A DNA stretch of 64,000 nucleotides. Source: Acidihalobacter ferrooxydans (lineage in GTDB: Bacteria; Pseudomonadota; Gammaproteobacteria; DSM-5130; Acidihalobacteraceae). Location of the stretch: assembly GCF_001975725.1 (NCBI RefSeq), contig NZ_CP019434.1, positions 2,869,322-2,933,321 on the forward strand, read 5' to 3'. The notes beneath the pieces were generated by a model that saw only the letters and a list, made by a program, of their open reading frames with translations, did no database searches and was not told the DNA's origin. Positions within the stretch are counted from its first letter, which is position 1, and the number at the start of each line of letters is the position of its first letter. Shown piece by piece: positions 1 to 64,000 of the stretch. The position numbers and the translations under genes were made by a program.

Positions 1-66
1 TGCTCGGCGTCGAGGAGGATGCAGGCGCACAACCAGGCTCCGGGGCGGCGCGCTGAATGTTCGCCA

Positions 67-88
67 CCGGCGGCCGCTCAGCCGCCGG
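67..88. terminator. GC-rich hairpin at the end of the MutS2-like gene
   Basis: An 8-bp perfect stem, CCGGCGGC at 67-74 and GCCGCCGG at 81-88, has a 6-nt loop that includes the stop codon of the minus-strand gene. There is no clear T-tract, so intrinsic termination is only possible. A short open plus-strand frame ends at 54-56 and could be the tail of a converging gene, in which case the hairpin would sit between two gene ends. Confidence 0.3.
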
Positions 89-1643
89 CGCCGAGGCGCT
101 CCAGATGGGCGCGCGCACCGGCCACCAGATCGCTCGGCAGGCCGTTCTGCTCGGCGATGATCAGCCCCCGCGACTCGCCCGGCCCGCCGATGCGTAGCTG
201 GTAGGTCGGGCGCAGCGTGTCGGGGTCGAAGTGCATCGACGCGTTGCGCAGGCCGGGCCGGTCGGCGGCATAGTCCTTGAGCGGCGCAAGGTGGGTGTTG
301 ACCACGCCTTGCACGCCGCGCGCGCCGAGTTCGTCGAGCATCGCCATGGCCAGCGCGGCGCCTTCTTCGGGGTCGGTGCCGGTGCCGAGTTCATCCAGCA
401 GCACCAGTGTTTCGCTGTCGGCCTCGTCCAGCACGCGCTTGAGCACCTCGACGTGTCCGGCGAAGGTGGACAGGTGGTGGTAGAGGCTCTGGTGATCGCC
501 GACATCGACGATCAGTTGCCGGTAGTGGCCGATCGTGCAGTCATGCTCGGCCGGAATGTGCAGCCCGCAGTGCGCCATCACGGTGAGCAGGCCGAGCGTC
601 TTGAGCGCCACGGTCTTGCCGCCGGTGTTCGGGCCGGTGATGACCAGCAGCCGATCCTGGGGATCGAGGCGCAGGGTCAGCGGCACCGGCTGCGGGCCGG
701 AGCCGTCCGCGAACTGCACCAGCAGCAGGGGGTGATAGGCGTCCTTGAGATCGATTTCCGGCCCGTCGGTCAGCCGCGGCGCGTGTGCGTTCATCGCCTG
801 GCTGAGCCGCCCGGCGGCCAGCGCCAGGTCGATCCAGGTCAGGGCGGCAAGCATTTTGTGCAGGGCATCGAGGTGTTCGCGCACGGTGGTGGTGATTTCG
901 CGGAACAGCCGCTGCTGCTCGGTGCCGATACGCCCGTTCAGGGCTTCGAGCTGGTTGTTGACGGGCACCGCCTCCATCGGTTCGACCAGCACGTCGCGCC
1001 CGCCCATGCGCGCATCGCGGCGCACGCCCTTGACGCGCTCCACGTCGCCGGCGCGCACGGTGAGCACCGCGCGCTCATGGTGCCAGGCGACGTTTTTGTC
1101 CTCCTCGAACAGGGCGCGCACATCCGCCTGCCCCATGCGCTGCCTGATGATCCGCTCGGCGTCGGCACGCAGCCGCCCACGCTCGCGAAACAGCTCGGCC
1201 AGCGCCGGGTTGGCGTCGTCGCGCAGGCTGCCGGCGCCGACCAGCGTGCGCGCCAGGCGCTCGACCAACGGCGCAGGCGGCAGCAGATCGTCCAGCGCGC
1301 CGGGATACACGCCGGGAAAGTCGCCCAGCTCCTGGTGCAGGTTCGTGCAACCGCGCATGACCTGTTGCAGATTGAACAGCGCCTGACCGGACAGCGAGGC
1401 GCCGACCGACGCGGACTGGCGCAGCGCCGCGCGCACGTCCGGCAGCGCGCCCAGAGTCAGGCGCTGCTGCGCCTCGAAGAAGGCGCGCGCGGCACTCACC
1501 GCATCCTGCATCCGGCGCGCGACGGCCACGGTCGGCGTCGGCTCCAGCGCGCGGGCGGCATCGGCGCCGTAGGGCGTGTACGTCAGGCGTTCCAGCAGTT
1601 TGCGAACGGCGTTGAATTCCAGTGGTTTGAAATCGGCCTGCAT
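78..1643 (-). CDS. MutS2-like DNA-binding ATPase without Smr domain
   Basis: MutS-family ATPase of 521 residues. Visible in order are an N-terminal MutS2-type core, the Walker A motif GPNTGGKT near residue 340 and the Walker B/signature DELGTGTDPEEGAALA near 418-433. MutS2 homodimers bind branched DNA or collided ribosomes. Full-length MutS2 is about 780 residues and ends in a coiled coil and a Smr nuclease domain. This protein stops just after the ATPase domain, so it should bind and hydrolyse ATP but not cut nucleic acid. ATG at 1643 is preferred over GTG at 1649 because GGAG lies 5 nt upstream of the ATG and is too close to the GTG. It starts 12 nt after the aldo/keto reductase stop, so the two are probably co-transcribed. 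Confidence 0.85.
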   Translation of the reverse strand: MQADFKPLEFNAVRKLLERLTYTPYGADAARALEPTPTVAVARRMQDAVSAARAFFEAQQRLTLGALPDVRAALRQSASVGASLSGQALFNLQQVMRGCTNLHQELGDFPGVYPGALDDLLPPAPLVERLARTLVGAGSLRDDANPALAELFRERGRLRADAERIIRQRMGQADVRALFEEDKNVAWHHERAVLTVRAGDVERVKGVRRDARMGGRDVLVEPMEAVPVNNQLEALNGRIGTEQQRLFREITTTVREHLDALHKMLAALTWIDLALAAGRLSQAMNAHAPRLTDGPEIDLKDAYHPLLLVQFADGSGPQPVPLTLRLDPQDRLLVITGPNTGGKTVALKTLGLLTVMAHCGLHIPAEHDCTIGHYRQLIVDVGDHQSLYHHLSTFAGHVEVLKRVLDEADSETLVLLDELGTGTDPEEGAALAMAMLDELGARGVQGVVNTHLAPLKDYAADRPGLRNASMHFDPDTLRPTYQLRIGGPGESRGLIIAEQNGLPSDLVAGARAHLERLGAGG

Positions 1644-1655
1644 GGGCACTCCGGC

Positions 1656-2897
1656 TCAGGCTTTCTGATACATCGCGAGGTAAGGTTTGCGCTCCATCGG
1701 CGGGATGCGCGCGACGGCCAGCAGATCGTCAAGATGCGCCGGCGTGCTGATGCCGACCAGCGAGGTGCCCAGCCCCGGCGTGGAACGGTTGAACTGCATC
1801 GCGCGCTGCGCCGGGTTGGCCAGACAGGGCATCGCCTGCTCCATGCCCGGCAGCGATTGCTGCGCCAGATGCCCCTTGAACATCGTGTGGCTGGCGATGG
1901 TGTACACCTCAAGCTGATGCGCCGCCTGGATCGGCGAGGCGACGTTGCCCTGCCCGGTCGCGGTGTTGAAGCGGGTGAACGCTTCCGGCATCACCTGATT
2001 GAACGGCATCATTACGATTTTGAAATGATGCCGCGCGGTCTCCTCGCCGGTGACGGCCTGCGCCGCACGTTCGGCCAGACCGATCATGGAGGTGAGCGAC
2101 TGGAACATCAGGTTGTCCGTCTCGACGCGCACCCCTTCGAAAGTGCTGATGCCGTAGCTGCGCAGACGCTTGTCGCGCACCGCGCGCTCCAACACCTCGA
2201 ACACATCGGTCAGGCGGCGGTTGGTCATTTCCTTGCCGATCACCGGGATGTGCACTTCCGGCTGATCGACCAGAAAGGCGTCGAGCGTTTCCACGCCCAG
2301 GAGCTGACGCGAGAGTTCGAGCTGATAGTTGATGTAGGCCGGGTTCAGCAGGTGCGCGCCCTTGGCGAGTTCGTCCGCCGAACCGAGGCTTTGCGCGACG
2401 ATCTCGCGGTCGAACCACGCCTGCATGTCCGGCGGCGGCCCGCCGCGCAGGGTCAGAAAACCGCCCTTGGACATCAGAAACATCGCCTCGCGCGGCACGC
2501 CCTGCGCCACCGCCGCACGCACGCCGGCGCCGACCGCCGCCAGCGAGCGGCCATAGCGATAATGCGCGGCGGTGTCGATGACGTTGATGCCTTCGAGCAG
2601 CGCGCGAAAGACGACCGCGGAAATTTGCGCATCGACCTCGGGCGTCGCCGCGCCGCCGAAGCTGCCGACGCCGAGGCTCGACAAGCGGATGCGCGCGCGC
2701 AGGAATTCGCTGTAATGACCGGCGGCGGCGTGGCCTTCGGCCTGATGCGTTTCGGCGTAGGCGCGGGTCGCCTTGGCGTTGGCGTAACCGGGAATCAGGG
2801 TGGTACCGGGATCTGCGTTCACGGCCTGGCGGAGTCTTGGGTGGATGGGCAGATTAGCAAAATTCGGGGCGGATACGGAAATGAGGCCACGCGGCAC
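1656..2897 (-). CDS. Aldo/keto reductase-like protein
   Basis: A 413-residue TIM-barrel protein of the aldo/keto reductase superfamily, normally NADPH-dependent reductases of carbonyl compounds. The catalytic Asp and Tyr are seen in DTAAHYRYGRS (residues 108-118) and the Lys in SKGG (K144). The strand that usually reads LLHNPE reads FLVDQPE (208-214), so the catalytic-tetrad His is replaced by Asp. The protein is about 80-100 residues longer than typical family members, with extra sequence at both ends, and resembles large uncharacterised paralogs. Start choice is weak: GTG at 2897 lacks a clear ribosome site. It lies directly upstream of the MutS2-like gene. Substrate unknown. Confidence 0.75.
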   Translation of the reverse strand: MPRGLISVSAPNFANLPIHPRLRQAVNADPGTTLIPGYANAKATRAYAETHQAEGHAAAGHYSEFLRARIRLSSLGVGSFGGAATPEVDAQISAVVFRALLEGINVIDTAAHYRYGRSLAAVGAGVRAAVAQGVPREAMFLMSKGGFLTLRGGPPPDMQAWFDREIVAQSLGSADELAKGAHLLNPAYINYQLELSRQLLGVETLDAFLVDQPEVHIPVIGKEMTNRRLTDVFEVLERAVRDKRLRSYGISTFEGVRVETDNLMFQSLTSMIGLAERAAQAVTGEETARHHFKIVMMPFNQVMPEAFTRFNTATGQGNVASPIQAAHQLEVYTIASHTMFKGHLAQQSLPGMEQAMPCLANPAQRAMQFNRSTPGLGTSLVGISTPAHLDDLLAVARIPPMERKPYLAMYQKA

Positions 2898-2959
2898 AAG
2901 GCCATATCGTTTACGATACAGCCGTTTCGCGATTCATACGATTAGACCAGACGAAACAG

Positions 2960-3967
2960 ATGCCGCAACCTGAGCGGCGTGCCTTTGAAATTCGACGAAA
3001 TCAACCGATGCCCCAGGAACAATCCACGCTGGCTTACCCGAATCTGGCCCGGCTTGCGCAGCGCGTGTACCCCAATGAGCCGCGCAAGCGGCTGCGCTTC
3101 GTCCTGAGAAGCTGGTTCTATGCCGATGTCATGCGTCGCTGGCTTGACTATCTGTCCCATGCGCCGGAGCTGCAGCGCGCTCTGGCCGCGCATCCCTGGC
3201 TGATCGACAGGCTGCACCGGCCATTTCTCAAAGCCAACCTGACACGCGCTCAACGCCTGGCCGCGCTCAGCGACCATTACGCGATTTGCCGGCAAATCGG
3301 GTGGATGCCGCTCTTTGATGCGCTGGCCGACAAAGCGCTCCGTTTGGCGTGCATACAAGGCAGGACACGTGAATTTTGGCTGGATTTGACCTATACCTCG
3401 CGCTTCGGCAAGGAAGGCGAATGGACGCTGCATCTTGCGGTTGAAAATCGGCGTATCTATTCCGCGGCCTTCAGCTTTCAGGACCCGGCGCACCCCTACC
3501 TGTTCATTGGCTGCATCCAGGGCCCGTCGGGCGACGGCGCGCGGGATGAGGTCCGCGAAATCACGCGCGACCTGCACGACGCGCGGCCCCGCGATCTGAT
3601 GCTGGAAACCATCAGACAAATCGCGATACGGGCCGGCATGGATCGGGTCGGCATCGTGCGCACCCGCGAACACGTGTATCGCCATCCGCGCAGCCGCTTC
3701 AAGAAACGCAATACCAAGACCGCCTGGAAATTCGATTACGACCAATGGGCGCAGGAACTGGAGGCCACCGCCACCGATCGCTGCTGGATCATCCCCGCCC
3801 AGGGCCGTCATCGTGACATTGATTCGCTGCCGTCCAAAAAACGCGCCGCCGCACGCCGCAGGGACGCGCAGCGCAACGCTATCCGTGCGCAACTGCAACA
3901 CGCGCTGGGCGAGATCATCCAGCCGTCGCCACGCGACGCAAGCCCCGCCGCGCAGCGCGCTGACTGA
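2960..3967 (+). CDS. VirK/YbjX family (DUF535) protein
   Basis: Up to 335 residues, matching the DUF535 family typified by VirK and YbjX, which are linked to envelope integrity and resistance to antimicrobial peptides in enterobacteria. Family-like blocks seen are RKRLRFVLRSWFY near the N-terminus, the central GEWTLHLAVENRRIYSAAFSF and LFIGCIQGP, and the late HVYRHPRSRFKKRN with DYDQWAQELEA. No signal peptide or membrane segment is evident, so it is probably cytoplasmic. ATG at 3008 gives a 319-residue product that still holds all family blocks and may be the real start. It is divergent from the aldo/keto reductase across about 60-110 bp. Biochemical function is unknown. Confidence 0.75.
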   Translation: MPQPERRAFEIRRNQPMPQEQSTLAYPNLARLAQRVYPNEPRKRLRFVLRSWFYADVMRRWLDYLSHAPELQRALAAHPWLIDRLHRPFLKANLTRAQRLAALSDHYAICRQIGWMPLFDALADKALRLACIQGRTREFWLDLTYTSRFGKEGEWTLHLAVENRRIYSAAFSFQDPAHPYLFIGCIQGPSGDGARDEVREITRDLHDARPRDLMLETIRQIAIRAGMDRVGIVRTREHVYRHPRSRFKKRNTKTAWKFDYDQWAQELEATATDRCWIIPAQGRHRDIDSLPSKKRAAARRRDAQRNAIRAQLQHALGEIIQPSPRDASPAAQRAD

Positions 3968-4104
3968 ACCACCGGAAACCCGCCGGATCTGCGCGAGCGT
4001 AGCGGGGCCGGCGCGCATGACGGCGCACACTGCGATCCCAGCGCAGTGACCGCCACAGCGGCACAATCGGCTATAGTAATGCGTCGCCCCAAGGACTCCC
4101 CGCC

Positions 4105-5439
4105 GTGAGCACGAGCGCCGACGCCACACTCCCGAATATCGCCTGGTTCCGCAACGCGGCGCCATACATCAACGCGCACCGCGGGCGCACCTTCGTCATC
4201 TGCATCGGCGGAGAAGCGGCAGCCGATCCGGAGCGCCTGCCGGCGCTGGTGCACGACCTGGCGCTGCTCGCTTCCCTCGGCGTGCGTCTGGTGCTGGTGC
4301 ATGGCGCGCGCCCGCAGATCGAAGCCCGCCTGCGCGCCGAAGGCCGCGAACTGCGTTACGTGAACGGCCTGCGCGTGACCGACGGCCCCGCGCTGGAAGC
4401 GGTGATCGCCGCCGCCGCGACGGTGCGCGTGGAACTCGAAGCGCGCCTGTCGATGGGCGCGGCCAACACGCCCATGTCCGGCGTGCGGCTGAACGTGAGC
4501 AGCGGCAATCATGTGATCGCCAAGCCGCTCGGCGTGCGCGAGGGCGTCGACTACCTGCACACGGGCGAAGTGCGCCGCATCGATACCCGTTCGATCCGCG
4601 CACAGCTTGAACTCGGCCAGATCGTGCTGCTCTCGCCGCTCGGTTACTCGCCCACCGGCGAGGTGTTCAACCTCTTCGCCACGGAAATCGCCACCGCCAC
4701 CGCCAGCGCGCTGCGCGCCGACAAGCTGATTTTCCTGGAAGAAATGCCCACGCTGCGCGACGCCAGCCGCGCGCCGCTGCGCCAGATCGGGCTCCCCGAA
4801 GCGCGGGCGCTGCTCCAGAACCGACGCACGCTGGACGAAGACATCCGCGCGCATCTGCAGGGCGCGGTCGATGCCTGCGCCAACGGCGTGCGCCGCGTGC
4901 ACCTGCTGGAGCGCCACATCGACGGCGCGCTGCTGCATGAGCTGTACACCCGCGACGGCATCGGCATGCTCATCAGCGCCGACGGGTACGAAAGCCTGCG
5001 CCCCGCCACCATCGATGATGCCAGCGGCATTCTCGCGCTGATCGCCCCGCTGGAAGCCGAAGGCATCCTGGTGCGCCGCTCGCGCGAACAGCTCGAACTG
5101 GAAATCGGCTGTTTCAGCGTGCGCGAACGCGACGGCATGGTCATTGCCTGCGCGGCGCTCTACGGCTATCCCGCGGAAGGTCTCGGCGAACTGGCCTGCC
5201 TTGCCGTGGCCGCCGACTACCGCCATCAGGGACACGGCGACGAACTGCTGGAGCACATCGAGCGGCGGGCCCGGGCGCAAGGTCTGCACCGGCTGTTCGT
5301 GCTGACCACCCGCACCGCGCACTGGTTCCGCGAACGCGGCTTCGCGCCGGGTGACCTCGACGAGCTGCCGTTGGCCAAGCGTTCGCTGTACAACTATCAG
5401 CGCAACTCGCGTATCTTTTTCAAGGACATCCGCCAATGA
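4105..5439 (+). CDS. argA: N-acetylglutamate synthase
   Basis: First step of arginine synthesis: transfers acetyl from acetyl-CoA to glutamate. The 444 residues match E. coli ArgA in length. The N-terminal amino-acid-kinase fold spans about residues 20-290, with LVLVHGARPQIEARL and the downstream LSPLGYSPTGEVFNL, and binds arginine for feedback inhibition. A C-terminal GNAT domain (about 295-444) carries LACLAVAADYRHQGHGDELL. The GTG start at 4105 has AAGGA 9 nt upstream. The stop overlaps the next gene's start (ATGA), so argA heads a run with gdx, gloA and minC. TATAGT at 4072-4077 is a plausible -10 element but the -35 is unclear. No ARG box was seen. Confidence 0.95.
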   Translation: MSTSADATLPNIAWFRNAAPYINAHRGRTFVICIGGEAAADPERLPALVHDLALLASLGVRLVLVHGARPQIEARLRAEGRELRYVNGLRVTDGPALEAVIAAAATVRVELEARLSMGAANTPMSGVRLNVSSGNHVIAKPLGVREGVDYLHTGEVRRIDTRSIRAQLELGQIVLLSPLGYSPTGEVFNLFATEIATATASALRADKLIFLEEMPTLRDASRAPLRQIGLPEARALLQNRRTLDEDIRAHLQGAVDACANGVRRVHLLERHIDGALLHELYTRDGIGMLISADGYESLRPATIDDASGILALIAPLEAEGILVRRSREQLELEIGCFSVRERDGMVIACAALYGYPAEGLGELACLAVAADYRHQGHGDELLEHIERRARAQGLHRLFVLTTRTAHWFRERGFAPGDLDELPLAKRSLYNYQRNSRIFFKDIRQ

Positions 5440-5771
5440 CCCGCAATCTGGCCTGGGCCCTGCTGTTGGCCGCTGGCGTGCTCGAAGTCGTCTGGGTGGT
5501 CTTCATGCGCTTCTCGGACGGCTTCACGCGCCTGTGGCCCAGCATCGGCGTAATCACCGCCGGCGGCGCCAGCCTCGTGCTCGCCGCGCAGGCGATCCGC
5601 GTGTTGCCCATCGGCACCGCCTACGCCGTCTGGACCGGGATCGGCGCGGCCGGCGCCGCGCTGGTCGGCATGCTGATCTTCGGCGAATCGCACAACGCGA
5701 TCCGCGTGATCAGTCTGGTGCTGGTCATCGTCGGACTCATCGGACTCAAACTCGGCGGCAGCCACGGCTGA
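5436..5771 (+). CDS. gdx: Guanidinium exporter, small multidrug resistance family
   Basis: A 111-residue, four-helix SMR protein that works as an antiparallel dimer in the inner membrane, exchanging protons for guanidinium. The Gdx (formerly SugE) type is indicated by LEVVWVVFMRFSDGFTR, holding the essential Glu in helix 1, and by LPIGTAYAVWTGIGA, both close to characterised Gdx proteins rather than EmrE. It overlaps the argA stop by 4 nt, so translation is likely coupled. Guanidine exporters are often behind a guanidine riboswitch, but there is no room for one here. Co-expression with arginine synthesis is notable because guanidine is chemically related to arginine, but the link is inference. 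Confidence 0.85.
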   Translation: MTRNLAWALLLAAGVLEVVWVVFMRFSDGFTRLWPSIGVITAGGASLVLAAQAIRVLPIGTAYAVWTGIGAAGAALVGMLIFGESHNAIRVISLVLVIVGLIGLKLGGSHG

Positions 5772-5807
5772 CCAGGCTCGGCCCGCCCGCTTCACGGAGA
5801 ACACACT

Positions 5808-6194
5808 ATGCGCATACTTCACACCATGCTCCGCGTCGGCAATCTCGACCGCTCGATCGCCTTCTACACCGACATCCTCGGCATGCGCCTGCTGCGCCGC
5901 CAGGACTACCCGGATGGCCGGTTCACCCTCGCCTTCGTCGGCTACGGCGACGAGGCCGACCACACCGTGCTGGAGCTGACCTACAACTGGGACCAGGACC
6001 GCTACGACCTCGGCAGCGGCTACGGTCACATCGCGCTGGAAGTCGACGACGTGTATGAAGCTGCCGACGCGATTCGCGCCAAGGGCGGCAAAATACTGCG
6101 CGAAGCCGGCCCGATGAACGCGGGCACCACCCTCATCGCCTTCGTCGAAGACCCCGACGGCTACCCGATCGAACTCATCGGAGCACGCTCGTGA
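5808..6194 (+). CDS. gloA: Lactoylglutathione lyase (glyoxalase I), Ni-type
   Basis: Converts the methylglyoxal-glutathione hemithioacetal to S-lactoylglutathione in the cytoplasm. The 128 residues follow the short bacterial form. All four metal ligands fall at the same positions as in E. coli GloA: His5, Glu56, His74 and Glu122, in [22 protein letters not shown] and PIELIG. The short-loop form with these ligands is the nickel/cobalt class rather than the zinc class. GGAG sits 8 nt before the ATG. The stop overlaps the GTG start of minC (GTGA), so gloA and minC are translationally coupled. Confidence 0.95.
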
Positions 6195-6937
6195 GCGCCC
6201 CGGCGCACGACCGCACCGGCGCAGCGCCCGCGTTCGAACTCAAGGGCAGCCGCTTCACGCTCTCCGTCCTCAATCTGCGCAGTACCGACCTGAACGCCAT
6301 CGGCGCGCAGCTGGCCGCCACCGTCGCGCAGGCGCCCGGATTCCTTGCCCAGGCCCCGGTGGTTCTCGAACCCGCCACCGGGCTGGATACCGCCATGCTC
6401 GACCTGACCGCGCTGGCCGACCTGTTGCGCACGCACGGACTCATCCCGGTGGGCCTGCGCGGCGGCGACGACGCCTTGCGCCAGCGGGCACAGACCAGCC
6501 GCCTCGCGCTGCTCGGCGAGGGCGGCATGCCAGCGCAGAACGCACCTGCGTCCACAACTGCGCCCGCGCCTGCATCGACGCCCGCCAGCGCGCCCGTCGC
6601 CGCATCGCGGGCGGCGGTTCGCGTTCAGGATCGCCCGGTGCGCTCCGGTCAACAGGTCTACGCCGCTGGCGGCGATCTGGTCGTGCTCGGCGCGGTCAGC
6701 GCCGGAGCGGAAGTCATTGCCGACGGCAGCATCCATGTCTATGGCGCCCTGCGCGGACGTGCGCTGGCCGGCGCGCGCGGCGACGAATCGGCACACATTT
6801 TCTGTCAGGCGATGGAAGCCGAACTGCTTTCCATCGCCGGCTGTTACCGCCTGTTCGAGGAAGCCGACCCGACCCTTCACGGCCACACCGCCCATGTGCA
6901 CCTGAATGACGACCGACTGCTCGTGGACGCACTCTGA
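6191..6937 (+). CDS. minC: Septum site-determining protein MinC
   Basis: Inhibitor of FtsZ polymerisation that MinD recruits to polar membrane. The 248 residues show an N-terminal FtsZ-inhibiting domain (about 1-105), an Ala/Pro/Thr-rich linker (about 115-145) and a C-terminal right-handed beta-helix with [31 protein letters not shown] and [19 protein letters not shown] start overlaps gloA. Unusually, minD does not follow directly: about 600 bp of repeats separate them, so minC and minDE are probably transcribed from different promoters. Confidence 0.95.
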
Positions 6938-6974
6938 AGACGGCGGACGTAACGTAAGGTGGATAAGCCTGGGT

Positions 6975-7412
6975 GGTGGATGCGCTGCGCTTATCCACCC
7001 TACACAGAATCAGCCCCAACGCTTGCTGTTATGTAGGGTGGATAAGCAACGCGCATCCACCGCAGAAGCCCAGACGCACCACCAAGACCATCCCGCACGA
7101 CAGCGCCAATCCTTACCACCCAACGCAGTATCCAACCCGAATGGTCCCGCAAGAGCCCATGGCGCGATGCCAGAGCCTGGCCCGGTGGATGCGCTGCGCT
7201 TATCCACCCTACACAGAATCAGCCCCAACGCTTGCTGTTATGTAGGGTGGATAAGCAACGCGCGTCCACCGCAGAGGCCCAGCGCAGCACCAAAGCTATC
7301 TCGCACGAAACCGCCCGGCCTCACCACCCAACGCAGCATCCAACCCGGATGATCGCGCAAAAGCCCATGGCGCGATCTCATAGCCTGGGCCGGTGGATGC
7401 GCTGCGCTTATC
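6975..7412. repeat. Tandem 209-bp repeat built of GTAGGGTGGATAAGC hairpins (family D)
   Basis: Two direct copies, 6975-7183 (209 bp) and 7184-7391 (208 bp), are followed by a 21-bp start of a third at 7392-7412. Each unit opens with GGTGGATGCGCTGCGCTTAT leading into CCACCCTAC, and about 55 bp later has the reverse arm GTAGGGTGGATAAGC plus GCATCCACC, so each unit forms a large hairpin. A stray AAGGTGGATAAGC at 6956 is a further arm. This matches the GTAGGGTGG-type palindromic repeats common in many proteobacteria. With the spacers it fills almost all of the 605-bp minC-minD gap. No gene is supported inside. Confidence 0.85.
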
Positions 7413-7441
7413 CTCTCATTGGGGTTTGTGCGCCCTTTCCC

Positions 7442-7450
7442 TGCTACAAT
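7442..7450 (+). promoter_or_regulatory. Extended -10 promoter for minDE
   Basis: TGC followed by TACAAT at 7445-7450 is an extended -10 element (TGn-TATAAT type). The -35 region upstream is weak, as is common with extended -10 promoters. It lies just past the repeat array and about 92 nt before the minD start, so it would let minD, minE and the small gene after them be made independently of minC. Prediction by eye only. Confidence 0.45.
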
Positions 7451-7542
7451 CGCGCAACTGCGCCCGCGCGCCGTCAGACCTGACAGCTCACGTCGCAACG
7501 GGTAGCCCTACGAACCGCCGCAGAATCGATTCGGAGACATCA

Positions 7543-8352
7543 GTGGCCAAAATCATCGTCGTAACCTCGGGCAAGGGTGGCGTCGGCAAAACGACCAGCG
7601 CCGCGGCGTTTTCCACCGGCCTCGCTCTACAGGGCAAGAAGACCGCCGTCATCGATTTCGATGTCGGCCTGCGCAACCTCGACCTCATCATGGGCTGCGA
7701 ACGGCGCGTGGTGTACGACCTGATCAACGTGGTGCACGGCGAGGCCACGCTCAATCAGGCACTGATCCGCGACAAGCGCGTCGAACACCTTTACGTCCTG
7801 CCCGCCTCGCAGACCCGCGACAAGGACGCTCTCGACCGCGACGGCGTCGGGCGCGTGATCGGGGAACTCCAGCAGATGGGGTTCGATTACATCGTCTGCG
7901 ACTCGCCGGCCGGCATCGAGCAGGGCGCGCAGATGGCGCTGTACTTCGCCGACGAGGCCCTCGTCGTGACCAACCCCGAAGTCTCCTCGGTGCGCGATTC
8001 GGACCGCATCCTGGGCATTTTGCAGAGCAAGTCGCGCCGCGCCGAGGCCGGCGAAGCGCCCGTGAAGGAACACCTGCTGATCACCCGCTATCAACCCAAC
8101 CGGGTAAGCTCCGGCGATATGCTCGGCATGGAGGACATTCTCGACATCCTGTCGATCCCGCTGCTCGGCGTGATCCCCGAATCACCGGCGGTGCTCAAGG
8201 CCTCGAACGCGGGCACACCGGTGATCCTCGACGACAAGAGCGACGCCGGACAGGCCTATGCCGACATGGTCGCCCGGTTCCTCGGCGAAGACCGCCCGCT
8301 ACGCTTCGTCAAGGCCGAGAAACGCGGCCTGCTCAACCGCCTGTTCGGATAA
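7543..8352 (+). CDS. minD: Septum site-determining protein MinD
   Basis: Membrane-associated ParA-type ATPase that recruits MinC and oscillates with MinE. The 269 residues start [18 protein letters not shown], with the deviant Walker A of this class, and end in FVKAEKRGLLNRLFG, the amphipathic membrane-targeting helix. GTG at 7543 is chosen because GGAG lies about 6 nt upstream and the protein then begins exactly like other MinD proteins. An in-frame upstream extension into the repeat region is not supported. minE follows after 4 nt. Confidence 0.97.
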   Translation: MAKIIVVTSGKGGVGKTTSAAAFSTGLALQGKKTAVIDFDVGLRNLDLIMGCERRVVYDLINVVHGEATLNQALIRDKRVEHLYVLPASQTRDKDALDRDGVGRVIGELQQMGFDYIVCDSPAGIEQGAQMALYFADEALVVTNPEVSSVRDSDRILGILQSKSRRAEAGEAPVKEHLLITRYQPNRVSSGDMLGMEDILDILSIPLLGVIPESPAVLKASNAGTPVILDDKSDAGQAYADMVARFLGEDRPLRFVKAEKRGLLNRLFG

Positions 8353-8356
8353 CGCC

Positions 8357-8620
8357 ATGGGACTCTTCGACCTCTTCCGCAAACCCAAGGTCAGCAGTGC
8401 ACAGCTCGCCAAGGAACGCCTGCAGATCGTCATTTCGCACGAGCGCGCCACGCGCGGCAGCCCCGACTACCTGCCCAGACTCAAGCAGGATATCCTCGAA
8501 GTCATCCGCCGCTACCATGCCATCGACGACGAACAGGTCGAGCTGCACGTGGACAAGGACGGCGGCCGCGAAGTACTGGAACTGAACGTGACGCTCGGCA
8601 ATCAGGCGGACGCACCATGA
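8357..8620 (+). CDS. minE: Cell division topological specificity factor MinE
   Basis: Stimulates the MinD ATPase and drives pole-to-pole oscillation. The 87 residues match the family length. The N-terminus MGLFDLFRKPKVSSAQLAKE is the membrane-binding and MinD-contact segment, followed by the LQIVISHER anti-MinCD motif. The C-terminal part (about 35-87) is the topological specificity domain. It starts 4 nt after the minD stop and overlaps the next small gene by 4 nt (ATGA). Confidence 0.97.
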   Translation: MGLFDLFRKPKVSSAQLAKERLQIVISHERATRGSPDYLPRLKQDILEVIRRYHAIDDEQVELHVDKDGGREVLELNVTLGNQADAP

Positions 8621-8856
8621 GCGCCGCCGAGTACCGCCCGCCGCTGGCAGACTACTTCGACGAACTGGAACGCCGTTACGGTGATCAGTTCAGCTTCGAT
8701 AAGCTCAATGACGAAGAACTCGCCACCGTCGAGCGCCTTACCCGCGAGGCGATCGAGCACGATCCGCGCGTCTCCGCCGTCGAAAAGAAAAACCTCGCGC
8801 CCTTGCTGACCCTGCTGGACATGCAGCGCGGCAAACGCAAAGCCGCCCGGCACTGA
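8617..8856 (+). CDS. Small charged protein downstream of minE
   Basis: A 79-residue, highly charged protein, predicted mostly helical, with YFDELERRYG near the start, a KKNLAPLLTLLDMQRGKR block late and a basic tail. It has no Cys, no membrane segment and no family I recognise. Its ATG overlaps the minE stop (ATGA), so it is probably translated by coupling within the minDE operon, which suggests but does not show a link to division-site selection. Hypothetical. Confidence 0.6.
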   Translation: MSAAEYRPPLADYFDELERRYGDQFSFDKLNDEELATVERLTREAIEHDPRVSAVEKKNLAPLLTLLDMQRGKRKAARH

Positions 8857-9090
8857 CCGGCCGGCAGCCTGTTGCGGCCCACGCATACGGCCTGACACGG
8901 TGTCGCGGCAGGCCTGTCTTGCCCACTGACGCCCGCAATTGCGCTCTTTCGCCCCCCCTCGCACCCGTGTGTACGCCAACCGCCAACAGTGTGCGGCAGC
9001 GGGATGTACGAGCCGGAGCCAGATGCGCTCTTGTGTTCGAACGGCGGTGGAGTATCGTTATGACATGCTCACTCACAGCAGACCATCACT

Positions 9091-9579
9091 ATGACCGTGC
9101 AAGAACGCATTGAAAACAAACTCGCCGCAGACCTCGCTCCGCAGTTTCTCGAAGTGATCAACGAGAGCCATCAGCACAACGTGCCGCCCGGTGCGGAATC
9201 GCACTTCAAGGTCACGGTGGTTTCACCGCGCTTCGAGGGGCAACGGCTGATCGCGCGCCATCGCCTGATCAACGAACTGCTCAGCGAGGAACTGGTCGGC
9301 CCGGTACATGCCCTGACGCTGCATACGCTCACCCCGGACGAGTGGTTCGAGCGCGCCGGCGCGGTGCCGGACTCGCCGCCGTGTCTGGGTGGCGGTGTGA
9401 CCGGGCACGGAGCCGATGGGCGACGTCGTCCCGTTCAAGCGGCGTTCGGTATCGGACAAGCACGCGGGCGACACCTTATGCCGGCGTGGCTTTCACAAAT
9501 GGGAAGTCGTCAAGGACAAGCAATTCGACGTGCGCCACGGCAAACTCGTCACGATCTACCGCTGTGTACGCTGCGGTAA
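9091..9579 (+). CDS. bolA: BolA family protein, with an apparent C-terminal read-on
   Basis: BolA-like proteins bind monothiol glutaredoxins and iron-sulfur clusters and influence cell shape and stress responses. Residues 1-101 are a full BolA domain: the helix-turn core with RFEGQRLIARHRLINELL and the usual end AVPDSPPCLGG. Family members stop within a few residues of this point (about 105 in total). Here the frame runs on for 61 residues of Arg/Gly-rich sequence that overlaps the next gene in a different frame. A TGA at 9398-9400 lies in the frame reached by a single-base shift just after the CLGG codons, so a frameshift, real or from sequencing, is the simplest explanation. The true product probably ends near 9400. 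Confidence 0.8.
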   Translation: MTVQERIENKLAADLAPQFLEVINESHQHNVPPGAESHFKVTVVSPRFEGQRLIARHRLINELLSEELVGPVHALTLHTLTPDEWFERAGAVPDSPPCLGGGVTGHGADGRRRPVQAAFGIGQARGRHLMPAWLSQMGSRQGQAIRRAPRQTRHDLPLCTLR

Positions 9580-9601
9580 AACCCGCGTGGAAACGTCCTG
9601 A
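9416..9601 (+). CDS. Small CxxC protein
   Basis: A 61-residue basic protein with one Cys near residue 22 (LCRRGFHKWEV) and a C-terminal CVRCGKTR pair, consistent with a small zinc ribbon or redox site. KQFDVRHGKLVTIYRCVRCG has the look of a conserved small gammaproteobacterial family, but I cannot name its function. GGAG lies 3 nt before the ATG, which is short. It begins 15 nt after the out-of-frame TGA thought to end bolA, an arrangement typical of a real two-gene unit. Confidence 0.6.
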   Translation: MGDVVPFKRRSVSDKHAGDTLCRRGFHKWEVVKDKQFDVRHGKLVTIYRCVRCGKTRVETS

Positions 9602-9693
9602 GCGTACCGTGCAGGCATGCACGCATGCCGCCCCAGCGCAGAACCCACGCGGGTGGACACAGCCGCCTGTAGACACGTCGCATTGCTTCGCGC

Positions 9694-10836
9694 TCAGAGC
9701 GCGGCGAAAAAGTCCCGCATCACCGGAGCGAAACGCGCCGTGTCGACCAGGAAGGCATCATGCCCCTGCAGCGAATCCAGCTCTGCGAAACGCACCTCCG
9801 GCGTGCCGCCGGCGCGCAAGGCTGCGGCCAGCGCACGCTGCTCGGCGACGGGAAACAGCCTGTCGCTGCTGACGCCGACGACCAGGGCGCGGTTCAGGCG
9901 TAGCCGCGCGAAAGCCTCGGCCGCCTTGCCATCGCCATGCTCGGCCGGCTCGAAATCATCCATCGCCCGCGACAGGTAAAGAAAGCAGTTGGCGTCGAAG
10001 CCGCTGGCAAACTTGGCCGCGTTATGCGCGAGATAGGACTCAATCTCGAACTCGCCGCAGAATTGCCCCGCCGACTGCACGGCGGTGGTGCGTTGCCGGC
10101 CAAAGCGCGCCGTCCATTCATCCGGCGAGCGGTAGCACGACAAGCCCAGCTTGCGCGCGAGCCGCATCCCGTCGACCGGCCCGGCGGCCAATGGATAATT
10201 CCCGTTTGCCCAGGCCGGATCGCTCATCACCATTTCGCGCTGCAGAGCATGCATGGCGATGGCCTGCGGGGCGGCGCTGGCCGTCGAGCACAGCAGGGCC
10301 AGCGCGCGCGTGCGCTCCGGTGCCTGGAAGGCAAAGGCCAGTGCGCTCATCCCACCCATCGACGGGCCGACTACCGCCGCCGGGCGCTCGATGTGCAGCG
10401 CGTCGAGCAAGGCGAGGCCGGCACGGGCGATATCCTCCAGCGCGAGGCGCGGGAAGCGCAGGCGATAGGGTTTGCCATCGGCGGGATGCGCGGACGCCGG
10501 GCCGGTGGAGCCGAAGCAACTGCCCAGCGAATTGATGCACAGAACGTAGAAGCGCCGCGTGTCGAGCGGCTTGCCGGGGCCGATCATATACTCCCACCAG
10601 CCCGGTGACGGATCACGGCAGGACGCCGCCGCATGCGCGTTGGGCGACAGCCCGGTGAACAGGAGCACGGCATTGTCGCGCGCCGCGTTCGGCTCACCCC
10701 AGCTCTCGTAGGCGATTTCGACGTTTTCCAGGCAGCCGCCGCGGTACAGCGCAAAAGGCTGCGCGAGGCGCAACGTGCGCGAACCGCGGGGCGTCGCCGG
10801 AAACGGCGCACTGTCCAGTTGCACAGCAGTCTGCAT
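9694..10836 (-). CDS. MetX-family O-acyltransferase, probably serine O-succinyltransferase type
   Basis: Alpha/beta-hydrolase acyltransferase of 380 residues. The nucleophile Ser159 sits in VGPSMGGMSAL, the Asp in SSDRLFPV and the His in LQGHDAFLVD. Classical MetX acetylates or succinylates homoserine for methionine synthesis. However, GLSPNAHAAASCRDPSPGWW, GPGKPLDT, INSLGSCFGSTGPASAHPAD and the final SLQGHDAFLVDTARF resemble the Xanthomonas-type L-serine O-succinyltransferases, which feed cysteine synthesis. Either role is possible; the serine type is favoured by these blocks. ATG at 10836 with AAGAG 8 nt upstream is preferred over GTG at 10845. No other met or cys structural gene adjoins it. 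Confidence 0.8.
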   Translation of the reverse strand: MQTAVQLDSAPFPATPRGSRTLRLAQPFALYRGGCLENVEIAYESWGEPNAARDNAVLLFTGLSPNAHAAASCRDPSPGWWEYMIGPGKPLDTRRFYVLCINSLGSCFGSTGPASAHPADGKPYRLRFPRLALEDIARAGLALLDALHIERPAAVVGPSMGGMSALAFAFQAPERTRALALLCSTASAAPQAIAMHALQREMVMSDPAWANGNYPLAAGPVDGMRLARKLGLSCYRSPDEWTARFGRQRTTAVQSAGQFCGEFEIESYLAHNAAKFASGFDANCFLYLSRAMDDFEPAEHGDGKAAEAFARLRLNRALVVGVSSDRLFPVAEQRALAAALRAGGTPEVRFAELDSLQGHDAFLVDTARFAPVMRDFFAAL

Positions 10837-10849
10837 AACGCACACTCTT

Positions 10850-10876
10850 TATACCCAAGTGGATTAGTCGGGTATA
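10850..10876. promoter_or_regulatory. Inverted repeat in the promoter region of the MetX-like gene
   Basis: TATACCC at 10850-10856 and GGGTATA at 10870-10876 form a perfect 7-bp inverted repeat with a 13-nt spacer. Read on the minus strand, the proximal arm gives a TATAAA-like -10, 11-16 nt upstream of the chosen ATG. It could be an operator or chance overlap of promoter elements. It does not match MetJ, MetR or SAM-riboswitch patterns. Confidence 0.3.
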
Positions 10877-10928
10877 GTGTGCCCGAGTGCGCGCCGCAAT
10901 ACCAGCGGGCGCACACCGCCTTGCCCGG

Positions 10929-12320
10929 TCAGAGATGAATGCTGGCGTCCCAGAAGTCCAGCCGGTCGGGCTGTTCGAGCAAGGCTTCTGCGAGAATGAA
11001 TCCGGCGGCGGTCCACACCTGCCGGACATTTGAACGCCGGCCGATCATGCGTCCGCTGCGCCCGTCGTAATACTCCGGCCAGTCGTCGCGGTACAGCCGC
11101 GAACGTGCCACATCGATGGCATTCGAGGCCAGGTCGCGCCGCCCCGCCCGCAGTGCCGCGGCAACAAACGGCCACAGCAGCACCGGCCAGTTACCGCCGT
11201 TGTGATAGGACCAGGGCGTGTTTTTCGGGTCGGAACCGGTCAGGATCTGCCATTCGACGCCCACCAGGGCCGGATAGATCAACTTGACCGGCATGCGCCC
11301 GACCAGATCCGGCCAGCGCTGATCGAAAAGCTGCATGATGGCCGTGTTCTGCTCGGGCGAGGACAGGCCGAACACCATCGACAGCAGATTGCCCTGGGCA
11401 AAGAAGCGAAAATCCATACGCCCCGGCCCGAGGTTGCCAAGCAGATATCCGGCATCGTCGGGCAGCCAGTCGGCGACCCAGTCGGGAATGCTCTCGGGAT
11501 TGATGTTCAGCGGATTGGCGACATCGTGGCCAAAGCCTTCGGTTTCGTAGCGATGAATTTCGTTGAGCTTCAGCGGATCGAGCCAGTAGAACTGGCGCAC
11601 GTATTCGGTCAGGTGTGCGCGACGCTTGGCCGCCAGTTCGAGCATCGTCGAAGTGGTCTGGTCGGGTGTCAGCAGTTCCTGCATGGCGTTGAGCGTGGCG
11701 AAAAACAGCGCCTGGATTTCCAGCGGATGTCCGTACACGCCCATGCGCCGGTCGATCATGAACGAAGCGTCCGGCACCAGCAGCGTCGGAAAAACCTCGA
11801 AACGGTCGTTGAGCATCACCGTCAGAATCGATTGCAGACCGCGCTGGAACGCGGGCTCTTCGGCCAGCGCAGCGTCGCCCGTGACGTTGACGTAGGCCTG
11901 CAGAGTCAGCACCCACCACATCATCGAGTCGACCGGCGCCACGCGCCCGATGGCACGGTCGCCGAAATCGGCGTGCAGCACTTCGTCGCCGTAGCCGTCG
12001 CGCTCGACGCGAAAACTCGCCGGCATCACGCGCGGCAGGCGGTGATGGCCCTCGATTTCTTCCTGCAGACCGCGCAAACGCAACGCGACGCGCAGAAAAT
12101 TGCGCACGATTTCGGCACGGCCCTGGAACAAAAACACCAGCCCGGACGGGACGAAATCGCGAATGAAGCAGTCGACGTAGTTCTCGGCCGCGATGCCCGC
12201 ACTCAGCGCGGCGCGCGTTCCGATCGGTTCGCCCTGGTAGCTGAACAGCGATGCGTCGAGCAAAGCCTGCGCAGCCTGATGAATTTCCGCCGCGTCGGCA
12301 GTCACCATGTCGGGAGTCAA
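10929..12320 (-). CDS. Alkaline/neutral invertase, glycoside hydrolase family 100
   Basis: Hydrolyses sucrose to glucose and fructose in the cytoplasm. The 463 residues show GH100 hallmarks: CFIRDFVPSGLVFLFQGRAE, GRVAPVDSMMWWVLTLQAY with the presumed catalytic acid Asp, SDPKNTPWSYHNGGNWPVLL, and WPEYYDGRSGRMIGR followed by QVWTAAGF. There is no signal peptide. TTG at 12320 is chosen because GAGG lies 8 nt upstream; ATG at 12308 is an alternative without a ribosome site. Known from cyanobacteria, plants and some nitrifying, methylotrophic and sulfur bacteria that make sucrose as an osmolyte or reserve. No sucrose-phosphate synthase or sugar transporter lies beside it. Confidence 0.85.
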   Translation of the reverse strand: MTPDMVTADAAEIHQAAQALLDASLFSYQGEPIGTRAALSAGIAAENYVDCFIRDFVPSGLVFLFQGRAEIVRNFLRVALRLRGLQEEIEGHHRLPRVMPASFRVERDGYGDEVLHADFGDRAIGRVAPVDSMMWWVLTLQAYVNVTGDAALAEEPAFQRGLQSILTVMLNDRFEVFPTLLVPDASFMIDRRMGVYGHPLEIQALFFATLNAMQELLTPDQTTSTMLELAAKRRAHLTEYVRQFYWLDPLKLNEIHRYETEGFGHDVANPLNINPESIPDWVADWLPDDAGYLLGNLGPGRMDFRFFAQGNLLSMVFGLSSPEQNTAIMQLFDQRWPDLVGRMPVKLIYPALVGVEWQILTGSDPKNTPWSYHNGGNWPVLLWPFVAAALRAGRRDLASNAIDVARSRLYRDDWPEYYDGRSGRMIGRRSNVRQVWTAAGFILAEALLEQPDRLDFWDASIHL

Positions 12321-12357
12321 ATCGCGAGCCTCGGTTGGTCAAATTCGGGGCAGTGTA

Positions 12358-13689
12358 CTACGTGTGCGCGTCTTGCCAACGGCTGCGTCGGTACTGCCGG
12401 TAAATCAGCGCGAGCGTCAACGAACGCGCGGCCGAGAAGACCGCGAAAGCGAACCACAAGCCGTCGTTGCCCCAGCGCCGACTCAGCCACCAGGCCAACA
12501 GAAACAGGGCCAGCGACACCAGCATGCTGTCGCGCATTTCGCGCGTGGCCGTCGCGCCCACGAACACGCCGTCGAACAGATAGCTCCACACCGTCAGCAG
12601 CGGCAATACGATCAGCCAGCCGAGCTGCCCGGCGGCTGCGGCGCGCACCGCCGGCAGACTGGTCAGCAACGCAATCAGCGCCGGGCCGGCCAGCGCGAAC
12701 ACGACCGTCGCCAGCACGGAGGTGAACAAAGAAAAACGCAGCGCAGCACGCACCGAGGCACCGAACAGCACCCAGTCCCGCCGCCCCACGGCCTTGCCGA
12801 TCAGCGACTCGGCCGCCTGCGCGAAACCGTCCAGCCCGTAGGCGGTAAGCATGACGTACTGCATCAGCACCGCGTTGGCGGCCAGCACAGTGTCACCCAT
12901 ACTGGCGCCGCGCGCGGCGAAGAAAGCCAGCGCGAAGAGCAGGCACAGCGTGCGCACGAACAGATGGCGATTGACCGCGAACAGCGCGGCATACGCCGAC
13001 CCGCGCCACAGCCGCGCGCGCGGCACGGGCCCGCCGCCCAGTTCGCGCAGCGCCCCGCGCAACAGCCACAGACCGAAGCCGAACGCGACGTAATTGGCGA
13101 TCGTCGAACCCAGCGCGACGCCGTTACTGGTCATCCCGAAGCCGACCACAAAGAGCAGATCCAGCGCGATATTGACCGCATTGGTCAGCACCATGATCGC
13201 GAGCGTCACGCGCGCATTGCCGATCCCCAGGAACCAGCCAAGGATGACGTAATTGGCCAGCGCCGCCGGCGCGGACAGCAGGCGGATATGCGCGTATTGC
13301 GCGGCGAGCCGGACGGCCTCCGGCGTACCGCCAAGCAGATCGAGCCCGAACCGGACCAGCGGGTGCCCGAAGACGATCAGCGCGAGGCCGATCGTCACCG
13401 CCACAATCAGCGACTGCCCGAGCAGCGCGCGCAGCGCCTCGACATCCTGCCGGCCGTGCGCCTGCGCTGTCAGCCCGGTCGTGCCCATGCGCAGGAAACC
13501 GAAGCCCCAGTAGAGAAAGCTCAGCAGCGTGGCGCCCAGCGTCACCGCCGCGAGATAGCGCGAGGCCGGCAAATGACCGACCACCGCGGTATCGACCAGC
13601 CCCAGCAGAGGCACGGTCACGTTGGACAGAATAATCGGCCAGGCCAGGCGCCAGACGGCGCCGTCCAGCCTGTTGGGGGAAGACTGCAC
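12358..13689 (-). CDS. MATE family efflux transporter, DinF type
   Basis: A 443-residue inner-membrane protein with about 12 hydrophobic helices in two homologous halves, the MATE pattern of Na+ or H+ coupled drug export. N-terminal RLAWPIILSNVTVPLLGLVD followed by TAVVGHL is typical of the DinF branch. GTG start at 13689 with AAAGGA 6 nt upstream. It is divergent from the glutathione S-transferase gene, with a mini family-A palindrome between them. Substrate unknown. Confidence 0.88.
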   Translation of the reverse strand: MQSSPNRLDGAVWRLAWPIILSNVTVPLLGLVDTAVVGHLPASRYLAAVTLGATLLSFLYWGFGFLRMGTTGLTAQAHGRQDVEALRALLGQSLIVAVTIGLALIVFGHPLVRFGLDLLGGTPEAVRLAAQYAHIRLLSAPAALANYVILGWFLGIGNARVTLAIMVLTNAVNIALDLLFVVGFGMTSNGVALGSTIANYVAFGFGLWLLRGALRELGGGPVPRARLWRGSAYAALFAVNRHLFVRTLCLLFALAFFAARGASMGDTVLAANAVLMQYVMLTAYGLDGFAQAAESLIGKAVGRRDWVLFGASVRAALRFSLFTSVLATVVFALAGPALIALLTSLPAVRAAAAGQLGWLIVLPLLTVWSYLFDGVFVGATATREMRDSMLVSLALFLLAWWLSRRWGNDGLWFAFAVFSAARSLTLALIYRQYRRSRWQDAHT

Positions 13690-13706
13690 GAGAAGTCCTT
13701 TCTGAA

Positions 13707-13763
13707 CCCGAATGTTTCACACATTCCCGGCGCGATAGCGGCACTCGTTATGAAACATTCGGG
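13707..13763 (-). repeat. Mini copy of palindromic element family A
   Basis: A 57-bp element with 13-bp perfect terminal inverted repeats CCCGAATGTTTCA / TGAAACATTCGGG. Read on the minus strand it equals the left 35-40 bp of the full element joined to its right end, with the central 100 bp missing, so it is an internal-deletion derivative. TGAA sits in direct orientation on both flanks and could be a target duplication. It lies between the divergent MATE and GST genes. Confidence 0.8.
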
Positions 13764-13848
13764 TGAAAAATGGTTGTACGCACGAGAGCATACCGGGAAA
13801 ATACACTTGGAATGCTTCGCGACTTCAGCCAGAGCAGGAATTCACCTC

Positions 13849-14463
13849 ATGAGTCTGCCACGCCTCTACGATTTCGAACTGTCCGGCAACTGCCACAAGA
13901 TTCGCCTGCTGCTCGCCCTGCTCGGCGTCGAGTACGAACGCATCGACATCGACATCCGCAGCGGCGGCAGCCAGAGCCCGGAGTTCCTCGCTATCAACCC
14001 GCGCGGACAGGTTCCCGTGTACGCCGACGGCGACGCCGTGATCTGGGATTCGATGGCGATTCTCGCCTATCTGGCCCGCCGCTACGGCGATGCGCACTGG
14101 CTGCCGACCGAACCGCTCGCGCTGGCGCGCGTGATGCAATGGCTGGCGGTATCGGAAAACGAGATTCTGTACGGCCTCGCACGCGCCCGCGCCGTGCTCA
14201 AGATGGGGCGGCCATTCGACCTGGACGCCGCCCAGGCGATGGGACGCAGCGCGCTGGACGTGCTGGAGCAACGCCTCGCGACGGAACACTGGCTCGCCGG
14301 CGGCGACATGCCGAGCATTGCCGACATTGCCTGTTTCCCTTACGTGGCGCTGGCGCCGCAGGGCGGCTTGCCGCTCGACACGTATCCCGCCGTGCGCGCC
14401 TGGATCGGCCGCGTACAGGCGCTGCCGGGCTATGTCGGAATGCCGGGAATCGAGGCCTACTGA
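13849..14463 (+). CDS. Glutathione S-transferase family protein
   Basis: A 204-residue cytoplasmic GST with a thioredoxin-fold N-domain (about 1-80: MSLPRLYDFELSGNCHKIRL, NPRGQVPVYADGDAVIWDS) and a helical C-domain (about 90-204: LAGGDMPSIADIACFPY). The SGNCHK segment is where bacterial beta-class enzymes place Ser/Cys to activate glutathione. ATG at 13849 is preferred since the family starts here; an open upstream extension runs antisense through the MATE gene. AGGA lies 9 nt before the ATG. The 3' end overlaps the convergent amt gene by 7 nt. Substrate unknown. Confidence 0.9.
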   Translation: MSLPRLYDFELSGNCHKIRLLLALLGVEYERIDIDIRSGGSQSPEFLAINPRGQVPVYADGDAVIWDSMAILAYLARRYGDAHWLPTEPLALARVMQWLAVSENEILYGLARARAVLKMGRPFDLDAAQAMGRSALDVLEQRLATEHWLAGGDMPSIADIACFPYVALAPQGGLPLDTYPAVRAWIGRVQALPGYVGMPGIEAY

Positions 14464-15647
14464 TCGTATTTGGGCGTCGCGCTGATCTTGTGGATGCTCA
14501 AATCGGCGCCCATGTATTCCTGCTCTTCGTCGAGGCGGATGCCGACCACTGCCCTGAGCATGCCGTAGACGAGCAGCCCGCCGCCGAACGCAATCAGCAC
14601 GCCGAGGCCGGTGCCGATCAATTGCGACCAGATGCTCACGCCGCCGATCCCGCCCAGCGCCTTCTGTCCGAAGATGCCGGCGGCGATGCCGCCCCAGACG
14701 CCACACAGACCGTGCAGCGGCCATACGCCAAGCACGTCATCGATTTTCCAGCGGTTCTGCGTCAAGGTGAACATCCAGACGAACAGCCCACCGGCCACGG
14801 CCCCCGTCACCAGAGCGCCCAGCGGATTCATGAGATTGGAACCCGCACAGACCGCCACCAGCCCGGCCAGCGGACCGTTGTGCACAAACCCCGGATCGTT
14901 GCGCCCGACCCACAATGCGGCCAGCGTGCCGCCCACCAGCGCCATTAACGAGTTGACCGCGACCAGGCCGCTGATATCGCCAATCCTCTGTGCCGACATC
15001 ACGTTAAAGCCGAACCAGCCGACGATGAGAATCCATGCGCCGAGCGCCAGGAACGGGATGTTGGACGGCGGATGCGCGAACATTTCGCCGGTCGGACCGT
15101 ACCGGCCGTGGCGCGGCCCGAGCATGAGCACGGCGGCCAGCGCGATCCATCCACCCACGGCATGCACCACGACTGAACCGGCAAAATCGTGAAACGGAGC
15201 GCCGAAGGTGTGCGTCAGCCAGGCCTGAAACCCGAAATTGCCGCCCCAGACCAGGCCCTCGTAGAAGGAATACACAAAAGCCACCAGCAGGAAGGTAGCG
15301 ATCAGTTGCGGATAGAATTTGGCTCGCTCGGCGATCCCACCCGAGACGATGGCGGGAATCGCTGCCGCAAACGTCAGCAGGAAGAAGAATTTCACCAGTT
15401 CGTAGCCGTGGTTGACTGACAGCACGGCCGCCGACTGGAAGAAATCGACGTGGTACGCAATAAAAAAGCCGATAAAAAAGTAGGCAAGGGTCGAGATCGC
15501 GAGATCAGTGAGGATTTTTACCAGAGCATTGACCTGATTCTTGCGCCGCACCGTCCCGAGTTCGAGGAAAGCGAAGCCGGCGTGCATGGCCAGCACGAGG
15601 ATCGCACCGATGAGGATGAACAGCGTATTCAGGGCCGAATCGTGCAT
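14457..15647 (-). CDS. amt: Ammonium transporter
   Basis: A 396-residue Amt/MEP/Rh channel, normally a trimer in the inner membrane with 11 helices. The pore histidines are seen in HDFAGSVVVHAVGG and PLHGLCGVWGGIAAG, and the Amt signature in NPLGALVTGAVAGG. The C-terminal GADLSIHKISATPKYD follows the usual cytoplasmic tail. Mature proteins usually have a cleaved leader; here the protein starts at the first helix (MHDSALNTLFILIGAILV), so it has none or is of the leaderless subtype. There is no glnK beside it, which is unusual. It is convergent with the GST gene. Confidence 0.93.
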   Translation of the reverse strand: MHDSALNTLFILIGAILVLAMHAGFAFLELGTVRRKNQVNALVKILTDLAISTLAYFFIGFFIAYHVDFFQSAAVLSVNHGYELVKFFFLLTFAAAIPAIVSGGIAERAKFYPQLIATFLLVAFVYSFYEGLVWGGNFGFQAWLTHTFGAPFHDFAGSVVVHAVGGWIALAAVLMLGPRHGRYGPTGEMFAHPPSNIPFLALGAWILIVGWFGFNVMSAQRIGDISGLVAVNSLMALVGGTLAALWVGRNDPGFVHNGPLAGLVAVCAGSNLMNPLGALVTGAVAGGLFVWMFTLTQNRWKIDDVLGVWPLHGLCGVWGGIAAGIFGQKALGGIGGVSIWSQLIGTGLGVLIAFGGGLLVYGMLRAVVGIRLDEEQEYMGADLSIHKISATPKYDQ

Positions 15648-15684
15648 AAGGCAACTCCTGCGGGTTGCGGATGGCGTCGCGCGT

Positions 15685-15924
15685 CTATTCGAAGTGCGCG
15701 CGATTGCGCCAGTTGTTCAATACGAAGGCGGCCGTGCGATGCCCGGCCGCCGCCGCTTTGCGATACCAGACCAGCGCTTGCGCCTCATCGACCGGCGCAC
15801 GCAGCAGGCCGCGTCGCAGACATTCGGCCAATTCGTACTGGGATTGCGCCTCGCCACCGAAAGCGGCACGGCGGATAGCTTCCAGCGAATCGCCGGGCGC
15901 CGGCCTGAACGGCCCGCCGCTCAA
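15685..15924 (-). CDS. Small Sel1-like repeat protein
   Basis: A 79-residue helical protein with about one and a half Sel1/TPR-like repeats: GEAQSQYELAECLRRGLL and the hallmark DEAQALVWYRKAAAAGHRTA. Such repeats mediate protein contacts. No signal peptide is seen. The likely TTG start at 15924 follows the dcd stop by 1 nt, so it is probably translated by coupling after dcd. A single-unit Sel1 protein is small for the family and may be a remnant. Confidence 0.55.
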   Translation of the reverse strand: MSGGPFRPAPGDSLEAIRRAAFGGEAQSQYELAECLRRGLLRAPVDEAQALVWYRKAAAAGHRTAAFVLNNWRNRAHFE

Positions 15925-15925
15925 C

Positions 15926-16492
15926 TCAGGTCTGCGGCAAAGTCACGCCGCGCTGGCCCTGGTATTTGCCGCCGCGATCCTTGTACGACACCTCGCACAT
16001 TTCGTCGGACTCCAGAAACAGCATCTGCGCGACGCCTTCGTTGGCATAGATTTTCGCCGGCAGCGGTGTGGTATTGGAAAACTCCAGCGTCACGTGACCC
16101 TCCCACTCGGGCTCCAGCGGCGTGACGTTGACGATGATGCCGCAGCGCGCATACGTGCTCTTGCCGAGACAGATGGTCAGCACCTTGCGCGGGATGCGAA
16201 AGTACTCCACGGTGCGGGCCAGGGCGAAGGAGTTCGGCGGGATGATGCACACATCCGAACGCACGTCGACGAAACTGCTGGCGTCGAAACCTTTCGGGTC
16301 GACCACCGCCGAATTGATGTTGGTGAAGATCTTGAACTCGTCGGCGCAGCGCACGTCGTAGCCGTAACTCGATGTCCCGTAGGACACGATGCGCTGTTCG
16401 CCCGAATGGCGCACCTGCCCCGGTTCAAAGGGCTCGATCATGCCGTGCGCGGCCGCCATGCGGCGAATCCACTTATCGGACTTGATAGACAT
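15926..16492 (-). CDS. dcd: dCTP deaminase
   Basis: Deaminates dCTP to dUTP, the main route to dUMP for thymidylate in gammaproteobacteria; active as a trimer. The 188 residues match the family, with [13 protein letters not shown] at the start, [15 protein letters not shown], the active-site region [20 protein letters not shown] (Arg and Glu) and the C-terminal [14 protein letters not shown]. It lies 11 nt downstream of the Mrp/ApbC gene, so the pair and the small Sel1 gene probably form one operon, an order found in other gammaproteobacteria. Confidence 0.97.
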
Positions 16493-16503
16493 CGGCGCCG
16501 TCC

Positions 16504-17595
16504 CTAGTTGTTCTGAATGACGATGTTCGGGAACTTGGAACTGAAATCCTTGGCCTTCTGCGCCAGATGCGCGGCGGTGCGCCGCGCGATCTCGCGATAG
16601 ATCTCCGTCACCCGCCCCTGCGGATCGGCCACCACCGTCGGCTTGCCGCCGTCGGCCTGCTCGCGGATGCGGATGTCCAGCGGCAGCGCGCCGAGAAATT
16701 CGACATGGTAATCGTCGGCCATGCGCTGCCCGCCGCCCTCACCGAAGATGCGCTCCTCGTGGCCACATTTTGAACAGATGTGGATACTCATGTTCTCCAC
16801 GATGCCGAGCACCGGCACCTCGACCTTCTCGAACATCTTCAAGCCCTTGCGCGCGTCGAGCAGGGCGATGTCCTGCGGCGTGGTCACAATGACCGCGCCA
16901 CTGACCGGAATTTTCTGCGACAACGTGAGCTGAATATCGCCGGTGCCCGGCGGCAAATCGATGACCAGATAGTCGAGATCGCCCCAGCGGGTCTCGTTAA
17001 GCAGTTGCTCCAGCGCCTGGGTCACCATCGGGCCACGCCAGATCATGGGCGTTTCCGCATCGATCAGGAAGCCGATCGACATCGCCTTGAGGCCGTAGTT
17101 TTCCATTGGCTCCAGCATGCGCCCGTCCTTGGTCTCAGGCTTGCCGTCGATTCCAAGCATGCGCGGCTGGCTGGGACCGTAAATGTCGGCGTCGAGAATA
17201 CCGACCCTGGCGCCCTCGGCGGCCAGCGCCAAGGCCAGATTGACGGCGGTGGTGGACTTGCCGACGCCACCCTTGCCGGAGGCAACCGCAATGATATTCT
17301 TGATGCCGGCCAGTGGCTTGAGATTACGCTGCACGGCATGCGCGACGACTTTGCTCGTGCTCGTCACCTCGACCGCGCTCACGCCGGCTACGCGCCCGAC
17401 GCGCTCTCGCACCGCCGCTTCGACCTCCGCAAAATACCCCTTGGCGGGATAGCCGAACGCTAACTCCACCGCGACCTTGCCGCCGTCGATGCGGATATCC
17501 TTGACCTCGTCCGCGGCAACCAGATTTTTCTCCAGATAACGGTCCTGGATTTCCTTCAGCGCAGTTTCGATCTGCAAACGCGATAATTCAGCCAT
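16504..17595 (-). CDS. apbC: Mrp/ApbC iron-sulfur cluster carrier ATPase
   Basis: P-loop ATPase that binds and hands on [4Fe-4S] clusters. The 363 residues show an N-terminal DUF59/MIP18-like domain (about 5-90), the deviant Walker [12 protein letters not shown] near residue 108, the Mrp signature [18 protein letters not shown] and the cluster-binding pair CSKC near residue 275. ATG at 17595. A 428-bp region containing a family-C element lies upstream and should hold its promoter. Confidence 0.95.
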
Positions 17596-17793
17596 GGGGA
17601 TTGCTCACTCCGAAATCATTCAAATGGGCGCGTCAGTGCGCACAATGGCGCGAATTGTAACCGTTCCGGGCGTATCCATTAAACCGCGCGCCCAGTGGGT
17701 GCAAGCCACGCGGCCTTTTGAGCGCCCATGTCCGGCAGCATGCCGGTCCATTGCGGCATTGGGATGTTGAACCCGGACAATGCCATTGGCGAT

Positions 17794-17927
17794 GGTTGTT
17801 GTTGTCGCTCAGACGTGTGCGAGAGACGGATTGCCGGTCGTGAAAGCACAGTTTACAGCGCGTAAATGAGCACAAGAGTCCGATCTTGACGCCCTGCCGT
17901 CCCGCAGGAGCAGACAACAACGTCTTG
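17794..17927 (+). repeat. Palindromic element family C, copy 1
   Basis: About 134 bp with terminal inverted repeats GTTGTTGTC (17798-17806) and GACAACAAC (17913-17921). It aligns along its whole length, in the same orientation, with 39245-39380. The shared core includes CAGCGCGTnAATGAGCACAA followed by a GATyTTGACGC block. It lies between the 3' end of the hemerythrin gene and the 5' end of apbC; the rest of this 428-bp gap holds no recognisable gene, only a C8 run near 17980. Confidence 0.8.
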
Positions 17928-18023
17928 TAACGGAAGATCCGGGTTGAAGAGCGACCGCGAAGCAGTGCGCCACGCAGCCCCCCCCTTGGGCGACTCAAGC
18001 GTCGGGTTGCGCAGCGCGGGTTT

Positions 18024-18581
18024 TCATCGTGTGCGAGCATCCTTGGGCTCTGGCGTATAGGGAACGTCGCGCCGCCGGGCCATCGCGCGCCCGAGGGTTT
18101 CGATGTCTCCGCGCTGGAGTACACGCCGGGCAAGTGGGAACACGTCGGCGTCTTCAAACCGATAATGCGAGCGTTCCATGTCGATGAAAGCGGCAGCATG
18201 GACCAGACGCTCGGTGCGCCCTTCGCGCAATGCCACCAGCTCAGGGCGCAACCGGGCCCACGACGCGCCCTGCTCGCGGTGTTCCGCAGCGATGCGCCGC
18301 GCCCATGCCGCTACGCTCGCGCGAGCATCGGGCGTTTCGACCCGCAGGCGCAGCAAGGGCAGCAAGTCAATTTCTTCGTCAGCGTGATGAAGCGGAGCGG
18401 CACGGTCGAAATAGGCCATGATGCGTTCAGCCGCAGTCCTTGCCGCGGCATCGCCGCCGGCCTTTCGCAGATGGTCGTCGAGACGCTCTAAGGTATCGCA
18501 GAACCCGGCGATGCGCCGGTGGCATCCGGCCAGCAAGGCCAGCGGGTCGGTGAAGCCCGCCGTCGGATTCGGCAGCAACAT
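18024..18581 (-). CDS. Hemerythrin HHE domain protein
   Basis: A 185-residue four-helix protein with di-iron ligands spread as in bacterial hemerythrins: His21 in LAGCHRRIAG, His65/66 with Glu in PLHHADEEIDLLP, His in AAEHREQG, and His/Glu/Asp in RSHYRFEDADVFP. Such proteins bind O2 or NO or repair iron centres. ATG at 18581 overlaps the globin stop (TGATG), so translation is coupled to the globin gene upstream. Confidence 0.85.
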   Translation of the reverse strand: MLLPNPTAGFTDPLALLAGCHRRIAGFCDTLERLDDHLRKAGGDAAARTAAERIMAYFDRAAPLHHADEEIDLLPLLRLRVETPDARASVAAWARRIAAEHREQGASWARLRPELVALREGRTERLVHAAAFIDMERSHYRFEDADVFPLARRVLQRGDIETLGRAMARRRDVPYTPEPKDARTR

Positions 18582-19021
18582 CACCGACACCCCACAGCTT
18601 GCGTCAGTGAACCGCCCATCGCGTGCGCCCGACCCAGCCACTCATCCGCCTCCGAAGCCGGCAGCCGGGCGCGCAGACAGTCGGTAAACAGCGCCAGCCA
18701 GCGTTCGATCTCGTGACTTTCGACGTCAATCAGTTGATGCGTATCGACGACCCGGTAGCGATAGCGCGCATACACCGGCCCACCGAGCGCGCCCCACCAG
18801 AAGTGGGTCAGTTTCGCTTCGTGGGCCGGCCAGTCCTGAATGATCGTTTCAAACCTCGGGCCAAGCACGGGGTCGCGTCGCACGTTCGCATAGAAATCAT
18901 GGACAATTGCCCGAATCGCTTGCAGACCGATCCGCTCGGCCGTGATCCGCATGCGCGACCGTACCGGTTCAAGCGTCGGCGCCTCGTCGTCCGAAGAAAT
19001 GGCCTGACGTGTTGTAATCAT
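18581..19021 (-). CDS. Group III truncated hemoglobin
   Basis: A 146-residue heme protein of the 2-over-2 globin fold. MRITAERIGLQAIRAIVHDF, DPVLGPRFETIIQDWPAHEA, LTHFWWGALGG and IDVESHEIERWLALF (presumed proximal His) fit group III globins, which are linked to NO or O2 chemistry. The C-terminal SEADEWLGRAHAMGGSLTQA is also family-like. ATG at 19021 is chosen since GGAGG lies 8 nt upstream; an ATG 15 nt earlier would place that ribosome site inside the gene. It is divergent from the DNR-like regulator across only 37 bp, and the hemerythrin gene is coupled behind it. Confidence 0.9.
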   Translation of the reverse strand: MITTRQAISSDDEAPTLEPVRSRMRITAERIGLQAIRAIVHDFYANVRRDPVLGPRFETIIQDWPAHEAKLTHFWWGALGGPVYARYRYRVVDTHQLIDVESHEIERWLALFTDCLRARLPASEADEWLGRAHAMGGSLTQAVGCR

Positions 19022-19058
19022 GACGACAACCTCCAAATAGTCGGCTTAAACGCTTTTC

Positions 19059-19790
19059 ATGGAAACGCCACCTTTCATGCACCCCCGCCCCAACCCGACC
19101 GGCATGCCCTCGGCGCATGAGATGCTGCGCGATGGCAGCGTGCTGGCCGCGCTCGACCCACAGCAGATCGACAGGCTCGTCGAACACGCGAAACGCCGCA
19201 CCCTGCGTCGGGGCGACTATTTGTTTCACGCCGGGATGCCCGCCGCGCATTTTTTCCTTCTGCGCCGTGGGCGCATGAAATTGTTTCTCAACTCCCACCG
19301 CGGCGAGGAAAAAATCCTCGGCTTTGTCGAACCGGGCGAAACCTTCGCCGAAGGCGCCGCGTTCATGGCGGACGAACCGCGCTATCCGGCCAGTGCCCAG
19401 GCGCTGGTGGCAAGCGAAGTCTGGGCGATCAGCACCGCAACCCTGCGCGCATTATTGCGCGAATCCCACGACACCTGTCTGCGTATGCTGGCGCGGCAGA
19501 CGCACCGGATTCAGGGCCTCCTCGTGGAAGTGGAGGCATTGGCGCTGGAAAGCGCGCACTACCGGTTGATCGCCTATCTGCTCAGGCAGGCGCCAGCGGA
19601 CGATACGGTGACCCTGCCCGCAACCAAAACCCTGATCGCGGCGCAACTGGCCATCAAGCCGGAAACCCTGTCGCGGCTACTCGACAGGCTCCAGCGCCGC
19701 GGACTGATCGAGATGCATGGACGCCATGTCCGCTTGCACAATCGCCAGGCGTTGCTGGAGCTGGCCCTGGAGCCCGTGTTGCGCAGTTAG
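19059..19790 (+). CDS. DNR-like Crp/Fnr family transcriptional regulator
   Basis: A 243-residue regulator with a cyclic-nucleotide-like sensor domain (about 25-140), a dimer helix and a C-terminal winged HTH (about 190-235). The stretch EEKILGFVEPGETFAEGAAF with RYPASAQALVASEVWAIS is close to Pseudomonas DNR, a heme-dependent NO sensor. It lacks the N-terminal cysteine cluster of FNR, so it is unlikely to sense O2 by [4Fe-4S]. The recognition helix has PETLSRLL, the ExxSR motif of FNR-type DNA binding, which predicts TTGAT-N4-ATCAA sites; one such box is at 20932-20945. The start could instead be ATG 19077. Its stop codon abuts a family-A element. Confidence 0.88.
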   Translation: METPPFMHPRPNPTGMPSAHEMLRDGSVLAALDPQQIDRLVEHAKRRTLRRGDYLFHAGMPAAHFFLLRRGRMKLFLNSHRGEEKILGFVEPGETFAEGAAFMADEPRYPASAQALVASEVWAISTATLRALLRESHDTCLRMLARQTHRIQGLLVEVEALALESAHYRLIAYLLRQAPADDTVTLPATKTLIAAQLAIKPETLSRLLDRLQRRGLIEMHGRHVRLHNRQALLELALEPVLRS

Positions 19791-19940
19791 CCCGGACATG
19801 TCGCAAATTTTCTCCGCTCTCGCGGGTCTCTTGATTCCACAAGGGATAGTTCCCCAGTCGGCCATCATCACCGATACGCCGCTCCTTCGGCGTTCTCTTA
19901 TGAACTCCTATCCGGCGCGATATCTTGTGCAGCATCCGGG
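19791..19940 (-). repeat. Palindromic element family A, copy between convergent genes
   Basis: About 150 bp, minus orientation, starting one base after the regulator's stop codon and ending 6 bp before the convergent GcvH-like stop, so it fills the whole gap. Ends are degenerate (CCCGGACATG / CATCCGGG). Conserved internal blocks are CTCTTGATTCCACAAGGGAT, CATCACCGATACGCCGCTCC and CTATCCGGCGCGATA. Its position suggests a role as a two-way terminator. Confidence 0.85.
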
Positions 19941-19946
19941 CCGAGT

Positions 19947-20393
19947 TCATTCGCTGCACCGCATGCACTGGATACCATAGCGATCGATCCATTCGTGCAG
20001 GGTTTGAATCGCCTCCTCCCCCGTATGCAAGGTATCCAGCGCATGCTCGGCATCGAGGGGTCGCAGACGTGCAATCCAGGCATCGCGGTACGGGTCGATA
20101 TTCAGCAGGTGCGGCATCTCCAGCACGGCTTCGTTGCGTGCCACCACCTCGCCATCGAACGGCAGGGGCACGCCACCGGCCCACTTGCCACTTTCCAGCG
20201 TGGCAACCTGCCGACCCGCACGGATGTGCTTGCCAACGGCTTTGATCCGCACATGCAGAATGCGCCCGGCAAAGGATTGCGCCGGATCGGTGATACCCAC
20301 GGTGACCGTGTCGTCGGCCTCCGGTCGAACCCACACGTAATCCAGGTCGTAATACAGTTCCTCGGGCAGTTCGCAACCGGAATACTGGCTCAT
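19947..20393 (-). CDS. GcvH-like lipoyl carrier protein
   Basis: A 148-residue protein with the lipoyl-carrier fold. YYDLDYVWVRPEADDTVTVG opens it as in GcvH, and ATLESGKWAGGVPLPFDGEV holds the presumed lipoylated Lys70. The rest is GcvH-like to about residue 105, then comes a C-terminal helix ending in CMRC (Cys143, Cys146), which standard GcvH lacks. No gcvT or gcvP is nearby. Non-glycine GcvH relatives (LbpA) serve the sHdr sulfur-oxidation pathway, a tempting parallel in a sulfur-handling organism, but sHdr genes are not in the window. It is coupled by a 4-nt overlap behind a hemerythrin gene. Confidence 0.8.
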   Translation of the reverse strand: MSQYSGCELPEELYYDLDYVWVRPEADDTVTVGITDPAQSFAGRILHVRIKAVGKHIRAGRQVATLESGKWAGGVPLPFDGEVVARNEAVLEMPHLLNIDPYRDAWIARLRPLDAEHALDTLHTGEEAIQTLHEWIDRYGIQCMRCSE

Positions 20394-20872
20394 GAGCGCC
20401 CCCCGGCCTGATGCGCCGCATTCAATGCGCGGGCCGCCGCTGCGGCATCCCCCTCAAGCGGCGCACCGGCCTTGAAGAGAGGGAAAATATCCTGTTCTTC
20501 GGTGCCATGATGATCGGCCAGCACGCGCACCAGCAAATCGATCGCCGCAGACGCTTCGTCGGCATCTTCGTCTTCGGCTGCCGCCACGATTTCCTCGGCA
20601 TACGCGGGAATTTCCAGGTGGCGCTTGCTCAGAATCGCCAAGGTGCGTTGCAGGTCTTCGTCCTGCTGCGCATAACGTTCGACCGGCGGGTAAACCCAGG
20701 CATCTTCCACATTGATATGTTCCCGCAGCTTGCGGGCCAGCGCTTTGGCCAGCGTAACGGCGTCGGACCAGGCCGCGCGGTCGACCAGCGTTTTGACTTG
20801 CGCAAACTGCTGCTCCGTCTGGCGGTGATCGCCGGTGAACGCCTCTTCGACAGGATCTTTGATATCCAGCAT
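20390..20872 (-). CDS. Hemerythrin HHE domain protein
   Basis: A 160-residue, acidic four-helix protein with hemerythrin ligand patterns: His16 in FTGDHRQTEQQF, His in LREHINVEDAWVYPPVE, His in LSKRHLEI, and His-His/Glu in VLADHHGTEEQDIFPLF. ATG at 20872 is preferred to the one 12 nt earlier because GGAG lies 6 nt upstream. It is the first gene of a two-gene operon with the GcvH-like carrier and is headed by an FNR/DNR box about 60 bp upstream, so it is probably induced by low oxygen or NO. Confidence 0.88.
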   Translation of the reverse strand: MLDIKDPVEEAFTGDHRQTEQQFAQVKTLVDRAAWSDAVTLAKALARKLREHINVEDAWVYPPVERYAQQDEDLQRTLAILSKRHLEIPAYAEEIVAAAEDEDADEASAAIDLLVRVLADHHGTEEQDIFPLFKAGAPLEGDAAAAARALNAAHQAGGRS

Positions 20873-20931
20873 AGTCAGCTCCATGACTTGACGTCTGTAT
20901 CGAGATTAAATGACGCCATCGGCCACATGCT

Positions 20932-20945
20932 TTGACCTGCATCAA
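20932..20945. promoter_or_regulatory. FNR/DNR box between divergent operons
   Basis: TTGAC-CTGC-ATCAA is a near-perfect FNR-family palindrome (consensus TTGAT-N4-ATCAA). It is centred about midway between the hemerythrin ATG (20872) and the thioredoxin-like ATG (21003). On the minus strand a TTTAAT -10 begins at 20910, about 28 nt from the box centre, the spacing expected for class II activation (centre near -41.5). On the plus side TACACT at 20963-20968 or the following TTAAGG may serve. The DNR-like regulator encoded 1.1 kb away is the obvious candidate ligand. Confidence 0.75.
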
Positions 20946-21002
20946 GGTTTCTGTCCGGCGTTTACACTTAAGGTTAAGAAAATCTTCATAGGAGATGACC
21001 TG

Positions 21003-21275
21003 ATGAGCAAAAAAGTACAGTTGCTGGTTTCGCAGTGGTGCCCGACATGCCCGCAGGCCGAGCAGGTGTGGCAGCGAATTGCCGAGGAAACAGACGCTGA
21101 ACTGGAAATTCTGGACGTGGCCCAGCGGCCCGGCCGAGACATCATTGCGCGGCTGATGATCCGGTCAGTACCCGCGACCGTCATAGACGACCGCCTGACG
21201 TTTGTCGGCGTGCCCGACCCCAAGGAAGCGCTGGCTGCCGTGCAGACTGCCGATGCTCACCCGCAAACCGCTTGA
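21003..21275 (+). CDS. Thioredoxin/glutaredoxin-like CPTC protein
   Basis: A 90-residue single thioredoxin-fold domain with an N-terminal redox pair Cys13-Pro-Thr-Cys16 in VSQWCPTCPQAEQVW and a cis-Pro region RSVPATVIDDRL. It should act as a cytoplasmic disulfide or persulfide exchange protein. AGGAG sits 8 nt before the ATG. It shares the FNR/DNR box with the divergent hemerythrin operon, and the YeaO-like gene follows after 7 nt. Confidence 0.85.
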   Translation: MSKKVQLLVSQWCPTCPQAEQVWQRIAEETDAELEILDVAQRPGRDIIARLMIRSVPATVIDDRLTFVGVPDPKEALAAVQTADAHPQTA

Positions 21276-21282
21276 TCGCCGC

Positions 21283-21639
21283 ATGCAGATCCGCCTGAAA
21301 CGCGCCTATGTCGCGCCAGCCGACGAGGACGGTCAGCGCATCCTCGTGGACCGGCTCTGGCCGCGCGGCCTGTCGAAGGATGCTGCCCGCATCGATCTCT
21401 GGCTCAAGGATGTCGCGCCGTCCTCCGGGCTACGCAAGTGGTTCGGGCACGATCCCGACAAATGGCCCGAATTCAGCCAGCGCTATCGGGCCGAACTGAA
21501 AGACAATCCGGCCCTGCCCGCATTACTGGAAATTGCGCAACACGCAGACATCACGCTCGTGTACGCTGCGAAAGATGAACGGCACAATCAGGCGGTCGTG
21601 CTCAAGGATCTGCTGGAGCAGGCAATCGCCCAGGCTTAA
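21283..21639 (+). CDS. DUF488 (YeaO family) protein
   Basis: A 118-residue protein matching the YeaO branch of DUF488: KRAYVAPADEDGQRILVDRL with WPRGLSKDAA, the central LRKWFGHDPDKWPEFSQRY and the C-terminal ADITLVYAAKDERHNQAVVL. Function of the family is unsettled. The start at 21283 fits family length; an ATG at 21253 is also in frame and would overlap the thioredoxin-like gene. It is probably in the same operon, so under the same FNR/DNR box. Its stop is one base from a family-A element. Confidence 0.88.
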   Translation: MQIRLKRAYVAPADEDGQRILVDRLWPRGLSKDAARIDLWLKDVAPSSGLRKWFGHDPDKWPEFSQRYRAELKDNPALPALLEIAQHADITLVYAAKDERHNQAVVLKDLLEQAIAQA

Positions 21640-21640
21640 C

Positions 21641-21799
21641 CTGAGTGTTTCACAAATTCCCACCGATCTCGCGGACCGCTTGATTCCACAAGGCATACGC
21701 CAGCAATCGGCCATTATCGCCGCTTCGCTGCTGCTTCGAAGTTCCCTTGTGAATCCCGTACCCGGCACGATAGCAGCGCACGTTTATGCAACGCCCGGC
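21641..21799 (-). repeat. Palindromic element family A copy upstream of metR
   Basis: About 159 bp, minus orientation, one base after the YeaO-like stop. The left end CCTGAGTGTTTCACAA is close to consensus; the right end is diverged. The inner inverted repeat reads CACAAGGGA / TGCCTTGTG on the minus strand, with one mismatch. It ends about 23 bp before the metR start codon, so any metR promoter must lie inside or beside it. Confidence 0.8.
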
Positions 21800-21805
21800 A
21801 ACAAA

Positions 21806-21818
21806 TGAATACAATTCA
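21806..21818. promoter_or_regulatory. MetR box upstream of metR
   Basis: TGAA-TACAA-TTCA exactly matches the MetR consensus TGAA-N5-TTCA and lies 3 nt before the metR ATG, within a slightly longer palindrome ATGAAT-ACA-ATTCAT. Binding here would block the ribosome-site region or promoter of metR itself, which fits the known negative autoregulation of metR. No target gene such as metE lies divergently. Confidence 0.65.
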
Positions 21819-21821
21819 TCC

Positions 21822-22739
21822 ATGATCGAACGCGCGCATCTGGCCATCATTCGCGAAATCGCCCGGCAGGGTTCGCTGACCGCCGCGGCCGAAGTTCTCT
21901 GCCTCACCCAATCGGCGCTGAGCCATGCGATGAAGAAACTTGAGCAGCAAGTCGGGGCGCCATTGTGGCGCCGCGAAGGTCGGCGCCTGCGCCTGACCCA
22001 GGCCGGCGAACACCTGCTCGGCGTCGCCAACCGCCTGTTGCCCCAACTCGAACAGGCCGAAGACACGCTGCGTCAGTTCGCCCGCGGCGAGCGCGGACTG
22101 CTGCGCATCGGCATGGAATGCCATCCCTGCCATGAATGGCTGCTGCGGGTGGTCGCGCCCTATCTGGCGCAGTGGCCTGACGTGGACGTGGACGTAAAAC
22201 AGGCCTTCCAGTTCGGCGGCATCGGTGGCCTGTTCGCGCACGAAATCGACCTGCTGGTCACGCCCGACCCCCTGCACCGCCCCGGTCTGCATTTCGAGCC
22301 GGTGTTCGCCTACGAACTGGTGCTCGCCGTCGCCCACGGTCACCGCCTGGCAGGCGTGCCGCACATCGAGCCCGAACAGCTCGTCGACGAAGTGCTGATC
22401 AGCTATCCGGTGCCGACCGACCGGCTTGACCTCTACACGCGGTTTCTGCTGCCGGCCGGGGTGCGGCCACGGCGGCGCAAGCTCATCGAGACCACGGACA
22501 TCATGCTGCAAATGGTCGCGGGGGGCCGTGGCGTGGCCGCGCTGCCGCGCTGGCTGGTGGACGAATACGCCGACCGGATCGCCGTCACGCCGCGCCCCAT
22601 CGGTCCGCAGGGCATCGTCAAGGACATCCATCTGGGCATCCGCGAAGCAGATCGCGATACCGACTATTTCCGGGCGTTCTTCGAACTGGCACGAGCCTCC
22701 GACGCACACGTCGACCGCACGGCAACCGGCAACGCCTGA
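21822..22739 (+). CDS. metR: LysR-family regulator MetR
   Basis: Homocysteine-responsive LysR regulator of methionine genes. The 305 residues have an N-terminal winged HTH (MIERAHLAIIREIARQGSLT, LTQSALSHAMKKLEQ) and a C-terminal effector domain. Diagnostic matches to E. coli MetR are RIGMECHPCHEWLL, LISYPVPTDRLDLYTRF with LPAGVRP, and QMVAGGRGVAALPRWLV. ATG at 21822 is chosen because the family begins MIE and upstream residues would come from the repeat. A consensus MetR box is immediately upstream. No met structural gene is adjacent except the distant MetX-like gene at 9.7 kb, whose upstream region lacks this box. Confidence 0.88.
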   Translation: MIERAHLAIIREIARQGSLTAAAEVLCLTQSALSHAMKKLEQQVGAPLWRREGRRLRLTQAGEHLLGVANRLLPQLEQAEDTLRQFARGERGLLRIGMECHPCHEWLLRVVAPYLAQWPDVDVDVKQAFQFGGIGGLFAHEIDLLVTPDPLHRPGLHFEPVFAYELVLAVAHGHRLAGVPHIEPEQLVDEVLISYPVPTDRLDLYTRFLLPAGVRPRRRKLIETTDIMLQMVAGGRGVAALPRWLVDEYADRIAVTPRPIGPQGIVKDIHLGIREADRDTDYFRAFFELARASDAHVDRTATGNA

Positions 22740-23046
22740 ACAGCGCTATCGCCCGTCCCGGCCCTGACCCGCGCCTTGCCCTGACGGCAGAGTTCGGGGT
22801 TGTCCGTAGGCGGTTTTCTGCGGGCGGATCTTCCGCACGCAATCCTCCGCGTCTTGATCGCGCATCCTTTTCCCCCGCCGTTCGTCTTCTCCACGTGTGA
22901 CTTAAGTCATATGTGGCATATCGCGCTACGCGTATGTTTGCCGCCACGCTCAACCGTTCAGTCACGAGGTCGACCGATTCATGACAACATGCTGCCCGCC
23001 CGCTCGGTTCCCAGCCAGCTGCCGTCGTCGCAGGAGGCTCGGCCGG
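22740..23046. promoter_or_regulatory. Regulatory region of the efflux operon, with a 26-bp palindrome
   Basis: A 307-bp gap without a recognisable gene. At 22891-22916 there is a near-perfect palindrome centred on TGACTTAAGTCA, extended by CCACnTn / nAnGTGG arms (only two mismatched pairs). It contains TGTGA-N6-TCATA, which resembles a CRP/Vfr site (TGTGA-N6-TCACA), but the longer symmetry also suits a dedicated repressor. It lies about 130-155 bp upstream of the TolC-like start. Confidence 0.55.
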
Positions 23047-24354
23047 ATGTCCATCGCGCCATTCGCGCTGCTTCTCGCCGCGTTTGCTCCCAGCGTCTGG
23101 GCGACCCAGACGAATCCGGCGACATGGACGCTGGCACGCGTCCTGAATCAGGTCGCCCAACGCTCACCCGCCGTGCTCGCCGCGCATGCGGGTATCGACG
23201 AGGCCAAGTCTCACGTCGGCCAGGCGCGCGCTCACTGGTTCGGCACGGTCGATTTGTACACGATCAGCAATCACTACAACGTCCCCATGCTGATCCAGCC
23301 GATCACCGCTTTTCCGCCGCCGAAAACATTCGGCAAGCAGTTTGCGAACGATCAGCTCGCCTACGGCATCGAGGCCAAGCTGCCGCTCGATTTCAGTCTG
23401 CGCATCGCCGCCGAAGTTGACGCCGCCAGCGCAGCCGAACGCGCCTCGCGCTGGAACGCGCGCAATGTCGAACTACAGACCCTGCTGACTGCCTCGGCGG
23501 TGTATCGCAACATCCAGGCGCTGCACGGCAAGCGCAGCGCGCTGGAGGAAGAACTCAAGGCCCTGCGCAAGGCCGAAGCCACGGCGCGCAGTTCGTTCAA
23601 GGCAGGCTTGTCCACCCGCCTGAAGCTGCTACGGGTGCAATCCGGCGTGGAGAACGTGCGCGCGGGGCTGGCGGGCGTTGACGGCCAGATCGCCTCGCTC
23701 AAAGCCGATCTGGCCAGCCTGATGGGGCTCAATCACTGGGCGGGAAACGTCACGCCACTGACCACGCCGCCTGCGCACATACCGGCCGCTGTCGGCGTCG
23801 CCCCCTTCGTACAGGCGGCCGAACAGGCCGATGCCGCCACCGGCTACAAGGTGAGCGCGGCCAAACGCGCGCTGTTACCGCAATTTTTCATTGGCGCACG
23901 CTGGAACGAGAACGGCCGCAACGGTTTCAAGGACGATTTCTTTACCCGTGACATCCAGTTGGGCTTCAAATGGAATCTGTGGTCCGGTTTCGGCCAGGTC
24001 AGCAGCATCGACGCCGCACAGGCCGCCCACATCCAGGCCAGCGAAAAAGCCCGTGGTGCGCAACTGAAACTGGCCGCCATTCGCGCCTCGGCCCGCGCCC
24101 GCTGGCATGCCCAAGCCCTGGCCTGGGAGGCCAACCGGGCCGGTGTGGCTGCAGCCCGGGAAGCCGCCGATAGCGCGCAGGGGCAGTTCAAGGCCGGACT
24201 GCTGGCCGCCACTTCCCTGCTACAGGCCGAAGCGGCATTGTCCGGCTCCCGCGCCGCCGAAACCGCCACGCTGGCGCGCTGGTGGGAAGCCAACGATGCG
24301 CTGCGCTATGCCGAAGGACTGCCGCCCATGACCCTGTCGGCCCCCTCCAATTGA
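23047..24354 (+). CDS. TolC-family outer-membrane efflux protein
   Basis: A 435-residue outer-membrane channel. MSIAPFALLLAAFAPSVWA is a signal peptide. The mature part has the two repeated helical halves of the family, with alanine-rich heptads such as AAEVDAASAAERASRWNARN and later LKLAAIRASARARWHAQALA. ATG at 23047 is chosen because AGGAGG lies 9 nt upstream and the signal peptide begins there. First gene of a five-gene operon with an HlyD-type adaptor, a tandem ABC ATPase and two ABC-2 permeases. Confidence 0.88.
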   Translation: MSIAPFALLLAAFAPSVWATQTNPATWTLARVLNQVAQRSPAVLAAHAGIDEAKSHVGQARAHWFGTVDLYTISNHYNVPMLIQPITAFPPPKTFGKQFANDQLAYGIEAKLPLDFSLRIAAEVDAASAAERASRWNARNVELQTLLTASAVYRNIQALHGKRSALEEELKALRKAEATARSSFKAGLSTRLKLLRVQSGVENVRAGLAGVDGQIASLKADLASLMGLNHWAGNVTPLTTPPAHIPAAVGVAPFVQAAEQADAATGYKVSAAKRALLPQFFIGARWNENGRNGFKDDFFTRDIQLGFKWNLWSGFGQVSSIDAAQAAHIQASEKARGAQLKLAAIRASARARWHAQALAWEANRAGVAAAREAADSAQGQFKAGLLAATSLLQAEAALSGSRAAETATLARWWEANDALRYAEGLPPMTLSAPSN

Positions 24355-24380
24355 CCGCGAAGTACCGGAGACACGCACCC

Positions 24381-25409
24381 ATGCTGCACGACACCATTCG
24401 CTTTTCCGCCCCGAAACTGCTGGCCGCAAGCGCGCTCGGCCTGGTGCTGGCCGCGCCCCTCGCCCAGGCAGCGGACACGCTGACGCTGTACGGCAATATC
24501 GACATCCGCCAGATCAATCTGGCCTTCCGCGACATGGGCCGCATCAAGAACATCCGCGTGCATGAGGGCGATCCGGTCAAGGCCGGCGCAGTGCTGGGCG
24601 AACTCGATCAGGCCCGTTTTCAGGATACCGTGCACAAGGCCGAGAACGCGGTGGCGGCGCAGAAGGAAATCGTCGCCAAGCTGCTGGCCGGCACCCGGCC
24701 GCAAAAAATCCAACAGGCCCGCGAACACGTCACAGCGGCCAAGGCGGGCGTACAACTGGCCGAAATCACCCTCAAGCGCATTCGCTCGGTGGAACGCAAA
24801 GGCTATGTGCCGCCGGAAAAGCTCGATGAGGCAAAGGCCAAATACGATCAGGCCGTGGCCAATCTGGCCGCCGCCGAAGCCGGCCTGAATCTGGCTCTGC
24901 AAGGCCCGCAAACGCAAGACATCGCCGCCGCCAAATACAAGCTCGCTTCAATGGAAGCCGAGCTGGCCTTGGCCAAGCGCGTACAAACCGACTCCAGGCT
25001 CATCGCGCCCGCCGACGGCGTCGTCGAAAACCGCGTGCTCGAACCCGGCGACATCGCCAGCCCGCAAGCTCCGGCCTTGATTCTGGCGCTCAACAATCCG
25101 GTCTGGGCGCGCGCCTATCTGCCCGAACCGGCGCTCGGCAAGGTGCGCGAAGGCATGCGCGCCTGGATCGAGAGCGATTCCTTCCCCGGCAAGCGGTTCC
25201 CCGGCTGGGTCGGCTTCATTTCACCGACCGCGCAGTTCACGCCGCAGCCGGTGCAAACGCCGAGCGTGCGCACCACGCTGTCCTACCGCGTGCGCATCTA
25301 TGCCTGCAATCCGGATGGCAAGCTGCGCCTCGGCATGCCGGTGACGGTCCAGATTCCCCTGAATCAGACGCAGCCGGTGCCCGCCTCGCAACAACGCTGC
25401 GCGCAATGA
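24381..25409 (+). CDS. HlyD-family periplasmic adaptor
   Basis: A 342-residue membrane-fusion protein similar to YbhG. A signal peptide (LAASALGLVLAAPLAQAA) is followed by a biotinyl-lipoyl-like half (IKNIRVHEGDPVKAGAVLGE), a helical hairpin rich in Ala/Lys/Gln (about 90-200), the second lipoyl half (LIAPADGVVENRVLEPGDIA) and a beta-barrel domain. It bridges the ABC permeases and the TolC-like channel. GGAG is 10 nt before the ATG; the ATPase gene starts 4 nt after the stop. Confidence 0.9.
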   Translation: MLHDTIRFSAPKLLAASALGLVLAAPLAQAADTLTLYGNIDIRQINLAFRDMGRIKNIRVHEGDPVKAGAVLGELDQARFQDTVHKAENAVAAQKEIVAKLLAGTRPQKIQQAREHVTAAKAGVQLAEITLKRIRSVERKGYVPPEKLDEAKAKYDQAVANLAAAEAGLNLALQGPQTQDIAAAKYKLASMEAELALAKRVQTDSRLIAPADGVVENRVLEPGDIASPQAPALILALNNPVWARAYLPEPALGKVREGMRAWIESDSFPGKRFPGWVGFISPTAQFTPQPVQTPSVRTTLSYRVRIYACNPDGKLRLGMPVTVQIPLNQTQPVPASQQRCAQ

Positions 25410-25413
25410 GACC

Positions 25414-26967
25414 ATGAACAAGCCGGTGCTGGAATTTCGTCAGGTCGGGGCGCGCGAAGGCAAGCGGCGTCACGCCCGCTGGCCGCTGCGAAAACTCGAT
25501 GTCGAGGTGGCCGACGGCGCGGTGCTGGGCGTGGCCGGCGTCGGCAAGAGCCTGTGGCTGGAACTGGCCTGCGGCTGGCGCGCGCCGGACGAAGGCCAGG
25601 TGCTCATTGCCGGGCATAGCAGCCTGCGCCTGCCGAGCGCTGTGGCCGCGGGCGTGATCTGGCTCGGCGAGGGTCAGCCCGTCTGGCCGCGACTGAAGGC
25701 CATCGAAGCGCTGGGCATACAGGCCGACCTGCATGCCGGATCAACGAACAAATCGGACTGGCAGGCGGCGCTGGAACAGGTCGACCTGGCCGCACGCGCC
25801 GGCACGCCCTGTCACCGCTTGACGCCCGGCGAAAAGACGCGCCTGCAACTGGCCCTGCTGTGGGCGTGCGCGCCCCGGCTCGTCCTGATCGATGCCGCCG
25901 TGCTCGATGTGGACGACGCGCTGGCGACCGCGCTCGCGCAGCGTATCGAAACCCTGGCGCAGGCCGGCACGGCCTTCGTGCTGGGGGTGACGCAGCCGCG
26001 CTGGGCCGAATCGTGCGAACGCGTGCTGTGGCTGCCGGAAGGCCGCGTCACCGACACCGCACAAGCATCCTCCCTGCAAGCGATGACCCTCGCGGTTTCC
26101 GGCGTGGAGCCCGCGCTGACGCTGGCAAAATCTGCCAACGCCCGCATCGTCTCCGGCGAGCCGGGCGCGGTGCGGCTCGTGAGCACAGGCTTCACGGCGT
26201 GGCCGGACGATGTAAAGCCTGCACCGCAAACGCCCACGCTGGGCGATGCTTTTGCCTGGCAGGCGCTGAAAAATGCTTCGAGCCCGTCCGCCACGGCCCG
26301 ACAGTCCGGCACGGCGGAACCCTTGCTGCGGCTGACGCGGCCCGGCCTGCGTCCTCTCGACGCGGATGCTGCGGAGCGGGACGGCTTGCACTGCGCGCAG
26401 GGTGAGATCGTGGCGCTGACGGGCGCAGGCGCGAGCGGGCTGCTTGCCGCGCTCGTGGAAGGCCGGCGCCTGGAGGGCACGCAGGTCGAATTGTTCGGCC
26501 GCAAGCGCGCCGACTTCGCCCTGCGCCGCCGCCTTGGCTATCTACCGCCGCAGCCGCCGGCGCAGATGGATTACCCGGCCCAGGCCTGGTTGGGCTGGCG
26601 GGCTGGCGTGTTAGGGCTTTCGTCGAAACAGGCCAAAGCGCGCATCTCGGAGTGGAGCGCGCGGCTCGGTGTGCAGGCGGCCTTGCCGCGGCCGTGGGCG
26701 GAATTGCGCTTTGCCGAAAAACGCCTGCTGCAACTGCTCGCCGCCTGGCTGCATCAGCCGGCGCTGCTGCTTCTCGACCGGCCTTTTGCCGGCCTCGATC
26801 CGCTCGCCGCCGAGACCGTGCGTTCGGTCCTGCTGGCATGGGCGGCGCAGGGGGCGGGCATTGTCCATGTCGCCGCGCACTATGACGAAGTCTGGTTTGC
26901 GGATCGAGCGTATCAGCTGGAGCGGCCGGCCACGATGCCGCATGCGCCAAGGCAGGCCCAGGCATGA
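25414..26967 (+). CDS. Tandem ABC ATPase with degenerate catalytic motifs
   Basis: A 517-residue fusion of two nucleotide-binding domains, the YbhF/RbbA arrangement. NBD1 keeps Walker A (GVAGVGKS, 39-46), but its signature is LTPGE (136-140), its Walker B LVLIDAA lacks the catalytic Glu (A161) and its H-loop reads VTQ. NBD2 has lost Walker A (GAGASGLL, 337-344, no Lys), has LRFAE for LSGGQ, and has Arg456 in place of Glu in LLLLDRPFAGLD; its H-loop His489 is kept. So neither site has a canonical catalytic Glu. The linker (about 215-300) is variable. It overlaps the next permease gene by 4 nt. It may hydrolyse ATP slowly, act by binding, or be decaying. Confidence 0.85.
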   Translation: MNKPVLEFRQVGAREGKRRHARWPLRKLDVEVADGAVLGVAGVGKSLWLELACGWRAPDEGQVLIAGHSSLRLPSAVAAGVIWLGEGQPVWPRLKAIEALGIQADLHAGSTNKSDWQAALEQVDLAARAGTPCHRLTPGEKTRLQLALLWACAPRLVLIDAAVLDVDDALATALAQRIETLAQAGTAFVLGVTQPRWAESCERVLWLPEGRVTDTAQASSLQAMTLAVSGVEPALTLAKSANARIVSGEPGAVRLVSTGFTAWPDDVKPAPQTPTLGDAFAWQALKNASSPSATARQSGTAEPLLRLTRPGLRPLDADAAERDGLHCAQGEIVALTGAGASGLLAALVEGRRLEGTQVELFGRKRADFALRRRLGYLPPQPPAQMDYPAQAWLGWRAGVLGLSSKQAKARISEWSARLGVQAALPRPWAELRFAEKRLLQLLAAWLHQPALLLLDRPFAGLDPLAAETVRSVLLAWAAQGAGIVHVAAHYDEVWFADRAYQLERPATMPHAPRQAQA

Positions 26968-28082
26968 GCGCGCCGGCGATGAAACGCCTGCTCGGCAAGG
27001 AGCTGACCGAGGCCTGGCGCGATCCCGGCATGTGGCTCATCAATCTGGTGCTGCCGGCGGCGCTGATGCTGCTGATGGGCTACGGCATGCAGATGTTCGC
27101 CCATCGCGTGCCCCTTGCGGTGGTGGACGCCAACCCGAGCGGCGCCACCCAGTCCTTCCTGTCGGCCCTGCGCAACACGGATTATTTCACTTTGCGCGGA
27201 TACCCGGATTTCCCGGCGGCGCGCCGTGCCGTGCAGGATGGGCGCACCTTCGGCGTGGTCTGGCTGCGCGGCGATTTCGCCCGCCGCCTGCAACTGGGGC
27301 AGCATCCCGAGATCGGCGTCTTCGTCAACGCGACCGACGCCAATCACGCACGCATCTCCGAAGGCTATCTCACCCTGGCCTGGCATGCCTGGGTCGAGCA
27401 GTACCTCGGCGATCACGGCCAAAAATTCCAGCCTCCCGTGGAGAGCGCCACCTTGCTCTGGTACAACCCGACCCTGAGTTCGCAGCGCTATTACATTCCC
27501 GGCGCCGTGGTGCTGATCATGACTGTGGTCGGCACCCTGTCGGCGCTGCTGTTGATGGCGCGGGAATGGGAGCATGGTGGCATGAAGCTGCTGCGCGCGA
27601 GCGGCGCGAAACTGCGGCAGGTATTTCTCGCCAAGCTGCTCACCGCCTTCCTGAGCACCTATGCCGGCCTGCTGGTGTGTGTGGCGCTGGCCGCCTGGCT
27701 GTTCCATGCCGCGCCGGTCGGCGGCTGGCTGCCGGTGCTCGGCTTTTCGGCGCTGCTCCTGCTGGCGCTCAACGCCATGGGGCTGCTGATCTCCGCCGGC
27801 ACGCGCAATCAGGAAAGCGCGCTGCAGATTTCGCTGCTGGTCACCTTCCTGCCCGCCTTCATCCTGTCCGGTTTCGTGTTCGCGATCTATTCCATGCCGG
27901 CGGCGATCCGCCCCTTCACCGATCTCATCGCCGCGCGCTTCGGCATGCATGGCCTGCTGACGCTGTTCGATGCCGGCCACATCGGCACGGTGCTGTGGTG
28001 GAACGGTGTGGGGCTGGTGCTGCTCACGCTGGTATTCCTGCTGCCCGCCATGCGTAACGCCTTGCGCAGGAGCCGCTCATGA
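26964..28082 (+). CDS. ABC-2 type permease
   Basis: A 372-residue inner-membrane permease like YbhS/YbhR: one N-terminal helix (LINLVLPAALMLLMGYGMQM), a large periplasmic domain (about 45-175), then about five helices including YYIPGAVVLIMTVVGTLSAL and AINSGTR-like NAMGLLISAGTRNQESALQI. ATG overlaps the ATPase stop, and the stop overlaps the second permease (ATGA), so all three are tightly coupled. It likely pairs with the next protein as a heterodimer. Substrate unknown; relatives export drugs and cations. Confidence 0.88.
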   Translation: MSAPAMKRLLGKELTEAWRDPGMWLINLVLPAALMLLMGYGMQMFAHRVPLAVVDANPSGATQSFLSALRNTDYFTLRGYPDFPAARRAVQDGRTFGVVWLRGDFARRLQLGQHPEIGVFVNATDANHARISEGYLTLAWHAWVEQYLGDHGQKFQPPVESATLLWYNPTLSSQRYYIPGAVVLIMTVVGTLSALLLMAREWEHGGMKLLRASGAKLRQVFLAKLLTAFLSTYAGLLVCVALAAWLFHAAPVGGWLPVLGFSALLLLALNAMGLLISAGTRNQESALQISLLVTFLPAFILSGFVFAIYSMPAAIRPFTDLIAARFGMHGLLTLFDAGHIGTVLWWNGVGLVLLTLVFLLPAMRNALRRSRS

Positions 28083-29212
28083 TGCGCTGGCTGGCCGTCT
28101 TGCGTCTGGAACTGGCGCGCCTCATGCAAATGAAGAAAACCCGCATGGTGCTGCTGGCGACGCCCCTGATTCCGCTGATCGTGTTCGGTTACGGGGTCAA
28201 TTACGATCTGACGCGCATTCCGTATGCGGTGTACAACGAAGATGCCGGTTATCTGTCGCGCGATCTGGTGGCGCGCTTCGCCGCCGACCCCACCTTTCAT
28301 CGGGTGGCGCGCTTGCAGAACGACCGCCAGATCCGCCCGCTGCTGGATAAAAGGCGCGCAGCCTTCGTGCTGCACATCGACGCGAATTACACCCGCAATC
28401 TGCTCACGCACCGGCCCGCGCCGGTCGAAGTGCTGATCGACGCGCGCAACGCCACCGAGGCGAGCACCATCGAGTCCTATGTCAATCACATCCTGCTTGC
28501 CTACAACGCGCAGTGGGCGGTCGAGCACCACCATCCCCCCGCGCCCGCGCTGCTGGTGATCCACAACTGGTACAACGCCAATCTCGATTCGCGCTGGTTC
28601 ATCCTGCCCGGCATCGTCGGCGTGCTCACCTTCGTGCTCACCTTGATGGTGACTGTGCCCAGCTTCGCCCGCGACCGCGAGCAGGGCCTGTTCGACAGCT
28701 ACCGGGCGCTGCCGCTGCGCGCCTTCGATCTGCTGGTGGGCAAGGGCCTGGCGGGCATGGCGGTCGGCTTTCTGGGCGCGGCCTTCATCGCCCTGATGGC
28801 GGTGGTCTGGTTCGGCGTGCCGCTGCGCGGGAGCATCGCCGCGCTGTTCGTCGGCCTGCTGGTGTTCCTGTTCGCCGCCAGCGGCATGGGGCTGTGGGTC
28901 TCCACCCTGACCCGCACCCAGATGCAGGCCGCTTTCGGACTGTTTCTGCTGTTCGTGCCGGCGTTGCTGCTGTCCGGCTTCATCTTCCCCATCAGCAAAC
29001 TGTCGGCGCCGGTGCAGACGCTGAGCCTGCTCGATCCGGTGCGTTACTTCCTCACGATCACCCGCGGCGTGTATCTGCAGGGCGCAGGCTTTGCCACCAC
29101 CGGCCCGGCCATGGCCAGCCTCGCCGTGCTCGGTTCGGTCGCCTGGGTCGGCGCCTGGCTCACGCTCGCCGTGCAGATGCGCCCGCTCGGCTCTTTCAAG
29201 TGCGCCGATTGA
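28079..29212 (+). CDS. ABC-2 type permease
   Basis: A 377-residue partner permease with the same plan: N-terminal helix (VLLATPLIPLIVFGYGVNYD), periplasmic domain (about 40-175), then helices including FILPGIVGVLTFVLTLMVTV, ALFVGLLVFLFAASGMGLWV and FGLFLLFVPALLLSGFIFPI. The motif RDREQGLFDSYRALPLRAFD before helix 3 is typical of ABC-2 transporters that contact the ATPase. Last gene of the efflux operon; the very AT-rich promoter of the CDF gene follows. Confidence 0.88.
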   Translation: MMRWLAVLRLELARLMQMKKTRMVLLATPLIPLIVFGYGVNYDLTRIPYAVYNEDAGYLSRDLVARFAADPTFHRVARLQNDRQIRPLLDKRRAAFVLHIDANYTRNLLTHRPAPVEVLIDARNATEASTIESYVNHILLAYNAQWAVEHHHPPAPALLVIHNWYNANLDSRWFILPGIVGVLTFVLTLMVTVPSFARDREQGLFDSYRALPLRAFDLLVGKGLAGMAVGFLGAAFIALMAVVWFGVPLRGSIAALFVGLLVFLFAASGMGLWVSTLTRTQMQAAFGLFLLFVPALLLSGFIFPISKLSAPVQTLSLLDPVRYFLTITRGVYLQGAGFATTGPAMASLAVLGSVAWVGAWLTLAVQMRPLGSFKCAD

Positions 29213-29226
29213 CGCTAATTAATTTA

Positions 29227-29255
29227 TTGATCATTTAATTAATAATATTTATAAT
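29227..29255 (+). promoter_or_regulatory. Strong sigma-70-like promoter in an AT-rich island
   Basis: TTGATC at 29227-29232 and TATAAT at 29250-29255 are separated by exactly 17 bp. They sit in about 50 bp of almost pure A/T (29217-29266), in striking contrast to the GC-rich surroundings. The stretch is also nearly palindromic around TGATCA at 29228-29233. It should drive the CDF transporter and the ECF sigma gene. The AT-richness could also mark silencing by an H-NS-like protein or use by a regulator. Confidence 0.7.
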
Positions 29256-29277
29256 TAATGATATTCCATCCTTCGCC

Positions 29278-29294
29278 ATGAAGTAACGCTTCAT
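29278..29294 (+). promoter_or_regulatory. Leader hairpin before the CDF start codon
   Basis: ATGAAG / CTTCAT form a perfect 6-bp stem with a TAACG loop, ending 11 nt before the CDF ATG at the place where a ribosome site should be. No Shine-Dalgarno sequence is seen there, so translation may depend on this structure. Weak by itself. Confidence 0.3.
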
Positions 29295-29305
29295 GACTTG
29301 CCACC

Positions 29306-30526
29306 ATGTCAAACGCCTCCACAGCAAATCCCGATATCGATCTTGAAGAACGCGAGAAGCGGCGTTGGATGCTCGCTTCGACCGGCTTCAACAGTGCGCT
29401 CGGCCTGGCCAAGTTCGCCTGGGCCTGGTGGAGCGGCAGCCTGATCGTGATGGCCGACGCCGTGCACAGCCTGTCCGACGTCATCGGCGCCTTGCTGGTG
29501 TATGCCGCCGTCCGCTTTTCCACCCACCGTTCGGCCCGCTTCCCTCTTGGGCTGCACAAACTCGAGGACATGGCCGCGGTGCTCAGTGGCCTGGCCGTGC
29601 TCGCGGCGGCTTACGAGATCCTGCGCAGTGCATTCGATACCGGCCATGCGCCAGCGACTATGCCATTTTTGACCAGTGGCTTCATCGCCGTCCTCCTGCT
29701 GCTGCAAATCGCGTTTTATCTGGCCGAAAAAAAGGCGGCGGATCGCCTGGGCTCACCCGGCCTGCGCAGTGATGCGGTCAACTGGCTGGGCGATATCGGC
29801 GCGGGCGTGGTGGTCATCGTCGGCGTCATCGCGCACGGCCTGGGGATTCCCTATGCGCAGCAAATCGCCGTCGGCATCATCGTGCTGCTGATTCTGCATG
29901 GCGCCTGGGAAGTGCTTCGCGACGGCCTGCTGTCTCTGCTCGACGCGGCGGCCCTGGGTGAGGAACGCGAGCAGGTCATGCAGCTATTCGAGCATCATCC
30001 CGGCATACAGACCGTGCGCAACGTGATTCTGCGCCGCGCCGGCAGCGCGCTGTTTCTGGCCGCCACGGTCGAGGTCTTGCCGACCGGCCTGAAAGCCGCC
30101 CATGAGGTGATCGACCAACTCGAAACGGCGCTCAGAGCGAAGCTTCCGCGGCTGGAAACCATCGCCATTCATTTCGAGCCGGCCACTCAAGTGCGTTGTT
30201 GCTCGGTAAGCCTGTATGAAGAAAACAAACAAACGCTGACGCGTCGTTTCGGTCACGCCGCATGGCTACTCCTGGAGGAAAACGCTACCGACGGCAGCAC
30301 ACCACAGCAGGTATGGATCGCCAATCCCTACCGGGATGCCGCACGCGGCAAGGGCATCAAACTGGCCGCCTGGCTGATCCGCTTGAATGCCGAACGGGTA
30401 CGCTTCGCGTCTGATACGCCGCTCGATCCAGCCCTGGCCGAATTGCTGGAAAGCGCCGGAATCACCCTGGAAATCGAAATGAACAGCACGGATCGGAAAA
30501 CAGAGTTGCCAGTCAGGCAGTTATAA
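29306..30526 (+). CDS. Cation diffusion facilitator with C-terminal NifX-like domain
   Basis: A 406-residue inner-membrane metal exporter, normally H+ coupled. The six-helix region (about 20-215) has the TM2 metal motif H54SLSD58. In TM5 the usual HxxxD reads N159WLGD163, so one expected His ligand is Asn, which may alter metal choice. A cytoplasmic ferredoxin-like domain follows (about 215-290). Residues about 297-395 (CCSVSLYEENKQTLTRRFGH, GKGIKLAAWLIRLNAERVRF) resemble the NifX/NifB-type FeMo-cofactor-binding domain, an uncommon fusion. It starts after a strong AT-rich promoter and is 35 nt before the ECF sigma gene. Metal unknown. Confidence 0.85.
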   Translation: MSNASTANPDIDLEEREKRRWMLASTGFNSALGLAKFAWAWWSGSLIVMADAVHSLSDVIGALLVYAAVRFSTHRSARFPLGLHKLEDMAAVLSGLAVLAAAYEILRSAFDTGHAPATMPFLTSGFIAVLLLLQIAFYLAEKKAADRLGSPGLRSDAVNWLGDIGAGVVVIVGVIAHGLGIPYAQQIAVGIIVLLILHGAWEVLRDGLLSLLDAAALGEEREQVMQLFEHHPGIQTVRNVILRRAGSALFLAATVEVLPTGLKAAHEVIDQLETALRAKLPRLETIAIHFEPATQVRCCSVSLYEENKQTLTRRFGHAAWLLLEENATDGSTPQQVWIANPYRDAARGKGIKLAAWLIRLNAERVRFASDTPLDPALAELLESAGITLEIEMNSTDRKTELPVRQL

Positions 30527-30561
30527 TTCGAGCCCGTCCCTAATTACGAGGAAATCCAAGT

Positions 30562-31122
30562 ATGCGTGACGCATCCATGGTGCCTTGCGCCCTGCAAGCC
30601 TGGCAGACCTACGAGCAGGAATTACATGGTTTCCTGCGCAAGCGCCTGCACACCGACCATGACGCAGACACCGCTGAGGATTTGCTCCACGACGTGTTCT
30701 TGCGCCTGATGCGCCAGGGCGGAAAATTCTGCGAAGTGGACAATGTCCGCGCCTGGCTGTTCCATGTCGCCCGCAACCTGCTGATCGACCATCAGCGCCG
30801 CCGCCATCCCACGGTCGAACTACCGGAAGAACTGGCCTGGGAGCCGGACGACCCGGCCCCCGTGGACAGCCTGGTGGCCTGTCTGCCGCGAGCGCTGGAT
30901 TGTCTGTCGCCCGAGGATCGGGACGCGCTGATCCACTGCGATCTCGGCGGCCTTACCCAAGCCGAATACGCCGTGGCGCACGGCTTAAGCCTGCCCGGCG
31001 CCAAGTCGCGGGTACAGCGTGCGCGGGCACGCCTGCGCGAGACGCTGGTCGAATGTTGCGGCGTGCGTTTCGACGCGGATACCGGGCAAGTCTGTTGCCG
31101 AGTGCCGCCGCCACAACCTTGA
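30562..31122 (+). CDS. ECF sigma factor with a Cys-rich tail, SigZ-like
   Basis: A 186-residue sigma-70 family factor. Region 2 spans about 35-80 (AEDLLHDVFLRLMRQGGKF, NVRAWLFHVARNLLIDHQRR) and region 4 about 112-160 (LTQAEYAVAHGLSLPGAKSR, VQRARARLRETL). The tail carries Cys165-Cys166 and Cys178-Cys179 in ECCGVRFDADTGQVCCRVPP; the first pair is usual in SigZ-like factors, the second is extra. No anti-sigma gene is nearby. Metal-sensing sigma factors of the CorE type use C-terminal cysteines, and the co-transcribed metal exporter makes a metal sensor plausible, as inference. Confidence 0.85.
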   Translation: MRDASMVPCALQAWQTYEQELHGFLRKRLHTDHDADTAEDLLHDVFLRLMRQGGKFCEVDNVRAWLFHVARNLLIDHQRRRHPTVELPEELAWEPDDPAPVDSLVACLPRALDCLSPEDRDALIHCDLGGLTQAEYAVAHGLSLPGAKSRVQRARARLRETLVECCGVRFDADTGQVCCRVPPPQP

Positions 31123-31127
31123 CCAGC

Positions 31128-31152
31128 GCGCACCTCCACTCTGGTGGTGCGC
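31128..31152 (+). terminator. Hairpin after the ECF sigma gene
   Basis: GCGCACC (31128-31134) pairs with GGTGCGC (31146-31152), and the stem continues inward past one T-T mismatch with CCA/TGG, giving a compact stem 5 nt after the stop codon. There is no T-tract. The remaining 220 bp to the next repeat hold nothing recognisable. Confidence 0.45.
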
Positions 31153-31370
31153 TTGCCGGATCTCTCCGCTCCAATCGGGTCGCGTCCTGCATGCCACCTC
31201 GCTCCACCCCATGTGCATGGAATCCGGACATTCCGCTGTTGCCGCCCGCAGCATGGATCGCCGCTCCATGGGATGCAATCACCGTGCATCCTTCGCGGAT
31301 TTCCTGCGTCTACTTGCATACCCAGGCCTGAACCGGAGCCGCACTAAAGTCACAGCCCGCCGTTCGCGGG

Positions 31371-31516
31371 TCGGCTATCGTGCGGTGTCGCGTCGGATAG
31401 TGTTTTCACAAGGGATCTCAGAAGGGCGGCGTGTCGGCGATGACGGTCGACCGATGATATATCCCTTGGGGAATCAGGAGACCCGTGAGATCGGCGGTCG
31501 TTGTGAAACAGTCGGA
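31371..31516 (+). repeat. Palindromic element family A copy, 5' end decayed
   Basis: About 146 bp, plus orientation. The internal blocks are conserved (TCGCGTCGGATAGTGTTTTC then ACAAGGGAT; ATATCCCTTGG; CGGCGGTCGTTGTGAAACA), but the left terminus has lost CCCGAATG and the right ends in GTCGG. Inner arms CACAAGGGAT / ATCCCTTGgG have one mismatch. It ends about 100 bp before the flavoprotein start. The whole 493-bp gap 31123-31615 contains only this element and the hairpin above. Confidence 0.8.
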
Positions 31517-31615
31517 TTAAATATCGGTTCTGCGAGCACAAATCCATAAGGCCATGATCACGCAGTAAGACGCGGCGCTTAGGCGCTTCCAACCCAGTCG
31601 AGGAGCACACAGATA

Positions 31616-33010
31616 ATGGATCCCAATACAAGCTACGACGTACTCATCATCGGCGGCGGCCCCGGCGGCACGCCGGCGGCCATGGCGCTGGCGCAGGCCG
31701 GCAAACGGGTCTTGCTGGTCGAGGCCGGGCACGGCCTGGGCGGCACCTGCCTGTTCGAGGGCTGCATCCCGTCCAAGATCTTCCGTGAAACTGCGGCCAA
31801 GCGGCGCGAACTGGCCTCGCTCGGCGATTTCGGTCTGCCCCTGCCGCAGACCGAGGGCATGTCGGTGAACTGGAGCGCGGTGCAGACCCGCAAACATCAC
31901 ATTCTCAGTGGCCGTGCGCAAGGCGCGTTAGCGAAGGCGCGGAGCTTGCCCGGGCTGGACGTCGTGTTCGGCCGCGCCCGCCTGACCGCTCCGCGCTCGG
32001 CCGTCATCGAAACCGGCGGCGAGCGGCGCGAGGTGGCGTTTGCCAACGCCCTGCTCGCCACCGGCTCGGTCGCCTCGCCCCTGCCGATTCCGGGGGCGGA
32101 CCTGCCCGGCGTGCTCGACTCGACGGGACTGATCGAAATCGGCTTCGTACCCAAGTCGCTGGCCCTGATCGGCGGCGGTCCCATCGGTGTCGAAATGGCG
32201 CAGATCTTTGCCATGCTGGGCAGCCAGGTCACCGTGCTCGAAGCGGGACCGCGAATTCTCGGCCCGGTGGACGGCGTGCTCGCCGGCCTGCTGAGCGAGC
32301 GCTTGCGCGGCGAAGGCATCACCGTGGAGACCGGCGTGTCGGTCCAGGCGATCGAAGGCGAGGGGCAGCAGCATACCGTGCGCTACGCCCACGAGGGGCA
32401 GGTGCATACGGTCGAGGCGCAGGTCGTGGCCATCGTCGCCGGCCGTCATCCCAACGTGGACGGCCTCGGCCTGGAAACCACCGCCGTGCAGCACGACCGG
32501 CATGGCGTTAAGGTCGATGCCACCTTGCAGACCGACGAGCCGGGCATCTACGCCACCGGCGATCTGGTCGGCAATCCGATGTTCGCCCACTGGGCGACCG
32601 CCCAATCGCTTGCCGTGGCCCGTCATCTGCTCGGCGCACCGGCGGCTTTCCCGAACCCGGCGCACAACAGCGCGGTAATCTTCTCCTATCCGGAGCTGGG
32701 CATGGCCGGACTGACCGAAGACGCCGCCCACGCCGCCGGCCTCGAAGTGGCAGTGGCCGAATACGATTACCGCATCGACGCGCGCGCCCAGATCAGCGGC
32801 GACGCCTTCGGTCGCCTGCGCCTGGTCTATCGCAAGGACGACCGGCGCATCGTCGGCGTGCATGCGCTCGTCGAAGGCGCCGCCGATCTCATGGGCGAGG
32901 CCGCGCTGATCGTGCGCCACGGTCTGACTCTGGAACAGGTAGGCGCTGCGATTCATCCGCACCCCACCCTGACCGAGGCCTTCGGCCTGACGGCGCTCGG
33001 TGCGAAATAA
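31616..33010 (+). CDS. Dihydrolipoamide dehydrogenase-like flavoprotein
   Basis: A 464-residue pyridine nucleotide-disulfide oxidoreductase. The FAD motif is VLIIGGGPGGTPAAMALAQA, the redox-active pair Cys45/Cys50 lies in GGTCLFEGCIPSK, the NAD motif is ALIGGGPIGVEMAQIFAMLG, the second FAD contact is IYATGDL, and the dimer-interface His/Glu are in HPHPTLTE. It has everything needed to oxidise a dihydrolipoyl carrier. No 2-oxoacid dehydrogenase E1/E2 genes adjoin it; the only lipoyl carrier in the window is the GcvH-like protein at 20 kb. GAGGAG lies 10 nt before the ATG. Confidence 0.88.
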   Translation: MDPNTSYDVLIIGGGPGGTPAAMALAQAGKRVLLVEAGHGLGGTCLFEGCIPSKIFRETAAKRRELASLGDFGLPLPQTEGMSVNWSAVQTRKHHILSGRAQGALAKARSLPGLDVVFGRARLTAPRSAVIETGGERREVAFANALLATGSVASPLPIPGADLPGVLDSTGLIEIGFVPKSLALIGGGPIGVEMAQIFAMLGSQVTVLEAGPRILGPVDGVLAGLLSERLRGEGITVETGVSVQAIEGEGQQHTVRYAHEGQVHTVEAQVVAIVAGRHPNVDGLGLETTAVQHDRHGVKVDATLQTDEPGIYATGDLVGNPMFAHWATAQSLAVARHLLGAPAAFPNPAHNSAVIFSYPELGMAGLTEDAAHAAGLEVAVAEYDYRIDARAQISGDAFGRLRLVYRKDDRRIVGVHALVEGAADLMGEAALIVRHGLTLEQVGAAIHPHPTLTEAFGLTALGAK

Positions 33011-33030
33011 GACCCGAAGGCGTGATGGAC

Positions 33031-33058
33031 GCCAGGCGCGAACTCATCCGCACCTGGC
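33031..33058 (+). terminator. Hairpin after the flavoprotein gene
   Basis: GCCAGGcGCG at 33031-33040 and CGCaCCTGGC at 33049-33058 form a 10-bp stem with one C-A mismatch and an 8-nt loop, 21 nt after the stop. It is followed by CCCAAAAA rather than T's, so it suits either strand weakly as an intrinsic terminator. Confidence 0.45.
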
Positions 33059-33106
33059 GCCCAAAAACCATTGACACAACCAGACACTCCATTAGGCGAG
33101 GCGCTC

Positions 33107-33134
33107 TTGCCTGCCCCTTGTCTCGACATACAAT
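33107..33134 (+). promoter_or_regulatory. Promoter of the DUF1207 gene
   Basis: TTGCCT at 33107-33112, a 16-bp spacer and TACAAT at 33129-33134 form a reasonable sigma-70 promoter, about 118 bp upstream of the start codon. A TTGACA at 33071-33076 has no good -10 partner at 16-18 bp. Confidence 0.45.
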
Positions 33135-33251
33135 CTATTCTCTCGCGGCAAGGTCTCTGTGAATCCAACGCTCCGCGCAGCCATCGCTTCGCCTAACGGA
33201 TCGTCCGGGTTGAGAAACAAAATCCCTTGGAATTCAAACAAGGAGAGATAA

Positions 33252-34388
33252 ATGCCCAATCGCAGATCCATGAAAACGCGGTCCCGACGCAGTCTCGTTT
33301 GGGCCTGTTTCATGATAATGGCTATGCCGGCAGGCAAGGCATGCGCCGCCTCAGCTTCGACTCCGGCTTACGTGGAAGGTTATGCGGCAGCTGTCTTGTT
33401 GTACAAATTGGGCTGGTCTGCCGGCAGTTACACGCTGAAACTCGAACATGGCATGGCATCCGTGATGCCGCCGAAAAACTGGACGGGCTCCAGCGAGAAA
33501 CTCAGCACGATTCTCACGCATGTACCTGGCATAAGCTCGGTGAAAATCCTGTTGCCTCATGCACCCAAAGCACTGTCTGTAGTGACAGAACAGCCCCAGG
33601 ACACATCCCCGCAGAGCGCCAACGACGGGCAATTCTTCCCCCGCGGCCTATTGTTCCGCCCCTTGCTTGCCGACCCGAAGCAGCCGAATTTCTTCGTCAG
33701 TGACCGCGTTTATCACATGCCCATCGGCACATTCAATATCGGCGCGGTGGGCTTCGGTGGCACTCTGGGCCTCTATCGCTGGAATCAGGGACCGTTCGGC
33801 GGACAGCTGCAGATTGACTTTCAGGCGGGGGAATTTTCCCAATTCGATCTTGTTCAGCCTGCGCCAATACTCGTCAATTCCGATTTCACTGTCGGCATCC
33901 CCCTGACCTGGCGGCGCGGGGCGAATTCACTGCGCATCGACTTCATGCACCAGAGCTCACATCTGGGGGCGGTTTATTACGCCCAGGTCCACCCTACCCA
34001 TTTCACCCTGAGCTTCGAAAAACTCAGCGCGATCTGGTCGCATCAGTGGCCGCGCTGGCGGCTGTACGGCGGCGGCGGATTCCTGCTCTGGCCAGCCCCC
34101 AAAAGCCTCAAGCGACCCTATGTGCATACCGGGCTGGAATACCGGGGACCGCGCATTCTCTCCGGGTGGGCGCGGTTCGTGGCCGGCCTCGATATCAAGA
34201 ACTGGTCGCAGGACGGTTGGCAGCCCAACACCAGCCTCAAGTTCGGCCTGGCCTACGCCGGCCCCGATCCCGCCGGTCGCCACTTGCGCATACTGGTCGA
34301 GCTCTATGACGGTCAGACCCCGAATGGCCATTTCGTCTACGAATACCGCATGCGCTATATCGGCATCGGCACGTATTTGGATTTCTGA
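33252..34388 (+). CDS. DUF1207 outer-membrane beta-barrel protein
   Basis: A 378-residue exported protein. After a basic start, WACFMIMAMPAGKACA gives a signal peptide. The DUF1207 hallmark FFPRGLLFRPLLADPKQPNF is near residue 128-147, and alternating-polarity strands rich in aromatic residues run from there to the C-terminus, which ends GIGTYLDF with the terminal Phe typical of outer-membrane barrels. Function of the family is unknown. GGAG is 6 nt before the ATG. It stands alone, with a promoter upstream and a hairpin downstream. Confidence 0.8.
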   Translation: MPNRRSMKTRSRRSLVWACFMIMAMPAGKACAASASTPAYVEGYAAAVLLYKLGWSAGSYTLKLEHGMASVMPPKNWTGSSEKLSTILTHVPGISSVKILLPHAPKALSVVTEQPQDTSPQSANDGQFFPRGLLFRPLLADPKQPNFFVSDRVYHMPIGTFNIGAVGFGGTLGLYRWNQGPFGGQLQIDFQAGEFSQFDLVQPAPILVNSDFTVGIPLTWRRGANSLRIDFMHQSSHLGAVYYAQVHPTHFTLSFEKLSAIWSHQWPRWRLYGGGGFLLWPAPKSLKRPYVHTGLEYRGPRILSGWARFVAGLDIKNWSQDGWQPNTSLKFGLAYAGPDPAGRHLRILVELYDGQTPNGHFVYEYRMRYIGIGTYLDF

Positions 34389-34481
34389 GTCTGCTGTCCG
34401 CCAATCCTGACGGAACCCTTGGCCGGCGCACTTGCATGGCCGCATGAAGCCGGCGTTTGACCCCCCATAATCGATCCAGTA

Positions 34482-34507
34482 GGATGCCCGCGCCCATGTG
34501 GGCATCC
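34482..34507 (+). terminator. Hairpin between the DUF1207 gene and sulP
   Basis: GGATGCCC at 34482-34489 and GGGCATCC at 34500-34507 form a perfect 8-bp stem with a 10-nt loop, followed by ATTTC. It lies 94 bp after the DUF1207 stop. Terminator or mRNA-end structure; weak T-tract. Confidence 0.4.
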
Positions 34508-34657
34508 ATTTCGGGCTCTCTGGACGCCCCGGCCCAGAGCAGCTTCTGAGCCGCCGAAACCACTCCTGTGTTTCACACGCTGCCGTACATTTGCAGCGTT
34601 GCCCATACATTGATTTTCAATCGACCGAAGCACTGGCGCGAGACAGGAGACATTCAG

Positions 34658-36181
34658 ATGCGCGATGCGTATTCCTTTTCTGAAATCAAGACCAACATCC
34701 TCAGCGGACTTTTGATTGCCTTGGCGCTGGTTCCGGAAGCGATTGCATTTTCTTTCGTCGCCCAGGTCCCGCTCATGGCCGGATTGTACGGCGCCTTTTT
34801 CATGGTGCTGATCACCTCGGTGCTCGGCGGTCGGCCGGGCATGGTCTCTGCGTTCAGTGGCGCCACCGCAGTCGTGATGACAGCCCTGATGATCCAATAT
34901 GGCATCGAATACGTTTTCGCCGCTGTCGTTCTGATGGGCATCATTCAGATCCTCTTTTCCGTGGCCAAACTCAGCAAATACGTGCGCATCATTCCCCGTC
35001 AGGTGAACCTGGGCTTCATCAACGGGCTTGCGGTGGTCATTTTTCTGTCCCAACTGGATCGCTTCAAAGTGCCCACCCCGGGCGGTGGCGCAGAGCACTG
35101 GATGCATGGCCCTCAGCTCTACATCATGATCGGCCTGGTCATTTTGACCATGGCGGTCATCTATTTGCTGCCGCTGCTGACTCAAGCCGTTCCCGCCACC
35201 CTGATGGGTGCTCTGGTGACCACTTTTGTCGTCATCGTGTTCCACATCCCTACCACGACCGTGGGCGACCTGGCGCACCTGGCCGGCAACCTGCCATCTT
35301 TCCATGCCCCAGCGGTGCCACTGTCATGGCACACGCTGTATGTCATCGCGCCCTATTCCTTCATCCTTGCTGCCAACGCCCTGGTGGAAACGCTGCTCAC
35401 CCTGAATCTCATCGATGAGATGACGGAAACCCGGGGCAAACCGAACCGGGAGTCTCTGGCGCAAGGTCTGGGGAATCTGGTCAGCGGTTTTTTTGGCGCC
35501 ACCGGCGGCTGCGCCCTGCTCGGCGAAAGCATCATCAATGTGACCAACAACGCATTGCGCAGACTGTCGGGCATCACCACCGCCATCGCCCTCATGATCA
35601 TCATCCTGTTTGCGTCGCGCTGGATTGAGCAGGTGCCCATCGCGGCGCTGGTGGGCGTGATGTTCGTGGTGGTGGAAAAGACCTTTGAATGGAGCAGTCT
35701 GCGGTTTTTCGGCAAACTGCCGGCCGCCGATGTCGCCATTGGCGTGCTCGTCGCGATCCTCACCATTTTTGTGAACATCGCTCTCGCCGTTCTTACCGGG
35801 GTCATCCTCTCCGCCCTGTTGTTTGCCTGGGAGCATGCCAAGCAACTGAACATACACGTGGTCGACGAAGAACCGGGGCAGCGAATCTACGCCGTGGAAG
35901 GCACCTTGTTTTTTGCCTCGGCCCATTCTTTCTCGGAATTGTTCAGCCCCAAGGATGATCCACAAACCGTGATCATCGATTTCAAAAAAGCGCGCATCAT
36001 CGATCATTCGGCGATACAAGCCATCGATTCCCTGGCCGAACGCTACCAACGCCGGGGTAAAACCTTGCAGTTGAAGCACCTGTGCAGCGACTGTCGCGTA
36101 CTGCTGACCAATGCCAAGGAACTCTGCACCTTCGATATCGATGACCCGAAGTATCACATTGCTGATGATCGGATTAACTAG
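34658..36181 (+). CDS. SulP family anion transporter with STAS domain
   Basis: A 507-residue inner-membrane transporter of the SLC26/SulP family, with about 12-14 helices and a cytoplasmic STAS domain (about 410-507, ERIY-like QRIYAVEGTLFFASAH, IDFKKARIIDHSAIQAID). Core motifs include LALVPEAIAFSFVAQVPLMA with GLYGAF, and SGATAVVMTALM. SulP proteins move sulfate, bicarbonate or other anions; the substrate cannot be read from sequence alone. ATG at 34658 with AGGAG 8 nt upstream. Its TAG stop overlaps the first bases of a family-B element, so the 3' UTR is the element. Confidence 0.9.
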   Translation: MRDAYSFSEIKTNILSGLLIALALVPEAIAFSFVAQVPLMAGLYGAFFMVLITSVLGGRPGMVSAFSGATAVVMTALMIQYGIEYVFAAVVLMGIIQILFSVAKLSKYVRIIPRQVNLGFINGLAVVIFLSQLDRFKVPTPGGGAEHWMHGPQLYIMIGLVILTMAVIYLLPLLTQAVPATLMGALVTTFVVIVFHIPTTTVGDLAHLAGNLPSFHAPAVPLSWHTLYVIAPYSFILAANALVETLLTLNLIDEMTETRGKPNRESLAQGLGNLVSGFFGATGGCALLGESIINVTNNALRRLSGITTAIALMIIILFASRWIEQVPIAALVGVMFVVVEKTFEWSSLRFFGKLPAADVAIGVLVAILTIFVNIALAVLTGVILSALLFAWEHAKQLNIHVVDEEPGQRIYAVEGTLFFASAHSFSELFSPKDDPQTVIIDFKKARIIDHSAIQAIDSLAERYQRRGKTLQLKHLCSDCRVLLTNAKELCTFDIDDPKYHIADDRIN

Positions 36182-36341
36182 GAGCCTGTCGGACCTGGAG
36201 GAGCGAAGCGAGGCGAGTGGGGAATGGTGACCAGTTTCTCGCTCTTTTGAGGATGAGTGGTTCTATTCGACGAAAAGAGCGTGGAAATGGGCCCATTACC
36301 CCACCGCCGCAGCCGATTCTTTCCCAGTCCGACAGGCTCCT
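36180..36341 (+). repeat. Palindromic element family B, complete copy
   Basis: 162 bp with 15-bp perfect terminal inverted repeats AGGAGCCTGTCGGAC (36180-36194) and GTCCGACAGGCTCCT (36327-36341). An inner inverted repeat CGCTCTTTT / AAAAGAGCG lies near the middle. It begins inside the sulP stop codon and is followed 4 bp later by a family-A element. It has the structure of a MITE or large palindromic unit. No coding potential is supported. Confidence 0.85.
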
Positions 36342-36345
36342 AGCC

Positions 36346-36492
36346 CCCGGATGTTTCACAACGCGTGCTGATCACGCCGGATAGTGTTTTCACATGGGAC
36401 ACCGAAGGAACGGCGTATCGGTGATTACGGTCGACTGTGGCAATACCCCTTGTAGAATCAAGAGACCAGCGAGACCGGCGGCGCACTTGTGC
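36346..36492 (+). repeat. Palindromic element family A copy next to element B
   Basis: About 147 bp, plus orientation, left end CCCGGATGTTTCACAACG intact and right end decayed after GACCGGCGGCGC. The inner arms are mismatched (CACATGGGA / CCCCTTGTA). Together with element B it fills most of the 444-bp gap between sulP and the rhodanese operon. The last 130 bp before the first rhodanese hold no gene and should carry the promoter. Confidence 0.8.
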
Positions 36493-36625
36493 CACCCATC
36501 GATCCCCGATAACGCCGGCTCGACCAGCGCGAACGGGCCGCTCAATCCCCCTCGCCCCTGCATCCTTTCATAACGCTTCACGTCATCGTAAAGGTCAATC
36601 CCTGACATGACTTGAGGAGCGTTTC

Positions 36626-37021
36626 GTGAACACAATACCTTTCGACGACTATCTGCGCCGCTTCGACTACGCGGAGCGGCTCGCCATGAAAATCCAGCTC
36701 GCCGAGATGTTCGATCTGTACGCCGAAGGCAAGGCGCAGCTCATCGACATCCGCTTTCGCGAGGAATATGCCGCCTGGAATCTCGGCATCGGCACGCACA
36801 TCCCGCTCAACGAACTGCCCGACCGCCTCGGAGAACTCGACCGCGGCAAGACCATCGTGCCGATGTGTCCGCATTACGACCGCGCCGAAATTGCGCGTCT
36901 CTATCTCACCCTGCAGGGCTTCACTTCGCGCTATCTCACCGACGGCATGCTCGGCATCGTCAATGCCCTGCGCGGCGACAAGGCCCGCGACTACATGATC
37001 CGCTTGGGAGAAACCCGCTGA
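36626..37021 (+). CDS. Rhodanese-like domain protein
   Basis: A 131-residue single-domain rhodanese. The presumed sulfur-accepting Cys81 heads the active-site loop CPHYDRAEIA; the classic loop is CxxGxRS, so this is a variant. LIDIRFREEYAAWNLGIGTH followed by IPLNELPDRL is the family's substrate-side signature. It probably carries persulfide sulfur in the cytoplasm. GTG start with GGAG 6 nt upstream; the stop overlaps the second rhodanese (TGATG). Confidence 0.88.
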   Translation: MNTIPFDDYLRRFDYAERLAMKIQLAEMFDLYAEGKAQLIDIRFREEYAAWNLGIGTHIPLNELPDRLGELDRGKTIVPMCPHYDRAEIARLYLTLQGFTSRYLTDGMLGIVNALRGDKARDYMIRLGETR

Positions 37022-37398
37022 TGGACACACTCGACACGCTCGCCCGCAACACCGTACCCACCGCCATGGGTCAAGCCCGTATCGGCATCGACGATTTCAT
37101 CACCCCCTACAACGAAGGCCGCTGCGAACTGCTCGACATCCGCGTGCCGGAAGAAACGGCAGTCTGGCAACTCAACTTCGGTCTGCGCATTCCGGCCAAC
37201 GAACTGCCCGACCGGCTGGATGAACTGCCGCGCGACACACTGCTGGTTGTCGCCTGCCCGATGTCGGACCGCTCCAACATGGCGCGCAGCTATCTCACCG
37301 CCAAAGGCTTTCAGGCCAAATACCTGGCCGGTGGGCTGCTGGGGCTGGTCGACCGGCTCAAGGGCGGCGCAGCCAAACACCTGGCCATACGCCGATGA
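37021..37398 (+). CDS. Rhodanese-like domain protein
   Basis: A 125-residue rhodanese with Cys79 in ACPMSDRSNMARSYL and the preceding LLDIRVPEETAVWQLNFGLR then IPANELPDRL. It is clearly related to the protein encoded just upstream, with the same CPxxDR loop, so the pair arose by duplication. Its stop overlaps the TSUP permease start (ATGA). The three genes form a coupled operon for sulfane-sulfur or sulfite handling. Confidence 0.88.
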   Translation: MDTLDTLARNTVPTAMGQARIGIDDFITPYNEGRCELLDIRVPEETAVWQLNFGLRIPANELPDRLDELPRDTLLVVACPMSDRSNMARSYLTAKGFQAKYLAGGLLGLVDRLKGGAAKHLAIRR

Positions 37399-38144
37399 GC
37401 GCTGTGCTGCTGCACGACGGCCTGTATTTCCTGCTCACGTTTGCCCTGGCGACCCTGTTCGCCATGGGCGGCGTGGGTTCGGCCATCGCCCTGGTGCCGA
37501 CCCTCTCGATGCTCGGTCTGCCGCTGAATCTGGCCAAATCGATCGGGCTGTTCGTCAATTCCTCGTCGACCATCACCGCCTCGATCATGAACTTCCGCCG
37601 CGGCGTGCTCGACATACGTTTCACGGTGCCGCTGGTGATCGCAGTCGTGCTGGCCACACCGGTTGGCGCATGGCTGAGCCGCTACGTGCCGGAGCACATC
37701 GTGCAATGGGTGCTGGCCATTTTTCTGCTCGTCAGCGCAGGACTGTTACTTTTCAACAAACGCGAGGCCAAAGTCGCCTACGACAGAACCTGGGTCATGC
37801 TCCTGCTCGGCGCGGCGGTCGGACTGGTTTCGGGTTTGATCGGAGTCGGCGGAGGCACACCGATTCTGGCCGTGCTGACCCTGCTCGGCTTCGATCCCAA
37901 AAAAGCCGCATACGCGGTCAGTTTCGTGATTCCTTTCTCGACGCTCAGCGGCTTTTTCACCTACCTCAGTTTCGTGCACATGGACTGGGTGCTGCTCGGC
38001 GTGGTCACCGTAGCCGCTATCCTCGGCGGTTATCTGGGCGGGCGCATCATGCACTACCGTCTCAACGCCGCCCAGGTCAAGAAACTCATCGCCGTCCTGC
38101 TGTTGCTGCTGGCCGCCAAAATGATCTGGAGCTTGCTCGCGTAA
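37395..38144 (+). CDS. TSUP (TauE/SafE) family permease
   Basis: A 249-residue inner-membrane protein with about 8 helices in two repeated halves. The family motif appears as AMGGVGSAIALVPTLSMLGL and again as GLIGVGGGTPILAVLTLLGF. TSUP proteins move sulfite, thiosulfate, sulfoacetate or related organosulfur anions. Placement behind two rhodaneses suggests a sulfur compound, for example export of sulfite or import of thiosulfate; direction is not readable from sequence. The stop is 16 bp before a family-A element. Confidence 0.9.
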   Translation: MSAVLLHDGLYFLLTFALATLFAMGGVGSAIALVPTLSMLGLPLNLAKSIGLFVNSSSTITASIMNFRRGVLDIRFTVPLVIAVVLATPVGAWLSRYVPEHIVQWVLAIFLLVSAGLLLFNKREAKVAYDRTWVMLLLGAAVGLVSGLIGVGGGTPILAVLTLLGFDPKKAAYAVSFVIPFSTLSGFFTYLSFVHMDWVLLGVVTVAAILGGYLGGRIMHYRLNAAQVKKLIAVLLLLLAAKMIWSLLA

Positions 38145-38160
38145 GCACTCGAAGACCGAA

Positions 38161-38316
38161 CCCGAATGTTTCACAGATTCATGCTGATAGCGCGCCGGAT
38201 ATTGATTTCACAAGGGACACCGAAGGAACGGCGTATCGGTGATGACGACCGACTGAGGAAATATCCCTTGTGGAATCAAGAGCCCCGCGAGATCGGCGGT
38301 CGTTGTGAAACATTCG
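38161..38316 (+). repeat. Palindromic element family A, reference copy
   Basis: 156 bp, plus orientation. Outer arms CCCGAATGTTTCACA / TGTGAAACATTCG; inner arms CACAAGGGA (38209-38217) / TCCCTTGTG (38264-38272); central arms CGGT (38237-38240) / ACCG (38248-38251). Drawn out, the element folds as one long imperfect hairpin with three nested stems. It lies between the TSUP gene and the transglycosylase gene, ending 96 bp before the latter's start. Confidence 0.88.
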
Positions 38317-38412
38317 CGATAGCACCCTGAGGGTTGAGACATCGCCACCAACACGCCATGATGTGCCTATAAGCAATAATCGATACACCAATAAAATACT
38401 CAGGAGCACCCG

Positions 38413-39243
38413 ATGCGGCATCTGGCTCGGGAGATCACATGGAAAGCCATGCTGGCGCTTATTTTTCTGGCGCCCACGGCTCAGGCCATGACGATCCAGC
38501 AAATCGAAGCGAACTATCACGATGCGCTTGTGTACGCCTCCCAACACAGCGGCATCAGCCGCCGTGTGCTGGCGGCCGTGATCTTCCTCGAATCCAGCGG
38601 TGACCCGCAGGTCGTATCGAATGCCGGCGCCGTCGGTCTGATGCAGCTTCGCCCCGGCAGCGGCGGATTGATGGGGTATATGCATTACAGCCAGAAGCAT
38701 ATTGTCCCGACCAGAGACTACCTGCTCGATTGGTGGAACAACATTGTTGTCGGCGCCTCATATCTGGCCTATCTTGAGCAGCACTATTTCAAGCACTATC
38801 CAAAGACCGTGAAACTGGCGCTGGCGCTGGCTGCATACAACTATGGCGTAGACAATGTCCTGCTGGCGCTCGACAAGAAAAACGATCCACCCCTGGATAC
38901 CGCGCGCCTGAAACCCTGGATGCAAGCGCATTTACCGCACAGCGTGGCCGTTTACGTCCACAAAGTCCTGCTGCTTGCGGACATTCTCCCCGCCGCCACT
39001 GCTCACTCACACGCAAGCCAGACGCCCACCCGATCCCCGTCAACGGCTACCAAACAGACACAGAAGGCAGGCGCGTCCACGCCACCCGCCCCCGCTACGA
39101 CTGGCAGCGTGAGCAAACCACATGCGACATCGCCGGGCATTTCCACGGCAATGCCCACCATTCCCATGAGCGGCCTTCTCTGGGGGCTGGATCTGGTCGT
39201 TATCTGCCTGGCGCTCTGGGGGCTGCTTTTTTTACACCGTTAA
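38413..39243 (+). CDS. SLT-type lytic transglycosylase, membrane anchored at the C-terminus
   Basis: A 276-residue exported murein transglycosylase. It has a signal peptide (LALIFLAPTAQAM), an SLT domain (about 40-155) with the catalytic Glu in VIFLESSGDPQVVSNAGAVG then LMQLRP, and NYGVDNVLLAL typical of the fold. A Pro/Ser/Thr/Ala-rich linker (about 195-245) leads to a C-terminal helix MSGLLWGLDLVVICLALWGL. This tail anchor is unusual for the family and would keep the enzyme at the inner membrane. AGGAG is 6 nt before the ATG. A family-C element starts right after the stop. Confidence 0.85.
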   Translation: MRHLAREITWKAMLALIFLAPTAQAMTIQQIEANYHDALVYASQHSGISRRVLAAVIFLESSGDPQVVSNAGAVGLMQLRPGSGGLMGYMHYSQKHIVPTRDYLLDWWNNIVVGASYLAYLEQHYFKHYPKTVKLALALAAYNYGVDNVLLALDKKNDPPLDTARLKPWMQAHLPHSVAVYVHKVLLLADILPAATAHSHASQTPTRSPSTATKQTQKAGASTPPAPATTGSVSKPHATSPGISTAMPTIPMSGLLWGLDLVVICLALWGLLFLHR

Positions 39244-39244
39244 C

Positions 39245-39380
39245 GGGGCTGTTGGCGTCGCTCAAGCGCGTACGAAAGAAGGATTGTCGGGCGAAAAAGC
39301 GCAGCTCACAGCGCGTCAATGAGCACAAGAGCCTGATTTTGACGCACTGGCGTGCCGCATGAGTAGACAACAACAGCCTT
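39245..39380 (+). repeat. Palindromic element family C, copy 2
   Basis: About 136 bp with terminal arms GGCTGTTG (39247-39254) / CAACAGCC (39371-39378). It aligns with 17794-17927 in the same orientation. It fills the full gap between the convergent transglycosylase stop (39243) and RhtB stop (39382), leaving one base on each side, so it probably also serves as a two-way terminator. Confidence 0.8.
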
Positions 39381-39381
39381 G

Positions 39382-40017
39382 TTAATGCCCTGAACCCGGT
39401 GCCCGGCCATGCGCCAGGGACAGCAGCAGCGCGACTCCGATCAATGCCGAGCCCGTTATCCGGTTCAGCCGAAGCACCGCGCGGGGACGGGCAACGAGCC
39501 GGCGCAAGCGCGAAGCCAGCCCGCTGTAGCCGCTCATCACCACCGTATCGACCGCGACCAGAGTCAAGCCGATCACCAGCAGCTGCATCTGCTCGGGGCG
39601 TGTCGGATCGATGAACTGCGGCAACAGCGCGACCAGAAATACCGTCGCCTTCGGATTGGTGAGATTCACCAGCACAGCCCGCGCGAACGCTTGCGCCGGC
39701 CTGAACTGCGCGCCGGCGGCTTTAAGACGCAACTCGCCCGCCGCACGCCAGTGGCCGATGCCGAGCCAGATCAGATACAGAACACCCACCCATTTGATGA
39801 CTTCGAACAGGGTTTCCGATGCGGCAATCAGGCTGCCCAGCCCGACACCGACGATCAGCAATTGCCCGACCAGCCCCACCTGCAGACCAAGCACGGCGAA
39901 CACCGCGTTGCGCATGCCGTGACTGAGCCCGTAGCTCATCGACGTAATCGCACCGGCCCCCGGCGACAGGCTGATCAGCAACGCAGCAGCCACCAACGCA
40001 AGCCAAAGGTGTAATTC
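39382..40017 (-). CDS. LysE/RhtB family amino-acid exporter
   Basis: A 211-residue inner-membrane exporter with six helices. The LysE signature appears as ALLISLSPGAGAITSMSYGL and GMRNAVFAVLGLQVG; later NLTNPKATVFLVALLPQFID is typical of RhtB. It probably exports homoserine, threonine or another amino acid. GTG at 40017 is chosen since AAGGA lies 7 nt upstream and the first helix then starts properly (MELHLWLALVAAALL); longer in-frame extensions run antisense into glpD. It is 31 nt downstream of glpD. Confidence 0.9.
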   Translation of the reverse strand, partial: ELHLWLALVAAALLISLSPGAGAITSMSYGLSHGMRNAVFAVLGLQVGLVGQLLIVGVGLGSLIAASETLFEVIKWVGVLYLIWLGIGHWRAAGELRLKAAGAQFRPAQAFARAVLVNLTNPKATVFLVALLPQFIDPTRPEQMQLLVIGLTLVAVDTVVMSGYSGLASRLRRLVARPRAVLRLNRITGSALIGVALLLSLAHGRAPGSGH

Positions 40018-40048
40018 CACAAATCGATCCTTCGCGACCGACGGTCGC

Positions 40049-41671
40049 TCAATGCCCCGAGGGGAACTTTTCCTGCACGAATTCCGCGAAACGGCGCTCG
40101 GCCTCGTCACCGAACAGCACGCGACACGCTTCCTGCACACCGGGCGCCGCGCGCAGTTCATCCGCGTGCGTCGTCAGCGCAATCAGGGTGCGTCGGCGCA
40201 GCCAGTCATCGAGGCGCACCACCATATCGTCCCGCGCGGCCAGGGCCAGTTCGCAGCGCAGGTACTGCGCACCGGGAATCAGTTCCTCGGCCTGCGCGGG
40301 GTCGTCGCGAATGGCATCCAGCAAGGAGAACGCCCGTGCGCCATAGCGTCGCCACAGTCGCGCGCCAGCAGGCTCCGTCGCGCCCGGCGCGGCGCTTGCC
40401 TCCAGCTTGATCGCCTGTGCCTGGTGCATGAACGCCTCGCGCTGCGGTGTGTCAGCTTCGCCGTACCAGCGCGCGCCGCGCTGCGGCACCGCCACGCCGA
40501 GCGCGGCAATCCGCGCCGTGACCTCTTCACCGATGTTGAGGCAATCGGTCAGTTTGCCGCCAAAAATCGTCAGGTGCGCGGCGCGCGGATCGACTTCGAC
40601 GGCATGCTCGCGCGACAACGCCAGCCAATCGCGCTCGTCGCCGCCCTGCCCGTCGACCACCAGGGGTCGCACGCCGCAGCGCTCGGCGACGATGTCCGCA
40701 CGGGTCAGCGGGCGCTCAAGCCGCAACTGGCGATTGATGTTATCGAGGATGAAATCGCGGTCGGCATCGGTGACCGTAACCTCCGGCCGCTCGACGCGGG
40801 TATCCGTGGTGCCGATACAGGTCCTGGAGCCCATCGGGATGGCGAAAAACAAGCGTCCATCGCTGGCGAAAAACGCCAGCACACGTCGCTGCGCCGTGAT
40901 GCGGTCAACGATCAGGTGCACGCCCTTGGAGAACACGTGACGATGCGTGGTGCGCGTGGAGGTCTGCGTGTTGAACGCATCGGCATACGGGCCGGCGGCG
41001 TTGATCAGCACGCGCGCGCGGATGTCGAATGGAGCACCGTCGCCGTCGACATCGCGCGCGCGGCACACCCAGCCGTCCGCGCCGTGCTCGGCGTGCAGCG
41101 CCTCGACATAATTGGCTGCCGCCGCGCCGGCGTCCAGCGCGGCACGCACGAAATCGAACACGAACCGCGCATCGCTGCCGGGCAGGAAGGCGTCGGAATA
41201 CTCGAAACCGCCGCCGCTGTCGTCGAGCGCAACGCACGGCTCCGCCGCGGCAATGTCCGCACGCGACAACAGCCGTGGCGGTCGGGTGTAGGCGTTGCCG
41301 AATAGCCAGTACAACCAGGTGCCCGCCCACATGAATCCGCGCGGGTAGCGGAACCCGCGCCGGAGCGTGGCCAGAAAACGGATTTCTTCGATCCGCGTGG
41401 GATAGGCGTCGAGCAGACGGTTACGCGACCGGCAGAGCCGGCGGACCAGGCCGAAATCGCGGCTTTCCAGGTACTTGATGCCGCCCCAGACGAGGTTGGA
41501 CGACTGGCTGCTGGTGCCGCCGGCGAAGTCGCCACGCTCAAGCAGCGCCACGCGCACCCCCTGCCCGGCCAGCGCCGCGGCCGACACCGCGCCGTTGATG
41601 CCGCCACCGATGATCAACACATCGAAGGCGTCCTCGCGCAGGCGCGCAAGCTGGGCAGTTCTGAGCGACAT
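40049..41671 (-). CDS. glpD: Glycerol-3-phosphate dehydrogenase, FAD-dependent
   Basis: Oxidises sn-glycerol-3-phosphate to dihydroxyacetone phosphate at the inner membrane, passing electrons to quinone. The 540 residues carry the FAD motif FDVLIIGGGINGAVSAAALA, GGTSSQSSNLVWGGIKYLES, VLINAAGPYAD and the C-terminal helical domain. ATG at 41671 matches the family N-terminus; upstream in-frame codons are low-complexity. Ribosome site weak (GGGAT). Functionally it fits with the ugp glycerol-3-phosphate importer at 55.5 kb, though the loci are apart. Confidence 0.92.
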   Translation of the reverse strand: MSLRTAQLARLREDAFDVLIIGGGINGAVSAAALAGQGVRVALLERGDFAGGTSSQSSNLVWGGIKYLESRDFGLVRRLCRSRNRLLDAYPTRIEEIRFLATLRRGFRYPRGFMWAGTWLYWLFGNAYTRPPRLLSRADIAAAEPCVALDDSGGGFEYSDAFLPGSDARFVFDFVRAALDAGAAAANYVEALHAEHGADGWVCRARDVDGDGAPFDIRARVLINAAGPYADAFNTQTSTRTTHRHVFSKGVHLIVDRITAQRRVLAFFASDGRLFFAIPMGSRTCIGTTDTRVERPEVTVTDADRDFILDNINRQLRLERPLTRADIVAERCGVRPLVVDGQGGDERDWLALSREHAVEVDPRAAHLTIFGGKLTDCLNIGEEVTARIAALGVAVPQRGARWYGEADTPQREAFMHQAQAIKLEASAAPGATEPAGARLWRRYGARAFSLLDAIRDDPAQAEELIPGAQYLRCELALAARDDMVVRLDDWLRRRTLIALTTHADELRAAPGVQEACRVLFGDEAERRFAEFVQEKFPSGH

Positions 41672-41842
41672 AGGCAATCCCGATGCAGGCGGCGCTGGTG
41701 CGTAAATCGCGTTGAGTTTACACCCTGCGCACGCCTGCGGACGGCTGCGCCGGCCAATCCACGCACGACGCCCCTCATGCCCCCGATGTTTTACTAAGCC
41801 GGCGCGACCGGTTACAGTGCTATTAACCACGCCATTCACGCT

Positions 41843-41945
41843 CAGGAACCTGTCGAACCTGAAGGATCGCAGCGAGGCGAACGGGGCATCGAAACCATTA
41901 TCCCATCGCCGCAGCCGATGCTTTCAAAGTCCGGCAGACTCCCAG
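41843..41945 (+). repeat. Palindromic element family B, internally deleted copy
   Basis: About 103 bp. Left end CAGGAACCTGTCGAACCT, then CGCAGCGAGGCGAACGGGG, a junction, and the right block CATTATCCCATCGCCGCAGC and AGTCCGGCAGACTCCCAGG. The middle 60 bp of the complete copy (36180-36341) are missing and the ends have diverged. It lies in the 309-bp gap upstream of the peptide-binding protein gene; the remainder of that gap holds no gene. Confidence 0.75.
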
Positions 41946-41980
41946 GCTCCACCTGACGCACCGCCGAACGGGAGAGACCC

Positions 41981-43561
41981 ATGTCCGACCGCCAGGATCC
42001 GCTCGATACCCTCATCGCCCGCTATCGCGCCGGCACGATCGACCGCCGCACCTTCCTCAAATCGGCCGCCATGCTCGGTCTGGGCTTCGCCGCTGGCGGT
42101 GCGCTGACCGCCGCGCCACTGGCCGAAGCCGCCGAGGTCAAACGCGGCGGCACGCTGCGCGTCGCCGCCCCTGCGGCCAAATCCATCGACCCGCTCAAGA
42201 TCGACAGCGCCGGCGCCATCGCCATCGTGCAGCAGGTCGGCGAATACCTGGTCTGGGCCGAAGCGGACCTCAAGCTGCGCCCCGTGCTGGCCACGCGATG
42301 GCACAGCACCGACGGCGGCAAGACCTGGGTGTTCGAGCTGCGCAAGGGCGTGCGCTTTCACGACGGCCGCGAGATGACAGCCGACGATGTGGTGGCCACC
42401 TTCGAGCGCCTGGTCGACCCCAACACAGCCTCCGTCGCGCGCAGCCAGATGAGCTTCCTCAAGCCGGGCGGCACCACCCGCATCGATCTGTACACCGTGC
42501 AGTTCAGCCTGACGCGCCCGATCGGCCAGTTCCCCTATTACACGCAGATCTACAACGCCGTCATCCTGCCCAAGGACTACGCCGGCAACTTTGCCGAACA
42601 CCCGGTCGGCACCGGTCCGTTCAAGCTCGTCAGCTACCAACCCCAGCAAAGCGCCAGCTACGTGCGCAACGAACACTACTGGGACAGCGGCAAACCCTAT
42701 CTCGACAAGGTTCAAATCGATCTCTACGGTGGCCCGCAGCCGATGGTGCTCGCACTGCAAGGCGGCGATGCCGACATGATGCTTGCCGTCTCGGCCAACG
42801 ACGCCAAGCCACTGGCCAGCGATCACACTATTCACATCGCCCGCGCGCACTCCTCGGCCACCCGCCTGCTGTGCATGCGCGTCGACCGCAAACCCTTTCA
42901 TGACGCCCGCGTGCGCGAGGCCATCGCGCTCTGCCTGAATCGCCCGGCAATGGTCAAAGTACTGCTCGCCGGCGCCGGCCAGGTCGCCGACGACAACCCC
43001 ATCGCGCCGATCTTCGGCCTCAACACCGACGTGCCGCAGCGCAAGCAGGACATTGCCAGGGCGCGCAAGCTGCTCGCCGCCGCCGGCTACCCGCAAGGCT
43101 TCGAGACCGACCTCTACACCGGCAACTACCTCGAACTGCCGCAGTACGCCGTGCTCGCCCAGCAGATGCTCGCCCCGGCCGGCATCCGCGTGAAGCTGCA
43201 CGTCGAGCCGCTGAACGTCTACTACTCGCACTGGACCAAGGTCAGCTTCGGCCTCACCGACTGGACCGGCCGCAACACGCCCTCGCAGATTCTCAATGCC
43301 GCCTTTTCCGGCAGTTCGGACTGGAACGCCTCGCACTGGAAAGATCCCGCGTTCGACCACCTCGTCGGCAAACTGGAGGCGAGCACCGATACCCGGCAGC
43401 GCAACGCGCTGGCCCACGAAATCGCCGCGCTGATGCTCCAGCAAACCCCGGCCGCCATCGCCTATTTCATCGACCTGCTGCGCCCGATGAACCGCAAGGT
43501 TCGGGGCGTGGATGCCAATATGTCGAACTATCTGGACCTGACCCGCGCCTGGCTGAGCTAA
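41981..43561 (+). CDS. Peptide-type ABC importer, solute-binding protein (Tat-exported)
   Basis: A 526-residue family-5 solute-binding protein, like DppA/OppA. The N-terminus has a twin-arginine signal: DRRTFLKSAAMLGLGFAAGG ending near AEAAEV. Conserved blocks are the ADDVVATFERLVDP region, HPVGTGPFKLVSYQP and HDARVREAIALCLNR. It binds substrate in the periplasm for the permease pair encoded next. The substrate may be a di- or oligopeptide, glutathione or a metal chelate. GGAG lies 6 nt before the ATG. Tat rather than Sec export suggests folding or cofactor binding before export. Confidence 0.9.
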   Translation: MSDRQDPLDTLIARYRAGTIDRRTFLKSAAMLGLGFAAGGALTAAPLAEAAEVKRGGTLRVAAPAAKSIDPLKIDSAGAIAIVQQVGEYLVWAEADLKLRPVLATRWHSTDGGKTWVFELRKGVRFHDGREMTADDVVATFERLVDPNTASVARSQMSFLKPGGTTRIDLYTVQFSLTRPIGQFPYYTQIYNAVILPKDYAGNFAEHPVGTGPFKLVSYQPQQSASYVRNEHYWDSGKPYLDKVQIDLYGGPQPMVLALQGGDADMMLAVSANDAKPLASDHTIHIARAHSSATRLLCMRVDRKPFHDARVREAIALCLNRPAMVKVLLAGAGQVADDNPIAPIFGLNTDVPQRKQDIARARKLLAAAGYPQGFETDLYTGNYLELPQYAVLAQQMLAPAGIRVKLHVEPLNVYYSHWTKVSFGLTDWTGRNTPSQILNAAFSGSSDWNASHWKDPAFDHLVGKLEASTDTRQRNALAHEIAALMLQQTPAAIAYFIDLLRPMNRKVRGVDANMSNYLDLTRAWLS

Positions 43562-43580
43562 GCCCGGCGCACGGACCGGC

Positions 43581-44537
43581 ATGGGTCGCTACCTCGCCCG
43601 ACGGCTGCTGCTGCTCGTCTTCACGCTGTTCGTCGCCTCAGCGCTCATCTTCGCGCTGACCAACGCACTGCCGGGCAACGTCGGGCGCATCATCCTCGGC
43701 CCCTTCGCCTCGCAACACGCCGTGGCCGTGCTCAACCACCAACTCGGCCTCGATCAGCCGCTCGACGCGCGCTACATCCACTGGCTCGGCGACCTGCTGC
43801 GCGGCGACTGGGGCCGCTCGCTGACCTACGACACACCGGTACTCCCGCTGGTGCTGGGCCGTCTCGGCCGCTCGCTGCTGCTCGCCGCCTTCGCCCTCGC
43901 CCTGCTCCTGCCGCTGGCCATCTCCGCCGGCGTCTACGCCGCGCTGCACGAAGGCGGCTGGCTCGACCGTGCCTTCTCGGTCGGCGGCCTGGCCTTCGGC
44001 GCCATTCCCGAGTTCGTCACCGGCGTCTTCCTGATCCTGCTGTTCGGTCTTACCCTGCACTGGCTGCCGATCCAGGCATTGCCTCCCACCGGCGCCACGC
44101 CGCTGCAATGGCTGGCGCACCTGCTGATGCCGGCGCTGGCGCTGGTGCTCACCCTGTTTTCTTACCTCTTTCGCATGGCCCGCAGCGGCATGCTCGACGC
44201 GCTCGATGCCGACTACACCCGCACCGCCACGCTCAAGGGCCTGCCGGGCCGCACCGTGATCGCGCGCCACGTCCTGCGCAACGCCCTGCTGCCGACGATC
44301 ACCGTGGCCGGGGCGCAGATCGGCTGGATGGTCGGCGGCCTGGTCGTCGTCGAGACCCTGTTTCGCTACCCCGGAATCGGCAGCCTCACCTATAGCGCCG
44401 CCACCCACAAAGACCTCCCGCTGCTGGTCGGCTGCACGCTCGCGATCACCTTCGTGTTCGCCTTCGCCAACTTCCTCGCCGACCTGCTCTACGCCGCGCT
44501 CAATCCGCGCGCCCGGCAGGCGTTCTCGGGCCGCTGA
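43581..44537 (+). CDS. Peptide-type ABC importer permease (DppB-like)
   Basis: A 318-residue inner-membrane permease with six helices. The N-terminus MGRYLARRLLLLVFTLFVAS and the GDWGRSLTYDTPV block are typical of DppB; the ATPase-contact loop is DADYTRTATLKGLPGRTVIA, and VVVETLFRYPGIGSLTYSAA closes the family pattern. It forms a heterodimer with the DppC-like protein encoded downstream. It starts 19 nt after the binding-protein stop. Confidence 0.92.
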   Translation: MGRYLARRLLLLVFTLFVASALIFALTNALPGNVGRIILGPFASQHAVAVLNHQLGLDQPLDARYIHWLGDLLRGDWGRSLTYDTPVLPLVLGRLGRSLLLAAFALALLLPLAISAGVYAALHEGGWLDRAFSVGGLAFGAIPEFVTGVFLILLFGLTLHWLPIQALPPTGATPLQWLAHLLMPALALVLTLFSYLFRMARSGMLDALDADYTRTATLKGLPGRTVIARHVLRNALLPTITVAGAQIGWMVGGLVVVETLFRYPGIGSLTYSAATHKDLPLLVGCTLAITFVFAFANFLADLLYAALNPRARQAFSGR

Positions 44538-44736
44538 ATGGGCCGCGCCGCCCGCATATCCTCAGCGTTCCCCGTCGCCAGCGCGGCGCAGCGCCGTGCT
44601 GGCTGGCCGCACGCAGAGGATGGCCGCGAAGGCATCGACGGCACGCTGTCGAGCGGACGTTTTCGAGTACAGCCCGTCGCCGCGAACGCATCGATCGGCG
44701 CACGCATCGGCGAACGCAGTCGGCCAACGGTGAGAC
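44538..44736. other. 199-bp gap inside the importer operon, no gene supported
   Basis: DppB- and DppC-type genes usually abut or overlap, but here 199 bp intervene. An open frame of 69 codons begins right at the dppB-like stop (ATG at 44538), but its product is Arg/Ala/Gly-rich low-complexity sequence without a family. No repeat of families A-D is seen. It may be an insertion or a remnant. Confidence 0.4.
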
Positions 44737-45534
44737 ATGCGGGCTAACCTCACCCTCGCCATCGGCGCCGCCATGCTCCTCGTGTGGATCGTCACCGCAC
44801 TCGGCGCGCCCTGGTTGGCGCCCTATTCGCCCACCGCGCTCGATTTCAGCGCGCTCGACCAGGCGCCGTCCTGGGCGCATTGGTTCGGCACCGACAACTA
44901 CGGCCGCGACGTGCTCAGCCGCGTCATGTACGGCGGTCGCGAAGTGTTGCTGGTCGCCCCCGCCGCGACCCTGCTCGGCCTCGCTCTCGGCGCCGCCATC
45001 GGCCTGACCACCGCCTACTACGGGCGCTGGGTCGACGAGGCCATCATGCGCACGCTGGACGCCGTCATGGCTCTGCCCATCGTCGTACTCGCCCTGCTCG
45101 CCCTGACCGTGCTCGGCCCGTCCACGCTCAACGTCATTCTCGTCATCGGGCTGGTCTTCTCGCCGCTGATCGCCCGCACCGTGCGCGCGCAGGCGCTGGT
45201 CGAGACGCAGCAGGAATATGTCGCCGCCGCGCGGCTGCGGGGCGAGTCGGCGGCGTACATCATCGCGGTGGAAATTCTTCCCAACGTGCGCGGGCCGCTG
45301 ATCGTGGAGGGCACCATTCGCGTCGGCTACGCCGTGTTCACCGCCGCGACGCTGGGCTTTCTCGGCCTCGGCGTGCAGCCGCCCACCCCCGACTGGGGCC
45401 TGATGGTCAGCGAGGGGCAGGCGCAATTGACCGTGGCGCCCTGGGTGGTGTTGTTCCCGGCGCTGGCCATCGTATTCGTCGTGGTCGGGGTCAGTCTGGT
45501 GGCGGACGGCCTGCGCGAGCGGCTCCAGGGATAA
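44737..45534 (+). CDS. Peptide-type ABC importer permease (DppC-like)
   Basis: A 265-residue permease with helix 1 (AIGAAMLLVWIVTALGAPWL), the DppC mark HWFGTDNYGRDVLSRVMYGG, and the ATPase-contact loop QQEYVAAARLRGESAAYIIA; it ends FVVVGVSLVADGLRERLQG, all family-typical. It should pair with the DppB-like protein. No ATP-binding subunit gene follows: the next gene is recD on the other strand. The system must use an ATPase encoded elsewhere, or be non-functional. Confidence 0.9.
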   Translation: MRANLTLAIGAAMLLVWIVTALGAPWLAPYSPTALDFSALDQAPSWAHWFGTDNYGRDVLSRVMYGGREVLLVAPAATLLGLALGAAIGLTTAYYGRWVDEAIMRTLDAVMALPIVVLALLALTVLGPSTLNVILVIGLVFSPLIARTVRAQALVETQQEYVAAARLRGESAAYIIAVEILPNVRGPLIVEGTIRVGYAVFTAATLGFLGLGVQPPTPDWGLMVSEGQAQLTVAPWVVLFPALAIVFVVVGVSLVADGLRERLQG

Positions 45535-45636
45535 ACCGGCAACCGTGCCCGACCGGCGCTCCCGCGACATAGGGCGCTGGCCCTGCTGCGCGGCAGTGGT
45601 GCGCCGGCAGTGCCACGATGGCGGATGCAGCGCCCG

Positions 45637-47439
45637 TCACGCCCGCGCGCCCCACACCCGCGCATACAAGCCCGAAGCCCGGCGCACGCGCCTCGCCACG
45701 GCCGTGTCGATGGTATGCGCATCGGCCCAGATTTCCACGTCCTGGCGCGCACGGGTGATGGCCGTATAGAGCAACTCGCGCGTCAGCACAGGCGCATCCT
45801 GACGCGGCAGGATCAGCAGCACTTCGTCGAACTCCGAGCCCTGGCTCTTGTGCACCGTCATCGCATACACGGTTTCGTGCGCCGGCATACGCCCGGGATG
45901 CACCGCGCGCAGCCCGTCGCCAGACTCGAAAAACACCTTCAACTCATCCGCCGCATCCGGCCACGCGATGCCCACGTCGCCATTGAACAGCCCCAGCGCG
46001 TAGTCGTTGTCCTGCACCATCACCGGCCGGCCCTTGTACCACGGCTTGCGCGTATCCACGCTCAGGCGCCGCCGCACGAGGCGTTCGATCAGGGCGTTGA
46101 GTTCGCGCACCCCGAACGGCCCCTCCCGCACCGCGCAGAGGATGCGCAGGCGCCCCAGACGCGCCAGCGCCTCCCCCGGAGTCGCGGCAGCGAAGAGGGC
46201 GTCCAGCGCGGCGCCCAGGCGCTCATCAAGGCGCGGCGCCAGAGCCGCTGGCGACACACGGCGCACCCCCGGCCAGCCCGCCGCGAGAACGGCCTGCACC
46301 GCCGCCGCGTCGCCGGCGTTGATCGCCTGCGCCAGTGCGCCGATGCCGCTGCCCGCGGTGAACCGATAACTGTGCCGCAGCAGAGCGATGCTGTCGGCCA
46401 TCGGCGGCATTGCCGGGCCGTGTGCCTCGTGCTCCGCGTCCGCCGTCTCGCGCAGCGCGGCGCGCATGTCCGCCGAGTAGCGCGGCGCGCCCGGTTCGCC
46501 GCAGATGTCCGCCAGCACGGCACCCGCCTCCACCGAAGCCAACTGATCGCGGTCGCCGAGCAGCACCAGCCGCGCATGCGCGGGCAGCGCATCCACGGCC
46601 CGCGCCAGCAGCGGCAGATCGACCATCGAGGCCTCGTCGATCACCAGCAGATCGACGTGCAGCGGATTGCCGGCATGGTGGCGCGGCTGGCTGCGCCCCG
46701 GTCGGCTGCCGAGCAGGCGGTGCAGCGTCTGCGCGCTTTCCGGGAGTGCCGCCTGCTGCGCCGGATCGAGCGGCAGCTCGCGCTTGACGGCCTGAATGGA
46801 TTCGGCCAAACGCGCCGCGGCCTTGCCGGTCGGTGCGGCCAGCGCAATGCGCAACGGCGGATGCTGATCCAGCAGCAGGGCCAGAATCGCCGCGACCGTG
46901 CGGGTCTTGCCGGTGCCGGGCCCACCCGAAATCACCGCCAGACGGCGCAACACCGCCAGTGCCGCGGCGCTGCGCTGATCCGCCGCGTGCGCAGCCTCGC
47001 CAAGCAGGCGGCGCACGCCAGCCGCGAGCCGCGCCCGCTCGACGCCCGCCGCCCATGATGCGGCCCGCTCGCGCAGCGCGGCGGCGAGGCGCGTCTCGAA
47101 CGTCCAGTAACGCGCCAGATACACGGCATCGCCGTCCAGCACCAGCGGCGCAGTCGCCGTATCGGAGACTGCCGGGCTGGCTTGCAGCATGGCCCGCCAC
47201 GCGGCCAGCGGCGGCGCCGAGAGTTCCGGCAGCGCGTCGAACACGACGCGCCCGGCCCATGCGTCCAGCCGCACGCACACGTCGCCCGCCCCGGTCTGGC
47301 GGCTGACCAGCGCCGCCGCCAGCGCCACGCCCTCCGGCGACTCTTCGGACAACTCGGCGATCAGGGCCGCGAAGTGATAGTCCAGCTCGCGGATCAGGCC
47401 GAGCGCAAGCGCGCGACGCAACACTGTCAGCGCGCTCAT
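45637..47439 (-). CDS. recD: Exodeoxyribonuclease V subunit alpha (RecD)
   Basis: The 5'-3' helicase subunit of RecBCD, which processes double-strand breaks and loads RecA at Chi. 600 residues, close to the family. Walker A is VISGGPGTGKTRTVAAILAL; LLVIDEASMVDLPLLARAVD is the Walker B region; the C-terminal YAMTVHKSQGSEFDEVLLIL and LLYTAITRARQDVEIW are helicase motifs V-VI. ATG overlaps the recB stop by 4 nt. Last gene of the recC-recB-recD operon; convergent with the peptide importer. Confidence 0.96.
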   Translation of the reverse strand: MSALTVLRRALALGLIRELDYHFAALIAELSEESPEGVALAAALVSRQTGAGDVCVRLDAWAGRVVFDALPELSAPPLAAWRAMLQASPAVSDTATAPLVLDGDAVYLARYWTFETRLAAALRERAASWAAGVERARLAAGVRRLLGEAAHAADQRSAAALAVLRRLAVISGGPGTGKTRTVAAILALLLDQHPPLRIALAAPTGKAAARLAESIQAVKRELPLDPAQQAALPESAQTLHRLLGSRPGRSQPRHHAGNPLHVDLLVIDEASMVDLPLLARAVDALPAHARLVLLGDRDQLASVEAGAVLADICGEPGAPRYSADMRAALRETADAEHEAHGPAMPPMADSIALLRHSYRFTAGSGIGALAQAINAGDAAAVQAVLAAGWPGVRRVSPAALAPRLDERLGAALDALFAAATPGEALARLGRLRILCAVREGPFGVRELNALIERLVRRRLSVDTRKPWYKGRPVMVQDNDYALGLFNGDVGIAWPDAADELKVFFESGDGLRAVHPGRMPAHETVYAMTVHKSQGSEFDEVLLILPRQDAPVLTRELLYTAITRARQDVEIWADAHTIDTAVARRVRRASGLYARVWGARA

Positions 47440-50400
47440 GCCACGTCCTCAGCGCCGGCGAACAGCCTGTCCAGTGCCGCAATCAACGCAGGCTCCGGCC
47501 GGTCGCGGTACACGCCCAGACGCGGGCCGTCGGCCGGTCGCATGCCGCGCAGGAACAGATAGAACACGCCGCCGAAATCGCGCGCGTAGTCGTAGTCCGG
47601 CAGCCGCGCGCGCAAGTGGCGGTGCAGGGCCACGCAGTAGATGAGGTATTGCAGGTCATAGCGATGCTCGCGCATGGCGGCGTCCAACAGCGCCGGCGCG
47701 TAGTCCTCGGGCCGATCGCCCAGATGATTGGATTTGTAGTCGGCAAGGTAATAGCGCCCGCCGTGGCGGAACACCAGATCGATGAAGCCTTTCATCATGC
47801 CGTGCTGCGGGCGGAAACTCAGCGCCTCGCCGGTCAGCTCCAGCGGGCCGCTGCGCGCAAGCAAGGCGTTGAGCGCGGCGCAGTCGAGCGCCGCGAGCGG
47901 GTAGTAAAACGCCAGCTCATCCACCCGGTCGGCACGCGTGATGTTGCGCAGGCACAGCCCGGCCTCGTCCAGCGGGGTGTCCAGCACGCGCGTCACCAGC
48001 GCCTCGATGGCCGGGCGCCAGCCGCTGTCGAACCCGTGGCGCGCCAGCTCTTCGGTCACCCGGTCGCTCAGCGCCTCGCCCTGCGCGCCCGGAAAGTCCA
48101 GCTTTTCCAGCAGAGCGTGCAGGAACAGGCCGGCCTGCGCGCCGCGCGGGAAGGCGAAGGCATCGCGCTGCGCGCGCAGTGCGGCGGCCGGTTCCGCCGC
48201 GCCGAACGCATCGTAGTCGGGCAGCTCGACGCGCGCATCGTAATCGGCCACCAGCCCGGAATAACTGGTCACGCGCCAACCGGCGTCGATCCGCCCGTCG
48301 AAGCGGCGCGCGTGCAGCGCGGCGCCGGTCTGCGGGGGCGGCGCGGCCGTCGGTCCGTCCGGCAGTTTCAGCAGTTCCAGCAGCGGCGCATCTGCATTCA
48401 GCGCCAGCAGGTCGGTGCGTAGCGCCGCGTCGTCCGTCGGCATACCCTGCGGATGCAGCAACCGGGCCAGCGCGGAATCCGGCGCGCGCTTCACCGCGCC
48501 CCAGCTGAAGTACACGCGTTGGCGTGCGCGGGTCAGCGCAACGTAGAGCAGGCGCAGGTCTTCGGCCAGGCGTTCACGTTCGGCCTGCGCGGCATGCTCG
48601 GCAACCGCGTCGCTGCCCAGATCGGCGCACAGGGCGAAATCGTCTGCGGCATGAAACAGGAACGGCGCCCTGGCTTCGCCCGACTTGTCGAGTGCGAACG
48701 GCTTGCATATCCACGGAAACGGCAGGAACACCAGCGGGTATTCCAGACCCTTGGAGGCGTGCACGGTGACGATTTGCACCAGCGACTCGTCGCTATCCAG
48801 CCGCAGCTGCTGCGCCTCGTCCTCGCCGTCCGGCGCGTCGATGCGCGCATCCAGCCAGCGCAGCAACGCTTCGAAGCCGCTGCGCTCGGCCGCCGCAACG
48901 GCCAGCAGTTCGCCGAGTTGCAGCAGATTGGTCATGCGCCGCTCGCCGTCGCGCGCGGCAAGCAGGCGGTGGGCGATGGCCGCTTGCGTAAGCAACTGCG
49001 TGAACATCGCCATGAAGCCGTGTTCGCGCCAACGCTGCCGGGCGCGTTGAAAGCACGTCAGCCAGCGCTCCCAGGCGTTTTCATCCTGTTCCAGCGCAGC
49101 CAGTTCGGCCGCATCCGCGCCGAGCAGGTCGGTGGCGAGTGCGGCGCGCAGGGCGCGCGCGTTGCCCGGCTCGGCAACCGCCCGCAGCACGCGGCGCAAG
49201 GCCTCGGCCTCGGGCGTCGAGAAGATGCTGTCGCGGCTCAGAAAAACGCTGGCGATGCCGAGCGCATCCAGCGCCTCGCGCACCACCGCGGCCTCGTTGC
49301 GGTTGCGCACCAGAATGGCGATATCGCCCGCACGCAGCGGCTCGGCGCCGATGAGCGCGGCGCCGCTGCGCGCCCGGGCGAGCAGACCGGCGATTTCGTG
49401 CGCGCAGGCCAGCGCCACCTGCGCCTGCGCGGCGCCGGTGGTGAGCGGCTTGCCGTCCACCGCGGGCAGGCGCCAGCAGGCGAGCGGCGCAGGCGTGGCG
49501 CCGTCCAGCCGGAGGGGCTTGGCGTCGGCCTGCTGCGAGGGCCGCACCGGATGGAATTCGATCTGCTCGAACAGGAAGGGATGCGCGCTGGCACTGAACA
49601 GTCGGTTCACCGCAGCGACCAGCGCGCTGCCGGAGCGCCAGTTCACCGGTAGCGTATGCGCGCCGTCGCCGACATCGCGGCGCGCTTGCAGGTACGCAAA
49701 AATATCTGCCCCGCGAAATCCGTAAATGGCCTGCTTCGGGTCGCCGATCAGAAACAGTGCCAGATCGTCCCGCCCGCCGTAGACCGCCTGGAAGATGCGG
49801 TATTGCACCGGATCGGTGTCCTGGAATTCGTCGATCATGGCGACCGGGAATCGCGCGCGAATGCGCATGGCCAGTTCGGCACCGTCCGCGCTCGCCAGCA
49901 CCGCGTCGAGCCTGGCGAGCAGGTCGTCGTAGGCCAGCAGACGCCGCGCGCTTTTGTGTTCGGCAACAGCCTTGCGCACGTAACCGGCCGCCTCCGCCAG
50001 CAGCGCCGCACGATAGGCGCGCAGCAGGCGCGGCCCGAGATCGGCCAGTTCCTCGCACAGGCCGAACAGGGATGCGGTCGGCGGCTCCGCTCCCTTCTTG
50101 GTGGCCGCTCCCAGCTTGGCCGGCGTGAACAACTGGATGCGTTCGGGCAGCACGCCGGGCGGCGGCTCGCTCGCTGCGATCCACTCGGCGAACGCGCGCA
50201 AAGCGGCCTCGACGCCGCCGGCTGTATAGATGTTGCGCTTGAGTGCCGGGCTGGTGAGCAAGGCTTCGCTCACGGCTTCGCCTTCGCGCACCCACGCGGC
50301 GCGCAGCTCGGCGTGCAGCCGTTGCCAGCGCGGCAACAGCGCAGCAGCACGTTCGCCCGCATCTGAGGGCAGCAGTCTTGCCGCGTCGCGTCCGAGCACG

Positions 50401-50966
50401 TCGGACATCCGCTCGTACAGATCCTCCGGCGTGCCCCATTCCTGCGCCGCCCAGGCGACTTCGTCCTGCGGCGCGCCGTAGAAACGCCGCCGCCAGAAAT
50501 CTTCGGTCGCGGCGCGGCGCAGCGCCTGTTCGTCGCCCAGCAACTCGGCCTCGAAGGGCGCGCCGCTCTCGAAGGCATGCTCGGTGAGCATGCGCTGGGC
50601 GAAGCCGTGGATGGTGTAAACCGCCGCTTCGTCCATACGCACGATGGCCTCGTCCAGCCGCTGCCGTGCAACATCGGGCTCGGTCAGGCGATGAACCAGC
50701 GTGCCGAGATCGCCGTCATCGCGCGCCTGGCCGCTGGCGAGCAGCGCGCGCGCCTCGATCAGCCGCTGGCGAATGCGCCCGCGCAGTTCCTCGGTCGCGG
50801 CCTTGGTGAAGGTGACGACCAGAATCTCCGGCACCGTGAGTCCGCGCTCCAGCACCAGCCGCAGATAGAGATTGGCGATGGTGTAGGTCTTGCCGGTGCC
50901 GGCGCTGGCCTCGATGAGTTGCACGCCATGCAGCGGGAATGCCGGCATGTTCAACTCGCGCGTCAT
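47436..50966 (-). CDS. recB: Exodeoxyribonuclease V subunit beta (RecB)
   Basis: The 3'-5' helicase and nuclease subunit. 1176 residues, the usual length. N-terminal Walker A is LIEASAGTGKTYTIANLYLR; other UvrD-type motifs are MIDEFQDTDPVQYRIFQAVY, LIGDPKQAIYGFRGADIFAY and VTVHASKGLEYPLVFLPFPW. The C-terminal nuclease domain shows GFIDLVFRHGGRYYLADYKS, with the catalytic Asp and Asp-x-Lys. Both ends overlap neighbours by 4 nt, so recC, recB and recD are translationally coupled. Confidence 0.97.
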   Translation of the reverse strand: MTRELNMPAFPLHGVQLIEASAGTGKTYTIANLYLRLVLERGLTVPEILVVTFTKAATEELRGRIRQRLIEARALLASGQARDDGDLGTLVHRLTEPDVARQRLDEAIVRMDEAAVYTIHGFAQRMLTEHAFESGAPFEAELLGDEQALRRAATEDFWRRRFYGAPQDEVAWAAQEWGTPEDLYERMSDVLGRDAARLLPSDAGERAAALLPRWQRLHAELRAAWVREGEAVSEALLTSPALKRNIYTAGGVEAALRAFAEWIAASEPPPGVLPERIQLFTPAKLGAATKKGAEPPTASLFGLCEELADLGPRLLRAYRAALLAEAAGYVRKAVAEHKSARRLLAYDDLLARLDAVLASADGAELAMRIRARFPVAMIDEFQDTDPVQYRIFQAVYGGRDDLALFLIGDPKQAIYGFRGADIFAYLQARRDVGDGAHTLPVNWRSGSALVAAVNRLFSASAHPFLFEQIEFHPVRPSQQADAKPLRLDGATPAPLACWRLPAVDGKPLTTGAAQAQVALACAHEIAGLLARARSGAALIGAEPLRAGDIAILVRNRNEAAVVREALDALGIASVFLSRDSIFSTPEAEALRRVLRAVAEPGNARALRAALATDLLGADAAELAALEQDENAWERWLTCFQRARQRWREHGFMAMFTQLLTQAAIAHRLLAARDGERRMTNLLQLGELLAVAAAERSGFEALLRWLDARIDAPDGEDEAQQLRLDSDESLVQIVTVHASKGLEYPLVFLPFPWICKPFALDKSGEARAPFLFHAADDFALCADLGSDAVAEHAAQAERERLAEDLRLLYVALTRARQRVYFSWGAVKRAPDSALARLLHPQGMPTDDAALRTDLLALNADAPLLELLKLPDGPTAAPPPQTGAALHARRFDGRIDAGWRVTSYSGLVADYDARVELPDYDAFGAAEPAAALRAQRDAFAFPRGAQAGLFLHALLEKLDFPGAQGEALSDRVTEELARHGFDSGWRPAIEALVTRVLDTPLDEAGLCLRNITRADRVDELAFYYPLAALDCAALNALLARSGPLELTGEALSFRPQHGMMKGFIDLVFRHGGRYYLADYKSNHLGDRPEDYAPALLDAAMREHRYDLQYLIYCVALHRHLRARLPDYDYARDFGGVFYLFLRGMRPADGPRLGVYRDRPEPALIAALDRLFAGAEDVA

Positions 50967-53900
50967 GCGTCCGCCTCCAAACAGGCGTCGAACAAGGGCG
51001 CGTACACGCGCTCGGCCAGCGCGGCAAACTGCTCATCCAGCGGATCACGGTCGCGGAAGGCCAGCCGCAGGTACGGATCGTCCGCTTCGCCCGCACGATA
51101 CCGACTGCCCGTCCACTGGGCGCGGGCGGCCTTGAGTGCGGCTTCGAGATCGTTCCCGCTGGCCAACCGGTCGGCACAGGCGAAGCTCGACCGGGGAAAC
51201 AGCGGCAGCGGCATGCGGCAACCCTCGCGAAACAGGTCGATCAGATCGCGCAGCCGCGTGGTCGCATCGGCGACCGGCCCGAGGCGCAGCACGGCATCCT
51301 CGGCGCAGAAGACGCTCTGCGCACGCACGCCTGCCGGGGCCAGCGCGTTGAGCGCAAGATGCCACAGCCATAGCCGCAGGCGGTCTTCCGGGCGCAGCGT
51401 GCCGACGCGGTACAACAATAAGCCACCGGGGCGCACGTCACGCAGCCAGCCGCGCAGCCGCGTTTCGCCCAGATGTAAATCGAGCTCCAGCCCCTCGCCC
51501 GCAGTCTCCACGCCGGCCTCGCGCAGTTTGTCGGCCAGCTCGGGTACGCCTGCGACCGCCTGCACGTAGGCGATATGGCCGAAGCCCGCACTGGGCAGGC
51601 TGCCGCTGGCGTGCACCAGGGGTTCAAAGGCGGCAGGATCGCGGTCGGCCAGAGTCAGATTCAGCGCACGGTCCTTGATCTGCCAGCGCGCGAGATGATC
51701 GAGCGCGAACGGCTCGGCGTCCTCGTCGGCGGCGCCGGACTCGCGCAGGTTCACCCCGAGCCGGCGTTCGAGCAGGAAGCGTACCGGATGGCGCAGAAAC
51801 TCGGCCAGGGTGTCCAGCTCCAGGTCGCGCCAGGGCGCATCGTCCGGCTCGGGCAGCGGCGCGGCAAAAAAATCTGTCAAACCGCGGTGTTCCGGATCGG
51901 GCAGCCATTCGGCGGCGTAGCTCGCCAGACGCGCGTCGGCGCCAAAGCAGCGCGCGCTGAACGGCTGCAGCGGGTGTTCGGTGACGATCTGCGCCAGCAC
52001 CTTGCCGCCGTCGGCCGCGCGAAAACCGCGTTCGATGGCTTCCAGCAATTCGCCGAGCAGCACGGAGGGCACGCGCGCGGCATTGCTGCGGATGTCGCGC
52101 CCGACATAGCTTATGTAGAGTACGTCGCGCGCCGAGAGCAGCGCTTCGAGAAACAGGTAGCGGTCGTCCTCACGGCGGGAGCGATCGCCTCGCCGAGGCT
52201 GCTCGGCCATCAGGTCGAAGCTGAGCGGGCGCTGGTTGCGCGGGTAGTCGCCATCGTTCATGCCAAGCAGGCAGACGACGCGGAACGGGATGCTGCGCAT
52301 CGGCACCATGTTGCAGAAACTCACCCGCCCGTCGAGAAAGGCCTGTCCCGCGCCCGCCGCTTCGAGCCGCCCGCGCAGTACATCGCGCAGCACCGCCAGC
52401 GCGATGGGTTCGCCAAAACCGGCCTCGACACAATGCTTGCGCAGCGCCGCCAGGGTGTTGCGCAGCAGTTGCAGGAAACGCGCTTCGTCCTCGTCGGGCG
52501 CAAAAAAATCGTCGCACAGCGCGCCGCAGTCGCGCTCCCAGCCGGCCGCGTCGCGCGGGCTGGCCAGGCGCTTGCGCCACTCGCCCAGGCGCTCGATGAA
52601 CCCGGCCAGCACGCCGAGCGCCCGTGCCTCGCCGCCTTCGACATCGGGATACGGCGCGATGCCGGCGCAGAGCGTGTCCGCGTCCGGCGGCATGGCGTAG
52701 CCGAGCAGCAGGCGGCGCAGCCCGAAGGCCCAGCTCGCCGCATCGTCCTCCGGCAGGCCGAGTGCGCCGCGCATCCCGGCATCCAGGCCCCAGCGGATGT
52801 TGGCCTCCCGCACCCAGTCGCGCACCCGCTCCAGTTCGGACTGTTCCAGCCCAAGGCGACGCATGATCGCTGCGTTTTCCAGCAGCGCCAGCACCTCGGA
52901 CACGGTCAAGCGGCTCTGTGGCAGGTCGAGCAAGGTCAGGAAGGTGGCCGCCAGGGGCGACTCGGCGGCGCTGCGCCGGTCGGCAATCGACCACGGCATG
53001 CGGCGCGGCGGCGGCGCGGCGCCGAACACCGCTTCGATATAGGGCGCGTAGGCGTCGATGTCCGGTGCCATGACCACGATGTCGCGCGGCGTCAGGCCGG
53101 GCAGGCGCTCGAACTCGGCCAGCAGGCGGTCGTGCAGCACCTGCACTTCGCGCATACGGCTGTGCGCGACATGCACCTGCACGGAGCGGTCGTCCGGCGC
53201 CAGCGTCAACGGCGGCTGTTCGTCGGCGCCTTCGCCACGGCTTTGCAGCAGCAGCATGTCGGTCTGCAACACACCCAGCAGCGCGGCGCTTGCCGGTGGC
53301 GCAAAACGGTCGTGATCGACGGGCGCGGATTCGTGCAGCAAGTCGATCAGATCCCGGCCCTGCTTGCCCAACGAGGCGAGCAGCGGATTGCCCACATGCA
53401 GATGGTCGGCTGCAGCGACGGCGTCTGCACCGTGCTGCGCGCGCAACCGGCGCAGACGCGCAATGTCGCGTTCGCTGGCGATGTCGCCCCAGTAGGCGAG
53501 CGAAGGATTGAGCACGAACAGATGTACGTCGATCAAGTCGCCGAGCGCCTGCAGCACGTCGATATAGGCCGGCGCGATCGCGGTCAGACCGAACAGCGAG
53601 ACGCGCGCCGGCAGGTCAGCGCGACGCAACGCTCCGGCGCGCGCCCGCGCGGCAAATTCCGCATACAGCCGCGCGCGATGCGGCGGACGCCGGTCCGCAC
53701 ACAGGGCGCGCCACAGGCGCGCCTGCCAGTGCTGCTCCTCGCCCGCCTCCCAGGCCAGCACGCGCTCGGCACGAAACACCAGGTACTGGTCGAACAGGTC
53801 CGCGATGCGCTGCGCGAGCTGGTAACGGCGCAACGGCTCATCAGCGCCCTGCAGATAATGGCGCAAGGGCGCGTAGGCGGGGTCATCGAGCTGTGCGGGC

Positions 53901-54193
53901 AACAAGGCCATGAGCCGCCACAGCATGATGTCGCGATCCAGCGGCGAGTGCTCCGGCAAGGTATCGAACTGCGCCGCGTACACGCGCCAGATGAACGAGG
54001 CAAGCAGGGGGAACTCCAGATGCGCCGCAACGCCGATCCGTTCGGCCAGACCCAGCGCCAGCCAGCGCGCCATGCCCGGGTTCTGGACCACGACAGTTTC
54101 GGCGACGAATGGCTCAGCCGGCGCCGAAACGCACACCTCGGCCAGCGCATCGCGCAGCAACTCGCTCCGGTTACTGTGATGCAGATACAGCAT
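50963..54193 (-). CDS. recC: Exodeoxyribonuclease V subunit gamma (RecC)
   Basis: Chi-recognition and scaffold subunit. 1076 residues from ATG 54193, which matches the E. coli start (LYLHHSNRSELL versus LRVYHSNRLDVL); a TTG 9 nt upstream is less likely. NPGMARWLALGLAERIGVAA, FSLTAI-type VSLFGLTAIAPAYIDVLQAL, RVVCLLGMNDGDYPRNQRPL and DDRYLFLEALLSARDVLYIS are family blocks. First gene of recCBD. The 270-bp region upstream, shared with mscS, holds a family-A element; no LexA box was seen. Confidence 0.96.
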   Translation of the reverse strand: MLYLHHSNRSELLRDALAEVCVSAPAEPFVAETVVVQNPGMARWLALGLAERIGVAAHLEFPLLASFIWRVYAAQFDTLPEHSPLDRDIMLWRLMALLPAQLDDPAYAPLRHYLQGADEPLRRYQLAQRIADLFDQYLVFRAERVLAWEAGEEQHWQARLWRALCADRRPPHRARLYAEFAARARAGALRRADLPARVSLFGLTAIAPAYIDVLQALGDLIDVHLFVLNPSLAYWGDIASERDIARLRRLRAQHGADAVAAADHLHVGNPLLASLGKQGRDLIDLLHESAPVDHDRFAPPASAALLGVLQTDMLLLQSRGEGADEQPPLTLAPDDRSVQVHVAHSRMREVQVLHDRLLAEFERLPGLTPRDIVVMAPDIDAYAPYIEAVFGAAPPPRRMPWSIADRRSAAESPLAATFLTLLDLPQSRLTVSEVLALLENAAIMRRLGLEQSELERVRDWVREANIRWGLDAGMRGALGLPEDDAASWAFGLRRLLLGYAMPPDADTLCAGIAPYPDVEGGEARALGVLAGFIERLGEWRKRLASPRDAAGWERDCGALCDDFFAPDEDEARFLQLLRNTLAALRKHCVEAGFGEPIALAVLRDVLRGRLEAAGAGQAFLDGRVSFCNMVPMRSIPFRVVCLLGMNDGDYPRNQRPLSFDLMAEQPRRGDRSRREDDRYLFLEALLSARDVLYISYVGRDIRSNAARVPSVLLGELLEAIERGFRAADGGKVLAQIVTEHPLQPFSARCFGADARLASYAAEWLPDPEHRGLTDFFAAPLPEPDDAPWRDLELDTLAEFLRHPVRFLLERRLGVNLRESGAADEDAEPFALDHLARWQIKDRALNLTLADRDPAAFEPLVHASGSLPSAGFGHIAYVQAVAGVPELADKLREAGVETAGEGLELDLHLGETRLRGWLRDVRPGGLLLYRVGTLRPEDRLRLWLWHLALNALAPAGVRAQSVFCAEDAVLRLGPVADATTRLRDLIDLFREGCRMPLPLFPRSSFACADRLASGNDLEAALKAARAQWTGSRYRAGEADDPYLRLAFRDRDPLDEQFAALAERVYAPLFDACLEADA

Positions 54194-54294
54194 GGAGCGC
54201 AAAAGAATTTTTGAACATCATACGACCCGGGCTAGAATCATCCGTGCGTTACCGTCGTCAGACGATACGTTCACATAATAACCTGTTCAATTAA

Positions 54295-54453
54295 CCCGAA
54301 TGTTTCATAACGAGTGCTGATATCGCGTCGGATAGTGTTTTCACAAGGGGATTTCAGAAGGAGCGGCGTATCGGTGATGACGGCCGACTGAGGAAATACC
54401 CCTTGTGGAATCAAGAGACCCGCGAGAGCGGCGGTCGTTATGAAGCATTCGGG
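54295..54453 (+). repeat. Palindromic element family A, complete copy upstream of mscS
   Basis: 159 bp, plus orientation, ends CCCGAATGTTTCATAACGA / TCGTTATGAAGCATTCGGG. The inner arms are CACAAGGGG / CCCCTTGTG, differing from the 38-kb copy by a matched pair of changes. It lies between divergent recC and mscS and ends 19 bp before the mscS ATG, so it will form the leader of the mscS mRNA or hold its promoter. Confidence 0.88.
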
Positions 54454-54472
54454 TTCACACCAAAGGGCCACC

Positions 54473-55312
54473 ATGAACTCCTTCTTTCATTCAGACAAAT
54501 TCGACTGGCAAAGCCTGTTGCAAACCTACGCGATTCCCTGGGGCATCAAGCTCGTCGTCGCCCTGATCGTTCTGCTCATCGGTCTGTGGCTGGCCGGTCT
54601 CATCACGGCCCTTGTCGGCAAGGTGCTGACCAAGGCGAACGTGGACGCGATGCTGGTGCGCTTCATCGACTCCATTCTCAAGGTACTGCTGCAGATCGTC
54701 GTGATCATCGCCGCACTGGGCCAGCTTGGCGTACAAACCACCTCACTGATCGCCATTCTGGGCGCAGCCGGTCTGGCTATCGGTCTGGCCCTGCAAAGCT
54801 CGCTGTCGAATTTCGCGGCAGGCGTGCTGCTGCTGGTGTTCAAGCCGTTCAAGGCGGGCGACTTCATCGAAGCCGGCGGCGTGCTCGGCGTGGTCGAGCA
54901 TGTGCGCGTATTCAACTCCGTGCTGCGCACTCCGGACAACCGCGAAATCATCGTGCCGAACGGTCATATCTACAACGGCGTGATCACCAACTTCTCCGCC
55001 CGCGACACGCGCCGCATCGACCTGGTGGTCGGCATCAGCTACGACGCCGACATCCGCAAGGCCAAATCGCTGGTCGAAACCATCCTCACCAACGACACCC
55101 GCGTGCTCAAGGACCCGGCGGCCACCTTCGGCGTCATGGATCTGGCCGACAGCAGCGTGAACCTCTACATTCGCCCCTGGGTCGCGTCGGCCGACTACTG
55201 GGGCACCCGCTGCGATCTGCTCGAAGTCATCAAAACGACATTCGACGCCAACGGCATCGGCATCCCGTTCCCGCAAATGGATGTGCACCTCGATCGCCCG
55301 CAAACCGACTGA
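54473..55312 (+). CDS. mscS: Small-conductance mechanosensitive channel MscS
   Basis: Heptameric inner-membrane valve that opens on hypo-osmotic shock. 279 residues. Three N-terminal helices; the pore-lining TM3 reads LGAAGLAIGLALQSSLSNFA then AGVLLLVFKPFKAGDFIE, the MscS signature. The beta and alpha/beta vestibule domains follow (VVEHVRVFNSVLRTPDNREI, VPNGHIYNGVITNFS). ATG at 54473 with AAGGG 5 nt upstream. A strong hairpin follows the stop. Confidence 0.95.
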   Translation: MNSFFHSDKFDWQSLLQTYAIPWGIKLVVALIVLLIGLWLAGLITALVGKVLTKANVDAMLVRFIDSILKVLLQIVVIIAALGQLGVQTTSLIAILGAAGLAIGLALQSSLSNFAAGVLLLVFKPFKAGDFIEAGGVLGVVEHVRVFNSVLRTPDNREIIVPNGHIYNGVITNFSARDTRRIDLVVGISYDADIRKAKSLVETILTNDTRVLKDPAATFGVMDLADSSVNLYIRPWVASADYWGTRCDLLEVIKTTFDANGIGIPFPQMDVHLDRPQTD

Positions 55313-55320
55313 TGAACGTC

Positions 55321-55352
55321 ACGCCGCCGGTTCCATGCGGAACCGGCGGCGT
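55321..55352 (+). terminator. Strong hairpin after mscS
   Basis: A perfect 14-bp stem, ACGCCGCCGGTTCC (55321-55334) / GGAACCGGCGGCGT (55339-55352), with a 4-nt ATGC loop, 8 nt after the mscS stop. No T-tract, but the stem is very stable; it is probably the mscS terminator. The next 160 bp before ugpB hold an AT-rich patch (ATAAAAAATTCATA near 55419) and no gene. Confidence 0.7.
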
Positions 55353-55514
55353 GCGCCAAACATGCACGCTACAGCGACACCGATTCGCAAATTCGACTCT
55401 ATACTGATGGGCAGGACATAAAAAATTCATAGGCAGGCGCTAAGCTGCGCACCCATCACGCGACTCGCGATCCGCGCTTCTTGCCCCTCCCCAAAAATGC
55501 ACGAGGAATCGTCA

Positions 55515-56864
55515 ATGCAGTCTTTCGGACAAAAAGCTCTCAACCGTCGTACAGTCGGCATCGTTGGCGGGCTACTGGCCTTCTCCACCCTCTTCGGCGC
55601 CCATTCGGCTTACGCGGCCGACCGCATCCAGATTCAGTTCTGGAACGCCATGAGCGGCAAGTTGGGCGAGACGGTTCAGCACCTGGCCGACGAATTCAAC
55701 CAGTCGCAGAGTCGCTACACGGTCAAACCCGTATTCAAGGGAACCTACAAACAAACCATGCTCTCGACCATCGCGGCGTTCCGGGCACACAACCCGCCCG
55801 ATATCGTGCAGATCTTCGACGTCGGCACCGCCACCATGATGTCCGCCAAAGGCGCCTACATACCGGTGTACGAACTGATGAAAAAAGAACAGATCCCGTT
55901 CTCCACCCGGCAGTTCATACCCGCCGCGGCGAGCTACTACTCCAATACCCGCGGCCATCTGGTATCGCTGCCGTTCAACAGTTCGACGCCGGTGATCTTT
56001 TACAACAAGGCGCTGTTCGCCAAGGCCGGCGTGCAGCCACCCAAGACCTGGGCCGAGATGGGCGCAGTCGGCCAGAAACTACGCGCCACCGGCGCCGCGT
56101 GCGGCTTCACCACCGGCTGGCCGGCCTGGGTGCAGCTGGAACAGTTCTCGCTGTGGAACGGCCTGCATTACGCTACCCATGACAACGGCTACAAGGCGAT
56201 CAAAGGCGTCAAGCTGCTGATCAACGAAAAGCCCTACGTCGAACACCTCGCCCGGCTCGGCGCGTGGTCCAAGTCCGGCGTGTTCGAATACGGTGGCCCG
56301 GAGAACAAGAGCCGCCCGCTGTTCGTCAGCGGACATTGCGCCATGTACATGGGCAGCTCGGCCTCCTACGCCGCTATCAAGGGCGGCGCGCAGTTCCCCT
56401 TCGGCATAGCTCCCATGCCCTATGACGCCAGGCTTTCCGGCGCACCTCAGAATACCGTCGTCGGCGGCGCCTCGCTGTGGGTGATGAAGGGTCTGCCCGC
56501 AAGTCACTACGCCGGCATCGCCGCCTTCCTGAAGTTCATGATGTCGGGCAAGGCGCAGGCCTACTGGGCCAGCCATACCGGCTATGTGCCGGTGACTCTC
56601 GCGGGCTTCGAACAACTCAAGCGCGAAGGCTTCTACCAGAAGCAGCCCGGCGCCATGGTCGCCATCGACGAGCTGTCCAACAAGCCGCCCAGGGCCTGGA
56701 CCATGGGTATCCGCCTCGGCTACATGCCACAGTTGCGCCAGATCGAACGCAACGAGATGGAAGCCGTGTTTGCCGGGCACAAGAGTGCGCAAGCCGCGCT
56801 CGACGACGCCGCACGTCAGGGCGACAAGCTGCTCGCTCAGTTCGCCGCCAGCGTCGGACAGTAA
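55515..56864 (+). CDS. ugpB: sn-Glycerol-3-phosphate ABC importer, binding protein
   Basis: Periplasmic binding protein for glycerol-3-phosphate or glycerophosphodiesters. 449 residues with a signal peptide (LLAFSTLFGAHSAYAAD). UgpB marks are QFWNAMSGKLGETVQHLADE, YKQTMLSTIAAFRAHNPPDI with VQIFDVGTATMM, and SLPFNSSTPVIFYNKALFAK. ATG at 55515 is chosen because GAGGAA lies 6 nt upstream. First of ugpBAEC. In E. coli the operon is induced by phosphate starvation; no convincing Pho box was found here. Confidence 0.94.
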   Translation: MQSFGQKALNRRTVGIVGGLLAFSTLFGAHSAYAADRIQIQFWNAMSGKLGETVQHLADEFNQSQSRYTVKPVFKGTYKQTMLSTIAAFRAHNPPDIVQIFDVGTATMMSAKGAYIPVYELMKKEQIPFSTRQFIPAAASYYSNTRGHLVSLPFNSSTPVIFYNKALFAKAGVQPPKTWAEMGAVGQKLRATGAACGFTTGWPAWVQLEQFSLWNGLHYATHDNGYKAIKGVKLLINEKPYVEHLARLGAWSKSGVFEYGGPENKSRPLFVSGHCAMYMGSSASYAAIKGGAQFPFGIAPMPYDARLSGAPQNTVVGGASLWVMKGLPASHYAGIAAFLKFMMSGKAQAYWASHTGYVPVTLAGFEQLKREGFYQKQPGAMVAIDELSNKPPRAWTMGIRLGYMPQLRQIERNEMEAVFAGHKSAQAALDDAARQGDKLLAQFAASVGQ

Positions 56865-56944
56865 GACTGCCACACGCAGGGACGGGACGCACCGCAGCGC
56901 GCCCGTCCCTCTGACCTTGCGCTTCAGCGAACAGAGTCAAAAGC

Positions 56945-57835
56945 GTGCGCTCGAACGATTCCAGTCCATTTCCTCAGCGTTGGCTGCCCTACCTGCTACT
57001 CGCACCGCAGCTGGTGATCACGCTGGTCTTCTTCGTCTGGCCGACATACGACGCACTATCAGGCGCCTTTTACCAATCCAGCCCCTTTGGTCTGGGCACG
57101 CACTTTGCGGGTCTGGCTAACTTCACCGCGCTGTTCACCGACCCCAACTACCTGCATGCCTTTGGCGTTACCGCGCTTTATGCGGTCGCCACTACCCTGG
57201 CGTCGATGGGGCTGGGCTTGCTCCTGGCCGTACTCACCGAAGGCCTGTTACGCGGACATACACTGTTTCGCACGCTGTTCATCTGGCCCTACGCAGTCGC
57301 CCCCGCGATCGCCGGCGCGCTGTGGATGTTTATGTTCGCGCCGCAAGTCGGCCCGGGTACCCGCCTGCTTATCGCGCTGGGCATTCACTGGAACTACACT
57401 CTGCACGGTCATCAGGCCATGCTGCTTGTGATTGCTCTAACCGCCTGGCAGCAGATCGCCTACAATTTCCTGTTTTTCACCGCCGGCCTGCAAGGCATCC
57501 CCGCGTCACTCTTGGAAGCCGCCGCATTGGATGGCTCCGGGCCAATTCGTCGATTCTGGGACGTCACCTTCCCGCTGCTCGCACCGACTACTTTTTTCCT
57601 GCTGGTGATGAATACGCTCTATGTGTTCTTCGACACCTTCGGCGTCATCCAGATCGTGACCCAGGGTGGACCTGCCAACGCCACCACCACACTGGTCTAC
57701 AAGCTCTATGAGGACGGCTTCCAGAATCTCAATCTCGGTTCGGCCGCTGCGCAATCGATCATCCTGATGACGCTGGTCGGTCTGCTCACCGTCTTCCAAT
57801 TCCGCTACCTCGACCGCAAGGTGCATTACCAATGA
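56945..57835 (+). CDS. ugpA: sn-Glycerol-3-phosphate ABC importer, permease UgpA
   Basis: A 296-residue inner-membrane permease with six helices: FPQRWLPYLLLAPQLVITLV at the start, the ATPase-contact loop LLEAAALDGSGPIRRFWDVT with FPLLAPT, and NTLYVFFDTFGVIQIVTQGG. It forms the channel with UgpE. GTG at 56945 fits the family N-terminus although the ribosome site is weak. 80 nt after ugpB; the stop overlaps ugpE (ATGA). Confidence 0.94.
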   Translation: MRSNDSSPFPQRWLPYLLLAPQLVITLVFFVWPTYDALSGAFYQSSPFGLGTHFAGLANFTALFTDPNYLHAFGVTALYAVATTLASMGLGLLLAVLTEGLLRGHTLFRTLFIWPYAVAPAIAGALWMFMFAPQVGPGTRLLIALGIHWNYTLHGHQAMLLVIALTAWQQIAYNFLFFTAGLQGIPASLLEAAALDGSGPIRRFWDVTFPLLAPTTFFLLVMNTLYVFFDTFGVIQIVTQGGPANATTTLVYKLYEDGFQNLNLGSAAAQSIILMTLVGLLTVFQFRYLDRKVHYQ

Positions 57836-58671
57836 ACGTGCGTAAAGCTCACGCAGGTCGCATCGTTTTGCTGACGCTCGTCGCGATATTGGTTGCTGTG
57901 CCACTGTACATCGCCCTTGTTGCCGCAAGCCACAGTCCGCGCGATCTGCTCGGGCAGTTTCCGCTGCTGCCCGGTCACCAACTGGGGCACAACTTCGCCA
58001 GTGCGCTGGTCAAGGGATTGCCGGGCGCGCCACCAGTCTGGTTGATGCTCGGCAACAGCCTGCTGATGGCGCTGGGTATCGCCATCGGAAAGCTGGTGAT
58101 TTCCATTCTGTCCGCCTACGCCGTGGTCTATTTTCGTTTCCCGCTGCGCATGACCGCCTTCTGGCTGATATTCATGACGCTGATGCTCCCGGTCGAAGTG
58201 CGCTTTTTCCCAACGTATCAAGTCACCGCCGGTCTGCATCTACTCAACAGCTACGGCGGCCTGATCCTGCCTCTGATCGCCTCTGCAACCGCAACGTTTC
58301 TATTCCGCCAGTTCTTTCTCACCCTTCCGCGCGAACTGGTCGACGCCGCGCGCATCGATGGCGCGGGGCCGTTGCGGTTTTTCTTCGACACCGCGCTGCC
58401 GCTGTCGCGCACCAACATCGCAGCACTGTTCGTACTCGAATTTGTCTACGGCTGGAACCAGTTCTTGTGGCCATTGCTGACGACCACCCACCAACGCTAT
58501 GCGACCATTGTGATGGGCATTCAGGGCATGATCACCGCCTCGCAGAGTTTCGCTCTGCCCCAGTGGAACCTCATCATGGCCACCGCGATCCTCGCCCTGA
58601 CGCCACCGGTGCTGGTGGTGGTGCTCATGCAGCGCTGGTTCATCAAAGGCCTGACCGAGACGGAGAAGTAA
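57832..58671 (+). CDS. ugpE: sn-Glycerol-3-phosphate ABC importer, permease UgpE
   Basis: A 279-residue permease with six helices. Family marks are [20 protein letters not shown] followed by [13 protein letters not shown], the coupling loop [20 protein letters not shown], and [20 protein letters not shown]. It overlaps ugpA by 4 nt and ugpC by 1 nt (TAATG), so the three are tightly coupled. Confidence 0.94.
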
Positions 58672-59738
58672 TGGCCACACTCACCCTGCGTTCTCTGGCC
58701 AAACGCTTTGGCGAGTCCGTCGCGCTCACGCCGACTGATCTGGAAGTCGCCGACGGCGAATTCGTGGTGCTGGTCGGCCCCTCGGGCTGTGGCAAGACCA
58801 CGCTGCTACGCATGGTCGCCGGGCTGGAATCGCCCAGTGGCGGCGACATCCTGATCGGAGGGCAGCGTGTCAACGCTCTGGAGCCGCGCGCCCGAGACAT
58901 CGCGATGGTGTTCCAGAACTACGCGCTGTATCCACACATGAGCGTGCGCAAAAACCTCGCTTACGGCCTCAAGCTGCGCCGCATGGACAAAGCGGAAATT
59001 GCGCGCCGCGTGGCCTGGGCCGCCGAACTGCTCGGCTTGAACGAATACCTTGACCGCAAGCCACGCGCCCTGTCCGGCGGCCAGCGCCAGCGTGTCGCTA
59101 TGGGGCGCGCTATTGTGCGCGAACCGCAAGTGTTTCTGTTCGACGAACCGCTGTCCAACCTCGATGCCAAACTGCGTGCTGCGGTGCGTGTCGAGATCAA
59201 ACGCCTGCATCAACGCCTCGCCACCACCACGCTATACGTCACGCACGATCAGGTCGAAGCGATGACTCTGGCGCAACGCGTCGTGGTGATGAATCGTGGC
59301 CGCGTCGAACAGATCGGCCATCCCTCCGAGGTCTACGCACGCCCGGCCACGACCTTCGTCGCCGGATTCCTCGGCTCCCCGCCGATGAATCTGTTCGAGG
59401 CGCGGCTGACCGCCGCCGGCGACGCCGTGGAAGTGTCCGGCCTGGATGCCCCGCTGCCGCTACCGGCGCCAGTTGCCAACGGCAATCGCGCCGTCACCCT
59501 CGGCATCCGCCCGGAAGCCTTCGTTCCGGATACCGCGGGCACGCTACCCTTCGCGTTGGATCTGGAAGAACCTCTGGGCGCGGAAACGCTGCTGCACGGA
59601 CAGCTCGGCGGCCAAGCCTGCACCCTGCGCCTGAGCGCCGACACCCTGCCTGCAGATGCAACTGCGGTCACCCGCCTCAGCGTCGTGCCCGAAGCGCTGC
59701 ATCTGTTTGATGCCGAAAGCGGCGCGCGTCTGCGATGA
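58671..59738 (+). CDS. ugpC: sn-Glycerol-3-phosphate ABC importer, ATPase UgpC
   Basis: A 355-residue ATPase of the MalK/UgpC group. Walker A is GPSGCGKTT, the signature is [19 protein letters not shown], Walker B is [16 protein letters not shown], and the H-loop is VTHDQ; all are canonical, in contrast to the ABC exporter at 25.4 kb. A C-terminal TOBE/regulatory domain spans about 240-355 ([10 protein letters not shown]). As a MalK-type ATPase it could also serve other importers. No ugpQ follows. The stop codon sits at the start of a composite repeat. Confidence 0.95.
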
Positions 59739-60006
59739 GCCTGTTAGCAGAGAAACAGATGGCTATCGATTCCTCCATGCCTGCTTGCAAAGGCCGCCGG
59801 GTTGGCTGACCATCTATCGGCGCCCGAGCGCTCTGGCTTTCACCGACCCCGGATATTTCTGTAGTGTGCTGCTATCGCGCCGGATAGGAGTTTCACAAGA
59901 TACACCGCAGGAAAGGCGGTCGAAAAAGAGCGGGTTGTGGGCCCATTATCCCATCGCCTATTATCCCATCGCCGCAGCCGATTCTTTCCAAGTCCGACAG
60001 GCTCCT
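59738..60006 (+). repeat. Composite repeat: family B with a family-A half inside
   Basis: Starting at the ugpC stop, AGCCTGT matches the left tip of element B. After about 100 bp without a match, 59848-59920 is the left half of element A (CCCGGATATTTCTGTAGTGT, GCGCCGGATA, TTTCACAAGATACACCG). Then 59921-60006 is the right half of element B (AAAGAGCGG, GGGCCCATTATCCCATCGCC, GATTCTTTCC, GTCCGACAGGCTCCTGG), with a 15-bp tandem duplication of the ATTATCCCATCGCC block. This looks like an A copy inserted into a B copy, later eroded. The 324-bp gap holds nothing else. Confidence 0.75.
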
Positions 60007-60062
60007 GGACACCCGGCAAGCTTGCGAACCGGGATGACCGCCCATTCCATGAAAGGATTCTC

Positions 60063-60551
60063 ATGCGTCGCTTGAAATACTTGCTCGATTACATCTCCAC
60101 CAGCATTTATCTGTTCGCTGCCATCGCTCTCATGGTGATGGCGCTGGCCACGATGTTCCGCTCCGTTTATGAGGTCTACCAAAGCCTGCTCCACACGACC
60201 TCGATGCCCGATGGCTTTTTCATCCCCATCATCCTGCAATCGGTGGGCGCGATTGTCATCGCGGTGGCTATTCTGGATGTGGCCAAATATATGGTTGAAG
60301 AGGAGGTGTTCCGAAACAAGCAACTGCGTTCGGCCGTGGAGGCGCGCAGAACCCTGACCAAGATCATTGTGATCGCCATCATCGCCGTGACGATCGAAGC
60401 CTTGATCTACATTTTCAAGGCCGGCACGAAGGATCTGGCACTGCTCGTTTACCCGGCAGCGCTGCTGGGCGCTGTGGTGTTCTTGTTGATCGGGCTCGGG
60501 GCGTATCAGCGCCTCAGCGTCGATGTGGAAAAGAGACACAACGAGCAGTAA
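60063..60551 (+). CDS. Four-helix membrane protein of unknown function
   Basis: A 162-residue inner-membrane protein with four predicted helices (about 10-33, 53-75, 98-118 and 123-147), including IYLFAAIALMVMALATMFRS, FIPIILQSVGAIVIAVAILD and LALLVYPAALLGAVVFLLIG. A cytoplasmic loop KYMVEEEVFRNKQLRSAVEA with RRTLTK separates helices 2 and 3; EEEVFR is suggestive of a conserved contact site. I do not recognise a characterised family. AAAGGA lies 5 nt before the ATG. It stands alone between the composite repeat and the convergent CPXCG gene. Confidence 0.75.
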   Translation: MRRLKYLLDYISTSIYLFAAIALMVMALATMFRSVYEVYQSLLHTTSMPDGFFIPIILQSVGAIVIAVAILDVAKYMVEEEVFRNKQLRSAVEARRTLTKIIVIAIIAVTIEALIYIFKAGTKDLALLVYPAALLGAVVFLLIGLGAYQRLSVDVEKRHNEQ

Positions 60552-60702
60552 TGCCGCGTCGCGCTGGAGCGGTTCTTGCCATAGCGCAACGGGATGCCGG
60601 GTAAAACACTCGCGTCGCCTGGGCCGACGGCAGGCGCCCCCAACAGCGGAGAATTGATTGGCGGCGTGCTTGAGGGGCTTGCGATGCGCGACGACGTCAG
60701 CG

Positions 60703-60900
60703 TCAGCCGTTGGCCGGAGTGGCCTCGACGGCTTCGATGGCACCATCGGCGTCCAGCGTGATGCGCAGTTGCGCTGGCGCGCAGCAGACCCGGCAGTCTT
60801 CGATCAGCGTCTGGCTGCCGGCGGTGAGGTCGATTTCCACCTCAAAGGGTTCGCCACAGGTCGGGCAGACGATGGTGGTGTATTCGATCAGCTGAGTCAT
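60703..60900 (-). CDS. CPXCG-motif cysteine-rich protein
   Basis: A 65-residue protein with CPTCGEPFEVEID near residue 12 and CRVCCAPAQLRI near residue 37, the paired Cys motifs of the small CPXCG family, probably binding one zinc or iron-sulfur site. Function unknown. Its ATG overlaps the hemW stop by 4 nt, so it is co-translated in the rph-rdgB-hemW operon. Confidence 0.9.
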   Translation of the reverse strand: MTQLIEYTTIVCPTCGEPFEVEIDLTAGSQTLIEDCRVCCAPAQLRITLDADGAIEAVEATPANG

Positions 60901-62063
60901 GGGCGCGATCCGGGGAGAAAGAGCGCGATCAGATCATTGAGAAAGCGCCAGCCGAGCGGACTGGGGCGCAAGTGCGCGCCTTGTACTTCGAGCAGATCGC
61001 GGGCCAGCGCGTGTTCGACGCCGGGGGTGAGGTGCGCTTGCGACAGGCCGGTGCGCGCCTCGAACAGGGCGAGGTCGAAGCCTTCGTGCAGACGCAACGC
61101 GTTGAGCATGAATTCGAACACGCGTGCATCCGCGGCGATGCGTTCCTCGCCGCCCCAGGCCTTGCCGGCCTTGACGCCGGCAAGGTACTGCGCGGGCTGG
61201 CGCAGCTTCCAGCGGCGCACGATGCTGCCATCGGCGGGCTGGGTGAGCTTGCCGTGCGCGCCCGCGCCAAGGCCGAGGTAGTCACCGAAGGTCCAGTAGT
61301 TGAGATTGTGGCGGCAGCGTTTGCCGGGTTGCGCGTAGGCGGACACTTCGTACTGCGCATAGCCGGCGGCGGCAAGGCGATCCTGCGCAGTTTGCTGGAT
61401 GGCGCCGATCAGATCGTCGTCGGGCAGTTCGGGCGGACGGGCATGGAACAGGGTGTTCGGCTCCAGCGTGAGCTGATAGTAGGAGATGTGTTCGGGGGCG
61501 CAGGCGAGCGCGGCGTCGAGGTCCGCGCGCGCGGCAGCCGCATCCTGCCCCGGCAGGCCGAACATGAGGTCGAGGTTGATGTTGCTGAAGCCCGCGCGAC
61601 GGGCAATGTCGACCGCGCGACGGGCTTCGTCACCATCGTGGATGCGGCCCAGGCGCTGGAGCATGGCCGTATCGAAGCTCTGAATACCGATGGACAGGCG
61701 GTTGATGCCGAGACGGCGGTAATCGGCGAAGCGGGCCTGCTCGAAGGTGCCGGGATTGGCTTCGAGGGTGATTTCAAGGCTGGGCCGCAGCGGCAGACGC
61801 ATGCGCAGGCCGTCGAGCAATGCTTCGAGCGCGGCGGCGGAGAACAGGCTGGGCGTGCCGCCGCCGATGAACACGCTTTCAATGCGCCGTCCCCAGATGC
61901 GCGGCAGTTCTGCGTCGAGATCGGCGAGCAGGGCGGCGACGTATTCGCGCTCGGGCAGTTCGCCGTCCTGCTGGAAGGAGTTGAAGTCGCAGTACGGGCA
62001 TTTGCGCACGCACCACGGCAGGTGAATGTAGACCGCCAGCGGGATGGGCTCGCTGAAGTCCAT
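60897..62063 (-). CDS. hemW: Heme chaperone HemW (radical SAM)
   Basis: HemN-like radical SAM protein that inserts heme into target enzymes rather than oxidising coproporphyrinogen. 388 residues. The cluster motif is CVRKCPYCDFNSF near residue 18, followed by FIGGGTPSLFS, LEANPGTFE, the GIQSFD block and DLMFGLPGQ. The C-terminal HemN domain (about 300-388) is present. It starts 8 nt after the rdgB stop. Confidence 0.93.
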   Translation of the reverse strand: MDFSEPIPLAVYIHLPWCVRKCPYCDFNSFQQDGELPEREYVAALLADLDAELPRIWGRRIESVFIGGGTPSLFSAAALEALLDGLRMRLPLRPSLEITLEANPGTFEQARFADYRRLGINRLSIGIQSFDTAMLQRLGRIHDGDEARRAVDIARRAGFSNINLDLMFGLPGQDAAAARADLDAALACAPEHISYYQLTLEPNTLFHARPPELPDDDLIGAIQQTAQDRLAAAGYAQYEVSAYAQPGKRCRHNLNYWTFGDYLGLGAGAHGKLTQPADGSIVRRWKLRQPAQYLAGVKAGKAWGGEERIAADARVFEFMLNALRLHEGFDLALFEARTGLSQAHLTPGVEHALARDLLEVQGAHLRPSPLGWRFLNDLIALFLPGSRP

Positions 62064-62071
62064 ACGCGTGC

Positions 62072-62683
62072 TCAGGCTTCAGTCAGCGCGGCGAGCAGTC
62101 GGCGCAAGGCCTGGCCGCGATGGCTGAGGCGGTTTTTTTCCGCGGCGCTCAGTTCGGCGGCGCTGCCGGTGTGGCCGAGCGGCTGGAACAGCGGATCGTA
62201 ACCGAAGCCGCCGATGCCACGCGGCGCGTCAAGAATACGCCCGTCCCAGGCGCCTTCGGCAAGCAGCGGCGAGGGGTCGGTGGCGTGGCGCATGAACACG
62301 ACCACGCTGCGAAAGCGCGCGCGGCGCCGCGCCGGCGCGAGTCCGTCGAGCGCGGCGAGCAGCTTGGCGTTGTTGGCCGCGTCATCGCCGTCCGTACCGG
62401 CGTATCGCGCCGAATAGATGCCGGGCGAGCCGTGCAGCGCATCGACTTCGATGCCGGAGTCGTCGGCGATGGCCGGCAGGCCGGTATGGACGGCGGCATT
62501 GCGCGCCTTGAGGATGGCGTTTTCGACGAAGCTGAGACCGGTTTCCTCGGCTTCGGGCACATCGAAGGTCGATTGCGGCAACACCTGCACGCCGAGATCG
62601 GCGAGCAGAGCACCCAGCTCGCGCACCTTGCCGGCGTTGCCGCTGGCCAGGACGATGCGGTCGATACCGGCAAGACGGTTCAT
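62072..62683 (-). CDS. rdgB: XTP/dITP diphosphatase (RdgB/HAM1)
   Basis: House-cleaning enzyme that removes non-canonical purine nucleotides. 203 residues. IVLASGNAGKVRELGALLAD at the N-terminus, the catalytic ADDSGIEVDALHGSPGIYSA and GGFGYDPLFQP all fit. It starts 2 nt after the rph stop, as in many gammaproteobacteria. Confidence 0.96.
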   Translation of the reverse strand: MNRLAGIDRIVLASGNAGKVRELGALLADLGVQVLPQSTFDVPEAEETGLSFVENAILKARNAAVHTGLPAIADDSGIEVDALHGSPGIYSARYAGTDGDDAANNAKLLAALDGLAPARRRARFRSVVVFMRHATDPSPLLAEGAWDGRILDAPRGIGGFGYDPLFQPLGHTGSAAELSAAEKNRLSHRGQALRRLLAALTEA

Positions 62684-62685
62684 GC

Positions 62686-63402
<717 letters not shown>

Positions 63403-63529
63403 GCGGTACTCCTGCTGTGACTGAATGATAGGCGCGGCATTATAGGCATGCTCACACTGGCAATCCACGCGCATTGCAACACGCGGATCACGACTCGGGC
63501 GCGTAGAATGCCCCGCGTGACTTATATAA

Positions 63530-63687
63530 CCCGAATGTCTCACAACGACCACCGATCTTGCGGGTCTTTTGATTCCACAAGAGATATTTCCTCAGTCGGC
63601 CGTCATCACCGATACGCCGCTCCTACGGAAATTCTCTTGTGAAAACACTATCCGGCGCGACATCAGCACTCGCTGTGAAACATCCGG
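63530..63687 (-). repeat. Palindromic element family A copy upstream of yicC
   Basis: 158 bp, minus orientation, ends CCCGAATGTCTCACAACGA / CGCTGTGAAACATCCGG. Inner arms on the minus strand are CACAAGAGA / TCTCTTGTG, again perfectly paired though different in sequence from the copies at 38 and 54 kb. It ends 15 bp before the yicC ATG and lies in the 300-bp gap between divergent rph and yicC; the rest of that gap (63403-63529) should hold the rph promoter and has no gene. Confidence 0.88.
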
Positions 63688-63702
63688 ATCAGGGAGAGTA
63701 AT

Positions 63703-64000
63703 ATGGTTCAAAGCATGACCGCGTTCGCCCGCAGCGAACTGCACGGCGAGTGGGGCACCCTGAGCTGCGAGCTGCGCAGTGTCAATCACCGCTATCTGGA
63801 CATCAGCCTGCGCCTGCCGGAAGAGTTGCGCGCGGCTGAAAGCGCGATGCGCGAACGGCTCCAGGCGGGGCTGAGCCGCGGCAAGGTGGAATGCGCGCTG
63901 CGCTATCAGGCGCCGGCCGCGACGAGCGCGGGTGTCGAGGTGGATCACGCGACGGTGCGCGCACTGCTCGCGGCCAGCGCGGAGGTCGAAACCCTGATGG
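63703..64000 (+). CDS. yicC: YicC family endoribonuclease (5' part, cut by window end)
   Basis: The first 99 codons of a YicC-family protein, recently shown to be an endoribonuclease in E. coli. MVQSMTAFARSELHGEWGTL and SVNHRYLDISLRLPEELRAA are the family N-terminus, with LQAGLSRGKVECALRY following. GGGAG lies 6 nt before the ATG. It is divergent from rph, the usual gammaproteobacterial arrangement. The remaining two-thirds lie beyond the window. Confidence 0.92.
   Translation, partial: MVQSMTAFARSELHGEWGTLSCELRSVNHRYLDISLRLPEELRAAESAMRERLQAGLSRGKVECALRYQAPAATSAGVEVDHATVRALLAASAEVETLM

Follow-up and report, generated by a model that had tools for sequence, protein, structure and literature searches.

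A cysteine-rich SigZ-like sigma factor, its predicted promoter motif and a CDF exporter with a NifX-like tail in Acidihalobacter ferrooxydans

Results

Organisation of the locus

We analysed a stretch of 64,000 nucleotides from the 3.45 Mb genome of Acidihalobacter ferrooxydans (contig NZ_CP019434.1, positions 2,869,322 to 2,933,321), called here the window. The original prediction, made from the letters of this stretch, had pointed to a CDF metal exporter fused to a NifX-like domain and followed by a cysteine-tailed ECF sigma factor, and had read the pair as a self-contained switch. The coordinates and reading frames of both genes check out; the genes are co-directional, with a gap of 35 bases between them, and they close a run that starts with tolC, hlyD and ABC transporter genes (Table 1). 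The same CDF-sigma arrangement is found in a sister genome (G001). The oxidoreductase encoded further downstream matches TIGR01350 with E 2.2e-105, which is under the cut-off of that model, and in another locus (L062) a gene 82% identical to it adjoins the CDF gene. A single possible housekeeping-type promoter was found before the CDF gene, against a mean of 0.7 in shuffled sequences, and its two hexamers recur in L061; it could give a basal expression of the CDF and sigma genes.

Table 1. Features of the window (position 1 is its first letter)
Feature	Coordinates	Strand	Remarks
LysR-like gene, upstream of the gene run	21822-22739		named by eye
Predicted sigma-dependent promoter CGCATC-N16-CGTCT	22861..22887	+	1 mismatch; lies 94 bases ahead of the tolC ORF
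TolC-type outer-membrane efflux protein	22981..24354	+	PF02321, E 1.6e-36
HlyD-type membrane-fusion protein	24381..25409	+	PF16576, E 3.9e-22
ABC transporter, a single protein with two ATPase domains	25414..26967	+	PF00005, E 4.2e-20, two stretches
ABC-2 permease 1	26964..28082	+	PF12698, E 6.8e-37
ABC-2 permease 2	28079..29212	+	PF12698, E 4.2e-41
Possible housekeeping promoter TTGATC-N17-TATAAT	29227..29255	+	AT-rich gap before the CDF gene; weak alone
CDF exporter	29306..30526	+	406 aa; transmembrane core, ZT_dimer cytoplasmic domain, NifX-like tail
SigZ-like ECF sigma factor	30562..31122	+	conserved C9, C57, C107, C126, C166, C178, C179
Predicted sigma-dependent promoter TGCATC-N16-CGTCT	31285..31311	+	exact; before the FAD oxidoreductase gene
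FAD/NAD(P) disulfide oxidoreductase (lipoamide dehydrogenase/MerA-like)	31616..33010	+	PF07992, E 1.2e-59
Predicted sigma-dependent promoter TGCATC-N16-CGTCA	36559..36585	+	1 mismatch; lies 41 bases ahead of rhodanese 1
Rhodanese-like protein 1	36626..37021	+	PF00581, E 5.3e-07
Rhodanese-like protein 2	37024..37398	+	PF00581, E 8e-05; start not established
TauE/SafE family transporter	37395..38144	+	PF01925, E 3.4e-41

The CDF exporter and its tail

Pfam recognises both the core of the exporter (PF01545, E 4.3e-34, 118.5 bits against a cut-off of 26.6) and its cytoplasmic domain (ZT_dimer, E 7.2e-13, 48.8 bits against 26.7), and the best 50 matches listed by Foldseek for the full-length model are CDFs. 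When the protein is aligned to YiiP, its metal site is made of H54 and D58 in TM2 and of N159 and D163 in TM5, opposite D45/D49 and H153/D157 of YiiP, respectively. The scan of genome contigs gave 15 CDF loci, 13 of which were aligned with the window sequence (14 sequences); L019 and L020, whose CDF is cut short before the tail, were left out of the alignments. All four residues are invariant in the 14 aligned sequences, which means that a four-ligand A site is present with an unusual set of ligands. The substitution of the usual histidine of TM5 by N159, already noticed in the original prediction, is confirmed, and two further CDFs that the genome encodes keep HxxxD in TM5 (by eye). The idea of a metal other than zinc holds to the extent that N159 does mark, in the aligned sequences, a non-standard metal site; we rejected a metal assignment from N159, whose sole basis would be the invariance of this residue.

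The nearest named relative of the exporter comes from an Acidihalobacter MAG (92% identity), and further relatives come from unclassified gammaproteobacterial MAGs, a Campylobacteraceae MAG, Sulfurovum, Sulfurimonas, Nitratifractor and Thiomicrorhabdus; most of the named ones belong to sulfur-oxidiser genera or vent-type MAGs. A search of plasmid records with the CDF gave no match at E<=1e-40.

The tail spans approximately residues 297-398. The Nitro_FeMo-Co family of Pfam matches it below threshold (E 0.072, 13.8 bits against a gathering cut-off of 26.3), and it matches eight of the 14 CDF members at E<=1, the best value being 0.004. Searched against the PDB, a profile of the tail has MTH1175 (1eo1, E 1e-4) as its only match at E<=10. 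We predicted the structure of the tail (pLDDT 87) and re-aligned the candidate matches of this model with VIA-align: the top 11 are all structures of the NifX/NafY/ORP family (Z 8.7-11.5), among them TM1816, the orange protein, NafY and NifX (9ian_F, Z 8.9), and retroviral integrases rank below them (Z about 7). Plain Foldseek put other RNase H-like folds (nucleases) first, none of them at E<=0.001. As had been proposed, the predicted tail folds like NifX. Its alignment among CDF members has no conserved cysteine column and no histidine kept in all of them.

The sigma factor and its cysteines

The sigma factor consists of regions 2 and 4 only (Sigma70_r2 and Sigma70_r4_2 of Pfam, both above cut-off). 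SigZ is its best family (TIGR02959, E 3.7e-44), with a match reaching into the tail, although the score stays below the curated cut-offs of SigZ (150.6 against 168.65 bits for TIGR02959, 133.9 against 212 for NF007215). To our knowledge, the function of SigZ is unknown. In a set of 18 sequences, which includes L071 despite its being a near copy of L067, C57, C107, C126, C166 and C178 are kept in 18/18 and C9 and C179 in 17/18. C107 stands at the border of the linker and region 4, while C166 and C178-C179 belong to the 28-residue C-terminal tail. The two cysteine pairs which had been noticed in this tail are literally present, and C166, C178 and C179 proved to be conserved; C165 did not, since it occurs in one of the 18 sequences. 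Ten canonical SigZ relatives all have C107, C165 and C166; of the seven conserved cysteines of the subfamily, they keep only C107 and C166 throughout.

In a tree of 31 rows, the 18 sigma factors and two arsH-type plasmid sigma factors form a clade with support 100/100, which may already carry a number in the ECF reclassification. Matches at E<=1e-18 were found in 23 of 369 genomes of the class (12 of these at an identity of at least 46%), and relatives at E<=1e-20 in 1352 of 72,556 plasmid records. The absence of an anti-sigma gene, also part of the original prediction, is borne out among the neighbours in the window that were run through Pfam (a LysR-like and a DUF488-like gene upstream, both named by eye, are outside this set); likewise, no anti-sigma factor is annotated in ten plasmid regions with sigma relatives, regions which include hypothetical proteins. 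In the open-access literature we found no description of this sigma factor as a regulator of arsenic or metal response, nor of its promoter.

A predicted promoter motif

At seven independent loci, reading by eye of the gap that follows sigma showed the pattern TGCATCCTTTT-N11-CGTCT, which is equivalent to TGCATC-N16-CGTCT. Six of these seven discovery loci fit the motif with at most one mismatch, and L052 has two. Nine further sigma loci served as a test: at the same stringency the motif is present in five (6 sites, against 0.06 in shuffles), and the four others have no linked motif. It is also carried by 6/10 canonical SigZ loci, three of them having it beside arsM, and by none (0/14) of the CDF loci without sigma. 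The original prediction had envisaged a sigma-specific promoter motif shared within the genome, and the search did yield one: the window has three predicted sites with at most one mismatch, all on the + strand and ahead of genes, where shuffles give 0.015-0.03.

The site before tolC heads the tolC-hlyD-ABC-CDF-sigma run, and therefore the sigma factor is predicted to control itself. It has a counterpart before the tolC gene (83% identical) of the same operon in G001, with 12/14 positions of the boxes and 4/13 of the spacer identical. The site before the rhodanese genes also has a counterpart in G001 (L094), where an exact motif precedes rhodanese-rhodanese-TauE genes which are 84, 75 and 81% identical to those of the window; 13/14 box positions and 3/13 spacer positions are identical. 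The exact site of the window lies 305 bases before the start of the assigned oxidoreductase ORF and has no counterpart at the corresponding position of G001, whose sigma gene is followed by another gene. One can also notice interspersed repeats at 31389-31514 and 36373-36498, near two of the three sites and not containing them. We considered and rejected a candidate sigma-dependent promoter immediately ahead of the CDF gene (29265, 3 mismatches): 4.8 sites are expected at that stringency, and G001 does not conserve the boxes of this one.

The whole genome contains six sites with at most one mismatch, three of which are those of the window, within 13.7 kb, and the three others have no clear target gene; a looser form of the pattern gives 8 sites, against 3 for the reversed pattern. 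Over 20 genomes, the exact motif is present in 8/11 genomes with sigma (two of the eight, G084 and G275, hold discovery loci) and in 0/9 without, whereas with one mismatch allowed the figures become 10/11 and 4/9, and a reversed control pattern matches 5/20 genomes. Hence a single site can be due to chance, as is seen from the background sites of the genome under study, from the genomes devoid of sigma and from the reversed control. One genome with sigma, G152, has no site at this stringency anywhere. In G157, G149 and G253 the sigma loci lack the motif, and it is found elsewhere, before arsP-type permeases (48-87% identical to the queries). An exact site of G253 (L101) and a site of G002 (L093), a genome without sigma, have no recognised target.

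Neighbours of the sigma and CDF genes in other genomes

The labels of our locus maps come from BLAST against queries which were annotated, tested with Pfam or named by eye, the last being the RND of L051, the MerA-like protein of L007, the multihaem cytochrome, the HlyD/ABC of L017 and LysR. L070 and L071, near copies of L067, are excluded from the locus counts. Arsenic genes (acr3, arsC, arsA, arsD, arsR or arsM) are near the sigma gene in 9/17 loci, that is 5/13 on chromosomes or MAG contigs and 4/4 on plasmids. The eight other loci, the window cluster among them, have no arsenic genes; two of these eight have arsP and thioredoxin genes without ars genes proper, and six have neither (the window, G001, G250, G152, G157 and G149). 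Genes for rhodanese, TauE, OsmC, arsE-type thioredoxin and SulP recur in the sigma clusters.

On plasmids of Ideonella, Comamonas, Klebsiella and Citrobacter, ars genes stand beside a sigma-permease-thioredoxin group; in a plasmid region of Sulfuricella, ars genes are followed by sigma and then by a TolC-RND pump; and pEL-ars2 of Enterobacter combines sigma-permease-thioredoxin with an ORF resembling ArsR. Altogether we examined ten plasmid regions: ars genes are annotated near the sigma relative in nine, and the tenth has an ArsR-like ORF. A rhodanese or TauE gene is present in three of nine proteobacterial plasmid regions and absent from the other six. A distant match of Hymenobacter, nearest to SigZ, is also near ars genes. 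Plasmids of Klebsiella and Salmonella show a second form, arsR-arsH-sigma-arsD (three cases), and most plasmid sigma factors in an evenly spread listing resemble this form, by identity alone. The Klebsiella-type sigma gene of L067 occurs in 103 plasmid records, all at 99% or more (megablast). The 5.4 kb block from arsA to thioredoxin is found in part in 121 records and over at least 80% in one place in 22 of them, hence the block in its exact form is not universal.

The pairing of the CDF and sigma genes is not constant. CDF relatives were found in 18 genomes (including L019 and L020, with the shortened CDF), and the fetched DNA, which for several genomes is a short contig, contains sigma in three of them (the window, G001 and L019) and not in the other 15, some of these on short contigs; reciprocally, 14/17 sigma loci are without this CDF. 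In nine of the 14 mapped CDF loci without sigma, arsP, thioredoxin, rhodanese or TauE genes are nearby, and L020, mapped separately, has arsP and thioredoxin near CDF as well. Rhodanese-rhodanese-TauE genes, 60-73% identical to those of the window, lie about 0.5-4 kb from CDF in Nitratifractor, Sulfurovum and Thiomicrorhabdus (L014, L016 and L018); in L018 they are on the strand opposite to CDF. The CDF and the rhodanese-TauE genes are joined by the motif in the genome under study and by location in 3/14 others.

Discussion

A one-protein switch is the favoured reading

What the sequences support is the assignment of the families, the conserved cysteines, the shared motif with its placement, and the two sites kept in the sister genome. 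The best explanation we can offer, and one which we hold to be probable without being assured, is that of an autoregulated one-protein sigma factor whose own cysteines would sense reactive sulfur or a thiophilic metal(loid), and which would drive an efflux and sulfur-handling regulon that includes the CDF exporter. The possible housekeeping promoter before CDF would provide basal sigma. The inducer, be it a thiophilic metal(loid) or a species of reactive sulfur, would then bind or oxidise conserved cysteines, for which we propose C107, C166 and C178-C179, with C9, C57 and C126, and this engagement would change the ability of sigma to engage RNA polymerase without any anti-sigma factor. The active sigma factor, which we infer to read TGCATC-N16-CGTCT-type promoters, would switch on tolC-hlyD-ABC-CDF-sigma, a positive autoregulation, as well as the FAD oxidoreductase gene and the rhodanese-rhodanese-TauE operon. 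The CDF exporter with its NifX-like tail would be one effector of this regulon and, as part of the same probable explanation, is predicted to export metal through its H-D/N-D site. Direct sensing by the sigma cysteines is inferred by analogy, because these cysteines are conserved, no anti-sigma factor was found, and CorE offers a precedent.

The gene context points to arsenic or thiophilic stress more than to one cation, and in view of this context the likeliest inducer across the sigma family would be As(III)/Sb(III). The chromosome of A. ferrooxydans has arsB at another place, and a search of the genome for ACR3 found none, so that an inducer other than arsenite may be at work there.

Other explanations must be weighed against this one. 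The signal could be reactive sulfur (polysulfide, persulfide, sulfite or a thiosulfate imbalance) and not a metal(loid), the regulon then serving to balance sulfane sulfur; arsenic clusters would carry the sigma gene because arsenite and thiols interact. The recurrence of rhodanese, TauE, OsmC, arsE-type thioredoxin and SulP genes in the clusters speaks for it, as do the rhodanese-TauE operon being a predicted target in two species, the habitat of most of the named CDF relatives (sulfur-oxidiser genera and vent-type MAGs), and the rhodanese or TauE gene met in three plasmid regions out of nine. The other six regions show neither, however, and the motif stands beside arsM in canonical SigZ loci, which leaves this explanation a possible one, to which we give limited credit. 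Alternatively, the sigma factor might be constitutively competent and controlled only by the amount made, with a repressor (ArsR, LysR or other) acting on the operon and the cysteines having a structural role, for instance around a bound zinc. ArsR genes are indeed in or beside several sigma clusters (annotated in plasmid regions, found by BLAST in L047, L054 and L071), a LysR-like gene precedes the gene run of the window, and the possible housekeeping promoter comes with a short palindrome. Such control fits poorly with the seven cysteines kept in at least 17/18 sequences where canonical SigZ keeps throughout only C107 and C166; moreover, one can reason that positive autoregulation without a switch of activity would tend to lock on. 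We regard control by amount as rather unlikely.

The adjacency and common direction of CDF and sigma, and the same arrangement in G001, are what a self-contained pair forming one metal-export switch would give. This was the reading of the original prediction, and it is the part which does not survive well: sigma is within the fetched DNA of only 3/18 CDF genomes, sigma is without CDF at 14/17 loci, and the predicted promoters reach two further operons, making a predicted regulon of at least three in the window. A self-contained pair is thus improbable; the observation itself is confirmed, and its interpretation is partly right and has been enlarged. That the motif would be a chance or repeat-derived pattern seems to us very improbable. 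There are repeats near two of its three sites, and background sites exist throughout the genome and in genomes without sigma; but the repeats do not include the sites, the shuffles give a small fraction of a site per window, and a second species has conserved two of the sites while their spacers have changed.

We come back to the one-protein sigma factor, in our reading a probable self-sensing, cysteine-tailed ECF sigma factor with a predicted promoter and regulon. Operons of ars genes are usually described as controlled by ArsR, and relatives of this sigma factor are often located in arsenic-resistance clusters, some of which are plasmid-borne in gut bacteria. Since the proposal names the promoter sequence and the cysteines, the regulon is testable and SigZ-related factors have a candidate job. 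As a broader conjecture, which we consider doubtful at this stage, the clade could be a direct thiol-based metalloid sensor for accessory detoxification of arsenic and thio-metalloids in many Proteobacteria, including the ars operons of clinical plasmids; in oxidisers of sulfur and iron the regulon would handle thiolated species (thioarsenic, metal-sulfide clusters), with rhodaneses and TauE managing sulfur and the CDF, through a metal-sulfur-binding tail, exporting metal. If this were true, a sigma clade without an assigned role would gain a function in the defence against arsenic and thio-metalloids, clinical plasmids included.

Comparison with known systems

The exporter shares with YiiP/FieF and other CDF exporters the transmembrane core and the cytoplasmic dimerisation domain, and differs from YiiP by N159 in place of the histidine of TM5, by a histidine in place of the aspartate of TM2 and by its extra NifX-like domain. 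This domain is predicted to have the fold of NifX, NafY and the orange protein (Nitro_FeMo-Co); here it is fused behind a CDF, is without conserved cysteine or invariant histidine, and scores below threshold in Pfam. It raises the question of why the fold of a cofactor carrier is attached to a metal exporter.

The sigma factor may work like CorE, which we take as a model of mechanism and not as its family. According to the portions available to us of two papers on Myxococcus xanthus CorE and CorE2 (ECF44, since renamed ECF238), the sigma factor of the window resembles these in that no anti-sigma gene was found nearby, in its cysteines in a C-terminal tail and toward the sigma2-sigma4 linker, and in its metal-efflux neighbours (PMC3107203, PMC8999054). 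As described there, CorE-like (ECF44) sigma factors have a CXC in this linker (PMC8999054), and CorE has a C-terminal cysteine-rich domain of 38 residues with four invariant cysteines (PMC3107203). In contrast, the sigma factor of the window has no linker CXC but a single C107 at the linker border, and a 28-residue tail with three conserved cysteines (C166, C178 and C179); membership in CorE was rejected on both points, within what these portions describe. By comparison with this description, it is also nearest to SigZ, and its family context is one of arsenic and thiol genes where that of CorE is copper. With SigZ itself (TIGR02959, NF007215), its best family match, it shares C107 and C166, and some canonical loci share the motif; it differs by a score below cut-off, by its separate 100/100 clade and by the additional C9, C57, C126 and C178-C179. 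In the accessible part of a survey of Acidithiobacillia, SigZ is recorded and no role in metal response is given.

The closest comparison on plasmids is with the sigma factor of the arsR-arsH-sigma-arsD form in Klebsiella and Salmonella. Within what we could consult of two reports, the transcriptome of a KPC plasmid calls the gene between arsH and arsD, which we equate with it by gene order only, a "hypothetical protein" (PMC6286996), and in Salmonella a sig70-like factor is counted among genes of recombination and modulation (PMC12504007). This plasmid sigma factor (L113, L115) belongs to the same clade and has the same cysteine tail, with an identity of about 37-40%, and C126 is replaced there in three cases (by eye). 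Unlike the sigma factor of the window, it works beside ArsR and ArsD, and a related motif, CGCATC-N16-CGTTT (3 mismatches), stands before its arsD gene.

Arsenic genes beside the sigma factor genes

At three compared loci (L056, L057 and L063) a canonical SigZ gene is accompanied by arsM, which a TGCGTC-N16-CGTCT motif adjoins in each case; at L057 this motif overlaps the arsM reading frame as read. The presence of arsM and of the motif at these loci suggests, at the level of sequence, that the arsenic link extends to SigZ proper. In the Klebsiella/Salmonella-type plasmid regions (L113, L114 and L115), the gene order is arsR-arsH-sigma-arsD in three of three, and the gap between sigma and arsD carries a CGCATC-N16-CGTTT motif in every one. 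An ars cluster at L047 holds a tandem pair of sigma genes, one belonging to the new clade and the other SigZ-like.

Surroundings of the exporter gene

The gap ahead of the CDF gene contains TTGATC-N17-TATAAT and a short palindrome, CATGAAG-N5-CTTCATG, which differs by one change in the sister species and could serve as an operator. Elsewhere, a putative mercuric reductase with an HMA domain (recognised by eye) lies near a CDF gene with a NifX-like tail, and in another genus of the host's family (L062) the CDF gene, at a locus without sigma, is flanked by an RND pump and the FAD oxidoreductase. The window also contains an interspersed repeat of about 126 bases. Its copies share 70-82% identity, and near 19814 and 63528 the repeat occurs in inverted orientation. 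The ABC ATPase and two permeases of the window, which all score under the RbbA cut-off, resemble RbbA divided over separate genes.

Coordinates of the features
Feature	Location	Remark
Canonical SigZ gene + arsM	L056 1-1127	arsM (NF008823) a fragment
Canonical SigZ gene + arsM	L057 6467-8007	arsM above NF008823 cut-off
Canonical SigZ gene + arsM	L063 3702-5136	arsM above NF008823 cut-off
Tandem sigma genes	L047 8074-9824	
Mercuric reductase (putative), CDF	L007 1129-4886	
CDF, RND pump, oxidoreductase	L062 7095-15988	
AT-rich gap ahead of CDF	window 29213-29305	strong conservation in sister species
Interspersed repeat	window 31389-31514, 36373-36498, 38191-38316, 54326-54451	
ABC ATPase, two permeases	window 25414-29212

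Follow-up and report, generated by a model that had tools for sequence, protein, structure and literature searches.

An abundant miniature transposable element of Acidihalobacter ferrooxydans with IS1380-type ends and a fold conserved on one strand across bacterial genera

Does a short palindromic repeat scattered along a bacterial chromosome fold because its shape is selected, or only because its ends are inverted? Miniature inverted-repeat transposable elements (MITEs) of bacteria are usually seen as transposon debris, their hairpins being a by-product of the inverted repeats. MITEs with hairpin transcripts nevertheless constitute a known kind, which includes Correia/NEMIS, ERIC, BOX/RUP and QMITE (PMC2229807, PMC3049150, PMC10969869). 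A stretch of 64,000 nucleotides of the Acidihalobacter ferrooxydans chromosome (hereafter the window) raises this question at position 38,161. There, the original prediction had described one of nine copies of a roughly 157-bp element whose nested stems seemed to change in a compensatory manner, and had proposed either a structured leader or terminator RNA or a hairpin mobile element spreading as folded DNA.

Copies, ends and the IS1380 partner

All nine positions carry one and the same repeat family, seven as full or nearly full copies, one as a mini copy and one as a truncated copy (Table 1). The inner stems that had been quoted are present (CACAAGGGA/TCCCTTGTG at 38 kb, CACAAGGGG/CCCCTTGTG at 54 kb and, on the minus strand, CACAAGAGA/TCTCTTGTG at 63 kb), and so are the outer stem variants CACA/TGTG and CATA/TATG. 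The right-hand block, described as conserved, is found exactly as quoted at 54 kb and reads GGAATCAAGAGCCCCGCGAG at 38 kb. Coordinates are those given by model R1, except for the copy at 59848, which was detected by blastn and nhmmer only.

Table 1. Copies of the element in the window and parts of the reference copy
Feature	Position in the window	Strand	Remarks
Reference copy, ~160-bp MITE with IS1380-type ends, RNA-like (+) strand	38161..38318	+	R1 E 4e-41; cross-species RNA-core model R2 E 1e-21
Left terminal inverted repeat CCCGAATGTTTCA	38161..38173	+	Common to resident IS1380 ends CCCGGATATTTCA
Right terminal inverted repeat, TGAAACATTCGCG on + strand	38306..38318	-	One base off
Inner stem P3, left arm TTTCACAAGGGA	38206..38217	+	Strongest-covarying helix across species
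Inner stem P3, right arm TCCCTTGTGGAA	38264..38275	+	Strongest-covarying helix across species
Full copy	54295..54453	+	R1; of the window copies nearest the genome consensus (96%)
Full copy	63530..63688	-	R1
Copy, right end degraded	36346..36503	+	R1
Copy, left end degraded	31370..31516	+	R1
Copy, small internal deletion	19791..19940	-	R1
Full-length copy, diverged	21640..21799	-	R1
57-bp mini copy, centre deleted, both ends retained	13707..13763	.	R1
Truncated copy, left half only	59848..59918	+	nhmmer E 3e-7, blastn E 9e-9

Other repeats lie in the same window. A separate 58-bp family (CCATTAYCCCATCGCCGCAGCCGATTCTTTCC...) occupies 36291-36348, 41893-41950 and 59956-60013; one of its copies abuts the MITE at 36346 and another comes after the truncated copy at 59848. 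A different inverted repeat (GGTGGATGCGC...GCGCATCCACC) is present at 6975-7413 as two tandem copies about 209 bp apart and 85-98% identical, and a pair of 128-bp repeats, 80% identical, is located at 17794-17921 and 39247-39374, where the element models give no match.

The 3,448,835-base genome (one contig) contains about 140 distinct copies, corresponding to 145 model matches, a few of which are the same copy matched on the opposite strand. The end motif has 303 matches in the genome versus 6 for the reversed pattern, and the abundance of the family is far beyond chance. The elements are 157-161 bp long (consensus of 159 nt) and start with CCCG(A/G)AT(A/G)TTTCA..., that is CCCG(A/G)ATGTTTCA, the reverse complement being found at the other end. 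Of 87 copies, 20 lie between exact 4-bp target duplications, a number that drops to 0-2 in other registers, and the preferred target in this genome is YTAR (TTAA, CTAA, TCAA, TTAG). In other species, 79 of 126 elements have 4-bp duplications, mostly TTAA and CTAG. With terminal inverted repeats, a duplication of fixed length, no transposase gene and a high copy number, the element is a MITE, a non-autonomous DNA transposon. A coding role was rejected, as most elements have stops in every frame. Searches with short query sequences found no plasmid- or phage-borne elements.

Two IS1380-family elements reside elsewhere in the genome, at 1619380-1620949 and 3194256-3195826, the latter being frameshifted. 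Their transposase matches NCBIfam NF033539 (E 1e-120), and a PDB search with it returned no match. These elements end in CCCGGATATTTCACAA... (comparison with the MITE ends: CCCGGATATTTCACAA versus CCCGRATGTTTCAYNA), and CTAG duplications flank both of them, which is the same target and duplication length as for the MITE. IS1380 and piggyBac, which are distant relatives, have 5'-CC..GG-3' termini and 4-bp duplications in common (PMC10045372). However, the MITE carries no transposase gene and resembles the resident IS1380 only over the terminal ~16 bp, with nothing internal in common. It is therefore not an IS1380 deletion derivative, and the reading as a remnant of a known IS end, which the original prediction had named as a possible refutation, was rejected because the subterminal sequence is not shared.

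In Endozoicomonas ascidiicola, the IS1380 ends are identical to those of the element over 16 bp (CCCGGATATTTCATAA...TTATGAAATATCCGGG). Since the ends and duplications match IS1380 here, and the ends match in E. ascidiicola, we infer on good support that the MITE is mobilised by an IS1380-type transposase. Nitrosomonas sp. Nm132 has IS1380 transposases, and matching ends were not found near those examined; 7 of the 15 carrier genomes searched, several of which are draft metagenome-assembled genomes (MAGs), gave no IS1380 transposase match at all. The matching ends, together with the 4-bp duplications and the IS1380 partners, argue for ordinary DDE transposition of double-stranded DNA. Thus, the proposal of a hairpin mobile element was right as to mobility, whereas its spread as folded DNA is not supported, in view both of these features and of a wobble bias towards one strand that is RNA-like (see below).

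Covariation within and between genomes

The consensus RNA folds with -84.7 kcal/mol (z -10.8), compared with -63.5 for the consensus of the opposite strand. We aligned 86 copies from this genome and tested their column pairs against a null in which the substitutions are redistributed over the tree (own script, R-scape-like). None of the stem pairs reached E<0.05, and the covariation above expectation anticipated from the copies of this genome was thus not found by this approximation of R-scape. Double changes restoring pairing and those not restoring it stood at 81:92, against 60:67 in shuffles, both being raised at the same ratio. Rare variants (in three copies or fewer) read on the + strand comprised 47 G-U and 63 A-C. 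Broken pairs amounted to ∼0.83 of the random expectation, copies read in the + and - directions did not differ, and the arms of the elements were often mosaic. With a simple gene caller, the copies had no orientation bias relative to co-directional neighbouring genes (36 same, 28 opposite, P 0.38), and their structure decayed equally in both directions of transcription. These last two observations indicate no visible effect on host transcripts, and the lack of an orientation preference leaves the leader or terminator proposal without support. Taken with the null covariation and the equal G-U and A-C counts, they make single inserted copies look neutral.

A different picture was obtained across species. 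Named genomes were scanned for two ends ~160 bp apart with a pattern that fixed the ends only and did not select for the P3 and P4 stems; this gave at least 114 loci, from which 126 elements were read out. The same core is present in 112 of them. Its carriers are Nitrosomonas, Nitrosospira, Sulfuricella, Thioalkalivibrio, a Rhodanobacteraceae MAG, Salinisphaera and Endozoicomonas, together with Hydrogenovibrio, Guyparkeria, Halothiobacillus and a Nitrospirota MAG, the last possibly a binning error. The search of the genome and its relatives suggested at the outset has therefore yielded, besides the copies here, homologues of ~160 bp in other genera.

Fourteen matches to the end pattern (Desulfoluna, Opitutaceae, Microbulbifer and others) were left out, as they have the ends and lack the core by the motif test. 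Those of Desulfoluna, Opitutaceae and Desulfobacterales (L149, L161, L213, L216, L218, L225, L229, L235) are ~145-160 bp long, with the same IS1380-type ends and unrelated interiors, and probably represent further MITEs belonging to the same transposase group. In Microbulbifer litoralis (L186:159-317), a reduced relative with a short hairpin near one end appears to retain only the first conserved loop pair (CACGATGATCGCGC...AAGCGAGGGCGTGG).

From lineage to lineage, the inner stem reads ATTAATA/TATTAAT, GCCGCACA/TGTGCGGT, CGCTCTAA/TTAGAGCG or TTTCACAA/TTGTGGAA, wholly different and still paired. In an alignment of 28 sequences (A3), 28 of the 53 pairs have double changes and 96.7% of the cells are paired; both sides have changed in 197 cells, whereas shuffles gave 63 such cells and slid structures 17-35. 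The mean APC-corrected covariation of stem pairs was 8.6, against 0.02 +/- 0.35 under a tree null that was home-made rather than R-scape itself, and of the five column pairs that reached E<=0.05 under this null, four belonged to stems. Covariation outside the ends hence exceeded the phylogenetic expectation of the home-made null. We did not count that of the terminal helix as evidence, because the fitting of both ends to one transposase provides another explanation. While the stems change, the loops are conserved (UGAUGAU-CGC-GCAGGA facing GACAAG-CGA-GGGC, and GAAGGAG facing CCGACUGAG). Selection on the folded form, as first proposed, is thus borne out across species and in a strand-specific manner (see below), although the nine copies on which the proposal was based give no proof of it. 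The within-genome test alone would have wrongly discarded it.

Model R2, which consists of the core without the ends, matched 38 of the 369 sampled genomes of the class (30 of 271 genera), a patchy presence; in a sample of the phylum, it also matched many genomes of a different class, mostly of one family. Many carrier genomes are draft MAGs. Copies per genome reach at least 150 in Nitrosomonas sp. Nm132, 138 in the Rhodanobacteraceae MAG, 39 in Hydrogenovibrio halophilus, 27 in Salinisphaera sp. G21_0 and 21 in T. sulfidiphilus, and the sister species almost lacks the element, with 3 high-similarity matches. The ends vary among lineages (CCCGCATTTCTCACC, CCCACCTTTCTTACC, ACCGACATTGG) and the core persists, so that transposase binding alone would not account for the core. 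One core-bearing element (L315:240-400) has quite different ends (ACCGACATTGG...) and adjoins TTAA, which suggests that the core moves between transposase types.

Strand bias and competing explanations

An A-C mismatch is a G-U pair on the other strand, so that the two counts reveal which strand is kept folded. Elements were oriented through the core motif and not by folding. On the consensus pairs, G-U outnumbered A-C by 108:11, and by 90:7 without the terminal helix, where composition predicts 1.3:1. The ratio was 143:27 with a strand-symmetric fold, 46:8 on the pairs found from both strands and, with a weaker bias, 57:33 on pairs derived from the opposite strand. The + strand was the better-folding one in 28 of 28 sequences with RNA parameters. 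Out of sample, at loci outside the alignment, all 54 elements had more G-U than A-C, and in all 54 the + strand folded better. Upkeep of the palindrome as double-stranded DNA or by copying between arms is unlikely, since either predicts no G-U bias. A folded RNA is the simplest reading of this bias, and a fold kept on one strand across many bacteria fits what would be expected of a working RNA.

The strongest competitor holds that the fold matters as single-stranded DNA, one strand extruding, in the course of replication or transposition, a hairpin read by a recombinase or a host protein, as in integron attC sites or REP/RAYT hairpins. One-strand folding and covarying stems suit it as well, it would produce a similar though weaker wobble bias, DNA parameters favour this strand, too, in 28 of 28 sequences, and a DNA form has been raised for the MRSC-65-2 motif, in the catalogue paragraph devoted to it (PMC11109978). 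Yet the ends, the 4-bp duplications and the IS1380 partners imply double-strand DDE chemistry, and the strands differ more in energy with RNA than with DNA parameters (18.5 versus 5.6 kcal/mol), which leads us to regard this explanation as unlikely. An ordinary palindromic MITE of unselected structure, in which template switching between arms or subfamily ancestry generates the paired changes, would account for what is seen in this genome, namely covariation within the tree null, G-U and A-C arising equally and frequent mosaic arms. However, copying between arms is strand-symmetric and gives no G-U excess, whereas almost all lineages tested have a strong excess; conserved loops with changing stems are moreover the opposite of arm homogenisation. 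This explanation is already largely refuted by the cross-species strand bias, and we give it little credence. Slightly less probable still is a cis-regulatory RNA or terminator useful to the host and kept by selection at many loci. Its attraction is that only 1 of 122 copies lies within a gene (simple gene caller), the rest being intergenic and enriched between divergent genes; the unbiased orientation, the neutral decay of copies, the near absence from the sister species and the patchy presence across the class all speak against it.

On balance, the element is probably an IS1380-mobilised MITE with a one-strand structured RNA, the fold being selected in transposing lineages and the inserted copies being neutral. 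IS1380-family transposases would act in trans, recognising the ends and inserting the element at YTAR with a 4-bp duplication. The part between the ends would encode, on one strand, a structured RNA forming one long hairpin, with helices interrupted by conserved internal loops. Transcription would occur by read-through from outside since, given the terminal helix, no internal promoter could yield the full-length RNA, which would have to be transcribed from an external one. The element would then act as RNA. Our guess is that it may constitute a cis signal in read-through transcripts, with the conserved loops recognised by a conserved host RNA-handling protein, and that this recognition of the folded RNA might raise the survival, tolerance or spread of the element. 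The fold would be maintained by selection on still-transposing lineages and not on single insertions, and old copies would drift because selection acts on active lineages. More tentatively, and with rather more doubt than belief, we raise the possibility of a DNA transposon free of protein genes whose payload is a structured RNA needed for its own spread or tolerance, the core having persisted in at least two classes through changes of the ends, which probably went along with different IS1380-type transposases.

Relation to described families and significance

REP/REPIN are palindromes of 20-40 bp without duplications and with a RAYT partner; membership was rejected for an element of 160 bp with 4-bp duplications. 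In agreement with the statement that no named family matches, Rfam had no hit in the window at gathering threshold, elements from eight lineages were not matched and the best E value of the 38-kb copy was 3.2. The Correia element/NEMIS of Neisseria is comparable as a MITE of ~100-160 bp, with long inverted repeats, a hairpin transcript, intergenic location and high copy number. It differs by its TA-type duplications and its ends (PMC2229807), has been described for Neisseria and is cut by RNase III; the YTAR 4-bp duplications and CCCG... ends led us to reject membership. ERIC/IRU/RU-1 and BOX/RUP are likewise small palindromic repeats with folding transcripts, and ERIC affects mRNA stability in one orientation (PMC2229807), but they have other sequences, ends and hosts, no IS1380 link and, as described, a narrower host range. 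The QMITEs of Coxiella burnetii are MITEs with stable stem-loop transcripts and IS-like ends (PMC10969869), which differ by duplications of 7-9 bp and their restriction to a single species. The CC..GG termini and 4-bp duplications reported for IS1380 (PMC10045372) were those tested in the element here.

The closest description is that of MRSC-65-2 (mobile/repeat sequence candidate), an uncharacterised motif with >20,000 representatives to which a catalogue paragraph is devoted (PMC11109978). According to this paragraph, it has a single long stem with strong covariation, often occurs in dozens of copies and comes from diverse phyla, sometimes near transposases; its '65' numbering is common to Thioalkalivibrio motifs, and the element is also found in Thioalkalivibrio. 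However, its conserved UYCCGG repeat is absent from 26 of our 28 elements, and the paragraph describes it without ends, duplications, a partner family or a strand test (PMC11109978). Compared by description only, the element may be MRSC-65-2; in that case, what would be new relative to the catalogue paragraph is the connection with IS1380, the duplicated targets, the test of strand and the finding that lineages are conserved whereas their inserted copies are neutral.

The fold, loops and strand of this element are conserved over deep time, yet single insertions decay neutrally, so that an RNA appears to be the means by which selection acts on the transposing lineage. This raises a testable question, that of the benefit of an RNA to a mobile element encoding no protein. 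The model also annotates hundreds of intergenic repeats that were so far without a label in nitrifiers, in sulfur oxidisers and in marine symbionts.
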